DNA from: Bacteroidia bacterium
GTDB lineage: Bacteria; Bacteroidota; Bacteroidia; Bacteroidales; JAPLDU01
Length of the DNA stretch: 48,395 bases
Direction: 5' to 3'
Assembly (NCBI GenBank): GCA_026391255.1
Contig: JAPLDU010000052.1
Coordinates: forward strand, 1 to 48,395
A program made the translations under genes and the position numbers. Below are positions 1 to 48,395 of this stretch, piece after piece (position 1 is the first letter of the stretch; each line of letters opens with the position of its first letter). The notes under the pieces were generated by a model. That model was not told the DNA's origin, ran no database searches, and saw only the letters and a list, made by a program, of their open reading frames with translations.

Positions 1-510
1 AAATATAACGATGGCACAGCAATACCATTGGTAATCTATAATTCAGAATGGTACAATCTTACAACGCCTGGATTCTGTTGGTATAACAATGATTTGCAAT
101 ATAAAAATACCTATGGCGCTTTATACAATTGGTATGCTGTAAACACGGGGAACCTTTGCCCTACAGGATGGCATGTACCAAGCGATGCAGAATGGACCCA
201 ATTAACTGATTTTCTTGGTGGTGAAAATGTTGCCGGGGGAAAACTAAAAGAGACGGGAACAACTCACTGGTCAAGTCCTAATACCGGCGCTGACAATTCC
301 AGCGGTTTTAGTGCTTTGCCTGGCGGCGCCCGGGCCGACGATGGTACGTTCAACGATCTCAGCCATACCGACGACTTGTGGTCGGCTACCGAGTATATTG
401 CTTTAACCGCCTGGACCCGCGACCTGCGTTACAACAACGCACATGTAGGCTTGAGCTGCTACTATGGCAAGTCCTTTGGCTTTTCGGTTCGCTGTATTAA
501 GGACAATTGA
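1..510 (+). CDS. FISUMP-domain surface protein, 3' part
   Basis: The reading frame is open from the first base of the window, so the gene starts upstream; 169 residues are visible before the TGA at 508-510. The opening KYNDGTAIPLV, then YGALYNWYAV, CPTGWHVPSDAEWTQL, GGKLKETGTTHW and the ending GFSVRCIKDN are the hallmarks of the Fibrobacter succinogenes major paralogous (FISUMP) domain. This domain sits at the C-terminus of many secreted Bacteroidota and Fibrobacterota proteins and resembles formylglycine-enzyme/C-type-lectin-like domains. Its biochemical role is unknown; surface exposure is inferred. Base composition shifts sharply to GC-rich around 318-490 compared with the AT-rich 5' part. 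Family assignment is confident, function is not. Confidence 0.85.
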   Translation, partial: KYNDGTAIPLVIYNSEWYNLTTPGFCWYNNDLQYKNTYGALYNWYAVNTGNLCPTGWHVPSDAEWTQLTDFLGGENVAGGKLKETGTTHWSSPNTGADNSSGFSALPGGARADDGTFNDLSHTDDLWSATEYIALTAWTRDLRYNNAHVGLSCYYGKSFGFSVRCIKDN

Positions 511-599
511 ATTAATAAAGTAAAAGTTTATTGTGATTTGAACAAAACTTCAAATACTGATTTTATAAACCTCCGGACGAATTTAGTTAAGATTCCGAG

Positions 600-830
600 A
601 CAATATTGTCCAAATAATCAAAATATGTCGTTCCTACGGAACTTGATTCTAAAGAGTAAATTATTTTCTACCAATATATTATCCCTAACGGGATAGTCAC
701 ATAGTGACTTAACATCGGTAGAATTAATGCCAACCTTAAAGTTAAGTCCCGTAGTGGACGAAATATTGTCAGTTCCCGTCATTGCCTGACTTGGATTCAT
801 TCATTAAATATTTTACCGGACAACAGTGAT
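600..830 (-). repeat. Structured inverted-repeat element, family 1, copy A
   Basis: A MITE-like element read on the minus strand, homologous to 26159-26390. The right end holds CCGGACAACAGTGA (817-830) and the left end a degenerate inverted partner (about 600-613). Inside are hairpins at 630-642, 680-695, 696-708 and 746-759. A closing stem (667-672 with 717-722) encloses the two middle hairpins, giving a cloverleaf-like fold. No transposase is present. A 60-codon open frame across it on the minus strand is probably an accident of the repeat. Confidence 0.75.
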
Positions 831-906
831 TCCAAAAATAATTTATTCAATGTCTGATAATATAAGCGAGAACCTAAGCCACCAATGATATTTCCCAAAA
901 CATTCG

Positions 907-964
907 TATTTTTGCAGAATATATGCCAAAGATATTTGAATATTTCGGACTGGTATTTTTATAG
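907..964 (+). pseudogene. Promoter and first codons of a lost DUF4160 gene
   Basis: A TATTTTTG box at 907-914 is followed by an ATG at 923 and 13 codons reading MPKIFEYFGLVFL, then TAG at 962-964. That start matches, from memory, the conserved N-terminus of DUF4160 proteins, small toxin-antitoxin-associated proteins that continue with a FYSNEHEP-type motif. The continuation is absent. A palindromic element begins at 971, so insertion or decay probably destroyed the gene. The short match makes this moderately confident. Confidence 0.55.
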
Positions 965-970
965 AAAAAT

Positions 971-1224
971 GCTTATCCCCTTCAGACAAGTAAAAATATT
1001 AGTTATTATTATTGCATTGAGAAAAGTTGAAAAATAACTTTCATACTTTTTATTTTTTTACCACATAGTTACATAGAAACATAGGTTAAACATAGACTTA
1101 CCCATTATTTACCTCGGTACTTGTGAATAATAACTATGTGTTTTACTATGTATCTATTGTGTCTATGTGGTAAAAAAATGACAATATTTTAAAATAATCT
1201 TCAACCTGTCTGAAGGGAATAAGC
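971..1224. repeat. Nested inverted-repeat elements
   Basis: The outer pair is GCTTATCCCCTTCAGACAAG at 971-990 and its near-complement at 1206-1224. Inside lies a second inverted pair, TTTTTTTACCACATAG at 1053-1068 and CTATGTGGTAAAAAAA at 1163-1178, followed inward by further ACATAG-type words. This looks like one small palindromic element inserted in another. There is no coding capacity. Confidence 0.6.
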
Positions 1225-1317
1225 AATATAGAAAATTGTAAATAAATAGTTGGATATTATGGTATTGAATAAAAAACCAGGCTTCGAGAGAATAACAAGG
1301 AAGATTTAATTCTGCTG

Positions 1318-1347
1318 TTTGCACAATTGAATATTTTTCTATCTTTG
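1318..1347 (+). promoter_or_regulatory. Promoter of the rpsF-rpsR-rplI operon
   Basis: TTTG at 1318-1321, an 18-nt spacer and TATCTTTG at 1340-1347 match the Bacteroidota primary sigma-factor consensus (TTTG, about 19-21 nt, TAnnTTTG). The expected start of transcription is about 1354, giving a leader of roughly 30 nt before rpsF. Confidence 0.7.
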
Positions 1348-1383
1348 CCCGCTCATTTAAATTTTTATAAAATTTTGTAAAGT

Positions 1384-1767
1384 ATGTCAAATCAGTATGA
1401 AACCGTTTTCATTTTAACTCCCGTTTTGTCTGAGGTCCAGATGAAGGAAGCGGTAAAGAAGTTTCGGAAGGTTCTCACCGACAATGGCGCTGAGATCATC
1501 CATGAGGAAGACTGGGGCTTGCGTAAGCTTGCGTACCCTATCCGCAAAATGTCGAATGGGTTTTACAACCTGATCGAGTTCACCGGCGAGAGTAAGATAA
1601 TCGATACCTTAGAGATTGCTTACCGCCGCGATGAAAGAGTAATCCGTTTTCTTACCACGAGAATGGAGAAATATGCCGTGGAATGGGCAGTAAAAAAGCG
1701 CAGCGGGAAGAAACCCGTTATTGCTGATGATGAACCGGTCAATGTTATTAATGAAAAGGAGGAATAA
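1384..1767 (+). CDS. rpsF: 30S ribosomal protein S6
   Basis: This 127-residue protein has the S6 pattern: start [17 protein letters not shown], the central [14 protein letters not shown] and the FTGE strand, ending in a charged tail. S6 binds the central domain of 16S rRNA as a heterodimer with S18 on the small-subunit platform, and rpsR follows directly. The order S6, S18, L9 is standard for Bacteroidota. The ATG at 1384 lies just downstream of a well-formed promoter (1318-1347). The distal part of the gene carries an AGGAGG motif that serves as the ribosome-binding site for rpsR. Confidence 0.97.
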
Positions 1768-1770
1768 GCC

Positions 1771-2040
1771 ATGGCAACAAATCAGAGTGAAATCAGGTAC
1801 CTGACACCCCCTACCATCGAAGTTCAGAAAAAGAAATTCTGCCGATTCTTAAAAAGCGGAATCAAATATGTTGATTATAAAGACCCAGAGTTTCTGAAAA
1901 GATTTTTAAACGAACAGGGTAAAATATTGCCCCGCCGTATTACCGGAACTTCTGTTAAATACCAGCGTAAAGTGTCTGTTGCGATTAAGAAAGCAAGACA
2001 CCTTGCCATGTTGCCATATGTTACCGACCTTATGAAATAA
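1771..2040 (+). CDS. rpsR: 30S ribosomal protein S18
   Basis: An 89-residue protein with the S18 core: a [11 protein letters not shown]-like basic segment, [17 protein letters not shown] and [21 protein letters not shown]18 pairs with S6 on the 30S platform. The start ATG at 1771 lies 3 nt after the rpsF stop and is preceded by AAGGAGG (about 1757-1763), a strong Shine-Dalgarno sequence of a kind many Bacteroidota genes lack. Co-transcription with rpsF and rplI is inferred from spacing. Confidence 0.97.
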
Positions 2041-2058
2041 TAGAAGGAGAGAAAGATC

Positions 2059-2508
2059 ATGCAAGTCATATTAAAAGAAGATATTGATAAATTGGGTCAC
2101 AAGAATGAGATCGTGACAGTAAAACCCGGCTATGGAAGAAATTTCCTAATTCCCAAAGGATTGGCTATTCTTGCAATTCCATCGGCTAAAAAAGTCCACG
2201 AAGAAAATATACGCCAGAGAGTTCATAAGGAAGAAAAAATCATGCTGACAGCCCAGCAATTGGCCGAACAGTTAAAGAGCAAGAAGTTGCGTATCGGAGC
2301 CAAGACAAGTTCCACCGGTAAGATCTTTGGTTCTGTAAATACCATCCAGATTGCAGAGGCTATTTCAAAGAAAGGCTTTGAGATCGACCGTAAGAATATT
2401 GTGATTCATGAGGAAGATGCTATTAAAGAAGTGGGCATGTACAAAGCCACCATTAAGCTTCACAAGGATGTAAAAGTAGATATCGAATTTGAGGTTTTCT
2501 CCGAATGA
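2059..2508 (+). CDS. rplI: 50S ribosomal protein L9
   Basis: A 149-residue protein with the L9 N-terminal signature [19 protein letters not shown] followed by [17 protein letters not shown], a long connecting helix (about 45-75) and the C-terminal rRNA-binding domain with GKIFGSV. L9 binds 23S rRNA at the base of the L1 stalk and bridges ribosomes. It is the last gene of the S6-S18-L9 operon, 18 nt after rpsR, with AGAAGGAGAG upstream of the ATG. The first arm of a TTTGAA repeat element begins 6 nt after its stop. Confidence 0.97.
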
Positions 2509-2514
2509 AAAACA

Positions 2515-2760
2515 AATTTGAAGATTTGAAGATTTGAAAATTTGAGGATAAAAACCATTACTATAAGTACTTATTCGTGAAATAGTTTGGATTAAAGTCA
2601 ATATTTCAATGTTTTGCTTTGCACTTGTTAACTAAAATTTATTTATAATCAGTGAGTTATATTTTATATCCAAAAAATCGCACTTTCTTTAGATACTAAT
2701 GTGAACTATCGAATAATCAAATCATTTTCAAATCTTCAAATTTTCAAATCTTCAAATCAT
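2515..2760. repeat. TTTGAA-arm inverted-repeat element, gene-less copy
   Basis: The left arm (2515-2548) is built from TTTGAAGATTTGAAAA units; the right arm (2726-2760) is the inverted version. About 180 AT-rich bases with no credible gene lie between. The right arm overlaps the stop codon of the minus-strand ridA gene. The same arms enclose S23 genes at 22828-23281 and 37141-37609. Confidence 0.7.
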
Positions 2761-3143
2761 TGTTTTGATCTGACGGCCACTGCATCCATTTCCACCAGTG
2801 CGCCGAGTGGCAGACCGGCTGCCGCCAAAGCAGCGCGGGCCGGAGCATTTTCATAGAAATATTTTCCGTAAACTTCATTCATTCCCGGATAAAGGCTCAT
2901 ATCAGCAATCATGCAGGTGATCTTTACCATGTCATCAATCTGATAACCGGCAGCTTCAAGGATAGCCAGCATATTACTGATAACCCTGTCGGTCTGTTCC
3001 TTTATCCCGCCTTCCACCAGTTTGCCGGTTGCCGGATCGAGAGCAATCTGTCCTGAAATATATAATGTACTGCCGGCTTCCACAGCCTGATTATAAACGG
3101 CAGCAGCCCTGGGAGCTTTGTCAGTTTTTATGATGCGTTTCAT
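2757..3143 (-). CDS. ridA: RidA-family imine/enamine deaminase
   Basis: A 128-residue RidA (YjgF/YER057c/UK114) protein. RidA hydrolyses reactive 2-aminoacrylate-type enamines and imines made by PLP enzymes, protecting other enzymes from damage; it is a cytosolic homotrimer. Visible family features are the YISGQIALDPATGKLV segment, a conserved Arg and ARAALAAAGLPLGALVEMDA near the C-terminus. The ATG at 3143 is preferred over an upstream in-frame ATG at 3173: MKRIIKTDKAP fits the usual N-terminus and AAAAAGGA lies just upstream. It is monocistronic and convergent with rplI. Confidence 0.92.
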   Translation of the reverse strand: MKRIIKTDKAPRAAAVYNQAVEAGSTLYISGQIALDPATGKLVEGGIKEQTDRVISNMLAILEAAGYQIDDMVKITCMIADMSLYPGMNEVYGKYFYENAPARAALAAAGLPLGALVEMDAVAVRSKQ

Positions 3144-3187
3144 ATTAATTCCTTTTTCCGCAATATTAAGCAAAATCAGGCAATAGG

Positions 3188-3487
3188 AATTACGAGTTAC
3201 GAGTTACGAGTTACGAATTACGAATTACGAGTCATGAGTTACGAATTACGAATTACGAGTCATAAGTTACGAATTACGAATTACGAGTCATGAGTTACGA
3301 ATTACGAGTTGTGAACTTTATGAATTTTATAAACTTTATAAACTTTATGAACTTTACAAACTTTATGAACTTTACGAACTTTATGAACTTTACAAACTTT
3401 ATGAACTTTACGAACTTTACGAACTTTATGAACTTTCTGAACTTTACAAACTTTATGAACTTTACAAACTTTATGAACTTTCTGAAC
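3188..3487. repeat. Two adjacent word-like tandem repeat arrays
   Basis: From 3188 to about 3308 the sequence is built from TACGAGT/TACGAAT words, with GTCAT recurring every 28 bp (3231, 3259, 3287), a higher-order period. From about 3311 to 3487 a 9-bp unit, GAACTTTAT or GAACTTTAC, repeats about 19 times. Because 9 is divisible by 3, both strands stay open and give spurious low-complexity ORFs. The array ends about 40 nt before the symporter gene. Confidence 0.9.
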
Positions 3488-3524
3488 TAAATCTGTATTT
3501 TTACCAGCCGAATAATATGGAATA

Positions 3525-4961
3525 ATGGACCTGCAGGTTTTTTTACCGTTTATATTGTACTTCCTCATTCTTACGGGAGTAGGTATTTATGTATCCGGGT
3601 TTTCGTCAAAGGGACTGAATCAGTATTTCCTGGGCGGAAGGCAATTACACCGGTATGTGGTGGGGTTGTCGGCTGTTGTCTCCGGGCGCAGTGCCTGGCT
3701 GCTCCTCGGATTTACCGGTATGGTTTTCAGCATGGGAATTTCCGCTGCTTGGGCAGTTGTAGGTTATATTTTTGTTGAGTTCCTGATGTTCAGGTACTTT
3801 GCACCAAAATTCCGGAAATTCGCAGGTAAAAACGATTGCATCACTATTCCTGATTTCTTTGCTGCCAGATTCGACGACAGGTCAGGGATACTCAGGATCA
3901 TTCTTGCCGTAGTTTTCGTGATTTTCATGACATCTTATGTGTCTTCACAATTCCTGGCAGGCGGCAAAGCCTTATTTGCCTATTTTGACATTTCACCGCC
4001 CCTGGGAATTGTCATTACCGCAGTGGTTGTCCTGTTTTTTACCCTGCTCGGTGGATTCATGGCTGTTACACTGACCGATGTATTACAGGGAATAGTCATG
4101 ATATCAGCGCTTATCCTGTTGCCGCTTATCTGCATATTTTACCTGGGTGGCTGGCATGCAGTTTATTCCGACATAATCTCCACTTCAGGACATTTCTTTA
4201 ATCCAACCGCTCTTTCCCTCGGTACTTTTGCAGGCTTCCTCGGTATCGGACTGGGTTCTACGGGTAATCCCAATATCCTTGTCAGGTACATGGCTATCAG
4301 GGACCCAAAGCAATTTGCATGGATCGCTGTGTTTGGAACCATTGTCAATATTCTGATGGCAGGTGGAGCCTTGCTGATCGGGCTCGTTGGCAGGGCTTAT
4401 TTCACCAATATTGATTTTCTGCCCGGCCAGGATGCTGAAATGGTTTATATGTCTTTGTCATCCGAACTTCTTGATCCTATCATTGTAGGTTTATTGCTGG
4501 CGTCAGTTTTTGCTGCTATTACCTCAACGGCTGACTCTCAGCTTCTGATTGCCACATCAGGCATAGTTAGGGATATTTACCAGAAATTCGTACACAAGGG
4601 TGAAAAAATGACCGGCAAACAACTCATTACTGTAAGCAGATGGGTGGTTACTGCCCTGGTAATTATTGCTATGATATTGGGATTTTGTGTAAAGGACCTG
4701 GTATTTTGGTTTGTTTTGTTTGGCTGGGCCGGACTGGGTGCGTCGCTGGGTCCTGCTGTTCTGCTTGCCCTGTTCTGGAAGCGAACTACCAAAGAAGGAG
4801 TAATGGCCGGCTTTATTGCCGGTACTGTCACGGTGATCGTCTGGAAAACAATCCCTGTTCTAAGTAAAATGATTTATGAATTGATCCCTGCTTTCATCAT
4901 ATCTTTTATCCTCATCATCATTGTCAGCCTCGTATCCGCGAGAATGAAGAAATGCTGCTGA
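3525..4961 (+). CDS. Sodium/solute symporter, PutP-like
   Basis: A 478-residue inner-membrane protein of the SSS (sodium:solute symporter) family with about 12-13 hydrophobic segments. GLNQYFLGGRQL after the first helix, SGRSAWLLLGFTGMVFSMG (second helix) and AVTLTDVLQGIVM match the sodium/proline symporter PutP better than sugar or pantothenate members; the ASVFAAITSTADSQLL region carries the conserved Ser/Thr of the sodium site. Substrate (proline) is inferred from these motifs only. The ATG at 3525 lies about 38 nt after a tandem array. The gene is convergent with the exporter gene, 3 nt between stop codons, so no separate terminator fits between them. Confidence 0.88.
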   Translation: MDLQVFLPFILYFLILTGVGIYVSGFSSKGLNQYFLGGRQLHRYVVGLSAVVSGRSAWLLLGFTGMVFSMGISAAWAVVGYIFVEFLMFRYFAPKFRKFAGKNDCITIPDFFAARFDDRSGILRIILAVVFVIFMTSYVSSQFLAGGKALFAYFDISPPLGIVITAVVVLFFTLLGGFMAVTLTDVLQGIVMISALILLPLICIFYLGGWHAVYSDIISTSGHFFNPTALSLGTFAGFLGIGLGSTGNPNILVRYMAIRDPKQFAWIAVFGTIVNILMAGGALLIGLVGRAYFTNIDFLPGQDAEMVYMSLSSELLDPIIVGLLLASVFAAITSTADSQLLIATSGIVRDIYQKFVHKGEKMTGKQLITVSRWVVTALVIIAMILGFCVKDLVFWFVLFGWAGLGASLGPAVLLALFWKRTTKEGVMAGFIAGTVTVIVWKTIPVLSKMIYELIPAFIISFILIIIVSLVSARMKKCC

Positions 4962-4964
4962 AAT

Positions 4965-5822
4965 TCAGTGATAATGGCCGGGAGTCTCCGGATGAATGGT
5001 TACCTCTGCATTGCTGATCCTGAGTTTTATTTCATCTTCTATCGAATCACAGATATCATGTGCATCTTTGAGTGAAATATTTTCAGGCATTTCAAGGTGA
5101 AAATCAACAAATTTATTATTGCCGGACCTTCGTGTACGCAAGTGATGATGAGTGTAGGAAAATTTCCGGATAGCAGATTCAATGATTTCCAGTTCATCAT
5201 CTGAAAGAGAGTTATCAAGCAATGGCGAATATGCGTTTTTAAACAACCTCAAAGCTTCTTTCAGAATAAATAAAGCAACTATTATGGCTACGACCGGATC
5301 GAGGAAATGTAAGCCTGTCAACCGTATCAGGATCAGACCAACGGCAACTCCCGCTGAGGTGTACACATCAGTTCTCAAATGCAGGGCATCGGCTTCCAGT
5401 GCAACAGATTCCGTTTCTCTGGCTACTTTATACAACTTTCCTGAAATAATGATATTTATGATAGCAGAAATTATCATCACCCCTATTCCCAGTTCAATGG
5501 ATTCCACAGTTTTATTCTGAAGTATTTTTGAAAATGCTTCATAGATGATCCATCCTGCGGCAATAAATATCAATATAGCCTCAATTACCCCTGAAATATT
5601 CTCGAATTTGCCGTGTCCGTAAGGATGCTGATCATCCGGCGGCTGGTCGGAAATTCTTACTGAAAAAAATGCAATTACCGACGCAACCAGGTCAACGGTT
5701 GAATGAACAGCTTCAGAAATGATACTCACCGATCCGCTGATCAGTCCTACTGTCAGTTTCATTATTATCAGTGAGAAATTTGAAATAATTGAAAGTCTTG
5801 CTGTTTTTACTTTCTTATTCAT
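4965..5822 (-). CDS. Cation diffusion facilitator (FieF-like)
   Basis: A 285-residue CDF-family divalent-metal/proton antiporter of the inner membrane. The metal site residues are H40 and D44 in EAVHSTVD (helix 2) and H148 and D152 in ADALHLRTD (helix 5). The loop HPYGHGKFE is typical of the FieF/YiiP branch, and the C-terminal ferredoxin-like cytoplasmic domain (about 205-285) ends in HPETPGHYH. Zn, Fe or Mn export cannot be told apart by sequence; His rather than Asp at the first site position favours Zn or Mn over Fe. It is unrelated in subfamily to the broken exporter at 9565-10533. Confidence 0.9.
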   Translation of the reverse strand: MNKKVKTARLSIISNFSLIIMKLTVGLISGSVSIISEAVHSTVDLVASVIAFFSVRISDQPPDDQHPYGHGKFENISGVIEAILIFIAAGWIIYEAFSKILQNKTVESIELGIGVMIISAIINIIISGKLYKVARETESVALEADALHLRTDVYTSAGVAVGLILIRLTGLHFLDPVVAIIVALFILKEALRLFKNAYSPLLDNSLSDDELEIIESAIRKFSYTHHHLRTRRSGNNKFVDFHLEMPENISLKDAHDICDSIEDEIKLRISNAEVTIHPETPGHYH

Positions 5823-5840
5823 AGTTCATTCTGAAATTGA

Positions 5841-6012
5841 GAAACCGTTTTGAATTTTAATAAAGCTAATTTAATGAATTATTTTTCTGCCACAAAGGCT
5901 CTAAGACACAAAGGTTCACTAAGATAATATTTCAGTAAATGAGTACTTTGTGCTCCTTGGTGTCTTAGTGACTTGGTGGCAAAATATAAAATGAAAAATT
6001 CAAAACAGTTTC
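5841..6012. repeat. Nested palindromic element
   Basis: The outer inverted repeat pairs GAAACCGTTTTGAATTTT (5841-5858) with AAAATTCAAAACAGTTTC (5995-6012). Inside is a second inverted repeat starting TGCCACAAAGGCTCTAAGA (5888-5906) and closing with TCTTAGTGACTTGGTGGCA (5963-5981). The GCCACAAAG...CTTTGTGGC type recurs widely in Bacteroidota gaps (recalled). It is non-coding. Confidence 0.7.
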
Positions 6013-6062
6013 TGAAAGTATTATTATATTTCTTTAATTAAAATGCTAGTAATAATATTAAG

Positions 6063-6161
6063 CCGAAATTTATTTATTACATAAATAATGTTTAATCCAC
6101 TAAATATCATTTTATTATATTCGTAAATCGTTCCGCCTCCGGCGGATCGTAATTCTAAAAT
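6063..6161 (+). repeat. 95-bp dispersed repeat, copy 1
   Basis: Nearly identical to 13659-13746 and 33973-34060, all in the same orientation: CCGAAATT, TTTATTACATAAA, TTTAATCCACTAAATATCAT, TATATTCGTAAATCG, TAATTCTAAAAT. Only this copy carries a 15-bp palindrome, TCCGCCTCCGGCGGA (6132-6146), in place of a TAATT word. It lies 12 nt beyond the glmM stop. Confidence 0.85.
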
Positions 6162-6173
6162 AAATATAATCTG

Positions 6174-7568
6174 TCAGATTCCGTCAAGCGCCATTTCTAC
6201 AAGCTTTTCGGCCTGTCCGATAGAACGACTTTCAGCATAAATCCTGAGTATTGGTTCTGTATTTGATTTACGCATATGCACCCATCCTTCGCTGAAATCG
6301 AGTTTTACACCGTCGGTATCATTTATGATCACGCCCGGTGTATTTTTGAATTTATTCTTCAGCTTATCCAGCATTTCATCAGGAGAATCCTCGTTTGTCA
6401 GCGGCAGTTTCTTTTTTATGATGTGATATTCAGGATAAGTTGATTTCAATTGAGAACAGCTAAGATTTGATTTTGCCAGGTTACTAAGAAAAAGGGCAAT
6501 ACCCACCAGGGCATCACGACCATAATGCAATGCGGGAAATATCACTCCTCCGTTTCCTTCACCGCCGATAACCGCATTGCATTTCTTCATCTGTTCCACA
6601 ACATTGACTTCTCCCACGGCGGATGCAAAATATTCATTCCCGTTTGCCAGGGTAATATCCCGGAGGGCGCGGGTTGATGACAGGTTTGATACTGTATTCC
6701 CCGGTGTCTGGCGCAGAACATAATCAGCAACTGAAACCAGGGTGTACTCCTCACCAAACATTGAACCATCTTCACAGACGATAGCCAACCTGTCAACATC
6801 AGGATCGACCACAAATCCAAGATCAGCTTTGTACCGGATGACCATTTCTGAAATATCTGTCAGATGTTCCGGCAACGGCTCGGGATTATGAGGGAACCGG
6901 CCGTCAGGCTCACAGAATAACCTGTGTATGGTCTTTACCCCTAATGCTTCAAGCAGCTCGGGGATGACAATCCCGCCCACAGAATTGACCGCATCAACCA
7001 CAACAGTAAAACCTGCCTGCCTGATGGCCGGAACATCAACGCATGGTAAACTTAAAATCTTCTGAATATGAAATTTATGATAACCGTTCGTATCAGCATA
7101 ACTGCCAAGATGATGACTGTCAGGATAGGATATTTTTGAGAAGATATTTTCATTATCAACCATTTCGAGGATGATGTGTCCGTCGTTGTCCGATATGAAC
7201 TCTCCCTTGTTATTCAGCAACTTCAGGGCATTCCATTCGCCCGGGTTGTGACTTGCGGTGACGATGATACCACCGTCAGCATTTTCATTCATAACAGCCA
7301 TTTCAACTGTCGGGGTGGCAGCAAGGCCGGTATCAATTACATCAATGCCTGAACCCATTAAAGTACCCGTAACGAGTTTGGAGACCATGTTTCCGGAAAT
7401 ACGGGCATCCCTTCCGATCACTACTTTTGGATGTTTAGTTATGGAATTTTGCTTAATCCACCAGGCATATGCTGCTGTGAACCTCAATATATCCACCGGG
7501 CTTAGTCCTTTACCGGCAGTTCCGCCAACGGTTCCCCTGATACCTGAAATTGATCTGATCAATGTCAT
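6174..7568 (-). CDS. glmM: Phosphoglucosamine mutase
   Basis: A 464-residue alpha-D-phosphohexomutase. It most likely interconverts glucosamine-6-phosphate and glucosamine-1-phosphate on the way to UDP-GlcNAc for peptidoglycan and lipid A. The phosphoserine is S106 in VTASHNPGEWNALK; the metal loop is DPDVDR at 255-260; the sugar loop is GGEGNGG; the phosphate-binding loop is RKSNTEPILRIYAES near the C-terminus. The start MTLIRSISGIRGTVGG matches Bacteroidota enzymes annotated GlmM, but phosphomannomutase activity cannot be excluded. The ATG at 7568 lies about 24 nt downstream of a near-perfect promoter, and the gene stands alone. Confidence 0.88.
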   Translation of the reverse strand: MTLIRSISGIRGTVGGTAGKGLSPVDILRFTAAYAWWIKQNSITKHPKVVIGRDARISGNMVSKLVTGTLMGSGIDVIDTGLAATPTVEMAVMNENADGGIIVTASHNPGEWNALKLLNNKGEFISDNDGHIILEMVDNENIFSKISYPDSHHLGSYADTNGYHKFHIQKILSLPCVDVPAIRQAGFTVVVDAVNSVGGIVIPELLEALGVKTIHRLFCEPDGRFPHNPEPLPEHLTDISEMVIRYKADLGFVVDPDVDRLAIVCEDGSMFGEEYTLVSVADYVLRQTPGNTVSNLSSTRALRDITLANGNEYFASAVGEVNVVEQMKKCNAVIGGEGNGGVIFPALHYGRDALVGIALFLSNLAKSNLSCSQLKSTYPEYHIIKKKLPLTNEDSPDEMLDKLKNKFKNTPGVIINDTDGVKLDFSEGWVHMRKSNTEPILRIYAESRSIGQAEKLVEMALDGI

Positions 7569-7591
7569 ATGCCGTCTGATTTTTTATCTTA

Positions 7592-7622
7592 CAAATCTAA
7601 GCTCATTATCCTTCATCACAAA
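7592..7622 (-). promoter_or_regulatory. Promoter of glmM
   Basis: Read on the minus strand: TTTG (7622-7619), exactly 19 nt, TAGATTTG (7599-7592). This is a full match to the Bacteroidota consensus. The predicted transcript start near 7585 leaves a leader of under 20 nt before the ATG at 7568. Confidence 0.8.
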
Positions 7623-7670
7623 AAAGAGGAGTAAAATAATTTAATTAGAGTCTGTACATAATATTCAATA

Positions 7671-7815
7671 TTTTGATTAACGAATATCGATTAACGATTT
7701 TAGATTTTTGATGTTATCATTAAATCAGATGATTACATTTACTTCATAAATCAGAAATCGTTAATCCTTGTTCTTAAATCAAAAAAGAATGACTTTAAAG
7801 ACAAGCACTAATTAA
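7671..7815 (+). repeat. Dispersed repeat with ATTAACGATTTTAGAT arms, copy 1
   Basis: Resembles 25901-26076. Shared words in order are TTTTGATT, GATTAACGA, GATTTTAGAT, an inverted AAATC-GTTAA arm, TAATCCTTGTTC, and GACTTTAAAGACA followed by CCTAAT or CACTAAT. The internal arms are inverted with respect to each other. Between this copy and 8028 are only TCTAAAAGCCTACGGTCTA-like words (7905-7955), with no gene. Confidence 0.6.
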
Positions 7816-8028
7816 TCAGGCTGAAAGGCTTTTAGAGTAAGTATCAGGTATCAGGACAAATAGTGAAAAAAACGATTATTAATTGAATATCATTTTCTTA
7901 AATATCTGACAGGCTATAGTCTAATGGTCTAAAAGCCTACGGTCTATAATCGAAACGACTCAACAGTCATAAATTAATATCAAATCATATTATTTTACGT
8001 TAAGTGGAGTTATTAATGCTGAAAAATG

Positions 8029-8134
8029 TACTTTTGCAGCGATGTCGAAAGTATTTCTTATTAATGAGAAATGCACCGACGTGACAGGTAAAAACGGGAC
8101 TATTAATGAAAAAAGTTTTTTCTTGTCAGATTAA
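8029..8134 (+). CDS. Possible leaderless 30-residue small protein
   Basis: TACTTTTG at 8029-8036 matches the Bacteroidota -7 element. An ATG at 8042, where transcription would be expected to begin, opens a 30-codon frame (8042-8134, TAA) starting MSKVFLINEKCTDVTGK and ending in FFLSD. No clear TTTG element lies upstream at the right distance. The same bases can form a nested hairpin: ATGTCG (8042-8047) with CGACGT (about 8077-8082), and ATTTCT with AGAAAT inside. It may therefore be a small gene, a structured leader for the pseudouridine synthase at 8212, or chance. Confidence 0.25.
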
Positions 8135-8211
8135 CAGGCGATAATTATCCATTAAAGAATGATTGGTTAATTATCAGCATAATAATAAATTAATTAATTT
8201 TTTTTAAACTA

Positions 8212-9342
8212 ATGGAAAACGATTTTAACAAATCCGATTCATCAGAAAATCGTGGTTACAGAGGTAACAAATCCTATCAGGGCAATGACCGTTCAAGCCG
8301 TCCTTATTCAGGCAATGACCGGAATAATTCAGGTAATGACCGTGGAAATCGTCCTTACTCAGGAAACGACCGGAATGGCCCGGGTAATGACCGTGGAAAC
8401 CGTCCCTATCAGGGCAATGACCGTAATGAAGGTAACAACAGGGGTAATTTCCAGAAAAGAAATTCGCAGCCTTACAACAGACCTGGCTCAAACGGTTCTG
8501 ATAAATATGGTGGAAAACCTCAGTATGGTGTTAGGAAACCACCTCCTTTCGGTTTTCAGAAAAAGAAAAAGGAAACGGTTCAGAACCAGGAATTTCCTCC
8601 CGATTATGAAATGCGTCTCAATCGTTTTCTTTCTGCAGCCGGGGTTTGCTCACGTCGTGAAGCCGATAAATTTATCAAGGCCGGAGTAGTTACTGTTAAT
8701 GGAACAGTAGTGGAAGAAATGGGAATAAAAGTAAAAATGTCTGATGATATCAGGTATAACGGTGTAAAGCTGATCCCTGAAAAGAAGATTTACCTGGTAC
8801 TTAATAAACCCCGGAACTATATCACCACGGCTAATGATCCTCATGCCGACAAAACCGTTATGGATCTTGTGAGGAATGCAGGTAACAGACGGTTATTTCC
8901 TGTAGGCAGACTCGACCGGCATACCACCGGTGTGCTGATCTTTACCAATGATGGCGATCTGACCAAAAAACTGACCCATCCGAAAAGTAATGTTAAGAAG
9001 ATCTATCATGTATATCTTGATAAACCTCTCACCAATGATGACTTCGACAGGCTATCCGATGGTCTTGAACTGGATGACGGTTTCTTCAAACCAGACCTTG
9101 TGGGTTTTGTGAAAGATGATGACAAACGACAGCTGGGCATTGAAATACATTCTGGCCGTAACAGGATTGTCAGACGATTGTTCGATCATATGGGCTACAA
9201 GATAAAAAAACTTGACAGGGTCTATTTTGCCGGCGTCACAAAGAAAAAACTCGGCCGTGGAAGGTGGCGTTTCCTTTCAAAACAGGAAGTTTATTCGCTC
9301 GAGATGGGTGGACATGTCAGAGAAAATAATGATCGCAGATGA
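8212..9342 (+). CDS. RluB/RsuA-type rRNA pseudouridine synthase with repeat tail
   Basis: A 376-residue enzyme. Residues 1-130 are a low-complexity Asn/Arg/Gly/Asp tail with about six GNDR repeats spaced by RPYSG or RPYQG. An S4 RNA-binding domain follows at about 135-180 (RLNRFLSAAGVCSRREADKF), then the RsuA-family catalytic domain. GRLDRHTTG places the nucleophilic Asp at D235, followed by VLIFTNDGDL. Family members isomerise uridine in 23S rRNA (RluB, RluE, RluF) or 16S rRNA (RsuA); S4 plus this core favours RluB. The tail is probably disordered and RNA-binding, as in other Bacteroidota homologues. A promoter-like box lies at 8029-8036, leaving a leader of about 170 nt. Confidence 0.88.
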   Translation: MENDFNKSDSSENRGYRGNKSYQGNDRSSRPYSGNDRNNSGNDRGNRPYSGNDRNGPGNDRGNRPYQGNDRNEGNNRGNFQKRNSQPYNRPGSNGSDKYGGKPQYGVRKPPPFGFQKKKKETVQNQEFPPDYEMRLNRFLSAAGVCSRREADKFIKAGVVTVNGTVVEEMGIKVKMSDDIRYNGVKLIPEKKIYLVLNKPRNYITTANDPHADKTVMDLVRNAGNRRLFPVGRLDRHTTGVLIFTNDGDLTKKLTHPKSNVKKIYHVYLDKPLTNDDFDRLSDGLELDDGFFKPDLVGFVKDDDKRQLGIEIHSGRNRIVRRLFDHMGYKIKKLDRVYFAGVTKKKLGRGRWRFLSKQEVYSLEMGGHVRENNDRR

Positions 9343-9348
9343 AAAGCA

Positions 9349-9554
9349 GATTTGAAAATTTGTGGATTTGAAAATTTGAAGATTGAGTTCACTTCGAAAA
9401 GACTTTATTTCTTAAACCAATTAGGCTAAAGCCATGTATTTCACCGATTTGGCTTGTTACAGGACTTTATTCCAAATTTTTCATTTTTCTGAGTTGACTC
9501 AATGATAAAATTATCAAACATCCTCAAATCTTCAAATTTTCAAATCTTCAAATC
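9349..9554. repeat. TTTGAA-arm element containing a structured repeat
   Basis: The left arm (9349-9385) and right arm (9522-9554) are inverted copies of the TTTGAAAATTTG unit. Inside, 9386-9487 is homologous in inverted orientation to 39708-39846, with shared words such as CACTTCGAAAAGA, TAGGCTAAAGCC, GGCTTG and TTACAGGACTTTA. No gene is present. The arms begin 6 nt after the pseudouridine synthase stop and end 10 nt before the stop of the broken metal exporter. Confidence 0.7.
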
Positions 9555-9564
9555 CTGATATTAT

Positions 9565-10533
9565 TCAAGGGTTTCCCGAACCTGAGATCAACTCTTCGTT
9601 TTCACAGCACTGGTATTCAAACTGAATGGTAATATGTTGAATACCAAAGTCATCTTCAAGTATTTTAATAATACTTCGCCTGATCCCTGTTGCCTCTTCA
9701 ACGGTGAAGTTATGATTCAGGTCAAGATGGCATTCAAAATGAATTTCACTATCGTTCAGTTTCCAGGCATGCACATGATGAATGTTATGAACATCAGGTA
9801 ATTCCTCAATCCTCGCTTTGATCTGTTTCAGGTCAAGATTCGGCGGAGTTGCCTGCATCAGTATGTTTATTGTCTCGTTCAGTATATTGAAAGTTTCCTT
9901 TATGATAAACAATCCGATGATAATTGTAAGCAGGGGATCGACCCAGTAAATCCGGTAAAAAAACAGCGTTCTGTATTATGTCAATCTCGTCTGGTTTCAA
10001 GCTGTTCCAAGCCTTCCTAACTTTTTTAGATTTTGGTAAACTCCAGCGTCGGTACTTCCTGACCTTGATATCAAATTCCTGGATGATCTTCTGATAACAA
10101 GCGCCGATACCAGATTTGCAGCCAGTCCGGTAACCGCCACGATGAGCATGATGCCGGCCTTTACTTCCTGCGGCTTCATGAAACGGTGATATGCTTCCAC
10201 AAACAGGAAAAATGAAACTGCCAGCAGTACTACTGAGTTAAATAAGGCAGCCAGTATCTCCACCCTTTTAAACCCAAAGGTACGCTTGTCGGTACTTGCC
10301 TTATGGCTTATCAGATTTGCTATATATGCAAGGATTATTGCAATGGTATCGCTCAGATTATGCAAAGCATCTGAAAGAAGTGACAAGCTGTTTGCAAAAA
10401 TACCTCCTGCCACCTCCACAAGGGTGATCAGCAGGTTAAGCGCTGCAGCAAACACCAGACTTCCGGCAAAAACTCCCGGATTATGATCATGTGATTGATG
10501 ATGTGTCAACTGAATTTCTTTGAGTATTAACAA
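9565..10533 (-). pseudogene. Broken cation diffusion facilitator (CzcD/ZitB-like)
   Basis: Two pieces of one CDF gene. The 5' piece (10533 down to 9997) encodes a His-rich start and helices 1-4 with SDALHNLSD, the first half of the metal site, ending in SSRNLISRS. The 3' piece (from about 9963 down to 9565) encodes FYRIYWVDPLL, the last helix and the cytoplasmic domain with HHVHAW. Where about 81 bp should encode helix 5 with the second HxxxD, roughly 105 unrelated bases (9964-10068) lie in a different frame and bring a stop. No ATG is present near the 5' end; only TTG at 10533 could start it. Loss of helix 5 removes two metal ligands, so it is very unlikely to work. A misassembly is the alternative. 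Confidence 0.85.
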
Positions 10534-10555
10534 TTATCGACAGGATTTGGTTGAT

Positions 10556-10597
10556 AATAGTCGTAAGTCATAAGTCATAAGTCGTAAGTCATAAGTC
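10556..10597. repeat. AGTCGTAAGTCATA tandem words
   Basis: A short array of AGTCGTA and AGTCATA words of 7-8 bp, of the same type as 20819-20878. It is non-coding and lies between the broken exporter and the 220-bp repeat. Confidence 0.85.
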
Positions 10598-10614
10598 TGC
10601 AATTCTTAAACTAA

Positions 10615-10833
10615 TGCCTAACCTGGACGAGCCAGAACCAAATAAGAAATCACAAATCTCAAAATTCAAAACACAAATAAATATCAACCAAAAAAATAAC
10701 AAATTCAAATTAATTTGTTTCGTATTTGAAGTTTTGATATTGTTTATTATTTGTTTTTTGTAATTTGTTTTTTAGAGTTTTTTGCAAAAACACTTAAAAA
10801 TTTCAGAGATAAGGCACTGATGCCTATTGCCTG
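10615..10833 (+). repeat. About 220-bp dispersed repeat, copy 1
   Basis: Direct repeat of 30877-31093. It starts TGCCTAACCTGGACGAGCC and ends with TAAGGCACTGATGCCT-like words. Internally ACAAATCTCAAAATTCAAAA is answered by the inverted TATTTGAAGTTTTGATATTG and ATTTGTTTTTTGTAATTTG, so the core can fold back on itself. There are no open frames. It occupies most of the gap before the ABC transporter ATPase. Confidence 0.8.
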
Positions 10834-10933
10834 TTTAGCAGAACGTTGTTGAAAGGTATTAAATTCAGATGTGAAATTTTCCGGTAAATCAGCAATTCTG
10901 TATATTCGCCGGTCAAACTTTGAAATTTACAGA

Positions 10934-11854
10934 ATGGAAATTTTTTCTGCTAATCAGGTAGTTAAGCGCTTTGCTACTCAGACTGCCCTAGATAAAGTAA
11001 GTATTTCAGTGCCTGAGCAAAGTATTTTCGGGCTGTTGGGCCCTAATGGCGCCGGAAAAACCACTCTTATCAGAATCATAAACCAGATAACCGCTCCCGA
11101 TAGCGGCGAGCTTTTTTTTAACAGACAAAAACTGAAAGCTGATGATATCAGAATGATCGGTTACCTGCCTGAAGAACGAGGGCTTTACAAAAAAATGAAA
11201 GTCGGTGAACAGTGTATTTACCTGGCTCAGTTGAAAGGACTGACAAAGAACGATGCAATGCGCAGGCTTAAATACTGGTTCGAAAAATTTGAAATACAGT
11301 CGTGGTGGAACAGAAAGGTCGAAGAATTGTCAAAAGGGATGCAGCAAAAGGTGCAATTCATTATTACCATTCTTCATGAACCGAAGCTGCTGATCTTTGA
11401 CGAGCCTTTCTCAGGATTCGATCCCATCAATGTTAACTTGTTGATCACAGAAATCCTTGAGCTGAGAAAAAAGGGCGCGACCATTATTTTCTCTACCCAC
11501 AACATGGAATCTGTCGAAGAACTATGCGATGAAATTTGCCTGATTGATAAGGCAAAAAGCATTCTGTCAGGAAATATTTCTGATATTAAATCAAAATACA
11601 GGTCAAATACGTTCAGGGTGGTTTTTGAAGGGAGATTTGAAAAAAGCCTGTTCAGACATATTGATCATTGTGAGTTTATTGAAGAAGAACAGGATGCAAA
11701 ATGGAGCACGGTGAAATTCAGGCTCAGTAATGGTATAGCTACTAACGATCTTATTTCATCATTATTAGATGCAGGTAAAATCAGCTCCTTCAATGAAGTA
11801 ATGCCAAGCATGCGCGACATTTTCATAAACGTTGTGCAGAATTCACAGGAATAA
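10934..11854 (+). CDS. ABC transporter ATP-binding protein (NatA-like)
   Basis: A 306-residue ABC ATPase from the ATG at 10934. An in-frame ATG at 10871 would add an atypical 21-residue extension. Walker A is GPNGAGKTT (36-44), the ABC signature LSKGMQQK starts at 132, Walker B with its catalytic Glu is LLIFDEP (152-158) and the switch His is H189 in STHN. The C-terminal part (about 225-306) fits the DUF4162 extension common in ABC-2 exporter ATPases. The permease gene follows 251 nt later on the same strand, separated by a palindromic repeat, so the two probably form one exporter of the NatAB or multidrug type. Substrate is unknown. Confidence 0.9.
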   Translation: MEIFSANQVVKRFATQTALDKVSISVPEQSIFGLLGPNGAGKTTLIRIINQITAPDSGELFFNRQKLKADDIRMIGYLPEERGLYKKMKVGEQCIYLAQLKGLTKNDAMRRLKYWFEKFEIQSWWNRKVEELSKGMQQKVQFIITILHEPKLLIFDEPFSGFDPINVNLLITEILELRKKGATIIFSTHNMESVEELCDEICLIDKAKSILSGNISDIKSKYRSNTFRVVFEGRFEKSLFRHIDHCEFIEEEQDAKWSTVKFRLSNGIATNDLISSLLDAGKISSFNEVMPSMRDIFINVVQNSQE

Positions 11855-11918
11855 TAAGCTATTTACCATAAATCTGACAACTAAATAATTAAAATCACTA
11901 TTGGCCTGTTAAAATGTT

Positions 11919-12057
11919 GAGATTCTTCGCTTCGCTCAGAATGACAAGTTGTTCTTTTAATTTATATGAGATTGGGGTAAATGCTTGTCATTCCGAGCGA
12001 AACGAAGTGCAGCGAGGAAACTTAGGTTTGTTTTGTTATTTTACCGGACAACAGTGA
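11919..12057. repeat. Palindromic element plus a solo terminal repeat
   Basis: GAGATTCTTCGCTTCGCTCA and AGAATGACAAG (11919-11948) pair imperfectly with CTTGTCATTCCGAGCGAAAC and the following GAAGTGCAGCGAGGAAACTT (11984-12022). Elements ending TGTCATTCCGAGCG...GCGAGGAA are widespread in bacteria (recalled). Just after it, TTTTACCGGACAACAGTGA (12039-12057) is identical to the right end of the family-1 element at 811-829, apparently a solo terminal repeat. The element splits the ABC ATPase and permease genes. Confidence 0.7.
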
Positions 12058-12105
12058 ATTTAAATAGTAATTACAAAAATACAACTCAATTATAAATAAT
12101 TACAA

Positions 12106-13494
12106 ATGAACAAGATACCGATTATTCTGAAACGTGAGTACCTGACCAGGGTCAGGAAGCGCTCCTTCATTATTATGACCATTATTGGTCCCCTGCTCTT
12201 TGCCGGAATTTTCGTGATCCCATCTTATCTCGCCCAGAAAGAGGACAGGGAAGAGCGTACCATTGCCGTGATTGATGATACCAACCGTGAGAATAACAAA
12301 GTGGTGGAAGGTATAAATCCATTATTCTTCAAAAAGTTACCGGAATCAAAATATATCAGATTCGAATATCTGAAAAATACGAGTGTTGATTCAGTGCGTA
12401 AGACATTCAGCAAATCAAGTTATTACGGACTGCTTTATATTCCTTCCAATATCACTTCATCAAATGTTGTCGAATATTTCTCTACCAAAGACCCTGCCAT
12501 TGATGTGAAAATGTATATCGAGGAAACCCTGGTCAAGGAACTTCAAAAGCAAAGACTCCAGTCTGAGAATATTGACAAGGACGTGCTTGAAAAGGTAAAA
12601 GCAGATATTAAATTGAATATCAGCATGAATACATTTGTCTGGGGTGAAAAGGGTGATGAAAAACAAAGCTCAACCGAGATGGCTATGATTATTGGATATG
12701 TCAGCAGTTTACTTATTTATATGTTTATTTTCATGTTTGGAGCACAGGTAATGCGTGGTGTGATTGAGGAAAAGACAAATCGCATCGTGGAGGTCATTAT
12801 CTCGTCGGTAAAACCTTTCCAACTGATGATGGGCAAGGTGATAGGAGTGGCCCTTGTAGGGCTTACTCAGTTCGTGATCTGGATATTGTTGACTCTCGGT
12901 ATTGTTACGGTGGCCTCATCAGTGATGCAGGAGAAAAATGCCGGTCAGTTGAAGAATCCGGTAGTGACCAATAGTATCATGAACCAGCAGGGAAGCCAGG
13001 TTGTTGCTGCTGACAATCAGAATGGCAAGATAGATGCCATAAAACAAATGTTCTCGTGGTACGACCCTGCGAAATTTACTAAAATCATCATTTGTTTCCT
13101 GTTTTATTTCCTGGCCGGTTACCTTTTATATGCTTCACTCTTTGCGGCAGTAGGATCGGCAGTCGACGGAGAGGCCGATACCCAGCAGTTCATGATGCCC
13201 ATCACCATCCCGTTGATTCTTTCCATTCTGGTCATGGTCAGCGCTATTAAAAGCCCTGACGGCCCTATTGCATTCTGGTTTTCTATCATTCCGTTCACTT
13301 CACCCATTATTATGATGGCCCGTATTCCTTTTGACGTTCCATTTTGGCAGATATTGCTGTCGGCCGGAATACTCATCATTACTTTTGTTTGTACAACCTG
13401 GCTGGCGGCTAAAATATACCGTGTCGGCATTCTTATGTATGGAAAGAAAATTTCATACGGCGAGCTGTGGAAATGGATAAAATACAAGAATTGA
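12106..13494 (+). CDS. ABC-2 type transporter permease (NatB-like)
   Basis: A 462-residue membrane protein. One helix near residues 21-43 (FIIMTIIGPLLFAGIFVIP) is followed by a large extracytoplasmic domain to about 190, then five or more helices. The VIEEKTNRIVEVIISS motif just after the second helix is typical of ABC-2 permeases such as NatB, and PF12698-type architecture fits. It partners the ATPase at 10934-11854. Its stop codon lies inside the first TTTGAA repeat unit (AATTGAAGAATTTGAAAA), so the repeat has contributed the gene end. Substrate is not predictable. Confidence 0.88.
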   Translation: MNKIPIILKREYLTRVRKRSFIIMTIIGPLLFAGIFVIPSYLAQKEDREERTIAVIDDTNRENNKVVEGINPLFFKKLPESKYIRFEYLKNTSVDSVRKTFSKSSYYGLLYIPSNITSSNVVEYFSTKDPAIDVKMYIEETLVKELQKQRLQSENIDKDVLEKVKADIKLNISMNTFVWGEKGDEKQSSTEMAMIIGYVSSLLIYMFIFMFGAQVMRGVIEEKTNRIVEVIISSVKPFQLMMGKVIGVALVGLTQFVIWILLTLGIVTVASSVMQEKNAGQLKNPVVTNSIMNQQGSQVVAADNQNGKIDAIKQMFSWYDPAKFTKIIICFLFYFLAGYLLYASLFAAVGSAVDGEADTQQFMMPITIPLILSILVMVSAIKSPDGPIAFWFSIIPFTSPIIMMARIPFDVPFWQILLSAGILIITFVCTTWLAAKIYRVGILMYGKKISYGELWKWIKYKN

Positions 13495-13809
13495 AGAATT
13501 TGAAAATTTGAGGATTTGAAGATTTGAAAATGAAGATAATTAATGAATGAATTTTAGTTAAAACTCAATATTTCAGTGAATAGCTTAACGTACGGATTAA
13601 TGTCCGGAGTAATTTATTATCATTTTAATTTTAAGCTTTTTCACATAAATGATATTAAACCGAAATTGATTTATTACATAAATATTGTTTAATACACTAA
13701 ATATCATTTGATTATATTCGTAAATCGAAATTCGTAATTCTAAAATTAATATTATTCTTTTCTGAATGTATTCAATCTTCAAATTTTCAAATTTTCAAAT
13801 TTTCAAATT
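13491..13809. repeat. TTTGAA-arm element enclosing 95-bp repeat copy 2
   Basis: The left arm (13491-13530) and inverted right arm (13773-13809) enclose about 240 AT-rich bases. These contain copy 2 of the 95-bp dispersed repeat (13659-13746) without the micro-palindrome seen in copy 1. No gene is visible inside. The right arm ends 9 nt before the response regulator ATG, so any promoter of that gene must lie within the element. Confidence 0.75.
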
Positions 13810-13818
13810 GTTATTTCT

Positions 13819-14985
13819 ATGTCCCGCATTCTTGTAATAGACGATGAACTGAGCATACGCAATACCTTAAAGCGTATACTTGAGTATGAAAATTACGAGG
13901 TCACCCTGGCACAGGAAGGCAGCGAGGGGCTGCAGCTGATTGAAAATAACAAGTTCGATATTGTGTTGTGTGATATCAAAATGCCAAAGATGGATGGCAT
14001 CGAGGTACTTGAAAAGATCATGATTCTGAATCCTGAAATGCCGGTTGTCATGATTTCCGGTCATGGAACCATTGAAACAGCCGTAGATGCAATCCGGAAA
14101 GGGGCTTACGATTTTATTGAAAAGCCACCAGATCTGAACCGTCTGCTCATTACTATTCGCAACGCACTGGATAAATCAAGGCTTATCACCGAAACAAAGG
14201 TTCTGAAAAAGAAGGTCAGTAAAAACTGGGAAATGATAGGAGAATCGGCTGCCATCCGGCGGATCAGGGAACTGATCGACCTGGTGGCGCCCACGGATGC
14301 CCGTATACTGATCACAGGTGATAACGGCACAGGCAAAGAACTTGTTGCACGACAGATTCATGAAAAAAGCAACCGTTCGGCAGGCCCTTTCGTGGAAGTC
14401 AATTGTGCTGCCATACCTTCGGAGCTGATTGAGAGTGAGCTTTTCGGTCACGAGAAAGGTTCATTCACCTCTGCTGTCAGGCAACGCATTGGCAAGTTCG
14501 AACAGGCGGAAAAAGGAACCATATTCCTCGATGAGATTGGCGATATGAGCCTTCCGGCACAGGCAAAGGTACTGAGGGTGCTGCAGGAAAACAAGATCAC
14601 CCGCGTTGGCAGCGATAAAGACATTCATGTGGATGTACGTGTGATAGTTGCAACCAATAAAAATCTGAAAGAGGAGATCGAAAAGAATAATTTCCGCGAG
14701 GATCTTTATCACCGGTTAAGTGTTATCCTTGTGCATGTTCCTAGGTTGAGCGAGAGAACTGAAGATATTCCATTACTCACCGGTTACTTTGCTGACCAGA
14801 TTTGTGCTGAATATGGCATTGCTCTGAAACAGATCACTCCTGACGCTCTTACAGAGTTGCAGAAGATTCGCTGGACTGGAAATATCCGTGAACTGCGAAA
14901 CGTGATCGAAAGGCTCATCATCCTTTGTCCTTCGGTCATCAGCTCCAGGGAAGTAAAGCAATTTGCTCAACCAATCTCAATTTAG
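13819..14985 (+). CDS. Sigma-54 activator response regulator, short form
   Basis: A 388-residue NtrC-family regulator. The receiver domain (1-120) has acidic residues D8-D9, the phosphoacceptor D52 (LCDIKMPKMDG) and the switch region KP at 102-103. The AAA+ domain has Walker A GDNGTGKE (167-174), the sigma-54 contact loop as GSFTSA (214-219) in place of canonical GAFTGA, and Walker B FLDEIGD. It ends shortly after GNIRELRNVIERLIIL, so the C-terminal Fis-type DNA-binding helix-turn-helix is missing. From memory this short form with GSFTSA is common in Bacteroidota, so it is probably intact. No kinase is adjacent; the kinase at 26490 is a possible but untested partner. Confidence 0.9.
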   Translation: MSRILVIDDELSIRNTLKRILEYENYEVTLAQEGSEGLQLIENNKFDIVLCDIKMPKMDGIEVLEKIMILNPEMPVVMISGHGTIETAVDAIRKGAYDFIEKPPDLNRLLITIRNALDKSRLITETKVLKKKVSKNWEMIGESAAIRRIRELIDLVAPTDARILITGDNGTGKELVARQIHEKSNRSAGPFVEVNCAAIPSELIESELFGHEKGSFTSAVRQRIGKFEQAEKGTIFLDEIGDMSLPAQAKVLRVLQENKITRVGSDKDIHVDVRVIVATNKNLKEEIEKNNFREDLYHRLSVILVHVPRLSERTEDIPLLTGYFADQICAEYGIALKQITPDALTELQKIRWTGNIRELRNVIERLIILCPSVISSREVKQFAQPISI

Positions 14986-14995
14986 TTATGAATTA

Positions 14996-15130
14996 TGAGT
15001 GATGAGTAAACAATTGAACATACGAACAATTGAACATACGAACATACGAACATACGAACAATATAACATTTTATTCATTAACACATTAATACATTCTCAC
15101 ATTTTCAAATCTTCAAATCTTCAAATCATT
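14996..15130. repeat. Word-like repeats before the fused dehydrogenase
   Basis: Words TGAGTGATGAGTAA, then GAACATACGAACA repeats (15016-15054), then AACACATTAATACATT words, then TTTTCAAATCTTCAAATCTT (15102-15121). The last block is one arm of the TTTGAA family without a visible partner. It ends at the ATG region of the next gene, which therefore has a repeat as its 5' leader. Confidence 0.8.
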
Positions 15131-15131
15131 T

Positions 15132-18100
15132 ATGTTTAAGATAACTGAACACCCGATTCTTGAAATTCCGGTCAGAGATACTGTGACTTTTATGTTTGAG
15201 GGCAATATGATTGCCGGCGAGAAAGGTTTTACCATTGCAGCTGCCTTGCATCAGGCAGGACACCCTGTGCACAGCCATAGTCTCCGTAACCGTAACCGCA
15301 GTCTTGAATGTGGCATTGGCAAATGCGGCGCCTGTGAAATGCTGGTGGATGGCACCATTCGCCGTATCTGTATCACAAGCATCGATGGTGTAAATGAAGT
15401 GCATGAGATTCCAAGTGATTATTCCCCTTCTGCAGCAAAATACAAAAAAGACAGTGCTGTCAATGTATACAAAACCACAGTGGCTATTATCGGGGCAGGC
15501 CCTGCCGGCCTGGCCTGCCGTGAAATCCTGAACATGCATGGTGTAGATAATATTGTTATTGATAATAACTCAAAGATTGGCGGCCAGTTCATTATGCAGA
15601 CCCACCAGTTTTTCTTTTTTGAAAAGGAAAAGAAATTCGGTGGAATGCGGGGTTTCGATATTGCCACCACACTTGCCGGAGAAGACCACCGGGGCATCTT
15701 TCTTGATTCAACGGTGTGGGATATTCTGGAAGGAAAACGCATTGCCGTAAAAAATATCAAAACAGAAGAGATTTATTTTGTTGATGCGGGTTGCATTGTG
15801 GTTGCCACCGGAGCGGTTCCTTTCATGCCGGCCTTTGTCAACGATGATCTGCCCGGTGTTTATACTGCTGCTGTTGTCCAGAAAATGATGAACAATGAGC
15901 TTACCCTGCTGGGTAAAACTGTGTTGACTGTCGGGGCCGGAAACATCGGTTATCTTACTTCTTATCAGCTTATGCAGGCCGGTGCAAAGGTAAAAGCAAT
16001 CATCGAGGCACTGCCTTATGAAGGAGGTTTCCCTGTGCAGGCCAATCGCATACGCAGGCTGGGCATACCCGTTATTACTTCCCATATTCTTTTAAAAGCC
16101 ATCCCAAACGAAGATAATACCGGTATTACGGGCGCTGTGATTGCCGAATGTATAAACTTTGAACCCGTTCCGGGTAAGGAAAAAATCATCGACGGGATTG
16201 ATGCCATTAATATTTGTACGGGGCTTGTTTCCGATGATCAGTTACTCATCAAAGGCAATGAGATATTTGGCCGTAAATGCTATGGCGCCGGAGATGCCAT
16301 AAGGATCGGTGAGGGCACCAGCGCAGTGGTAAGGGGAAAGCAGGTAGCTTTCGAGATATTACAGGAATTGGGTGAAAGTTTTAATTATGATGACTACCTG
16401 GTTACTTCCAAAGAATATATCGATTCACAACAACATCCTGTCAGGGTGATACAGGATCCTTACCTGCCTGATGTGGAAAGAATGAATAAACGTCCCTTCG
16501 TCCTGATTGACTGTCTTTACGGGTTTGCCTGCAATCCTTGTGAATTTGCCTGCCCCTTTGGCGCCATTACCAAGACTTCCACCAGCACTGTGCCAGCTAT
16601 CGATTTTGAAAAATGCACAGGTTGCATGGCTTGTGTATATCAATGCCCCGGCCTTGCAATATTTGGTTATAATGTGAAAAAGGACTGGCTGTTTCTACCT
16701 ATCGAATATGAGGTGAAGGAAAATTCGGAAATTTTCCTGGTCAATAATCAAGGTGAGAAACTGGGTAATGGGTTGGTGGAAAAAATCCTGCGAAAAGATA
16801 ACAAGACCAACATTGCCAGGTTAAAGTCGCTGGATATAAAAGGGAAGGAACTCACAGCTGTCAGGGGTTTCATAATAAAAGATGCTTATCCTGAAAAGCT
16901 GGAATTCATTCTTAATGATCAGCCGGTTGGAAGGCTTAAATATATTTGTCACTGTGACGATGTAACCCTGGATGAAATACTCGAAACAATTGGCGACAGG
17001 AAGTTCATCTCGGTAGATGAGGTGAAACATACCACAAGGCTTGGCATGGGAGCATGCCGCGGTAAGCGCTGCATCAAGAGGCTGAAGCAGACAATCGCTT
17101 CGGAAGGAATCTCCATTGTGGGTGATGCAACTCCCCGCGGACCATTGTCAAACCAGGTTGCGATCGGTGAAATGTACCCCTGGAATTTACATGAAAATAT
17201 CACAACCCTGAATCACCATCAACCACCACAGGTTATTGAAGTCGAATCATTGATTGCAGGAGGTGGTATTGGCGGCAGCGCATTGTTCCGTTATCTTGCC
17301 GAAGCAGGTATGAACCCTGTTCTTATCAATGCCAGACGTGGCGCTTCATGGCGAAATATCGCCGGAGGACGGCCGGCATTCAGCCTGCCGGAAATAGCTG
17401 ATATCGCTGTCCATAACCTTGAGATATTCCGTGAGTTACAACGAATTAAAGATATCAATTTTCTCCAGACCAGATATGTCACATTCGCCCATGATGATGA
17501 AATGTACCGTGCACTGGCCGAATCCATGTCATGGTCAGATGCCTACCTCGTCGATCCAAAAGATTTCAATAAGGAAATTTCACCACACATAAATCCGGGT
17601 CTTACAACATATATTGCGGCACAGATAACGCGTGACTGCTGGCAGGCGACACCCGGACGAGTGATCGACCTGATCAGGCACATCGGTATCGAACATGGCG
17701 GGCGTGTGCTTGAGGATTGTGAACTCATTGATGTGAGAAAGCAAAATGATTCTTTCCTGATCACAGTAAAAAATCATGAAAAGCTTTACGTACGGTATAA
17801 AACACCTGTTTTTATTAATGCCCTGGGGCCGGAAGCATCGGGTTTCGCCAGGATGCTCGGGCTTGAAACCGGCTTATTCCCTGTTAAGCACCAGGCATTT
17901 ATTACCCGTCGCCTGCCATATATGGGATTGAACGGCGCTCCGCTTGATATGCTGATTGACCGCCGAAAATACAGGGGTTTCTCAGCCGTCTATGGCCAGC
18001 AGCTTGGCGAAACAGGTCAGATTATTGGCTGTGCTTCACCTTTAATAGAACCCCTCGAAACAGGCAAAAATCTTAAAATCAATTCCAAAGAATTCCTCGA

Positions 18101-18365
18101 AATTGTATCCGAGATATTTGTTGACTGGATACCTGAATTATCTTCGGTAGGATTCCAGGCCGTCTGGGCAGGGTATTACGTGGAACCCAGGATGTTCATT
18201 GACACTGAGGCCGGGCTATTTCTTGGCCTGAGAGGACAGGGATTTATGCTTGGCCAATACCTAGCAAAGCTATACGTGGATAAGCTTACAGGGAAGCAAG
18301 TGCCTTCCTATTTTGACAGGCTCTCGCTCAAAGGAGATGGATTACCGGAAAAAGCTTTTAAATAA
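15132..18365 (+). CDS. Fused iron-sulfur/flavin dehydrogenase (HcnABC/opine/proline dehydrogenase type)
   Basis: A single 1077-residue polypeptide with the modules of a multi-subunit dye-linked dehydrogenase. In order: a plant-type 2Fe-2S domain with C60, C65, C68, C80; an FAD/NAD(P) oxidoreductase (112-415) with GAGPAG at 121 and VGAGNIG at 267; a ferredoxin module with C461/C467, C470, C474 and C495, C498, C501, C505; a BFD-like 2Fe-2S domain with C606, C608, C642, C647; and a DAO-type FAD amine dehydrogenase (about 702-1065) with GGGIGG at 710. HcnABC, octopine dehydrogenase and archaeal L-proline dehydrogenase complexes use these parts as separate subunits. The substrate is probably an amino acid or imino acid; sarcosine, proline, hydroxyproline or an opine are all possible. 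It is cytosolic, with no signal peptide. Confidence 0.85.
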   Translation: MFKITEHPILEIPVRDTVTFMFEGNMIAGEKGFTIAAALHQAGHPVHSHSLRNRNRSLECGIGKCGACEMLVDGTIRRICITSIDGVNEVHEIPSDYSPSAAKYKKDSAVNVYKTTVAIIGAGPAGLACREILNMHGVDNIVIDNNSKIGGQFIMQTHQFFFFEKEKKFGGMRGFDIATTLAGEDHRGIFLDSTVWDILEGKRIAVKNIKTEEIYFVDAGCIVVATGAVPFMPAFVNDDLPGVYTAAVVQKMMNNELTLLGKTVLTVGAGNIGYLTSYQLMQAGAKVKAIIEALPYEGGFPVQANRIRRLGIPVITSHILLKAIPNEDNTGITGAVIAECINFEPVPGKEKIIDGIDAINICTGLVSDDQLLIKGNEIFGRKCYGAGDAIRIGEGTSAVVRGKQVAFEILQELGESFNYDDYLVTSKEYIDSQQHPVRVIQDPYLPDVERMNKRPFVLIDCLYGFACNPCEFACPFGAITKTSTSTVPAIDFEKCTGCMACVYQCPGLAIFGYNVKKDWLFLPIEYEVKENSEIFLVNNQGEKLGNGLVEKILRKDNKTNIARLKSLDIKGKELTAVRGFIIKDAYPEKLEFILNDQPVGRLKYICHCDDVTLDEILETIGDRKFISVDEVKHTTRLGMGACRGKRCIKRLKQTIASEGISIVGDATPRGPLSNQVAIGEMYPWNLHENITTLNHHQPPQVIEVESLIAGGGIGGSALFRYLAEAGMNPVLINARRGASWRNIAGGRPAFSLPEIADIAVHNLEIFRELQRIKDINFLQTRYVTFAHDDEMYRALAESMSWSDAYLVDPKDFNKEISPHINPGLTTYIAAQITRDCWQATPGRVIDLIRHIGIEHGGRVLEDCELIDVRKQNDSFLITVKNHEKLYVRYKTPVFINALGPEASGFARMLGLETGLFPVKHQAFITRRLPYMGLNGAPLDMLIDRRKYRGFSAVYGQQLGETGQIIGCASPLIEPLETGKNLKINSKEFLEIVSEIFVDWIPELSSVGFQAVWAGYYVEPRMFIDTEAGLFLGLRGQGFMLGQYLAKLYVDKLTGKQVPSYFDRLSLKGDGLPEKAFK

Positions 18366-18373
18366 AGCTTTTT
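18349..18373. terminator. Possible bidirectional terminator over two stop codons
   Basis: AAAAAGCTTT (18349-18358), loop TAAAT, AAAGCTTTTT (18364-18373). The hairpin is flanked by A and T runs, so it could act in both directions. It contains the stop codons of both convergent genes (18358-18360 on minus, 18363-18365 on plus). The stem has only two G-C pairs, which makes it weak. Confidence 0.4.
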
Positions 18374-19146
18374 TGTCTGCCGTAAGATTTTTCCTGCATA
18401 TTCAATAAGGCCCGTTCGGCAGCATTCTGCTCGGCTTCTTTCTTTGAATAACCAATACCTGTTCCGGTAACAGTATTGCCTATCTTAACATATGATATGA
18501 ACTGGCCGGGTATGTCAGGGTCATTATCTGTCTCAAAACTGAAATCCTTCTTGTATTTCTGTGCCCATTCAATGAACTGGCTTTTGAAATTATTATCGGT
18601 AGCTTCCATCTGGTTAAGATCTATGTAGTTTTTTATCAGATAGTTAACGATATAATTCCTGCTGAAAACATAACCTTTGTCAAGGTAAACAGCTCCGATA
18701 AACGCTTCGAATGCATCGCCGTAGATATTTTTTTTCCCCGAGGGCCTGCTGATATGCGATACGATAAATTTTGTGAGCCCGATCTTTTTTGCCAGTCCGT
18801 TCAGGTATTCGCGGCTTACCATTTTCGAACGCATCTGGGTAAGAAATCCTTCATCCTCTCCCGGAAATTTCTGAAACAGAAAATCGGCTACTACTGTGTT
18901 TAATACGGCATCGCCAAGAAACTCCAGTCTCTCGTTGTTCAGGGTGTTTCCGCTGTTATCGGTCAGAGAAGCTGAACGGTGGGTAAAAGCGATCAGGTAA
19001 AACACATGATCGTTAGGATAAAAGCCAAGTGTTGACTTTACTGTCCTGTAAAAACTGCTTTTTGGGCTGAAAACCAGCTTGAATGGCAGGAGAAATTTAT
19101 TCTTCAGATTGTTAGATGACAAATTTTCTGAAAACAAGTGAAACAT
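18358..19146 (-). CDS. rnc: Ribonuclease III
   Basis: A 262-residue RNase III from the ATG at 19146; TTG and GTG codons further up are less likely. The endonuclease signature NERLEFLGDAVLN carries the Mg2+-binding acidic residues, with E and D of the second acidic cluster in GDAFEAFIGAVYLD. The dsRNA-binding domain lies in the last 70 residues (GIGYSKKEAEQNAAERALL). It processes rRNA precursors and double-stranded RNA. The start overlaps the fabF end by 35 nt, suggesting translational coupling in the acpP-fabF-rnc operon. The 3' end overlaps the convergent dehydrogenase gene by 8 bp. Confidence 0.95.
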   Translation of the reverse strand: MFHLFSENLSSNNLKNKFLLPFKLVFSPKSSFYRTVKSTLGFYPNDHVFYLIAFTHRSASLTDNSGNTLNNERLEFLGDAVLNTVVADFLFQKFPGEDEGFLTQMRSKMVSREYLNGLAKKIGLTKFIVSHISRPSGKKNIYGDAFEAFIGAVYLDKGYVFSRNYIVNYLIKNYIDLNQMEATDNNFKSQFIEWAQKYKKDFSFETDNDPDIPGQFISYVKIGNTVTGTGIGYSKKEAEQNAAERALLNMQEKSYGRQKSFI

Positions 19147-20365
19147 TATGTCCACCAAAGCCGAAAGTATTGCTGATGGATATTACTACTTTCCGCTGTT
19201 GAGCTTTATTGAATGTGTAGTTTATTTTATAATCGATCTGTGGGTCCTCTGTCTGGAAATTAATAGTTGGAGGAATAATATCGTATTTTGTAGCCATAAT
19301 AGCTGCAATAGATTCGATAGCTCCGGCTGCGCCAAGCAAGTGCCCGGTCATTGATTTAGTTGCGCTGACATTCAATCTGTAAGCATGATCACCAAATACA
19401 CGCTTAATAGCCATCACTTCCGATATATCGCCCAAAGGAGTGGAAGTGCCGTGAACATTGATATAATCAACATCCGCAGTAGTAATACCGGCATCCTCAA
19501 GAGCTAATTTCATAACAGTGGAAGCGCCAAGTCCTTCCGGGTGGGGAGCAGTAAGGTGATAAGCATCGGCAGACATACCGGTTCCGATCACTTCAGCATA
19601 GATCTTTGCTCCTCTTTTAACAGCATGTTCATATTCTTCAAGAATCAGGCAGCCTGAACCTTCACCCATCACAAAACCATCGCGGGTAAGATCGAAAGGG
19701 CGTGAAGCGGTCAGGTAATTCTCATTATTGGTTGAAATAGCATGCATAGCATTAAAACCTCCGATCCCGATTTCATGAATTACGGCTTCCGAACCACCGG
19801 AAACAAAGATATCTGCTTTGCCGAGCTTGATGTAATTATATGCATCAGCAATTGCATTTGCTGACGAAGCACATGCGGAAACAGTTGTATAATTTGGACC
19901 CCTGAAACCATATTTGATCGATATGTGACCAGATGCAATATCGGCAATCATTTTTGGTATGAAGAACGGGCTGAATCTTGGAGTGCCATCGCCGGCACAG
20001 AAAGCTTTAGTTTCTTCATAAAAGGTTTGTGCTCCCCCGATTCCCGAACCCCATATAACTCCAACCCTCTCAAAATTAACCGTCTCAGGAGTAATCCCTG
20101 CATCCCTGACTGCTTCGTCGGCAGCTACTAAGGCAAACATTGCATAAGGGTCAAGTTTTTTGACTTCTTTCCGGTCAAAATATGTGTTCGGATCGAAATT
20201 CTTAACCTCACAGGCAAATTTGCTTTTGAATTTTGAAGCATCAAACCGAGTAATAATATTAGCGCCACTGACGCCATTAACCAAGCCATCCCAGTAATCC
20301 CTGAGATTATTACCCAATGGGGTAATAGCGCCTATGCCTGTAACTACTACTCGTTTAATCTGCAT
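19112..20365 (-). CDS. fabF: 3-oxoacyl-ACP synthase II (KAS II)
   Basis: A 417-residue condensing enzyme that elongates acyl-ACP with malonyl-ACP in type II fatty acid synthesis. The catalytic triad is visible: C165 in VSACASSANA, H305 in NVHGTSTPLGD and H342 in TGHLLGAAG. The ending FGFGGHNVSLVFRKF is typical. The start MQIKRVVVTGIGAITPLG is canonical. It lies 15 nt after acpP and overlaps rnc, forming the usual Bacteroidota operon under the acpP promoter. Confidence 0.97.
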   Translation of the reverse strand: MQIKRVVVTGIGAITPLGNNLRDYWDGLVNGVSGANIITRFDASKFKSKFACEVKNFDPNTYFDRKEVKKLDPYAMFALVAADEAVRDAGITPETVNFERVGVIWGSGIGGAQTFYEETKAFCAGDGTPRFSPFFIPKMIADIASGHISIKYGFRGPNYTTVSACASSANAIADAYNYIKLGKADIFVSGGSEAVIHEIGIGGFNAMHAISTNNENYLTASRPFDLTRDGFVMGEGSGCLILEEYEHAVKRGAKIYAEVIGTGMSADAYHLTAPHPEGLGASTVMKLALEDAGITTADVDYINVHGTSTPLGDISEVMAIKRVFGDHAYRLNVSATKSMTGHLLGAAGAIESIAAIMATKYDIIPPTINFQTEDPQIDYKINYTFNKAQQRKVVISISNTFGFGGHNVSLVFRKFVI

Positions 20366-20380
20366 AAAGGATGATTTTTG

Positions 20381-20620
20381 TTATTGTTTTGCGTTTTCTT
20401 CGATGTACTTGATTGCATCCCCTACTGTACCGATCTTTTCTGCCTGATCGTCCGGTATTGCAATGTCAAATTCCTTTTCGAATTCCATGATTAACTCAAC
20501 GGTGTCAAGTGAATCTGCACCTAAATCATTGGTAAAACTAGCTTCCGGAGTAACTTCATTTTCGTCAACTCCTAACTTATCAACGATAATAGCTTTTACT
20601 CTTGATGCAACATCTGCCAT
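20381..20620 (-). CDS. acpP: Acyl carrier protein
   Basis: A 79-residue acidic protein with the phosphopantetheine attachment serine S37 in [17 protein letters not shown]. It carries growing acyl chains in fatty acid and lipid A synthesis, and FabF directly downstream uses it. It is the first gene of the acpP-fabF-rnc operon, with a matching promoter about 45-75 nt upstream. Confidence 0.97.
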
Positions 20621-20662
20621 AATTTTATAATTTTAAATTAATATTTTTAAATAATCAGGCTG

Positions 20663-20694
20663 CAAAGAAAGGAAATTCGCAAAAAATAATCAAA
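20663..20694 (-). promoter_or_regulatory. Promoter of acpP-fabF-rnc
   Basis: On the minus strand: TTTG (20694-20691), 20 nt, TTTCTTTG (20670-20663). One base departs from TAnnTTTG. The leader would be about 35 nt. Confidence 0.6.
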
Positions 20695-20818
20695 AAAAAA
20701 TGGAATTTTTATTCCCTTTGCTCCTGGTTTTTTTGTGAATCGTAATAAATACCTTATGTTTAGGAAGTAATTAATATTCAATTATTCGCAAATATTCAGG
20801 TAGTTCAGGTAATAATTA

Positions 20819-20918
20819 ATAGTCGTAAGTCGTAAGTCATAAGTCGTAAGTCGTAAGTCATAAGGCATAAGGAATAAGTTGAAATTCATAACTTGTAACT
20901 CGTTCCGCATCAGGCGGA
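20819..20918. repeat. AGTCGTAAGTCATA array and micro-palindrome
   Basis: Tandem AGTCGTA/AGTCATA words (20819-20860) grade into AAGGCATAAGGAATAAG. TCCGCATCAGGCGGA (20904-20918) then sits inside AACTCGT...TCGTAATTCGTAA words. This is the same micro-palindrome found at 6132, 27659, 33819, 39608 and 39862. It fills the gap between the divergent acpP and purN genes. Confidence 0.8.
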
Positions 20919-20964
20919 TCGTAATTCGTAAATTTCTGAGTACTAACATTTATCTACATAAAAA

Positions 20965-21540
20965 ATGAAAAACATAGCCATATTTGCCTCCGGTTCCGGA
21001 ACCAATACCGCGCATATTATTAAGTATTTCGAAAATAATCAGGCCATCCATGTTTCAATGGTGCTTTCGAATAAAAAAGATGCGTATGTCCTTGAAAGAG
21101 CTGCATCTATGAACGTGAAGACCATATTTTTTTCAAGGGATCAGTTTTATTCTTCAGATGAAATTCTTAATACCCTGAAACAGCATGATATTGATTTTGT
21201 AGTGCTGGCCGGTTTCCTTTGGTTAGTCCCTGACAATCTGCTGGCAGCTTACCGGCAACGGATCTTGAATATTCATCCTGCCCTTCTTCCTGCTTATGGC
21301 GGAAAAGGAATGTATGGTATGAAAGTTCATGAATCAGTTAAAAATAACGGCGATAAAAAAACAGGGATCACCATTCATTATGTAAATGAAACATATGATG
21401 ACGGGCAAATCATTTTTCAGGCCGAATGTCCGGTCTTTCCGGATGATACACCCGAGGATATTGCCGGCAGGGTGCATGAACTTGAGTATAAGTACTACCC
21501 GGAAATAATAAATAAAATATTGATGGAGAAACTGTTTTGA
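20965..21540 (+). CDS. purN: Phosphoribosylglycinamide formyltransferase
   Basis: A 191-residue GART: it transfers a formyl group from 10-formyltetrahydrofolate to GAR in purine synthesis. The nucleotide loop FASGSGTN is at 7-14. Catalytic residues are N102 and H104 in LNIHPALLPAYGG and D145 in YDDGQI, matching the E. coli N106, H108, D144 triad. Length is normal. It is divergent from acpP, with no clear Bacteroidota promoter visible in the repeat-rich gap. Confidence 0.95.
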   Translation: MKNIAIFASGSGTNTAHIIKYFENNQAIHVSMVLSNKKDAYVLERAASMNVKTIFFSRDQFYSSDEILNTLKQHDIDFVVLAGFLWLVPDNLLAAYRQRILNIHPALLPAYGGKGMYGMKVHESVKNNGDKKTGITIHYVNETYDDGQIIFQAECPVFPDDTPEDIAGRVHELEYKYYPEIINKILMEKLF

Positions 21541-21579
21541 AGTTATTAAAAGTTCAGGTTTTTGATATGTTCAATTTAG

Positions 21580-21699
21580 TACCCGCCCCTAACCCCTCCC
21601 TGCGAGCAAGGAGGGGAAATGATCCCCGCGAAATTCGGACTTAAAACATAATGGAAAATCCCCTCCCTGCCAGCAGGGAGGGGACAATGGGGAGGGTAT
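21580..21699. repeat. C-rich palindromic element
   Basis: TACCCGCCCCTAACCCCTCC at the left is answered by the inverted GGGGACAATGGGGAGGGTA at the right (ending near 21698). Each arm carries its own hairpin: CCCTCCCTGC..GCAAGGAGGGG at 21595-21616, and CCCCTCCCTGCCAGCAGGGAGGGG at about 21660-21683. The GC richness stands out sharply from the surroundings. It is non-coding, about 120 bp, and similar elements are common in Bacteroidota drafts (recalled). Confidence 0.75.
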
Positions 21700-21783
21700 G
21701 AAAAACAAGTTAATACAATAATAATCAAACATATAATATAATTTATACAGTTTCAAATTAAAATTCAAAATAATTTCGGAATC

Positions 21784-22827
21784 ATGATGAATGATAATAA
21801 CAGATCCCCACAGACCAGTTTGTCAGAACTGGGTGAATTTGGCCTGATCAGGCATCTTACATCAGATATTGTTTTAAAACATAAAAGCTCGGTAAAAGGT
21901 ATTGGAGATGATGCCGCATTGCTTGATTATCCTGATAAGCTTATGGTTCTTACCACCGACCTGCTGGTGGAGGGTATTCACTTTAACCTGGTATATACAC
22001 CGCTGAAACATCTCGGATATAAATCTGTAATTGTAAATCTGTCTGATATTTATGCCATGAACGCTATTCCACGGCAAATCACAGTTTGCATAGCGATTTC
22101 CTCACGTTTTACCCTGGAAGATATTGAAGAACTTTATTCCGGAATCCGCCTTGCCTGTGATAAATATGAAGTCGACCTGGTGGGTGGCGATACCTCCTCT
22201 TCCCTTACCGGACTTATGATCAGTGTCACTGCAGTGGGTGAAGCAGAAAAGAATGAAACCGTATTGAGAAGTACAGCCGGCATCAATGACCTGGTATGTG
22301 TCTCAGGCAACCTGGGAGCTGCCTATATGGGACTTCAATTACTCGAGAGGGAAAAGGAAGTATTTATGAATAGCAATGACATACAACCTGTTTTGACCGG
22401 CTGGGAGTACATTCTCGGCAGACAACTGAAACCGGAAGCCCGCAGGGATATTATCCGTAAATTCAAAGAACTGGGCATGAAACCAACAGCTATGATAGAT
22501 ATTTCAGATGGATTGTCTTCGGAGATACTTCATATTTGCAACGGATCAAATACCGGTTGCCGGCTGATCGAGGAAAAAATCCCGGTGGCCGCCCAAACCC
22601 GTGAAATGGCTGCCGAGTTTAATATTGATCCTCTGATTTGTGCCCTGAACGGTGGCGAGGATTACGAATTGCTTTTTACAGTTGCGCAATCCGATTATGA
22701 TAAGTTGCAAAGTATCCCTGATATCTCCATCATTGGATTTATCACAGCACCTGAAGAAGGAGTAAAACTGCTTACCTCTGCAGGACAGCTCGTGACAATC
22801 ACCGCCCAGGGATGGAAGTCATTGTAA
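21784..22827 (+). CDS. thiL: Thiamine-monophosphate kinase
   Basis: A 347-residue ThiL that phosphorylates thiamine monophosphate to thiamine diphosphate, the last step of the cofactor pathway. Family motifs are SELGEFGLIRHL at the N-terminus, GIGDDAALLD (Mg-binding Asp pair), TTDLLVEGIHF, VGGDTSSS and the ISDGLSSEI and NGGEDYELLF segments. The start may be 21784 or the next codon. The TAA stop is followed without spacing by the left arm of the S23 cassette. No thi genes or TPP riboswitch are nearby. Confidence 0.94.
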   Translation: MMNDNNRSPQTSLSELGEFGLIRHLTSDIVLKHKSSVKGIGDDAALLDYPDKLMVLTTDLLVEGIHFNLVYTPLKHLGYKSVIVNLSDIYAMNAIPRQITVCIAISSRFTLEDIEELYSGIRLACDKYEVDLVGGDTSSSLTGLMISVTAVGEAEKNETVLRSTAGINDLVCVSGNLGAAYMGLQLLEREKEVFMNSNDIQPVLTGWEYILGRQLKPEARRDIIRKFKELGMKPTAMIDISDGLSSEILHICNGSNTGCRLIEEKIPVAAQTREMAAEFNIDPLICALNGGEDYELLFTVAQSDYDKLQSIPDISIIGFITAPEEGVKLLTSAGQLVTITAQGWKSL

Positions 22828-23281
22828 ATTTGAATATTTGAGGATTTGAGGATTTGAAAATTTGAAAAATCTAAAATAATCATGATAATTATGAGACAGG
22901 ATAGAGATAATTTGATTTTGAAACTTACTCTTGAGTTTGCTTTGAATGTCATTGAATATACGGAATTGCTTGAGAATAATAAAAAGTACGTTATAGCCAG
23001 CCAATTATTGAAATCAGGGACTTCAATAGGTGCAAATGTAAGAGAAGCACAAAATGCTGAAAGTAAACCGGACTTTATTCATAAAATGAAGATAGCATCA
23101 AAAGAAGCCGAAGAAACTGCTTATTGGTTGACTCTTTGCGAGATGTCTGTTAATTTCCCTAAAGACGAACGATTAAGTGAAAAACTCCAATCCATTATCA
23201 ATGTACTATCTAAAATAATAATTACTTCAAAATGTCAATAATATAATCCTCAAATTTTCAAATCCTCAAATTTTCAAATTA
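22828..23281 (+). mobile_element. Putative S23 cassette with TTTGAA inverted arms, copy 1
   Basis: The left arm (22828-22869) and inverted right arm (23248-23281) consist of TTTGAGGATTTGAAAATTTG units and bracket one gene (22891-23241) with almost no other sequence. The arms begin at the base after the thiL stop. The arrangement recurs at 37141-37609. Mobility is inferred from recurrence; no transposase or target duplication was identified. Confidence 0.5.
22891..23241 (+). CDS. S23 four-helix-bundle protein (23S rRNA intervening-sequence protein family)
   Basis: A 116-residue helical protein starting MRQDRDNLILKLTLEFALNV. Core motifs LLKSGTSIGANVREAQNAES and FIHKMKIASKEAEETAYWL define the S23/IVP family (PF05635, TIGR02436). 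These proteins were first found in intervening sequences of 23S rRNA genes and are related in fold to the Avd protein of diversity-generating retroelements. Function is unknown. The ATG at 22891 is preferred over 22882 because it aligns with the second copy at 37208, which is about three quarters identical by eye. It lies inside paired inverted arms. No reverse transcriptase or rRNA gene is in the window. Confidence 0.9.
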   Translation: MRQDRDNLILKLTLEFALNVIEYTELLENNKKYVIASQLLKSGTSIGANVREAQNAESKPDFIHKMKIASKEAEETAYWLTLCEMSVNFPKDERLSEKLQSIINVLSKIIITSKCQ

Positions 23282-23305
23282 TTTCAGCGTTTATTTAAAT
23301 AAGTT

Positions 23306-25873
23306 TTGAAAAAGCTCATTAAATATTTCTTTATCAGCCTTCTTGCTGTTATATTTCTGATAGTGGCAGCATCTCTGGCAATTGGCTTGCTTTATGGCGA
23401 TAAGATCAAAGGCATTCTGGTAAATGAACTTAATAATCAGATCACTGCAAAAGTCACGGTGGGCAATATCAGGTTCAGCCTTTTGAGGCATTTCCCCGAT
23501 GCGACTCTTGTTCTCGAAAATGTTTATGCTGCAAATGCACCGGGAGTTGATATTCCTTCCTTCGGTAAACTACAGAGCGATATGTTGTTTTGCGTGAGAA
23601 AACTGGTACTCCGTTTTAATGCCCTTGATATTTACCATGGCCGGTATGTACTTGAAATGATAAGCCTTGAAGATGGTAAAATCAATCTGTTTACTGATGC
23701 TGCAAACCATTCCAATTATTACATCTGGAAAAAAACAGAAGGCAAAGAGATCACAGGCTTTCATCTTGAACTGAAAAAAGTAAGTTTTGAGAATATTGAA
23801 TTCCTGTATGCAGATATTTCGGATCATATCGTTTTGAAGAATAGTACAAAAGACCTGCAATTATCGGGTGATTTCACGTCCGGGAATGCGATGCTGAAGA
23901 TAAAGGCAGGTATGTTTATCCAATATCTTGCATACAGGAATGAAGAATGCCTGAAACCGGGTAACCTGAAAACCCGGTTTGGCCTGGTAATCAGGGATGG
24001 AAAAATAATGATCGGCGACGGAGCCAGTTCTTATGAAGGGACTGACTTCAATGTGACAGTAAGTTATGATAACCGGAACAGAGGAATGACGGATATCACG
24101 GCTTATGCAAAGGATGTGGATATCTATTCTTTTCTGAAATTGATTCCTGATCACTACAGGAAATATACCCTGTCTTACGGGATCAACGGGAATGCGGATA
24201 TTAACTTTAGCCTCAGAGGCGAATCCGAAGGAACTGTTCCTTATCATATTGAGGTTGGTTTTGCTGTTTCAGATGCCAGACTGGAAGATAAAAAAATACC
24301 ACTGGAACTGAAGGATATCAGCCTGAAGGGAAACTTTTCAACGGGTACTACCGACCTGGCTCCTGCATGGAATCTCAGGCTGGATCAGGTAAAACTGAAA
24401 ACTTCCGGAGGCAGTACGTTATCAGGAAGTGTAAGCCTGGTAAATTTTGATGTGCCCCGGATCATTATCCAGACAAAATCTGAGTTGGAAACTAATGACC
24501 TTCAGATGTTTTGCGGAAAAGATTTACTCTCCGATGAAACAGGAAGTATCCTGCTCGATTGCCGTATTGACCTGAGTTTGCTGAATGCCGGCGATGTTCC
24601 GGCAGACAATATTTCACAACTAAACCTGAATGGTTCGGTCAGCTTCGATAATGCAGGATTCAGGTTGCAAGGCGGTACTCTGGCTTTGAGTAATATTATA
24701 GGCAACTGTACATTGGCCGACAATGACCTCACAACCAGGAACCTGGCCGTGAATGTTTCCGGTAATGAATTCATTATTAGTGGAACAGCCAATAAACTCA
24801 TTGATTTTCTGATCCGGAAAAACAGGAAACTGGATGTTGTTGCTGATGTGAGTTGTAAAAATTTGGATATGAATAAATTTGCCGGCGGTGGTAAGGGTTC
24901 AGATTCGTTAAAAATTATTCTGCCATCAAACATCAGCGCCAGTCTGGATATGAGAATAGCTAAATTCAGGTTCGATGAATTCAGCGCAGAAAATATGACT
25001 GCGAAAATGGTTTTATCCTATCCTGAAATTAAAATAAGCGCATATTCCTTCAGGACAATGAAAGGAAGTATGGAAGGCGAAGCTGTTGTAGCGGTGAACC
25101 CAAACGGACAGTTTTCAGTGAAAAACAAAAGCCGGCTTGATCATATTTCAATCACAGACATGTTTCATTCCTTCCTTAATTTTGGCCAGGATTACCTGCA
25201 GGAAAAGCACCTGAAAGGCTTTTTAACTGCGGATATTAATCTGGCAGGCATTTGGAATGCAGATATGACGGCCTCAGACAAGGATCTCAATATGGATGCA
25301 AAAGTCGAAATCAGCAATGGCGAACTCATTGGTTTTGAACCGATGATGAACCTCTCAAAATTTATTGAAGTCAATGAACTGAAAGATATTAAATTTTCAA
25401 AACTCACGAATGATATCACAATTCACAACAGGTTGATCACCATTCCCGACATGGATATTAATTCATCAGCCCTCAATGTGAGTGTATCCGGCGTCATGGA
25501 TTTTGATAAAAACCTGGCTTGCAAAGTCAGGGTGTTGTTGTCTGATGTACTGGCAAAAAAAGCCGGTAAGAATAAAAAGGAAAATGATGAATTCGGAGTC
25601 ATCGAGGACGATGGTGAGGGGAAGACAATGCTCTACCTGCTTATTTCCGGAAAGGCCGGCAATTATAAGGTTAGTTATGACACTCAGGCTGCAAAAGATG
25701 CACTGAAGAATCATTTCAGGGATGAAAAAAAAGAAGTCAGATCAATACTAAAAGATGAGTTTGGCTTGTTTAAAAGCGATACCACTCTTTCGGTTCCGAA
25801 AAAGAAAATAACAAAGACAAAAAAGGTGAGGATAGAATGGAAAGACGAGAAAGAGGAGCCTCCAAAGGATTAA
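23306..25873 (+). CDS. AsmA-family membrane-anchored protein
   Basis: An 855-residue protein beginning at a TTG codon; an in-frame stop lies 6 nt upstream and no ATG fits. One N-terminal helix (about 6-30, FFISLLAVIFLIVAASLAIG) anchors a large periplasmic region rich in beta strands. The segment after the helix (VGNIRFSLLRHFPDATLVLENV) and the repeated short strand patterns fit the AsmA family, thought to form lipid-transfer bridges between inner and outer membrane. A Lys-rich tail (KKKITKTKKVRIEWKDEKEE) follows. Exact substrate is unknown. It starts 24 nt after the S23 cassette. Confidence 0.8.
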   Translation: MKKLIKYFFISLLAVIFLIVAASLAIGLLYGDKIKGILVNELNNQITAKVTVGNIRFSLLRHFPDATLVLENVYAANAPGVDIPSFGKLQSDMLFCVRKLVLRFNALDIYHGRYVLEMISLEDGKINLFTDAANHSNYYIWKKTEGKEITGFHLELKKVSFENIEFLYADISDHIVLKNSTKDLQLSGDFTSGNAMLKIKAGMFIQYLAYRNEECLKPGNLKTRFGLVIRDGKIMIGDGASSYEGTDFNVTVSYDNRNRGMTDITAYAKDVDIYSFLKLIPDHYRKYTLSYGINGNADINFSLRGESEGTVPYHIEVGFAVSDARLEDKKIPLELKDISLKGNFSTGTTDLAPAWNLRLDQVKLKTSGGSTLSGSVSLVNFDVPRIIIQTKSELETNDLQMFCGKDLLSDETGSILLDCRIDLSLLNAGDVPADNISQLNLNGSVSFDNAGFRLQGGTLALSNIIGNCTLADNDLTTRNLAVNVSGNEFIISGTANKLIDFLIRKNRKLDVVADVSCKNLDMNKFAGGGKGSDSLKIILPSNISASLDMRIAKFRFDEFSAENMTAKMVLSYPEIKISAYSFRTMKGSMEGEAVVAVNPNGQFSVKNKSRLDHISITDMFHSFLNFGQDYLQEKHLKGFLTADINLAGIWNADMTASDKDLNMDAKVEISNGELIGFEPMMNLSKFIEVNELKDIKFSKLTNDITIHNRLITIPDMDINSSALNVSVSGVMDFDKNLACKVRVLLSDVLAKKAGKNKKENDEFGVIEDDGEGKTMLYLLISGKAGNYKVSYDTQAAKDALKNHFRDEKKEVRSILKDEFGLFKSDTTLSVPKKKITKTKKVRIEWKDEKEEPPKD

Positions 25874-25900
25874 ATAGTGTTTGTCAAAAAACTCAGTACT

Positions 25901-26076
25901 TTTGATTTAAGAATATAGATTAACGAATTATGATTTTAGATATAACTGATAATCTGAAATCTAAAATCGTTAACTTAGCGAAGCGATCTCACGAACACCT
26001 TTAAAATAAAATATGTAGTGAGTAATCCTTGTTCATAGATCAGTATCGTTGACTTTAAAGACAGACCCTAATAAAA
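25901..26076 (+). repeat. Dispersed repeat with ATTAACGATTTTAGAT arms, copy 2
   Basis: Partner of 7671-7815. GATTTTAGATATAACTGATA is answered by AATCTGAAATCTAAAATC followed by GTTAAC, so the core is palindromic. It ends with the shared GACTTTAAAGACA word. About 30 extra bases (AGCGAAGCGATCTCACGAAC) distinguish it from copy 1. It is followed by one TTTGAA arm at 26096-26131 with no obvious partner. Confidence 0.6.
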
Positions 26077-26158
26077 TTGAGGCCAGTTTGTACTGAGGAT
26101 TTGAAAATTTGAGGATTTGAAAATTTGAAAATACTGTTATCATTATTACTCATAACTA

Positions 26159-26390
26159 ATCATTACAGTCCGGTAAAACTTTTTATGAAATGTTTCAACC
26201 TATCATTATTAACGGGTATGATTAATATTTCGCCCACTACGGGGCTTAGTTTTCCCGGGTACAATATTTCTACCGATATTAAGTCACTACGTGACTATCC
26301 TGTAGGGATAATATATTGGTAGAAAATAAATTGATCCTGAAAATTAAGTTCCGTAGGAACGAAATATTTATTTTTGTCGGACAATAGTGA
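26159..26390 (+). repeat. Structured inverted-repeat element, family 1, copy B
   Basis: Homologous to 600-830 in the opposite orientation. Ends: TCATTACAGTCCGGTAAAA (26159-26177) and GTCGGACAATAGTGA (26376-26390), imperfect terminal inverted repeats. Hairpins: 26232-26245, 26283-26295, 26296-26310 and 26348-26360; closing stem TCTACC (26269-26274) with GGTAGA (26318-26323). The GCCC/GGGC stem of hairpin 1 replaces GTCC/GGAC of copy A, a compensatory change. Confidence 0.75.
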
Positions 26391-26489
26391 AAATTAATAA
26401 TTTATAACTCATAAAAGCCTGACAGTATACAGTCTAAATACCTTGTTGTTGAGCCTGATCAACCTAAATTGTACAAATTATTTTCTGAA

Positions 26490-27644
26490 ATGAATATCTA
26501 TCATCAGAAACAAAGATGGAAGTTCCTGCTGTTTATTATAGCGGTGATCATTGGTTTGTCGTCGCTCTGGTACACCAACGAACTGGTAAAAAAGTTGTCG
26601 GTGGAAGAACGAAATAAAGTTGCATTATGGGCAGAAGCTACTAAAGAACTGTCAAATAATAACCCTGATCAGGATATCACTTTAATATCGAAGATAATTA
26701 TTGATAATAGAACTGTACCTGTGATCTGGACAGACAGCCATGACAATATTTTAGGAAAAAAGAACCTGGATCCTGAAAAATCAAAAAACCAGCAATATCT
26801 GAAAGAACAGCTCATCATAATGAAATCAAAGCATGAGCCCATCCAGATAGGACTTATGAGCGGCGATAAAAATTATGTGTATTACAAGGATTCCATTTTG
26901 CTGAACCTGCTGTTTTATTATCCTTTTATTCAGCTAAGCGTAATCATTTTGTTCATCCTTGTGTCCTATTTTGCATTCAGCACTTCAAGAAAAGCCGAGC
27001 AGAACCAGGTTTGGCTGGGTATGTCAAAAGAAACTGCCCATCAGCTCGGAACACCCATTTCTTCATTAATGGCATGGCTGGAACTGATGAAACTGAAGGA
27101 AGAAAACAATGAATTGCTGAATGAGGTAAGTAAAGATGTTAAGCGCCTGGAAACCATTGCCGAACGTTTCTCTAAGGTAGGATCGGCCCCGGTTCTTACT
27201 CCGGAAAATATAGGATTAGTCCTGAATAATTCGGTTAATTACCTGAAAACAAGATCCTCCAACAAGATGCAGTACATTACCAATTTCAGTGAAGACCATG
27301 AATTATTTGTACCGCTTAACATAGCTCTTTTTGAATGGGTGATTGAAAATCTGTGCAAAAATTCCATGGATGCCATGGATGGTAACGGTCTGATCGAAAT
27401 CAGCCTTATTGATAATACTACTCATGTACACGTGGATATCAGAGATACCGGCAAAGGGTTGAGCAAATCAAAATTTAAAACCATTTTCCAACCAGGTTTT
27501 ACAACAAAGCAGCGTGGCTGGGGCCTGGGTCTGTCCCTTGCTCGCAGGATCATTGAAGACTATCATAAAGGTAAAATATTCGTGAAGTCTTCTGAAATCG
27601 GAACAGGTACAACATTCAGGATATCACTCAGAAAAGCGGTCTGA
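26490..27644 (+). CDS. Sensor histidine kinase
   Basis: A 384-residue membrane kinase from the ATG at 26490; a TTG at 26469 is a weaker alternative. The first helix (about 12-30) and second helix (about 142-162) flank an extracytoplasmic sensor region of about 110 residues. The phosphoacceptor motif is KETAHQLGTPISSL, a variant H-box common in Bacteroidota. The ATPase domain has the N-box NLCKNSMDAMDG, the G1 box DTGKGLS and the G2 box GWGLGLSLARRI. No response regulator is adjacent; its partner is unknown. Its leader contains family-1 element copy B about 100 nt upstream. Confidence 0.92.
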   Translation: MNIYHQKQRWKFLLFIIAVIIGLSSLWYTNELVKKLSVEERNKVALWAEATKELSNNNPDQDITLISKIIIDNRTVPVIWTDSHDNILGKKNLDPEKSKNQQYLKEQLIIMKSKHEPIQIGLMSGDKNYVYYKDSILLNLLFYYPFIQLSVIILFILVSYFAFSTSRKAEQNQVWLGMSKETAHQLGTPISSLMAWLELMKLKEENNELLNEVSKDVKRLETIAERFSKVGSAPVLTPENIGLVLNNSVNYLKTRSSNKMQYITNFSEDHELFVPLNIALFEWVIENLCKNSMDAMDGNGLIEISLIDNTTHVHVDIRDTGKGLSKSKFKTIFQPGFTTKQRGWGLGLSLARRIIEDYHKGKIFVKSSEIGTGTTFRISLRKAV

Positions 27645-27658
27645 GCAGGCACCAGGCA

Positions 27659-27768
27659 TCCGCCACGGCGGAAGTAAGGTTGAAGATAGTACGGAGTACG
27701 GAGTATGGAATATGGAGTATTATCACATTATCACATTACCACATTACCACATTATCACATTAAAAAGT
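27659..27768. repeat. Micro-palindrome and word arrays
   Basis: TCCGCCACGGCGGA (27659-27672) is followed by AGTACGGAGTACGGAGTATGG words (27688-27716) and ATTATCACATTACCAC words (27717-27762). No gene. The GGAGTA and CACATTA arrays abut directly. Confidence 0.8.
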
Positions 27769-27791
27769 GTATGCCATGTTAGACGGTTCAT

Positions 27792-28661
27792 TCAGAATTC
27801 AATCCTTATTCCGGTAGTAAAAGCAATATTATTGAAAGGAAAAGTAATCTTCAATGCTTTGGTAGGAAGGTTTGGATCCTGTACAGTACCTGAGTTATTC
27901 TGGTCGCAGTATTCAAATTCCTTTTCGCTCACGGTCATATTGCCTAAATTATTATTACCTGACAGGATAAATCTTGTATATTCCGATTTCACCGGAGTAT
28001 ATGTTATACCAGAATATAATATTTCAACAAAAACTAAGCTGTGCTTATCGAATTTATATTCAATCCCCGGAGCAAACTGAAATCCGAAAACAGCTTCTGA
28101 TTTGTACGTTAAAGTAGTTTGCATGGAAGAATAAGGATAATAGCCTGATAATGTTGTGAGGCAGGAATTATCGGATTTTCTTGTCATCGTACAATAAGCC
28201 ACAGTTACGCCACATTTGAGATAAGGATAGAATTTACTGACAGGGTAACGAACAATGATCTGTGGCCTTAACATATATAGATCACCACTGTATAAATCAC
28301 AATATTTATAATCGACATACGACTGTTGATCAGGGATGTAATAATAATCCACATATTTTACAGGGAAACTTTTACTATGGTACCATGATCCCTCAATTTC
28401 AAGTAATATGTTCAAAACAGGGTGAAATGCATATGCTGCTCCAAGGTATAAGCCGTCGCCCAATGTTAAATTACTGTTTTTGGTATTTGAGGTAGTCACC
28501 GTAGAATCATGGTAAACGATATTAGAATCCGACCTTGCATAAGCGTTTAGCTTTTGTACACCATAAGTCTTTCCTCCAAAAATCCGGATTGAATTTTTCT
28601 GGCAATAAACAGGATTAAACAGGATTACCGAAAAAGCCAGCAGTACTAATAACTTTTTCAT
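27792..28661 (-). CDS. Predicted outer-membrane beta-barrel protein
   Basis: A 289-residue protein with an N-terminal signal peptide (MKKLLVLLAFSVILFNPVYC, cleavage before QKNS). Alternating hydrophobic/polar strands rich in Tyr and aromatics follow, and it ends in GIRIEF with a C-terminal Phe, as in outer-membrane barrels. The LGDGLYLGAAYAFHPVLNI segment and size fit an eight-stranded OmpA-like or porin-family barrel. Function is unknown. It may be co-transcribed with nothing: the upstream gap holds repeats. Confidence 0.7.
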   Translation of the reverse strand: MKKLLVLLAFSVILFNPVYCQKNSIRIFGGKTYGVQKLNAYARSDSNIVYHDSTVTTSNTKNSNLTLGDGLYLGAAYAFHPVLNILLEIEGSWYHSKSFPVKYVDYYYIPDQQSYVDYKYCDLYSGDLYMLRPQIIVRYPVSKFYPYLKCGVTVAYCTMTRKSDNSCLTTLSGYYPYSSMQTTLTYKSEAVFGFQFAPGIEYKFDKHSLVFVEILYSGITYTPVKSEYTRFILSGNNNLGNMTVSEKEFEYCDQNNSGTVQDPNLPTKALKITFPFNNIAFTTGIRIEF

Positions 28662-28722
28662 GCCAATAATATTTAAATAAAAACTGTTGATTTGAAACAG
28701 AATATCGTATAACCTTATATCG

Positions 28723-28850
28723 AATAATCGAACAATAGAACAATCGATTAATTGAACAATCGAACAATTATCACATTATCACATTGCCACATTATTACAT
28801 TGCCACATTTTCAAATCTTCAAATCTTCAAATCTTCAAATCTTCAAATCT
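28723..28850. repeat. Three abutting word arrays
   Basis: GAATAATCGAACAAT words (28723-28769), then TTATCACATTATCACATTGC words (28767-28808), then about five TCTTCAAA units (28808-28850). The last array runs into the 3' end of the purine nucleoside phosphorylase gene and supplies its ATT-TGA ending on the minus strand. Confidence 0.85.
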
Positions 28851-29655
28851 TTTCCAGTAACTCCTTAATGATCAGAGTCATTTTGGGTTCGATGGTTTTT
28901 GCCACATCCAGTACTTCTTCGTGAGTAATTTTAACAATCTTTTTATCGACTCCCAGGTCAGTAATGACCGACATGGCAAAACACCGAAGGTTCATGTGCC
29001 TGGCTGCTATTACTTCCGGAACAGTTGACATACCAACGGCATCGGCGCCGATAACCCGCAGGTAATGGTATTCAGACGGTGTTTCAAAAGAAGGACCGCT
29101 AACCCCCGCATATACCCCTTTCTGAACCCTGATATTATGAAGCCGGGCAATGTCAAAGGCTTTTGCCACAAGCTCCCGGTCGTAGGCAATACTCATATCA
29201 GGAAAACGGGGGCCCAGTTCGTCAATGTTCCGTCCCATCAAAGGGTGGCTGGGAAACAGATTGATATGATCATTCAGTATCATGATATCACCTACCTCAT
29301 AATCAGGATTAACACCCCCGCTTGCATTTGAAAGTATGAGTAAATCTATACCCAGCATTTTCATCACACGAACCGGGAAAACAACTTCTTCCATTGACCA
29401 GCCTTCGTAATAATGAAACCTTCCCTGCATGGCTATAATGTTTTTCCCACTCAGTGATCCGAATATCAGCTTGCCTGCATGCCCCTGGACTGTTGAAACC
29501 GGGAATCCCGGTATATCACGGTAATCAAGGCTGTGTCTGATGGAGATTTCATTTACCAGACCTCCGAGACCTGTTCCCAGTATGATTCCCGCAAAAGGTT
29601 TCTCACCTGTTTTTTTTGTGATATAAAGTGCGGTGTCTTTTATTTTTTTTAACAT
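28843..29655 (-). CDS. Purine nucleoside phosphorylase
   Basis: A 270-residue trimeric-type PNP that phosphorolyses guanosine and inosine to base plus ribose 1-phosphate (salvage). Phosphate loop GTGLGG near 28, GRFHYYEG, NASGGVNPDYEVGDIMIL and VSGPSFETPSEYHYLR with the downstream VGMSTVPEV are family signatures. The ATG at 29655 (MLKKIKDTALYI) is chosen over a hydrophobic upstream extension. It overlaps the end of lpxK by 53 nt, so it is probably translated by coupling. The last two codons lie in the TCTTCAAA repeat array. Confidence 0.93.
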   Translation of the reverse strand: MLKKIKDTALYITKKTGEKPFAGIILGTGLGGLVNEISIRHSLDYRDIPGFPVSTVQGHAGKLIFGSLSGKNIIAMQGRFHYYEGWSMEEVVFPVRVMKMLGIDLLILSNASGGVNPDYEVGDIMILNDHINLFPSHPLMGRNIDELGPRFPDMSIAYDRELVAKAFDIARLHNIRVQKGVYAGVSGPSFETPSEYHYLRVIGADAVGMSTVPEVIAARHMNLRCFAMSVITDLGVDKKIVKITHEEVLDVAKTIEPKMTLIIKELLEKI

Positions 29656-30721
29656 AGTCAATAATCTGGTTATCAAAATTGTTTTGTTCGTCATGCAAAA
29701 AATAAATGCTGACAGGGATGTAAAAAACAGGAAGTAGTTCAATAATTTCCTTATATTTCAAATCCCTGAACCTCATTGCATCTTTCTCTGTGGTAAGGAT
29801 GATCTTTTTACCGAGTGTCAGAGATTCGAATTTTGAAGCGATGGAAGTAAGTTCTGATTTCGTATAAGCATGATGATCAGGGAATAGCATGTGTGTTATA
29901 TTTTTGCAATACCTGCCAAGGAATTCAGTGAGCGGAGCAGGCCTCGCAATTCCCGTAACCAGCAGGACAGAACAATTGCCTGTCTTTAAATCTTCAAAAA
30001 CAGGCGGTGTAAACCCATTTTCAAAAACCGGTAATGGCTGTGAATATCGCAGGCTGGTAAAATACAAAGTCTGGTAGGGATAAGGCCGTACGTTCTTAAT
30101 AAGAATTCTTTTTTCAATGGGCTTAATTTCCTCAGGTGATTTAGTGATGATGATGATATTTGCCCTTCGTTTTTCACTGCTGCTCTCCCGCAAACGCCCG
30201 AAAGGCAGCATATAATCGGAATACAAAGGATAATGATAATCAATCAGTAATATCGATATACCAGGCTTTACATAGCGGTGCTGGTAGGCATCGTCTAATA
30301 ATATCACATCCAGGCTGTCGTTCATGTCCAGTAACGTGTTGATTCCCCTTACCCTGTTCCCGTCGACGGCCAGATCAATGTCAGGAAATTTCTGCCTGAT
30401 CTGGCGCGGTTCATCACCAATATCAGATACTGTTGATTCAGACGTGGCCGACACAAATCCCCTTGTTAACCTTTTATAACCCCTGCTTAATACTCCAAGC
30501 TTGAAATCTTTTTTAAGTAAAGAAGTAATATACTCAACATGAGGCGTTTTACCTGTACCACCAACATGAATATTGCCAATGGAAATCACCGGAATATCAA
30601 ATTCCTCGGAACGTAAAATGTTGTAATCAAACAGACGGTTACGGATGTAGATGAAAAGACTGTAAATAAGTGATAAGGGTAAGAGAACCAGATTGTAAAA
30701 TATGTTCCTTTTATTATTCAC
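29603..30721 (-). CDS. lpxK: Tetraacyldisaccharide 4'-kinase
   Basis: A 372-residue inner-membrane-associated LpxK that phosphorylates the lipid A precursor at the 4' position. One N-terminal hydrophobic helix (about 10-28), then the P-loop GNIHVGGTGKTPHVEY, GVLSRGYKR, the DDAYQHR motif and a LTTEKDAMRF segment. The start codon is GTG at 30721; the N-terminus VNNKRNIFYNLVLLPLSLIY is typical. Its 3' end overlaps the PNP gene, a pairing I also recall from other Bacteroidota. Confidence 0.93.
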   Translation of the reverse strand: MNNKRNIFYNLVLLPLSLIYSLFIYIRNRLFDYNILRSEEFDIPVISIGNIHVGGTGKTPHVEYITSLLKKDFKLGVLSRGYKRLTRGFVSATSESTVSDIGDEPRQIRQKFPDIDLAVDGNRVRGINTLLDMNDSLDVILLDDAYQHRYVKPGISILLIDYHYPLYSDYMLPFGRLRESSSEKRRANIIIITKSPEEIKPIEKRILIKNVRPYPYQTLYFTSLRYSQPLPVFENGFTPPVFEDLKTGNCSVLLVTGIARPAPLTEFLGRYCKNITHMLFPDHHAYTKSELTSIASKFESLTLGKKIILTTEKDAMRFRDLKYKEIIELLPVFYIPVSIYFLHDEQNNFDNQIIDYVKKNKRHRTLYHKKNR

Positions 30722-30876
30722 CGGAATTACATTATTTAATCTGTCAAATTTGGTATTTTTTATTCATTTGAAAAACAAAAAGATGTAAAATTTTACAATT
30801 AGGCAAAAGGATGTAGACTATTAGCGTTTTAGTTTTCTTCCTTTAGCCTTTAAGCCTACAGTCTAAAAGCCTTGTA

Positions 30877-31093
30877 CCTAACCTGGCCGAGCCGGAACCA
30901 GAAAAAAACACAAATCTCAAAATACAAATAACAAATAAATTTCAATCAACAAAATGACAAATTCAAAGTAGTTTGTTTCGTATTTGAAATTTTGATATTG
31001 TTAATTATTTGTTTTTTGTGATTTGTTTTTTGGATTTTTTTGCCAAAACTTTTCAAGGTTCCAGAAATAAGGTACAAATGCCTTATGCCTTAT
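30877..31093 (+). repeat. About 220-bp dispersed repeat, copy 2
   Basis: Direct repeat of 10615-10833, starting CCTAACCTGGCCGAGCC and sharing ATTTGTTTTTTGTGATTTG and AAATAAGGTACAAATGCC. It is preceded by TTAGCCTTTAAGCCTACAGT words. It is non-coding and lies between lpxK and the TPR protein gene on opposite strands. Confidence 0.8.
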
Positions 31094-31141
31094 GAACAAA
31101 TTCCTACGGAAAATATTTAAAGCCGTGTGGCGTTTTTGAAG

Positions 31142-31149
31142 TAGTTTTG
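31142..31149 (+). promoter_or_regulatory. -7 element before the TPR protein gene
   Basis: TAGTTTTG matches TAnnTTTG. No convincing TTTG lies 19-21 nt upstream. The predicted start of transcription is about 20 nt before the ATG at 31178. Confidence 0.45.
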
Positions 31150-31177
31150 TTCCCTGTTAATTCATGAAGTGATCCTG

Positions 31178-32995
31178 ATGAAAAAATACCTGACTTTTCT
31201 GCTATTCCTTATCATCCCGGTGATTACCTGGTCGCAGATAACCACTACCGATACCAAGCTGGCTTTTGAATACTACCGTAACAAAGAGTACGCAAAAGCT
31301 ATCATTATTTACAAGAACTTGTTTGAAAGCTCCGGTTCACGGTCCTACCTGACATATTACCTGAGTTGCCTGATGGAACTTCAGGAATTTGACAATGCTG
31401 AAAAACTGGTAAGGCAGCAAATCAAAAAAAATCCAAACGAGCTTGGTTACCTCGTTGACCTCGGGTATATTTTAAAACGTAGAGGTAAGGAAAAAGAAGG
31501 CCGCGAAAGTTATGACAAGGCAGTGGAGCTGTTGACAGCCGATGATGGGCAGGTTCAGCGATTAGCCATGGCTTTCAGGGAAAAATTCGAAAATGACTAT
31601 GCCGAAAGAACTTACATCAAAGGCAGGGAAATGCTCAGGAACAAAAGTCTTTACCGTAACGATCTTGCCAATGTTTATCTTCTCGAGCGTAATTATGAAG
31701 ATATGATTGACGAATATCTGAATATGCTTGATGATAATCAGTTAGATATTTCAAATGTTGAAATGCGCCTGCAATCAGCCATGTTTATGGATTTTGATAA
31801 CAATATGAATTCTTTAATCAAAACGGGTATTCTGAAAAGAATACAGCAACATCCCGAATCTACTGCATATTATGAATTACTGATTTGGTTATATGTGCAG
31901 GATAAAGATTTCAATAAAGCTTATATACAGGCAAAGGCGCTGGATAAAAGGGCCAGCGGACAGGGTGACAGGATCATATCCCTGGCCAGGCTGGCAGCAG
32001 TAAATGATAATTATGCCGAAGCTGTTGGTATGTATCTTTATGTGATCGGAAAAGGGCCGGCGACATCTAATTATTTTACCGCACAACGGGAGTTACTGGG
32101 TGTGAAATTAGTTCATTTTACCATGGAAAGTGACGTTAATAAAGATAGTTTACGAATGCTCGAAAATGAATATAAACGGGCTCTTAATGAATTTGGTAAG
32201 ACAGCCAAGACCATTTCGATGATAAAAGAGCTGGCACAAATTGATGCTTTTTACCTGAATAAAACCGATGATGCTTTGAATATGCTCGAAATTGCAGTGA
32301 AAATGCAGGGAGCCAGCCAACAATTGATCTCAGACTGTAAGCTTGAAATGGCTGACATTGATCTGCTTTCGGGTAATATTTGGGAAGCAGCATTAATATA
32401 CGGACAGGTGGAGAAATCTAACGAAAACAATCCTACCGGCTACGAGGCAAAGTTCCGCAAAGCACGGCTTGCTTATTATTCCGGAGATTTTAAATGGGCA
32501 CAGGCTCAGCTTGATGTTCTGAAAGCAAGTACCTCCAAGCTTATTGCAAACGACGCATGTGAATTATCCCTTCTGATCAGCGATAATACTGAGATGGATA
32601 CCATTGAGGATGCAATGCGCATGTATGCCCGTGCCGACCTGCTCAGTTACCAGCAACAGGATTCATTGGCCATCGTCACACTCGATTCTTTGATTCATTT
32701 ATTCCCCGCACATTCACTCATTGATGAGACTTACTACAAAAAAGCCGGTATCCTTTTTAAAATGGGCAAATACAAAGAAGCCGCGGACAGCTACCAGATT
32801 GTCGTAGATAAATATGGCACTGATATCCTTGGTGATGATGCCCTTTATAAACTCGCCTGCCTTTATGAAGATCAGCTTAATGATATTCCCAAAGCCATGG
32901 AACTTTACAAAAAGTTCCTGACCGATTATCCCGGAAGTATTTATGTTGTGGAAGTAAGAAAAATATACAGGAAACTGAGAGGCGATGAAATATGA
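31178..32995 (+). CDS. Secreted tetratricopeptide-repeat protein
   Basis: A 605-residue protein with a signal peptide (MKKYLTFLLFLIIPVITWSQ, cleavage before ITTT). It consists of TPR-like helical repeats throughout: the first at about 22-60 (AFEYYRNKEYAKAIIIYKNL), the last at about 525-600 (YYKKAGILFKMGKYKEAADS and ALYKLACLYEDQLNDIPKAM). Likely periplasmic or outer-membrane associated, acting as a scaffold; partners are unknown. The C-terminal YbgF-like repeats suggest envelope maintenance, but this is a guess. ruvC follows 22 nt later, so the two may be co-transcribed. Confidence 0.85.
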   Translation: MKKYLTFLLFLIIPVITWSQITTTDTKLAFEYYRNKEYAKAIIIYKNLFESSGSRSYLTYYLSCLMELQEFDNAEKLVRQQIKKNPNELGYLVDLGYILKRRGKEKEGRESYDKAVELLTADDGQVQRLAMAFREKFENDYAERTYIKGREMLRNKSLYRNDLANVYLLERNYEDMIDEYLNMLDDNQLDISNVEMRLQSAMFMDFDNNMNSLIKTGILKRIQQHPESTAYYELLIWLYVQDKDFNKAYIQAKALDKRASGQGDRIISLARLAAVNDNYAEAVGMYLYVIGKGPATSNYFTAQRELLGVKLVHFTMESDVNKDSLRMLENEYKRALNEFGKTAKTISMIKELAQIDAFYLNKTDDALNMLEIAVKMQGASQQLISDCKLEMADIDLLSGNIWEAALIYGQVEKSNENNPTGYEAKFRKARLAYYSGDFKWAQAQLDVLKASTSKLIANDACELSLLISDNTEMDTIEDAMRMYARADLLSYQQQDSLAIVTLDSLIHLFPAHSLIDETYYKKAGILFKMGKYKEAADSYQIVVDKYGTDILGDDALYKLACLYEDQLNDIPKAMELYKKFLTDYPGSIYVVEVRKIYRKLRGDEI

Positions 32996-33017
32996 GAAGA
33001 TTTACTCATTTTGACCA

Positions 33018-33602
33018 ATGCCACAGGAAAGGATAATTTTAGGCATTGACCCCGGAACTACCATCATGGGATATGGTGTGATCAGGGTGAATGGGAATAA
33101 TCCGGAATTGGTGGCTCTTGGACTGCTCGAATTGCAGAAGTTTGACGATCATCATGCCCGTCTTAAGAAAATTCTTGACCGTACCCTTGGATTGATTGAT
33201 GAGTATCATCCGGTTGAAATGGCTATTGAAGCTCCTTTTTATGAGAAAAATATTCAGTCGATGCTCAAACTTGGAAGAGCCCAGGGAGTAGCCATTGCAG
33301 CCGCACTCAGCCGTGATCTGCCTGTGTTTGAATATGCACCCCGTAAAATCAAGCAGTCAATCGTCGGGAATGGCAATGCTTCCAAGGAACAGGTAGCCGC
33401 CATGCTGATGAAAATCCTGAAATTCGACGAGCTTCCGAAAAAGCTCGATGCAACGGATGGATTAGCTGCTGCAGTGTGTCATTTTTACCAGAAAAAAATC
33501 GATATCACCGGCCCATCCGTCAAAAGCTGGAAAGAATTCATGAGCAAAAACCCTAAAAAAGTCATTGCATTTCAGCCGCCAGGGAAAAAATCCGGAAAGT
33601 AA
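33018..33602 (+). CDS. ruvC: Holliday junction resolvase RuvC
   Basis: A 194-residue endonuclease that cuts Holliday junctions with RuvAB. Acidic active-site residues are D11 (LGIDPGTT), E71 ([11 protein letters not shown]) and D144/D147 in [11 protein letters not shown]. The [15 protein letters not shown] and [18 protein letters not shown] segments are family hallmarks. A Lys-rich C-terminal extension of about 25 residues follows the usual end. Confidence 0.95.
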
Positions 33603-33650
33603 TTTTTCTTATCTGATGCAACAACACCTGATTTTTAATAAAATATATAT

Positions 33651-34060
33651 TAAACGCTAAAGACGCAACAGTCGCAAAAGTAACTTATTTAATAAACTCA
33701 CATACAATATTATGAATCAGCATTAATGTTAATTATCTAATTAATTATCCTTAGGCGCTTAAGATAGCAAACTAACCAACATGTTGTCGCTATTCTTATT
33801 CCCGTGAAACGGATTTAATCCGCCTCAGGCAGATCAAATTTGCACATTTTCAAATTTTCAAATTAATTTAGCGCCTATTGCGTCTCTTGCTTTAATATTT
33901 GTTGAAAAAATGTTTTAGATTATTCAGGTTGACAAATTCAAAACAAACTCTGACATGGAGATATTTTATTACACCGAAATTTATTTATTACATAAACATT
34001 GTTTAATCCACTAAATATCATTTGATTATATTCGTAAATCGTAATTCGTAATTCTAAAAT
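33651..34060. repeat. Mosaic intergenic repeat region with 95-bp repeat copy 3
   Basis: Words CGCTAAAGACGCAACAGTCGC (33655-33675) and, inverted, TAGCGCCTATTGCGTCTCTT (33870-33889) suggest an element with degraded ends. Within it lie a micro-palindrome TCCGCCTCAGGCAGA (33819-33833) and a short TTTTCAAATTTTCAAATT arm (33847-33866). Copy 3 of the 95-bp repeat follows at 33973-34060, lacking the palindrome of copy 1. No gene in 33603-34125. Confidence 0.7.
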
Positions 34061-34125
34061 AAAATAAGTTTGAAAAATAAATTCCCGGATTTTCAAATAT
34101 TTACATTTTACCACCAGCATAAATC

Positions 34126-37100
34126 ATGAAGCATCTTCACTTCCATTATAAGAAACCATTACTGGGACTGGTATTATTTCTGGTATTAGCGGGAATATAC
34201 AGCTATTCGAACCTCAAAACCGGCCTGTTCCCCGATATTACTTTCCCGAAAATAAAAGTGATTGCGGATGCCGGGCAGCAACCGGTGGACAAAATGATGG
34301 CTGCAGTGACCATTCCTTTGGAAAACAGCATCAGGCGGACAGAAGGACTGGATTATATTCACAGCACTACCAGCAGGGGCAGTTGCGAGATATCCGTGTA
34401 CCTCGCATGGGGCACTGATGTAGACGAAGCCCGGCTGCAGATCGAATCATTCATAAACCAGGCAAAAGAGAATTTGTTACCGGGTACAGAGGTCAGTGTC
34501 GAAAAGATGAATCCATCCATCCTGCCGGTCATGGGTTTTTCGCTGGAAGGTAAGCGTTCACAGATTGAACTTAAAAAAATTGCATTATTGCAGATAAAAC
34601 CATTCCTGGCCGCCACCCCCGGAGTTTCAGATGTAGTCGTGACCGGAGGAAAGACTAAGGAATACCAGGTGATTCTCAATCCTGAAAAGTTATCGGAACT
34701 GGGCATTTCACCCCGGCAGATCGCCGATGTAATTGAAAATTCCCAGGTATTGAAATCCAACGGATACATCAGCGATCACGACCGCCTTTACCTCACTCTC
34801 ACCGATAATGCCATCGTTAATCTGACCGGCCTTGAAAATCTGGTCATCAGGAATACACCACAGCGTGAAATCCGGTTAAAAGACATTGCCCTGGTAAAGA
34901 TTGGGGAAATGAAAGAATATGTAAAAATCAATGCCAACGGGAAAGATGTGCCTCTTATCGCTGTGGTCAAACAACCTGATGCTAACCTGATAGAAGTCAA
35001 CACAGGAGTACTTCAAAAGGTGAAAGAGCTTGAAAAAATACTGCCTTCCGATGTCAGACTGCGGCCTTTTTATCTGCAGGCCGATTTTGTAAACGACAGT
35101 GTAAAAAGCATCAAGGATGTTCTCTGGATCGGACTGGTTCTTTCTATCATAGTGGTCATCATTTTCCTGAGGTCAATGCGGTCAAGTTTTGCCGTCGGAC
35201 TAACCATACCGGCTTCACTGGCATTGACCCTGGTTGTTCTGTATTCGGCAGGTTATACGTTTAACATTATGACCCTTGGCGCAATTGCAGCCGCCATGGG
35301 ACTTATGATTGATGATGCAGTAATTGTAGCCGAACAAATCCACCGAAGCAGCGAGGAACAACCGGATGAGCCAATGCCGTCGGTGATCAGCAAAGCCATA
35401 CATTATCTGCTCCCTGCCCTGGTCAGTTCATCCCTTGCCACTATTGTAATTTTCATTCCATTTGTATTGATGAGCGGTGTTGCCGGAGCTTATTTTAAGG
35501 TACTGGCATTTACTATGATCATTGCACTCGCATCTTCATTTTTCGTGACCTGGTTAGTATTGCCCTTATTTTTCCTGATTTTCCCAAACAGAAAAAATCC
35601 AAAACCAATTAAAACCATTGAAAATAAAGGCGCCTGGATATCATGGATCATCCACAGGTGGTATATCAGCCTGGCATTTGCGGTGGCATGTATAGCTATT
35701 ATTTACATTTTACCGCAACGAATGCCCTCCGGGTTTCTGCCGGAAATGGACGAAGGCGGCATTGTGCTTGATTACAGCAGCCCGCCCGGGACTACTCTTG
35801 AAGAAACAGATCTCATGCTCCGGAAAGTGGATAAAATTTTGCAACAAATACCCGAAGTAGAGAGTTTCAGCCGCAGGACCGGCACACAGATGGGATTTTT
35901 TATTACCGAACCAAACACCGGTGATTATCTCATTCAACTGAAGAAAAAACGGGAAAATACTACCGATGATGTATCGGATGTAATCAGGAAGAAAATTGAG
36001 GCTTCAATACCTGAATTAAGGGTGGATTTCGGGCAGGTGATCGGCGATATGCTCGGAGATCTGATGAGCAGTGTGCAACCGGTTGAAATTAAAGTATTCG
36101 GAGATAATAAAGAAAAACTGGAAACCATTTCCGTGCAGATAGCCGGCATTGTAGGCCAGGTAAAGGGAACAGCAGATGTGTTTGATGGCATTGTCATTGC
36201 CGGCCCTGAAATAAAAGTTGAACCAATGGTGGCTAAACTGGCGCAATTCGGGATTAATCCCTCAGATTTTCAGTTTCAGATGGAGACACAACTGGAAGGA
36301 AATGTGATCAGTTCTATCATGGAAAAAGAGCAGATGGTGAACGTTCGCATGATGTACCCGGGAGCACAACAACTTTCTCTTAATTCATTAAAAAAAGGAG
36401 ATATTTTATTACCCAATGGTCTACTTAAACCTGTCAATTCGGTAACCAACATTTATCTTGAAAAAGGTGTGGCAGAAATTGAAAGGGAAAACCAGAAAAT
36501 GATGGGAGTTGTCACAGCCCGCCTTAATAATCGTGACCTGGGAAGTACTTTGAAAGATATTCAGTCGGAAATCCGTAAAAAACTATCCCTGCCATCTGGT
36601 TACCATGTGGAGTTCGGCGGCTCATATGCCCAGCAACAACGGGCATTCAGTGAGTTGCTGACCATTCTTTTTATTGCCTGTTTGCTCGTTTTTATTGTAT
36701 TGCTGGTGATGTTCCGCGGTTTTATCATTTCATTATATATTATTGGCCTGGCTTTACTTGGTATTGCCGGCAGCCTGCTGGCTCTCTTTATTACCAAAAC
36801 TCCTTTAAATGTAGGCAGTTACACCGGTATTATCATGATTGTCGGCATCGTCGGGGAAAATGCTGTTTTCACCTGCCAGAAATACCTGCAGGCAAGGTTA
36901 AGTTTAAGTCCTGAACAAAGCATCAGGTCTGCCATTTCTGCCAGGTTGCGTCCTAACCTGATGACTGCATCCGCAGCTATTGTTGCATTGTTACCCCTGG
37001 CCCTGGGAATCGGCACCGGGTCGCAGATGCATCAGCCTTTGGCCATCGCTGTGATCGGAGGTTTCATATTTGCCCTGCCTTTATTATTGATTGTATTGCC

Positions 37101-37140
37101 AACCGTACTATCCTCAACCCACAGACATGATCCTAATTAA
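34126..37140 (+). CDS. RND-family efflux permease, orphan
   Basis: A 1004-residue inner-membrane proton-driven pump of the AcrB/MexB-like resistance-nodulation-division superfamily. It has the 1+5+1+5 helix layout with two large periplasmic loops (about 30-335 and 545-850). The N-terminus YSYSNLKTGLFPDITFPKI is typical. The proton-relay Asp pair is D396-D397 in MGLMIDDAVIVAEQI, and the second half has GIVGENAVFTCQKY in the matching position. Usual partners, a membrane-fusion protein and a TolC-like channel, are not adjacent, so substrate is unknown. The TAA stop is followed immediately by the S23 cassette arm. Confidence 0.9.
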   Translation: MKHLHFHYKKPLLGLVLFLVLAGIYSYSNLKTGLFPDITFPKIKVIADAGQQPVDKMMAAVTIPLENSIRRTEGLDYIHSTTSRGSCEISVYLAWGTDVDEARLQIESFINQAKENLLPGTEVSVEKMNPSILPVMGFSLEGKRSQIELKKIALLQIKPFLAATPGVSDVVVTGGKTKEYQVILNPEKLSELGISPRQIADVIENSQVLKSNGYISDHDRLYLTLTDNAIVNLTGLENLVIRNTPQREIRLKDIALVKIGEMKEYVKINANGKDVPLIAVVKQPDANLIEVNTGVLQKVKELEKILPSDVRLRPFYLQADFVNDSVKSIKDVLWIGLVLSIIVVIIFLRSMRSSFAVGLTIPASLALTLVVLYSAGYTFNIMTLGAIAAAMGLMIDDAVIVAEQIHRSSEEQPDEPMPSVISKAIHYLLPALVSSSLATIVIFIPFVLMSGVAGAYFKVLAFTMIIALASSFFVTWLVLPLFFLIFPNRKNPKPIKTIENKGAWISWIIHRWYISLAFAVACIAIIYILPQRMPSGFLPEMDEGGIVLDYSSPPGTTLEETDLMLRKVDKILQQIPEVESFSRRTGTQMGFFITEPNTGDYLIQLKKKRENTTDDVSDVIRKKIEASIPELRVDFGQVIGDMLGDLMSSVQPVEIKVFGDNKEKLETISVQIAGIVGQVKGTADVFDGIVIAGPEIKVEPMVAKLAQFGINPSDFQFQMETQLEGNVISSIMEKEQMVNVRMMYPGAQQLSLNSLKKGDILLPNGLLKPVNSVTNIYLEKGVAEIERENQKMMGVVTARLNNRDLGSTLKDIQSEIRKKLSLPSGYHVEFGGSYAQQQRAFSELLTILFIACLLVFIVLLVMFRGFIISLYIIGLALLGIAGSLLALFITKTPLNVGSYTGIIMIVGIVGENAVFTCQKYLQARLSLSPEQSIRSAISARLRPNLMTASAAIVALLPLALGIGTGSQMHQPLAIAVIGGFIFALPLLLIVLPTVLSSTHRHDPN

Positions 37141-37609
37141 TTTGAAAATTTGAAGATTTGAAAATTTGAAAATAAAGCAAAATCAATAATATTCGTAATT
37201 TATAATTATGAGAAATGATAAGAATAATTTGATTGTGAAGCTGACATTTGAGTTTGCTTTGAAAATCATTGAATATTCGGAGTTGCTTGAAAATAACAAG
37301 AAATATATTATTGCAAATCAATTACTGAAATCAGGAACATCAATAGGCGCAAATGTCAAAGAGGCTCAAAATGCAGAAAGCAAAGATGATTTTATTCATA
37401 AGATGAAGATTGCAGTAAAAGAAGCTGATGAAACTGAATATTGGTTAAATCTTTGCGAGATGTCATTCAAATATCCAAAAGATGAACAATTAATAGAAAA
37501 TCTTCATGTAATTATTAACATCCTTTCAAAAATAATCAGCACATCAAAATCTCATTAGACTAATCACTTACATCATTTCATTTTCAAATCTTCAAATTTT
37601 CAAATATTT
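37141..37609 (+). mobile_element. Putative S23 cassette with TTTGAA inverted arms, copy 2
   Basis: The left arm (37141-37173; TTTGAAAATTTGAAGATTTG, then more units) starts at the base after the RND stop; the inverted right arm is 37580-37609. It encloses only the S23 gene 37208-37558. The layout matches 22828-23281. Confidence 0.5.
37208..37558 (+). CDS. S23 four-helix-bundle protein, second copy
   Basis: A 116-residue paralogue of the protein at 22891, starting MRNDKNNLIVKLTFEFALKI, with the same core (LLKSGTSIGANVKEAQNAES, FIHKMKIAVKEADETEYWL). Same length with no gaps, about 28 substitutions by eye. Most substitutions are conservative, which suggests the protein is under selection and not simply debris. 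Both copies point the same way as the upstream gene. Function is unknown; RNA or nucleoprotein binding is inferred from the family origin in 23S rRNA intervening sequences. Confidence 0.9.
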   Translation: MRNDKNNLIVKLTFEFALKIIEYSELLENNKKYIIANQLLKSGTSIGANVKEAQNAESKDDFIHKMKIAVKEADETEYWLNLCEMSFKYPKDEQLIENLHVIINILSKIISTSKSH

Positions 37610-37635
37610 ATCTTGTTGCCTACTATTCAGAAATA

Positions 37636-39597
37636 ATGAAATTCAAGATCATTTCAGATTTTGTACCGACAGGTGATCAGCCGGAAGCCATTGAGCAGCT
37701 TGTCAAATCCGTTCAGAGCGGTGAGAAATACCAGGTGCTTCTTGGTGTGACAGGATCAGGGAAAACTTTTACCATTGCCAATGTCATTGAAAGGCTGCAG
37801 AGGCCCACGCTTGTCCTGAGCCATAACAAAACCCTCGCTGCCCAGCTTTACGGGGAATTCCGCATGTTTTTCCCCGATAACCGCGTAGAGTATTTTGTTT
37901 CATATTATGATTACTACCAGCCAGAGGCTTATTTACCTACCACTGATACCTACATTGAAAAAGACCTGTCCATCAACCAGGAAATTGAAAAACTCCGTCT
38001 CAGCACCAGTTCCTCTCTCCTCTCCGGCCGCCGGGATGTCATCGTGGTTTCTTCGGTTTCCTGTCTTTATGGAATAGGGAATCCGGAAGATTTTCACAAT
38101 AATACCATCTATCTGAAAAAAGGACAGCTCCTGAGCCGCAACCGATTCCTCATGCAATTGGTGGATAGCCTTTACTCAAGAAATGAGATTGATTTCCGTT
38201 ATGGTACATTCCGTGTAAAGGGTGATACAATAGATGTTTTTGTGGCTTATGGTGATTTTGCGTACCGTATCACTTTCTGGGGAGATGAGATTGAAGATAT
38301 AGAATCGTTCGAACCGGTGAACGGCCACAGCATCGAACATTATGAAGAAGCGTACATTTACCCGGCCAATATCTTTGTCACTTCAAAAGACAGGGTACAG
38401 GAAGCCATCCGACTGATACAGGACGACATGGTTCTCCAGGCGCAGTATTTCAGAGATACCGGCCGTCCGATCGAGTCGAAACGCATCGAGGAAAGGGTGA
38501 CTTACGATCTTGAGATGATCCGTGAACTGGGACATTGCCAGGGAATAGAGAATTACTCCCGGTATTTTGACGGTCGGCAACCGGGAGTAAGACCATTCTG
38601 CCTGCTCGATTATTTCCCGGATGATTTCCTCATGGTGATTGACGAAAGCCATGTGACACTACCCCAGATACGCGCCATGTACGGTGGCGACCACTCGCGT
38701 AAAATTAACCTGGTGGAATATGGGTTCCGGCTACCTGCCGCTCTTGATAACCGTCCCCTGAAATTTGAAGAATTTGAAACCCTCGCTCCCCAGCTGATTT
38801 ATGTAAGCGCTACTCCTGCCGATTATGAAATGGAAAAATGCCAGGGGGTGCTGGTTGAACAGCTTATTAGGCCCACCGGCCTTGTGGATCCTGCCATCGA
38901 AGTACGTCCGACATTGAACCAGATTGACGACCTGATTACCGAGATCAACAAAAGAACCACCCTGGATGAAAGAGTGCTGGTCACAACACTGACCAAACGT
39001 ATGGCCGAAGAGCTGTCGAAATACCTGTTGAAACTGAGCATACGATGCCGTTACATTCATTCTGACATTGACACGCTCGAAAGGGTGGAGATCATGGATG
39101 GATTGCGTAAGGGCAAATTTGATGTGCTGGTGGGCATTAACCTGTTACGCGAAGGACTTGACCTGCCGGAGGTTTCCCTGGTTGCCATACTGGATGCCGA
39201 TAAAGAAGGGTTTCTGCGTTCAGCCCGCAGCCTGACCCAGACTTCCGGCCGTGCAGCCCGCCACCTCAATGGCAGGGTCATCATGTATGCTGACCAGGTG
39301 ACTGCCTCCATGAAAAAAGCCATTGACGATACCAACTACCGAACCCCAAGACATATCGTGAAAGGTCATATGGATATGATGGGCAATAAACTGACGAAGG
39401 CCAAAGCATATGTAGAATCAGAGAATATTGATGTCGCTGCAGATCCCCTTCTGAAATACATGGATAAAAATGATATCAGAAAGGCCATTGACAGGACAAA
39501 GCAAGCGATGAAGAGCGCCGCTAAAGACCTTGATTTTATTGAAGCTGCACGGTTACGGGACGAAATGTTTGCGCTGGAGAAATTACTTAAAGAGTGA
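37636..39597 (+). CDS. uvrB: Excinuclease ABC subunit B
   Basis: A 653-residue helicase-like subunit of nucleotide excision repair. Walker A GVTGSGKT at 37-44, the damage-probing hairpin region YYDYYQPEAYLP, helicase motif II DESH, motif VI QTSGRAARH, and a C-terminal UVR motif (DLDFIEAARLRDEM) for UvrA/UvrC contact. The start MKFKIISDFVPTGDQPEAIE is canonical. It lies 26 nt after the S23 cassette and appears monocistronic; uvrA and uvrC are not in the window. Confidence 0.97.
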   Translation: MKFKIISDFVPTGDQPEAIEQLVKSVQSGEKYQVLLGVTGSGKTFTIANVIERLQRPTLVLSHNKTLAAQLYGEFRMFFPDNRVEYFVSYYDYYQPEAYLPTTDTYIEKDLSINQEIEKLRLSTSSSLLSGRRDVIVVSSVSCLYGIGNPEDFHNNTIYLKKGQLLSRNRFLMQLVDSLYSRNEIDFRYGTFRVKGDTIDVFVAYGDFAYRITFWGDEIEDIESFEPVNGHSIEHYEEAYIYPANIFVTSKDRVQEAIRLIQDDMVLQAQYFRDTGRPIESKRIEERVTYDLEMIRELGHCQGIENYSRYFDGRQPGVRPFCLLDYFPDDFLMVIDESHVTLPQIRAMYGGDHSRKINLVEYGFRLPAALDNRPLKFEEFETLAPQLIYVSATPADYEMEKCQGVLVEQLIRPTGLVDPAIEVRPTLNQIDDLITEINKRTTLDERVLVTTLTKRMAEELSKYLLKLSIRCRYIHSDIDTLERVEIMDGLRKGKFDVLVGINLLREGLDLPEVSLVAILDADKEGFLRSARSLTQTSGRAARHLNGRVIMYADQVTASMKKAIDDTNYRTPRHIVKGHMDMMGNKLTKAKAYVESENIDVAADPLLKYMDKNDIRKAIDRTKQAMKSAAKDLDFIEAARLRDEMFALEKLLKE

Positions 39598-39962
39598 TGA
39601 GTTATGATCCGCCTGAGGCGGAATGAGTTATGAGTGTGATGTTGTGTTAATGTGATAATGTGATAATGTGATAATCTGCAATTGTTCAATTGTTGATTCC
39701 AATCCGAAAAGTGAACATTTTGGACTAAAGTCCTGTAACAAGTTGATTATCAATTGCCACTACTTTAAGGTGGCAAGTCATATCGCTGAAATATAGGGCT
39801 TTAGCCAAATTTGTTTCATAAATAAGTTCTTTTCGGAGCGGACTCATTGTTCGATTGTTCGTCCGCCTGAGGCGGAGTTCATTTATTCGAATGTTCGTAT
39901 ATTCGATTGTTGCACATCCTGATACCTGATACTTGATACCTGATACCTGATACCTGATACTA
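39598..39962. repeat. Mosaic of repeats between uvrB and the porP-like gene
   Basis: Micro-palindrome TCCGCCTGAGGCGGA at 39608-39622 (within GAGTTATGA words) and again at 39862-39876 (within ATTGTTCG words). TAATGTGATAATGTGATAA array near 39648-39675. A structured repeat at 39708-39846, homologous to 9386-9487 inverted, has hairpins GGACTAAAGTCC (39722-39733), GCCAC..GTGGC (39756-39774) and GGGCTTTAGCC (39796-39806). A GATACCTGATAC array closes the region (39919-39962). No gene. Confidence 0.8.
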
Positions 39963-39988
39963 ATATATCACTTCCCTTTTTCTAACGA

Positions 39989-41140
39989 CTAATCGAAGGA
40001 TGCTGTCGGAAATGAGAAAGGTTTTTTATCTTCATTATAAACAGGAGAAGTCGTTTTATAAATATTCCTGCTGGTAGTAATGGTATATTTTACAGTTAAC
40101 TCCATGGCACCCTGATAATTTGTTCCATAATGAAATCTTGATACATTAAAATCATAATTACCTAATATTGTCAACTGCCCTGCTGAGAAACCCAAATTAA
40201 AAAGTAAATCCCTGAAATTGTCGCCGCGGTAGTTGGCAAACTTGCTGTTTCTGGATCCCAGGCCCCAGATGAGATTGTAATTCCTGAGTTCAACACAGAC
40301 ATTAAAACCCATTATTCTCTCCTTTGTGATCGTTTTATCGAATACTTCATACCACTGCATATCTTCAAAATATTGATTGGTAGCTAAGTAGTAAATATGC
40401 AGGGGTACTTTTTTTAATACTATTCCAATTTCTGCGTGAAATTTGCAAATCGGGTTAATGGTGGTATTCTCATCATAAAAACTATCGCCAACTCTATTCT
40501 GGAATATCTCAGAAATACCAGCCGATAAAGCGAAGGATTCTTCAGGAACGTATAATAAAGTATTAACACCAAAAGGAATAGCAAGAACGTGATATGAATT
40601 GGCATGGTAAGGTTCGAAATTTGGCTTTGTAGGATCAAACACATAATTACCGGGGTCCCATTGATTATTAAAAGTCAGCTGATTAAACTCTATGTTCTTA
40701 TCAATGAAATCAAGCCCGGTGGCGCCGGAAACCGACCATACACACTTGGGAGTAAATAAACCGTTAATGTCATATTTTAATCCTACAACTGGATAAACGG
40801 AAGTGGAATTCAGATTGCCGTTGCCGGCCTGGTATTTTACAACTGATAATCCAACCGTTAGATCGAGAGGAATAATGACGTTTCTTCTTCTTTGCCATGG
40901 AATCTCAAAATACTTGCGGCCATCAAGGAAGGCAGACATGATCTTCACAGGTTGTCCGATATTAAACCATTGATTCCTGGTAGTGATCCCGAATCTCATA
41001 TTTTCGTAAAACATACCTGCATTGGCCGGATTTACCTCCAGCGGATTTGCACCTATCTGAGAAAAATGAATATCCTGGGCTTTTAATGCAAATGATATAT
41101 TAAAAATAAAATATATAAGAAGTAATTTATTAACTTTCAT
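39989..41140 (-). CDS. PorP/SprF-family type IX secretion membrane protein
   Basis: A 383-residue outer-membrane protein with signal peptide (cleavage after FALKA, before QDIHFSQ). Signature segments are QDIHFSQIGANPLEVNPANAG and RNQW near the N-terminus, followed by an amphipathic beta-strand barrel. PorP/SprF proteins pair with one giant T9SS substrate each, anchoring or exporting it. Here the giant SprB-like gene lies immediately upstream on the same strand (8 nt gap), so this is probably its dedicated partner. Confidence 0.9.
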   Translation of the reverse strand: MKVNKLLLIYFIFNISFALKAQDIHFSQIGANPLEVNPANAGMFYENMRFGITTRNQWFNIGQPVKIMSAFLDGRKYFEIPWQRRRNVIIPLDLTVGLSVVKYQAGNGNLNSTSVYPVVGLKYDINGLFTPKCVWSVSGATGLDFIDKNIEFNQLTFNNQWDPGNYVFDPTKPNFEPYHANSYHVLAIPFGVNTLLYVPEESFALSAGISEIFQNRVGDSFYDENTTINPICKFHAEIGIVLKKVPLHIYYLATNQYFEDMQWYEVFDKTITKERIMGFNVCVELRNYNLIWGLGSRNSKFANYRGDNFRDLLFNLGFSAGQLTILGNYDFNVSRFHYGTNYQGAMELTVKYTITTSRNIYKTTSPVYNEDKKPFSFPTASFD

Positions 41141-41148
41141 GACACTAA

Positions 41149-44100
41149 TTATTTAATTAATGTAATATTCCCTTTTTTGAAAATTCTCTGACCACTCCCG
41201 CAAATAGCGCTCAGATAATAATAAAATACCTGAACGTCCAGCACTTCATCGGTTCCACCCTTACTGCCATTCCAGGTAAATGAAATATCATTTGTCTCAT
41301 AGATACAATCTCCCCACACGTTATAAACCCTGAAATCAAGAAATATGATGTTATCAGAATGCTCTGCAAATAAAAAATCATTTATATTATCTCCGTTCGG
41401 AGAAAATGAATTGGGAATATCAACATAACATGGACATTCAGCCAGTCTGTCATCAACGGTAATGGTAGTAGTGCCGGTAAGTGCCCTGGTGCAACCTGCG
41501 GCATCAGTGACCGACATTAAACTATAAACAGTACTTACCGGGTAAGGTGCAACACAATAAGGAGGTATTTTTTCCAATAAATACCTGACCGTATGCGTCG
41601 CAAAATTTTCTGTAATATCATTCACCCCATCACCTAAAGTCACATTGAACGGGGGTGAACCAATCATAGAGATACATACATTGGGTATAATACAAGGACA
41701 AACAGAAGTATCTGAACAACAAAAGAAGGCATCAGGGGTCGGGTCAACTTTGACCAACGCTGAACTGCTGATATTAAATGGACATTGTTTTGTATTCGAA
41801 TCGCTCACAGTGATTATGCTATATGCAGTAGTCGAAGACGGTGAAACTTTAAATATCTTAGGAGAAGTGGTTATTCCGGATAAGATAATTGAAGGGTCAC
41901 CTAAGCCATCATCTATACTTACATTCCAGTTTGCAACCCCTGTAAGATCAAGAACCAGCATAATACTGTCGGATATACAGATCGGGTTTTTTTCTCCGGG
42001 CGCAATAATCAGAGAAGCGGTTGGTACAGTAACGGGATGAAAATTCAACGGGATGTTTAAAGGAATAGTATCAACACAACCATTTGTAATAAACCCGGTA
42101 ATCAGTATCAGACCCAGAGAAGGATTAACAGTAAAGCAACATGGCATGGTAATGCAGGACAATGTCACCGATTGAACATTATTATTTTGAGTATAAAAAA
42201 CCGTCCAGGGACCTGTTCCCGGCAGGTTTATGCAAACAGAAGCTTCTTCCTGTCCTTCACAGATGGTATCAGTAGTTATATCAGTTGCTAAAATAGTCTG
42301 CTGGTCAATTATGTGTACTTTAATACTGTCAGTAATGCCGACGTCACAGGATGCCGGGGTCGAATCCATAATATGTAACAGTACTACTTCAAAATAACCG
42401 GAAGTATTCGCAGGCAAAGGATTTTGAACGGGCATTTCATAAGGATTCTGAAATACCGGGCCTAACACGGGTTGTGGAGTGATTGTACCGCCAATAGGAT
42501 TTTCAATGCCCGGGGTGATGTAAAATGGGGGTGATCCGGTAAGTTCAACAGGGATAAAAACAACAGTGGGAAGTCCGCAGATATCTAATGAATCATCTTC
42601 AATATGTGCATCCGGAACCGGGTAAACGATCATCGGTCGCATCCCGCTGACAGAGCCGTTACAACCTGCCTGTGGCTCATTGGAATCTCCGACCGAATAA
42701 AGACTGAAAATATAAACATGTGGGAAAATCACTGTCGAATTAGCGGTAGGAAAATATTCAATATTTCCGGTATAAGTACATGTTGTGCCGATCTGGGTCA
42801 GGGGATTACAACCAGGCAGACCCGTGGATATATCAAAACAGGCAAAGTCAGGGTCAGGTAAAATTCCATCGCTGTATAAAAGATAAAACGGCGGAACTCC
42901 GTTGAACGTCAGATGAAGAATAATTGTGTCATCCTCACATGTCGTTCCGGGAACCGGTGAAGGTGGCAAGGTGGTTATGCTGTCAAGGATCGCTTCAGGA
43001 TTTGGTACAATGACTATGTTGCATGTATTAAAAAGCGGATTCCCCGGACAGGAAACTACGGAACCGAAAGAAATTTCAATTGAATTAATTGTCAGAGTAT
43101 AAATTGATGTCGGACAAATTGTTGAATTGCAATTGACTAACGGAGGAAGTGGCAGAAATACCATTTCATAACTATTCACCGTATTAATCGTATCAGAATA
43201 TGTGGTGGTTAAGGAAGAAGGCGGTGAAGCCTGGGAAACCGTGTAATTGACGGTATAAACCGTACCCGGTGCACCTATGACTGTTGCAGGCACACCAGGA
43301 TAAACAGAAAGGGAATCACAGCATATCTCAACCTGAGGATCATTGATTGTAACTGCAGGAACAGGGTAGATATTCAGATCACAGGTATCAGAAAGTGTGC
43401 AGGCATTGCAGGCTGGATCAGCTCCTGAAAAAGAGACACTCACCGAGTATTCGAGAGTATTAATTACATAAGGGACCCAGTAAGGAGCACCAGGTGAAAA
43501 AGTATATACGGGTGGATTAGGGACTACATAATTTGGCACATTCATTGTTAAAATCGGCCCGCCCGACGGGGTAATATTGTTACCCTGTAAGAATAAATCA
43601 ACTGTTTTACCAATATAGGAAACAGGAAAATGAACTGTAATCATATTTTCAGAAAGATCTGATGCACAATATGCTGTACCACAATTAATATTAATGGAAT
43701 CATTTGGTACAGTAATAATGATTGAATCAGTAACATTACAAAGGATTCCCTGTAACCCGGTAAAACTAACGGAATAATAATATGTTCCCGGACATAAGCA
43801 TGAAATATTTTGTAAATTAGAAATGAAAGCAGGATTAAAGTTATTTGTCCATTGAATTAAATATGGGGGTATTCCACCTGTGATATTCAGGTTTATCGAA
43901 CCATCACAGCATCCTGAATTTGAACAGTCATTATGTGTAGAACTTATAGTAATTTGAGTTGGTTCCTTGATTGTGTCAGTCAGGATGATCTGTGGGTATC
44001 CTGTTTGCGGGCAATTATTAAGATCATGTACATTTACTGAATAAATTCCTGCGCCAATACCAATCAAATCCCCAACAGTTGCATTAAACGGACACAGACA

Positions 44101-47100
44101 GGCACCATTGCATATCCAGTTGAAATTATACGGAGCAGTACCTCCGACTACAGCAATATTTATTGCCCCGTTACAATCACCGTGACAATTTGCATTTAAT
44201 ATACTACCAAAAGAAGCAGTAACCGGTTGAGGTTCATTAATATAATAACATAAGGTAGTGTCACAGCTTGCAGCATCAGTAATTGATATGCAATAATAAC
44301 CCGGAGGCAGGCTGGTATATGGAGAAGACAGGATATTGCCTGATGAATCAATGCATGTAATAGTATATGGAGGTACACCGCCTGCCACATTCAGACTGAT
44401 AGAACCGGTCGGAGCCCCATCTACTGAATTACATTGGCAGTCATTTATTACAGCACTGATTACTATTGGCAGATGTTCAGGAACAACACAGGTATCAACT
44501 TTCCAGCAACCATGTGCATCCGTGACAGTAGCAAAATATACACCTCCTCCAAGATTACTGGTGCAGGGTAATGTATCAACAATAGAATTTGACCAGACAT
44601 ATGAATAGGGCAGTGTTTCTCCGGAAGCACCAACACATGCTGTCCCGCCAAGATTTGTATAACATGAACCTGCTAATGTTGTTGTGCAATGAAGGTTAAA
44701 TGCAGTTGGTACATTAATAAAGAAAGTTGCCGTATTTTTGCACCCCGAAACATCCGTCACACTTACAGAGTATGTACCACAATGGTCGTTAATATCTGAA
44801 TCTGTAGTACCATTTGACCAAAAATATGCATAAGGTGAATTTTCTCCGGTAACCGAAGTAATAATACTTCCGTCATTGGTTAAGTTTACAGGATTGTCAG
44901 CAGAATTACAGGTACAATTTGTAATTGAACCGGAAATATTTAAGGGCGATGGAGAAGAAATATTGTAATCATCAGTATTCGAACATCCGTGTGAATCGCT
45001 GACAGAAACAGAATAATTACCGGGCAGAAGATTATTTATATGATTTAACCCCGGACATGGCGTCGGTGACCAGCAATATGAATAAGACGGGGTCTCGCCA
45101 GTCACGGTCAAAGTGATTGAACCTCCCTGATAACCAATATCCTGGTGATTACAATGTGTATTAATAACTGATGATGAAATATTTAGAGCAAGAGGTTGGG
45201 TAATCTGAGTGCAATTCGGAGGTAATGGTGTTGAATCAAGAGATGAACATCCGTTAGAATCAGTGATGGTAACACAATAGATGCCGATTTTCAGACCGGT
45301 AATATTTATCGTATTAGAGAAACCGGTTCCTGAAGTATAAGGTAGTCCGTTTTTAGTCCATAAATAATCGTAAGGAGCTGATCCACTGCTAATGCTTAAA
45401 GTAATAGTTCCGTCAAAATGTGAACCGTTGTCAGCCGGGTTACATGTACAATTGGTTGATGTAATAGAATAAATCACTGGCTGGATTGGAGGCAGGTCTA
45501 TACATAATGAATCAACGCAATTGTTAGCATCTATTACGGTTACACAATAAGTTCCTGATAATAAATTGCAGATATCAGCATCTGTCATTCCATTGCTCCA
45601 ATGGTATGTATAATCCGGGAGACCTCCTGTTACTGTCAAATTTATACAGTATTCACAATTTATTATTGAAATGCTCTTAGATATTGAAATACAGGGTGGT
45701 TCATCAAGATATAAATGTAAAACCATAGGTGGTACAGGGCATCCTGTTGCATCGGTTATGGTGACAGAATATAAACCAGATAACAAATTGGATATGCAAT
45801 GTATCCCGGCATCAACAAACGGATGAATCGAATGATCAGGATACTGCCAGACAAATTGGTAAACCGGGTTACCACCTGAAACATTCAGGCATATCTTTCC
45901 GCTGGCATCACCGCAGCATATCGGTTTATACAGATGTGAAATTACCATTATTTCAGGCGGTGTGACCAGGCTATCACAATTTGCATCGGGGAAATAACAG
46001 GAATTGCTGTCAGTGATTGTTACACAATAATTTCCAGCTCCGATGCCGGTCAAATTCTGACTGGTTGAACCATTAGTCCACAAATATTGATATGGACCAG
46101 TTCCTCCTGTGGGAGTAATATCGATTTCTCCATTATTCCCAGGTGTATAACAGCTTGGATTTGAAACTATTTCGTTAACAGTTAAAGGAGCAGGCTGACC
46201 TACAGTGAAGTTTCCAAAATATGAACAATTATTAACGTCGGTTATTGAAACGTAATACAAACCGGAATGAAGTCCGGAAATATCCTGTGTATAATATATA
46301 GGATTCATTCCTGAATCGAACCAAAAGAAAGAATAATCAGGAGGTGTTGTTCCTCCCGAAACAGTAATATTTATTTGACCATCCTGGCTATCCGGGCAGG
46401 TGCAATCACCAATATGAGCGGTTACAGAAATTGAATTTGATTGTGAAATTACATAATATCCTGAAATTTGGCATTCATTGCAATCGGTCACTGTAACAAT
46501 GTAATTTCCCGTGCACAGGCCCGTCATTAGATTTGTCGTGGATCCATCAGACCAGAGATACTGATAACCCTGTTGACAAGTTGAATCACCACCTGTCACT
46601 GTTAATAAAATAGTACCGTCACATATAGAACACGAAGTATTGGAAATATTGCTGTTAATATTTATCTGGGCGGGTTGGGACACAGTATATACCGCAGATT
46701 CAACGCAATTGTTAGCATCAGTAACAGTCAGAAAATAAATTCCGGCTGTAAGACCAGAGATATCTTCCGTTGTTTCAGAGTTTGACCAATTAAAATAATA
46801 AGGTACCACCCCACCGGAAACGGTAATGTCTATGTTGCCTGTTTTATTACCGAAACAGGGAAGTACATTTGTTATGGTATCAGATATGCTGATTCTGACT
46901 GGTTCAAAAACATCAAAGTTATCGGATATTATACATCCGTTGGCATCCGTCATAGTAACTGTGTAATTGCCTCCGTTTAAACTGTTAATATCTTCTGCAG
47001 ATGATCCGTTCGACCATATGAAAACATATGGCATGACTCCACCACCGGGTGTAATATTAATTGAACCATTGGTGCTTCCCCAACAGGTAACAGGTGTGAC

Positions 47101-48395
47101 ATTTCCACTCAAGGTAAGCGTATCTGGTTGTGATATATTATAGCAGGCAGTTATTGTACAATTATTTGAATCAATAACCGTAACACAATATAAACCTGCG
47201 CAAAGTGTACTAATATCCTCATGAGTCGCTGAATTTGACCAGTAATATGAATATGGCAGGGTTCCACCTGTTATGCTTATGTCAATTGAACCATCACAAT
47301 TGCCGTTACAACGGGAGTTGGTCGTCACCCCATTTATAGTTAACTGGTACGGTTCATCAATTATATAATATCCTGTTGCTTCACAACCATTTACATCGGT
47401 GACTATCACTGAATAAACACCTGCAGTAAGATCTGAAATATTATCTGTAATTTCACCATTTGACCATACATAGGAATATGGCGATATTCCTCCTGTTACA
47501 AAAAGGTTAATACTTCCATTATTGTTACCGAAACAGGGAAATACATTTGCAATGGATGCAGATAAGCCGATGCTGTCTGGCTCAAAAACATTATAGGTTG
47601 CTGTTATGATACAACCATTGGCATCCGTCATTGTAACTGTGTAATTACCTCCGTTTAAACTGTTAATATCTTCAGTTGTCGATCCGTTCGACCATAGGAA
47701 AACATACGGTTTGACTCCACCACCGGGTGTAATATTAATTGAACCATTGGTGCTTCCCCAACAGGTAACGGGTGTGACAATTCCACTCAAGGTTAGTGTA
47801 TCTGGTTGTGATATATTATAGCAGTCAGTTATTCTACAATTATTTGAATCAATAACCGTAACACAATATAAGCCTGCGCAAAGTGTACTAATATCCTCAT
47901 GAGTCGCTGAATTTGACCAGTAATATGAATATGGCAGGGCTCCACCTGTTATGCTTATATTAATTGAACCATCACAATTGCCGTTACAACGGGGGTTGGT
48001 CGTCACCCCATTTATAGTTAACTGGTACGGTTCATCAATTATATAATATCCTGTTGCTTCACAACCATTTACATCGGTGATTATCACTGAATAAACACCT
48101 GCAGTAAGATCTATAATATTATCTGTAATTTCACCATTTGACCATACATAAGAATATGGCGATATTCCTCCTGTTACAAAAAGGTTAATACTTCCATTAT
48201 TGTCACCGAAACAGGGAAATACATTTGCAATGGATGCGGATAAGCCGATGCTGTCTGGCTCAAAAACATAATAGGTTGCTGTTATGATACAACCATTAGC
48301 ATCCGTCATGGTAACTATGTAATTACCTCCGTTTAAACTGTTAATATCTTCAGTTGTCGATCCGTTCGACCATAGGAAAACATACGGTTTGACTC
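41149..48395 (-). CDS. Giant SprB-repeat adhesin with CHU_C sorting domain, N-terminus beyond the window
   Basis: About 2414 codons are visible; the frame runs off the right edge. From the edge: about 20 SprB-like modules of about 70-80 residues (pattern GSINIT..GG..PY.Y.WSNG....I..L..G.Y.V.VTD.NGC), then about 900 residues of Ig/PKD-like strands rich in paired Cys. The last 90 residues (CPCYVDIPNSFSPNGDNIND to GNITLIK) form a gliding-motility-associated CHU_C (type B T9SS) sorting domain. SprB of Flavobacterium is a motile cell-surface adhesin; a role in adhesion, gliding or matrix is inferred. The first modules form a 678-bp higher-order repeat. porP/sprF follows directly. Confidence 0.93.
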   Translation of the reverse strand, partial: VKPYVFLWSNGSTTEDINSLNGGNYIVTMTDANGCIITATYYVFEPDSIGLSASIANVFPCFGDNNGSINLFVTGGISPYSYVWSNGEITDNIIDLTAGVYSVIITDVNGCEATGYYIIDEPYQLTINGVTTNPRCNGNCDGSINISITGGALPYSYYWSNSATHEDISTLCAGLYCVTVIDSNNCRITDCYNISQPDTLTLSGIVTPVTCWGSTNGSINITPGGGVKPYVFLWSNGSTTEDINSLNGGNYTVTMTDANGCIITATYNVFEPDSIGLSASIANVFPCFGNNNGSINLFVTGGISPYSYVWSNGEITDNISDLTAGVYSVIVTDVNGCEATGYYIIDEPYQLTINGVTTNSRCNGNCDGSIDISITGGTLPYSYYWSNSATHEDISTLCAGLYCVTVIDSNNCTITACYNISQPDTLTLSGNVTPVTCWGSTNGSINITPGGGVMPYVFIWSNGSSAEDINSLNGGNYTVTMTDANGCIISDNFDVFEPVRISISDTITNVLPCFGNKTGNIDITVSGGVVPYYFNWSNSETTEDISGLTAGIYFLTVTDANNCVESAVYTVSQPAQININSNISNTSCSICDGTILLTVTGGDSTCQQGYQYLWSDGSTTNLMTGLCTGNYIVTVTDCNECQISGYYVISQSNSISVTAHIGDCTCPDSQDGQINITVSGGTTPPDYSFFWFDSGMNPIYYTQDISGLHSGLYYVSITDVNNCSYFGNFTVGQPAPLTVNEIVSNPSCYTPGNNGEIDITPTGGTGPYQYLWTNGSTSQNLTGIGAGNYCVTITDSNSCYFPDANCDSLVTPPEIMVISHLYKPICCGDASGKICLNVSGGNPVYQFVWQYPDHSIHPFVDAGIHCISNLLSGLYSVTITDATGCPVPPMVLHLYLDEPPCISISKSISIINCEYCINLTVTGGLPDYTYHWSNGMTDADICNLLSGTYCVTVIDANNCVDSLCIDLPPIQPVIYSITSTNCTCNPADNGSHFDGTITLSISSGSAPYDYLWTKNGLPYTSGTGFSNTINITGLKIGIYCVTITDSNGCSSLDSTPLPPNCTQITQPLALNISSSVINTHCNHQDIGYQGGSITLTVTGETPSYSYCWSPTPCPGLNHINNLLPGNYSVSVSDSHGCSNTDDYNISSPSPLNISGSITNCTCNSADNPVNLTNDGSIITSVTGENSPYAYFWSNGTTDSDINDHCGTYSVSVTDVSGCKNTATFFINVPTAFNLHCTTTLAGSCYTNLGGTACVGASGETLPYSYVWSNSIVDTLPCTSNLGGGVYFATVTDAHGCWKVDTCVVPEHLPIVISAVINDCQCNSVDGAPTGSISLNVAGGVPPYTITCIDSSGNILSSPYTSLPPGYYCISITDAASCDTTLCYYINEPQPVTASFGSILNANCHGDCNGAINIAVVGGTAPYNFNWICNGACLCPFNATVGDLIGIGAGIYSVNVHDLNNCPQTGYPQIILTDTIKEPTQITISSTHNDCSNSGCCDGSINLNITGGIPPYLIQWTNNFNPAFISNLQNISCLCPGTYYYSVSFTGLQGILCNVTDSIIITVPNDSININCGTAYCASDLSENMITVHFPVSYIGKTVDLFLQGNNITPSGGPILTMNVPNYVVPNPPVYTFSPGAPYWVPYVINTLEYSVSVSFSGADPACNACTLSDTCDLNIYPVPAVTINDPQVEICCDSLSVYPGVPATVIGAPGTVYTVNYTVSQASPPSSLTTTYSDTINTVNSYEMVFLPLPPLVNCNSTICPTSIYTLTINSIEISFGSVVSCPGNPLFNTCNIVIVPNPEAILDSITTLPPSPVPGTTCEDDTIILHLTFNGVPPFYLLYSDGILPDPDFACFDISTGLPGCNPLTQIGTTCTYTGNIEYFPTANSTVIFPHVYIFSLYSVGDSNEPQAGCNGSVSGMRPMIVYPVPDAHIEDDSLDICGLPTVVFIPVELTGSPPFYITPGIENPIGGTITPQPVLGPVFQNPYEMPVQNPLPANTSGYFEVVLLHIMDSTPASCDVGITDSIKVHIIDQQTILATDITTDTICEGQEEASVCINLPGTGPWTVFYTQNNNVQSVTLSCITMPCCFTVNPSLGLILITGFITNGCVDTIPLNIPLNFHPVTVPTASLIIAPGEKNPICISDSIMLVLDLTGVANWNVSIDDGLGDPSIILSGITTSPKIFKVSPSSTTAYSIITVSDSNTKQCPFNISSSALVKVDPTPDAFFCCSDTSVCPCIIPNVCISMIGSPPFNVTLGDGVNDITENFATHTVRYLLEKIPPYCVAPYPVSTVYSLMSVTDAAGCTRALTGTTTITVDDRLAECPCYVDIPNSFSPNGDNINDFLFAEHSDNIIFLDFRVYNVWGDCIYETNDISFTWNGSKGGTDEVLDVQVFYYYLSAICGSGQRIFKKGNITLIK
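46893..48395 (-). repeat. 678-bp higher-order repeat inside the adhesin gene
   Basis: 46893-47570 and 47571-48248 are near-identical and a third copy begins at 48249 and leaves the window. Each copy encodes three different SprB modules (226 residues). Offset checked from the GCTGTCTGGCTCAAAAACA word at 47572 and 48250 and its relative at 46894. Copies 2 and 3 are closest. Confidence 0.88.

Follow-up and report, generated by a model that had tools for sequence, protein, structure and literature searches.

S23 cassettes in short operon gaps: a probable selfish element resembling the intervening sequences of rRNA

The window analysed here is a stretch of 48,395 nucleotides from a Bacteroidia bacterium of the order Bacteroidales (assembly GCA_026391255.1, contig JAPLDU010000052.1, forward strand). 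It contains two genes for S23 / four helix bundle proteins. Gene 1 (22882-23241, plus strand) encodes 119 aa and has an alternative ATG start at 22891; gene 2 (37208-37558, plus strand) encodes 116 aa. Both proteins match PF05635 (77.8 and 74.9 bits, cut-off 33.8) and TIGR02436 (87.5 and 88.4, cut-off 24). An earlier, sequence-only reading of this DNA had described two S23 genes about three quarters identical, each enclosed by inverted TTTGAA arms. Both points are confirmed. The genes are identical at 273/351 positions in DNA (78%) and 88/116 in protein, and the arms are (ATTTGARR)n arrays. In cassette 1, the left arm (22828-22864, plus strand) begins immediately after the thiL stop codon. The right arm (23243-23279, minus strand) is an inverted array, and 26 nt separate its end from an ORF with sub-cut-off matches to AsmA. 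In cassette 2, the left arm (37140-37168, plus strand) shares its first base with the stop codon of an RND-family gene, and the right arm (37585-37605, minus strand) ends 30 nt before uvrB. Cassette 2 contains a perfect inverted pair of 26 bp. The proposed arm start at the base after a stop codon is thus exact at thiL, and at the RND locus the array begins one base earlier, within the stop codon. The cassettes measure 452 and 466 nt. Each S23 gene is co-directional with its neighbor on either side. The neighbors are thiL, the AsmA-like ORF, the RND-family gene and uvrB, and there is no rRNA gene among them. No Rfam family reached its cut-off in the window, leaving the arrays without an Rfam identity.

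Arrays of the same unit are found at additional places in the window. ATTTGARRATTTG, with at most one mismatch, has 46 matches against 1.6 expected and a largest shuffle value of 5, which excludes chance. Three gene-less facing pairs noticed in the sequence-only reading are real. The first (2516-2757) lies between the convergent genes for ribosomal protein L9 and a Rid-family protein. The second (9350-9561) lies between a pseudouridine synthase gene and a convergent ORF with a cation transporter end. The third (13490-13808) is located 10 nt before a response-regulator gene. Unpaired arrays are located at 15098-15126 (minus strand, right edge of the gap), 26099-26127 (plus), 28804-28848 (minus) and 33835-33863 (minus).

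Besides TTTGAA, several more hairpin families are present in the window, as indicated by long inverted repeats of different sequence at 1009-1222, 5885-5984, 11925-12007 and 21593-21683. An additional gene-less inverted pair at 7671-7784, with a 26-nt loop, resembles by eye the TCGTTAACGATTTTTGATTTAAGAA-type arms of another S23 gene in the same genome (L011). At the far end of the window, an ORF of 2386 aa (41149-48309, minus strand) contains SprB repeats and a CHU_C type IX secretion signal in the C-terminal-side 1283 aa that were scanned.

A TTTGAA 20-mer with at most two mismatches matches the 4.08-Mb source genome 156 times in forward and 183 times in reverse orientation, and 58 TTTGAA arrays were found in 408 kb of it. 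Among arrays no more than 500 nt apart in these 408 kb, 12 pairs face each other, 3 point in the same direction (both minus) and none are back-to-back. Facing is therefore the rule for neighboring TTTGAA arrays. The left arm mostly abuts the gene at its left, and the right arm the next gene. Thirteen facing pairs lie within 800 nt, of which two enclose S23 and one a deaminase-like gene. A wider pair (about 1 kb) encloses an Mrr-type nuclease gene. TTTGAA had been taken as a mark of S23, and this had to be given up: the arrays are genome-wide, non-S23 genes lie between arms, and S23 lineages differ in their units. The interiors of the gene-less TTTGAA pairs showed no likeness to S23 and are mostly unlike one another. 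Their best match, between L067 and the pair at window position 9350, scored 31 versus 12, a weak hint of relatedness. Concerted evolution within one TTTGAA pair was considered and rejected, with an own-pair score of 25.8 versus 26.3 for other pairs (permutation p 0.80). At two loci in the source genome, L051 (1663-1902) and L057 (13066-13342), TTTGAA arrays turn into AATGTGAT arrays inside one arm, as if one repeat type were nested in or converted into another.

The 11 of 13 facing pairs that lack S23, with their mostly unrelated interiors, favor an alternative in which the hairpins came first. Host intercistronic hairpins would arise through slippage and template switching and be retained for their role in the processing or stability of mRNA. 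S23 would be a parasite of their loops, as the rRNA intervening sequence (IVS) is in helix loops. We regard this alternative as doubtful, and the evidence from other loci falls on both sides of it.

The source genome contains 18 matches to S23. Five end at contig ends, all of one near-identical lineage. Inverted arms with a score of at least 16 were found at 10 of the 13 S23 genes with readable flanks, and 3 of the 13 lack them. The arm units are TAGGCAY, GTGAATG, GCGAAC-type, GAAATACATA-type, ATTTGARR, ACGAATT, AACAATTG, CAAATAAC and one long unit. The window pair shares one unit; otherwise the unit is different for nearly every S23 lineage.

The same arrangement is found in other families of the order, where 19 of 24 S23 loci score at least 16 and 15 of 24 at least 20, the latter being the 95th percentile of a cross-locus null. 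This scoring covered 37 of 47 loci, with the contig-end S23 genes of the source genome and truncated relatives set aside. The comparison also covered the named loci, the best 80 of a scan of genome contigs, of which 79 were scored for arms and 78 entered the comparison with controls. Among these matches listed, 59 of 78 S23 genes have arms scoring at least 16, compared to 27 of 143 other ORFs in the same loci. Nine of the named loci carry labels outside Bacteroidota (Betaproteobacteria, Nitrospirae, KSB1, SAR324, two Clostridia, Oscillospiraceae, Desulfosarcina and Chlorobiota MAGs), and arms of at least 16 are present at 8 of these 9 among the matches listed, although the labels of MAGs can be wrong.

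The fairest control for the association is a comparison of gaps only, which took genes with a gap of 20-400 nt on either side. Gap-to-gap arms scoring at least 16 flank 39 of 55 S23 genes and 5 of 34 other genes in the named genomes. The flanking of S23 by arms in related genomes, which the sequence-only reading had put forward for testing with TTTGAA, is thus far more frequent than that of other genes, and the recurring cassette of S23 and inverted repeat arms is borne out, with units that are lineage-specific. In the same genomes, excess self-match at lag 7 is 0.158 in 108 gaps beside S23 and 0.036 in 128 other gaps (p ~1e-16). In the S23-adjacent gaps there is a further excess at lag 14 (0.118); the remaining lags from 2 to 15 show no excess.

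Mobile and viral sequences gave similar results. On cyanobacterial plasmids, where 16 S23 genes were read out of 28 matching records, arms scoring at least 16 are present at 9 of 16 S23 genes, compared to 1 of 32 other genes, and 7 of 16 S23 genes lack them. Their units include GGGAGTA, GGGAACA, AAAAGCY, GGTGACA and GGGAAAA. In IMG/VR viral contigs, 16 of 23 S23 genes have such arms, several of these loci being near-identical. Near-identical plasmid or viral loci (e.g. L307/L308, L316-L318 and L323/L324) were each counted singly in these figures. The association of S23 with arrays holds for Bacteroidota as well as for cyanobacterial plasmids and viral contigs, and the arm unit differs between S23 lineages.

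Among the matches listed for the named loci, S23 is co-directional with its neighbors on both sides in 59 of 70 cases, compared to 40 of 70 for control genes, and the median gaps around S23 are 73 and 53 nt. We measured arm positions in 42 co-directional cassettes with gaps below 250 nt and a score of at least 12. From the upstream stop codon to the left arm the median distance is 2.5 nt, in keeping with the earlier proposal that the arms lodge just after stop codons; between the right arm and the next ORF it is 12.5 nt. From their flanking genes, we take the host operons to include metH/metF, panB/rluD-like, purC/purF, thiolase/acyl-CoA dehydrogenase and a split metH. The hosts are ordinary operons, and the element takes up the short stretch between two adjacent genes.

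Three S23 genes on cyanobacterial plasmids are located in CRISPR operons, at L300 (1489-1848), L302 (1483-1851) and L309 (2980-3336). They lie between cas6 and cas4 in two cases and between cas10 and a cmr3-family gene in the other. Heptamer arms are clear at L300 and L302 and weaker at L309. The linkage of S23 to CRISPR at these loci may be hitchhiking. '23S rRNA IVP' is named in the figure legend on CRISPR-linked proteins in the accessible part of a CRISPR survey (PMC10910872). For S23 in CRISPR-cas and other operons, a hitchhiker that is no part of the system is an economical alternative account.

To compare one orthologous place among species, we analyzed the panB/rluD gap. The genus was taken as Flavobacterium from the closest panB matches (up to 97%) to a named Flavobacterium locus, L091. 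Among 119 genomes in which panB was found, 26 were read as new loci. The sample comprises 40 loci read, of which 38 were counted, two having no downstream gene in reach, and classes were assigned by eye. S23 with arms is present in 12 of the 38 genomes. Another 3 contain the TTAGACTTCTTAGA-type arms of the S23 cassettes with a short loop and no gene (84-94 nt). Other gene-less inserts are found in 16, short gaps of 1-55 nt in 5, and long gaps without S23 in 2. S23-filled, hairpin-only and empty gaps therefore coexist at one orthologous place, and the empty-site alleles that the mobile-cassette proposal called for do exist in the 5 short gaps. At L178, L181, L184, L208 and similar loci, the other gene-less insert consists of TAAGGTTCTGAGATGC-like units followed by a recurring GCCTCCAGCTTTAGCTGGAGG hairpin.

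The metH/metF gap was read at 30 loci out of 56 genomes found. S23 is present at 4 of the 30, including L344, where the S23 gene is real and the gap was measured from the wrong stop codon. One gap is 11 nt long and one 298 nt. That leaves 24 gene-less gaps, 18 of which are periodic at 7 nt and also fold with a z of at most -2 (from mononucleotide shuffles), with at least 4 unit types. Thus, the same slot in different species holds hairpins of changing unit, with S23 in some. This counts in favor of hairpins that precede S23. Gene-less hairpins outnumber S23 cassettes in the loci read, and some of their units are unseen beside S23, indicating that hairpins may exist without S23. These counts argue against a selfish S23 element, as do the TTTGAA arms around non-S23 genes, the S23 genes that lack arms at the score used and the 27 control ORFs that reach it. 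Many S23 inserts in the two slots also look old and vertically inherited, which counts against it as well.

In a second alternative, S23 and its hairpin are a domesticated regulator, a resident operon module acting for example on the stability of an mRNA segment and mobile only long ago. S23 is under strong purifying selection, with a median dN/dS of 0.06 for 43 pairs in the panB slot (13 genes, dS 0.05-1.5); the window pair has a dN of 0.12 and a dS of 1.49. By our naming of the slots, those at panB/rluD, metH/metF, the split metH and thiolase/acyl-CoA dehydrogenase are occupied in more than one genus. Both findings suit a regulator. However, S23 is absent from the same slot in congeners, which would be odd for a needed one, and the host operons have no common function. 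The source genome also contains multi-copy S23 fragments and MITE-like copies. We consider a domesticated regulator unlikely.

These copies belong to the CAAATAAC-type element, which is amplified in the source genome. Six fragments carry S23 sequence, five broken by contig ends and one with an internal stop codon. In two left-end and two right-end fragments, the overlapping sequence (141 and 106 nt) is identical. These may be halves of one copy, so that the S23-bearing copies number at least 4. A search with 40 of 224 candidates scored gave at least 82 matches and, within the same scope, at least about 50 places without the S23 part, more than 30 of which bear both ends. Most gene-less copies share a deletion junction, q108/q442, with an overlap of about 9 nt. 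Further junctions are q201/q420, q175/q464 and q150/q441. Two gene-less copies are located in the window. The first (10617-10827, plus strand) has the q108/q442 deletion, and the second (30877-31083, plus strand) has a long predicted hairpin fold (z -3.4). In an alignment of 20 chosen copies, the ends are sharp and unequal, and similarity outside them is nil by eye. The pattern is that of a gene-bearing element with MITE-like offspring, which are mostly internally deleted copies.

The internally deleted relatives of the sequence-only reading are thus found in the CAAATAAC-type, through shared junctions, and not in the TTTGAA pairs, whose interiors are unlike S23. The target duplication that it put up for checking is not seen where it could be tested: in 35 CAAATAAC-type copies, the mean best exact repeat is 3.43, compared to 3.14 in mismatched pairs. 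We also recorded the orientation of 39 gene-less copies. In gaps between tandem genes, 16 have the same orientation as the genes and 5 the opposite one, while 6 are at edges, 9 between convergent and 3 between divergent genes. In this small sample, the co-orientation leans towards a constraint at the RNA level. At L164, L168, L176, L054 and window position 30877, gene-less copies lie directly against other arrays (AGTCTACAGCCTA, TGCCTTATGCCT), which suggests nested insertion.

Unequal ends and the lack of a target duplication would fit single-strand transposition. A third alternative is a REPIN-like system, in which a Y1 transposase (IS200/IS605 or RAYT) moves the arms in trans via single-stranded hairpins and S23 is cargo. 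The source genome contains 4 Y1_Tnp genes, and arrays like the S23 arms of this genome lie on one side of three of them (L294 645-704, L295 162-329 and L296 1057-1090). These arrays are of three types and located about 300-1200 nt from the Y1 gene, and none of the 4 loci has CAAATAAC-type ends. With an array density of 43 per 100 kb in the source genome, arrays at such distances are about what the background predicts. A transposase that reads sequence would, moreover, not allow units to differ by S23 lineage. We judge a Y1-driven system to be very unlikely.

S23 density and array density are also related in trans. Across 39 genomes of the order, the two correlate when arrays of 6-10-nt units away from S23 are counted (Spearman 0.53, p 5e-4). 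The coefficient is 0.50 without the source genome, and the partial rank correlation on GC is 0.47. Arrays were counted at least 700 nt from any S23, since S23-rich stretches mostly came from S23-bearing contigs, and the sample excludes G015 and G038, whose stretches were read as N. Of the 202 arrays counted, 143 have a period of 7 or 8, and Markov shuffles of the stretches gave near zero arrays in most. There are exceptions, G039 with 14 S23 genes and no array in its stretch and G029 with 3 S23 genes and many arrays. A common cause, such as tolerance of repeats, could underlie the correlation.

Against hairpins that came first, S23-free genomes of the same order contain 9 arrays in 328 kb (8 kb of it N), compared to 73 in 365 kb of S23-rich genomes. 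Arms also tend to track the S23 protein across genera. In 68 loci with an arm score of at least 16 and an arm length of at most 90, cross-genus pairs have the arm in common in 42% of the 33 cases whose S23 proteins are 60-70% identical and in 83% of the 6 cases above 70% (Mantel 19/2000), a covariation confounded by shared operon slots. In addition, the many gene-less CAAATAAC-type copies with the ends of the S23 element and an internal deletion count against this alternative.

S23 is not known to have a catalytic function, and the window proteins have a pI of 6.6 and 6.3 and are not basic; both points count against a selfish element whose protein binds its arrays. Sequence comparison gave a single solved relative, 2rld, which has five chains. 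The Xanthomonas S23 protein is a homopentamer according to the accessible part of PMC4990558. The predicted RNA folds pair the arms, with z of -3.1 and -2.5 for the window cassettes, -3.4 for the gene-less copy at 30877 and -3.1 for a Flavobacterium cassette. It is plausible that S23 acts on the transcript that carries it.

S23 is also related to Avd of the diversity-generating retroelements (DGRs), and could in principle act like Avd with a reverse transcriptase in trans. The relatedness is seen in weak matches of two S23 proteins (L021 and L001) to NF033474, the Avd model, and of one cyanobacterial S23 to bAvd. The window S23 proteins fail to match the Avd model. A search with the RVT_1 profile gave no match in the source genome, which is 97.5% complete, whereas it was positive in 3 of 14 control genomes. 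A retro-element of this kind is extremely improbable.

We favor the view that the S23 cassette is a selfish, IVS-like element of mRNA gaps and a member of a widespread class, and that its S23 protein probably binds the arrays. The sequence-only reading had proposed a mobile cassette or selfish element. Its recurrence, its location after stop codons and its empty sites support that proposal; TTTGAA as its mark is not supported, and the CAAATAAC-type copies show no target duplication. As we picture it from the anatomy of the cassettes, the element would be transcribed together with the host operon, and its two arms would pair into a long stem in the mRNA. RNase III, as in the rRNA IVS, or another nuclease may cut the stem. 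Because the insert is placed between the neighboring genes, these would survive the cut. The S23 protein, pentameric in the solved relative, might read the array, perhaps one repeat for each subunit, and this would account for the constant length of the unit as well as for the drift of its sequence with the protein. As to movement, our guess is that host functions work on the hairpin in its RNA or single-stranded DNA form, and that S23 serves as a guide and not as the enzyme.

A broader version of this proposal is possible, and we offer it tentatively. S23 pentamers that read arrays would define a selfish class of operon gaps across bacteria. The heptamers of Cyanobacteria, Bacteroidetes, Xanthomonas and Beggiatoaceae would largely be its arms or remains, and the rRNA IVS would be a special case. 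Our findings join two puzzles, the role of S23 / four helix bundle proteins and the commonness of intergenic 7-nt tandem repeats. S23 elements look like very small selfish elements whose family has been overlooked, and they may explain repeats that litter many genomes. If S23 reads arrays, it would be a nucleic-acid binder that counts repeats, and the key to an element without a known transposase, recombinase or reverse transcriptase.

The element shares features with several known systems. Bacterial MITEs are short, non-coding elements present in many copies with shared ends, and arise by internal deletion of a gene-bearing element. The CAAATAAC-type shares this trait, having many copies with common ends derived by internal deletion. 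However, its parent gene is S23 and not a transposase, it leaves no target duplication, and its ends are unequal. REPINs are inverted pairs of intergenic hairpins with a rarer protein-coding relative, RAYT, and the S23 cassettes resemble them in both respects. They differ in that S23 is a four-helix bundle and not a Y1 nuclease, and in that their arms are lineage-specific tandem arrays. A RAYT gene is closely flanked by the same repeats, an arrangement absent at the Y1 genes of the source genome (n=4). Avd belongs to a homologous family of four-helix bundles, as judged from the weak profile matches. Unlike a DGR, the source genome has no RVT_1.

Heptameric tandem repeats have been described in Calothrix, in Nostoc (GGGGA(T/C)T), in Xanthomonas (GGGAATC) and in Beggiatoaceae (TAACTGA) in the available portions of two reports (PMC4692102, PMC4679880). 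There, their abundance is known and called little studied, and polymerase slippage is the idea cited (PMC4692102, PMC4679880). As far as these portions go, the published heptamers resemble the arrays described here in being 7-nt intergenic units of high copy number and scattered phylogeny, including Cyanobacteria and Bacteroidetes. In these portions they are treated as direct repeats and are not connected with S23, whereas the present arrays face each other in pairs, with S23 or a short loop between them. Among the matches listed, the titles and abstract beginnings of open-access papers contain no report tying S23 to intergenic arrays; one may exist in subscription papers or preprints, which lie outside that set.

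The closest relative is the rRNA IVS. In Coxiella, the S23 ORF is in the sense direction and RNase III cuts the inverted-repeat stem, as given in the available part of PMC4990558. The same part describes the 428-nt Coxiella IVS as having tandem GACAGAT heptamers of variable copy number that precede the S23 ORF (PMC4990558). The cassettes thus resemble the IVS of Coxiella, Leptospira and others, insofar as the sources available describe them, in having an S23 ORF inside an inverted-repeat stem, in size, in heptamers and in sporadic occurrence. In an IVS, terminal inverted repeats enclose the S23 ORF in a stem, and the predicted fold of the window cassettes has the same feature. There are differences as well. 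The window cassettes lie between protein genes, and both of their arms are heptamer or octamer arrays. S23 cassettes are many per genome, with different units and with amplified gene-less copies. Being located outside 16S and 23S rRNA genes, the window cassettes are not IVS by definition. The echo of an origin inside rRNA precursors, suggested in the sequence-only reading, nevertheless holds in their anatomy, by which the window cassettes would work like an rRNA IVS.
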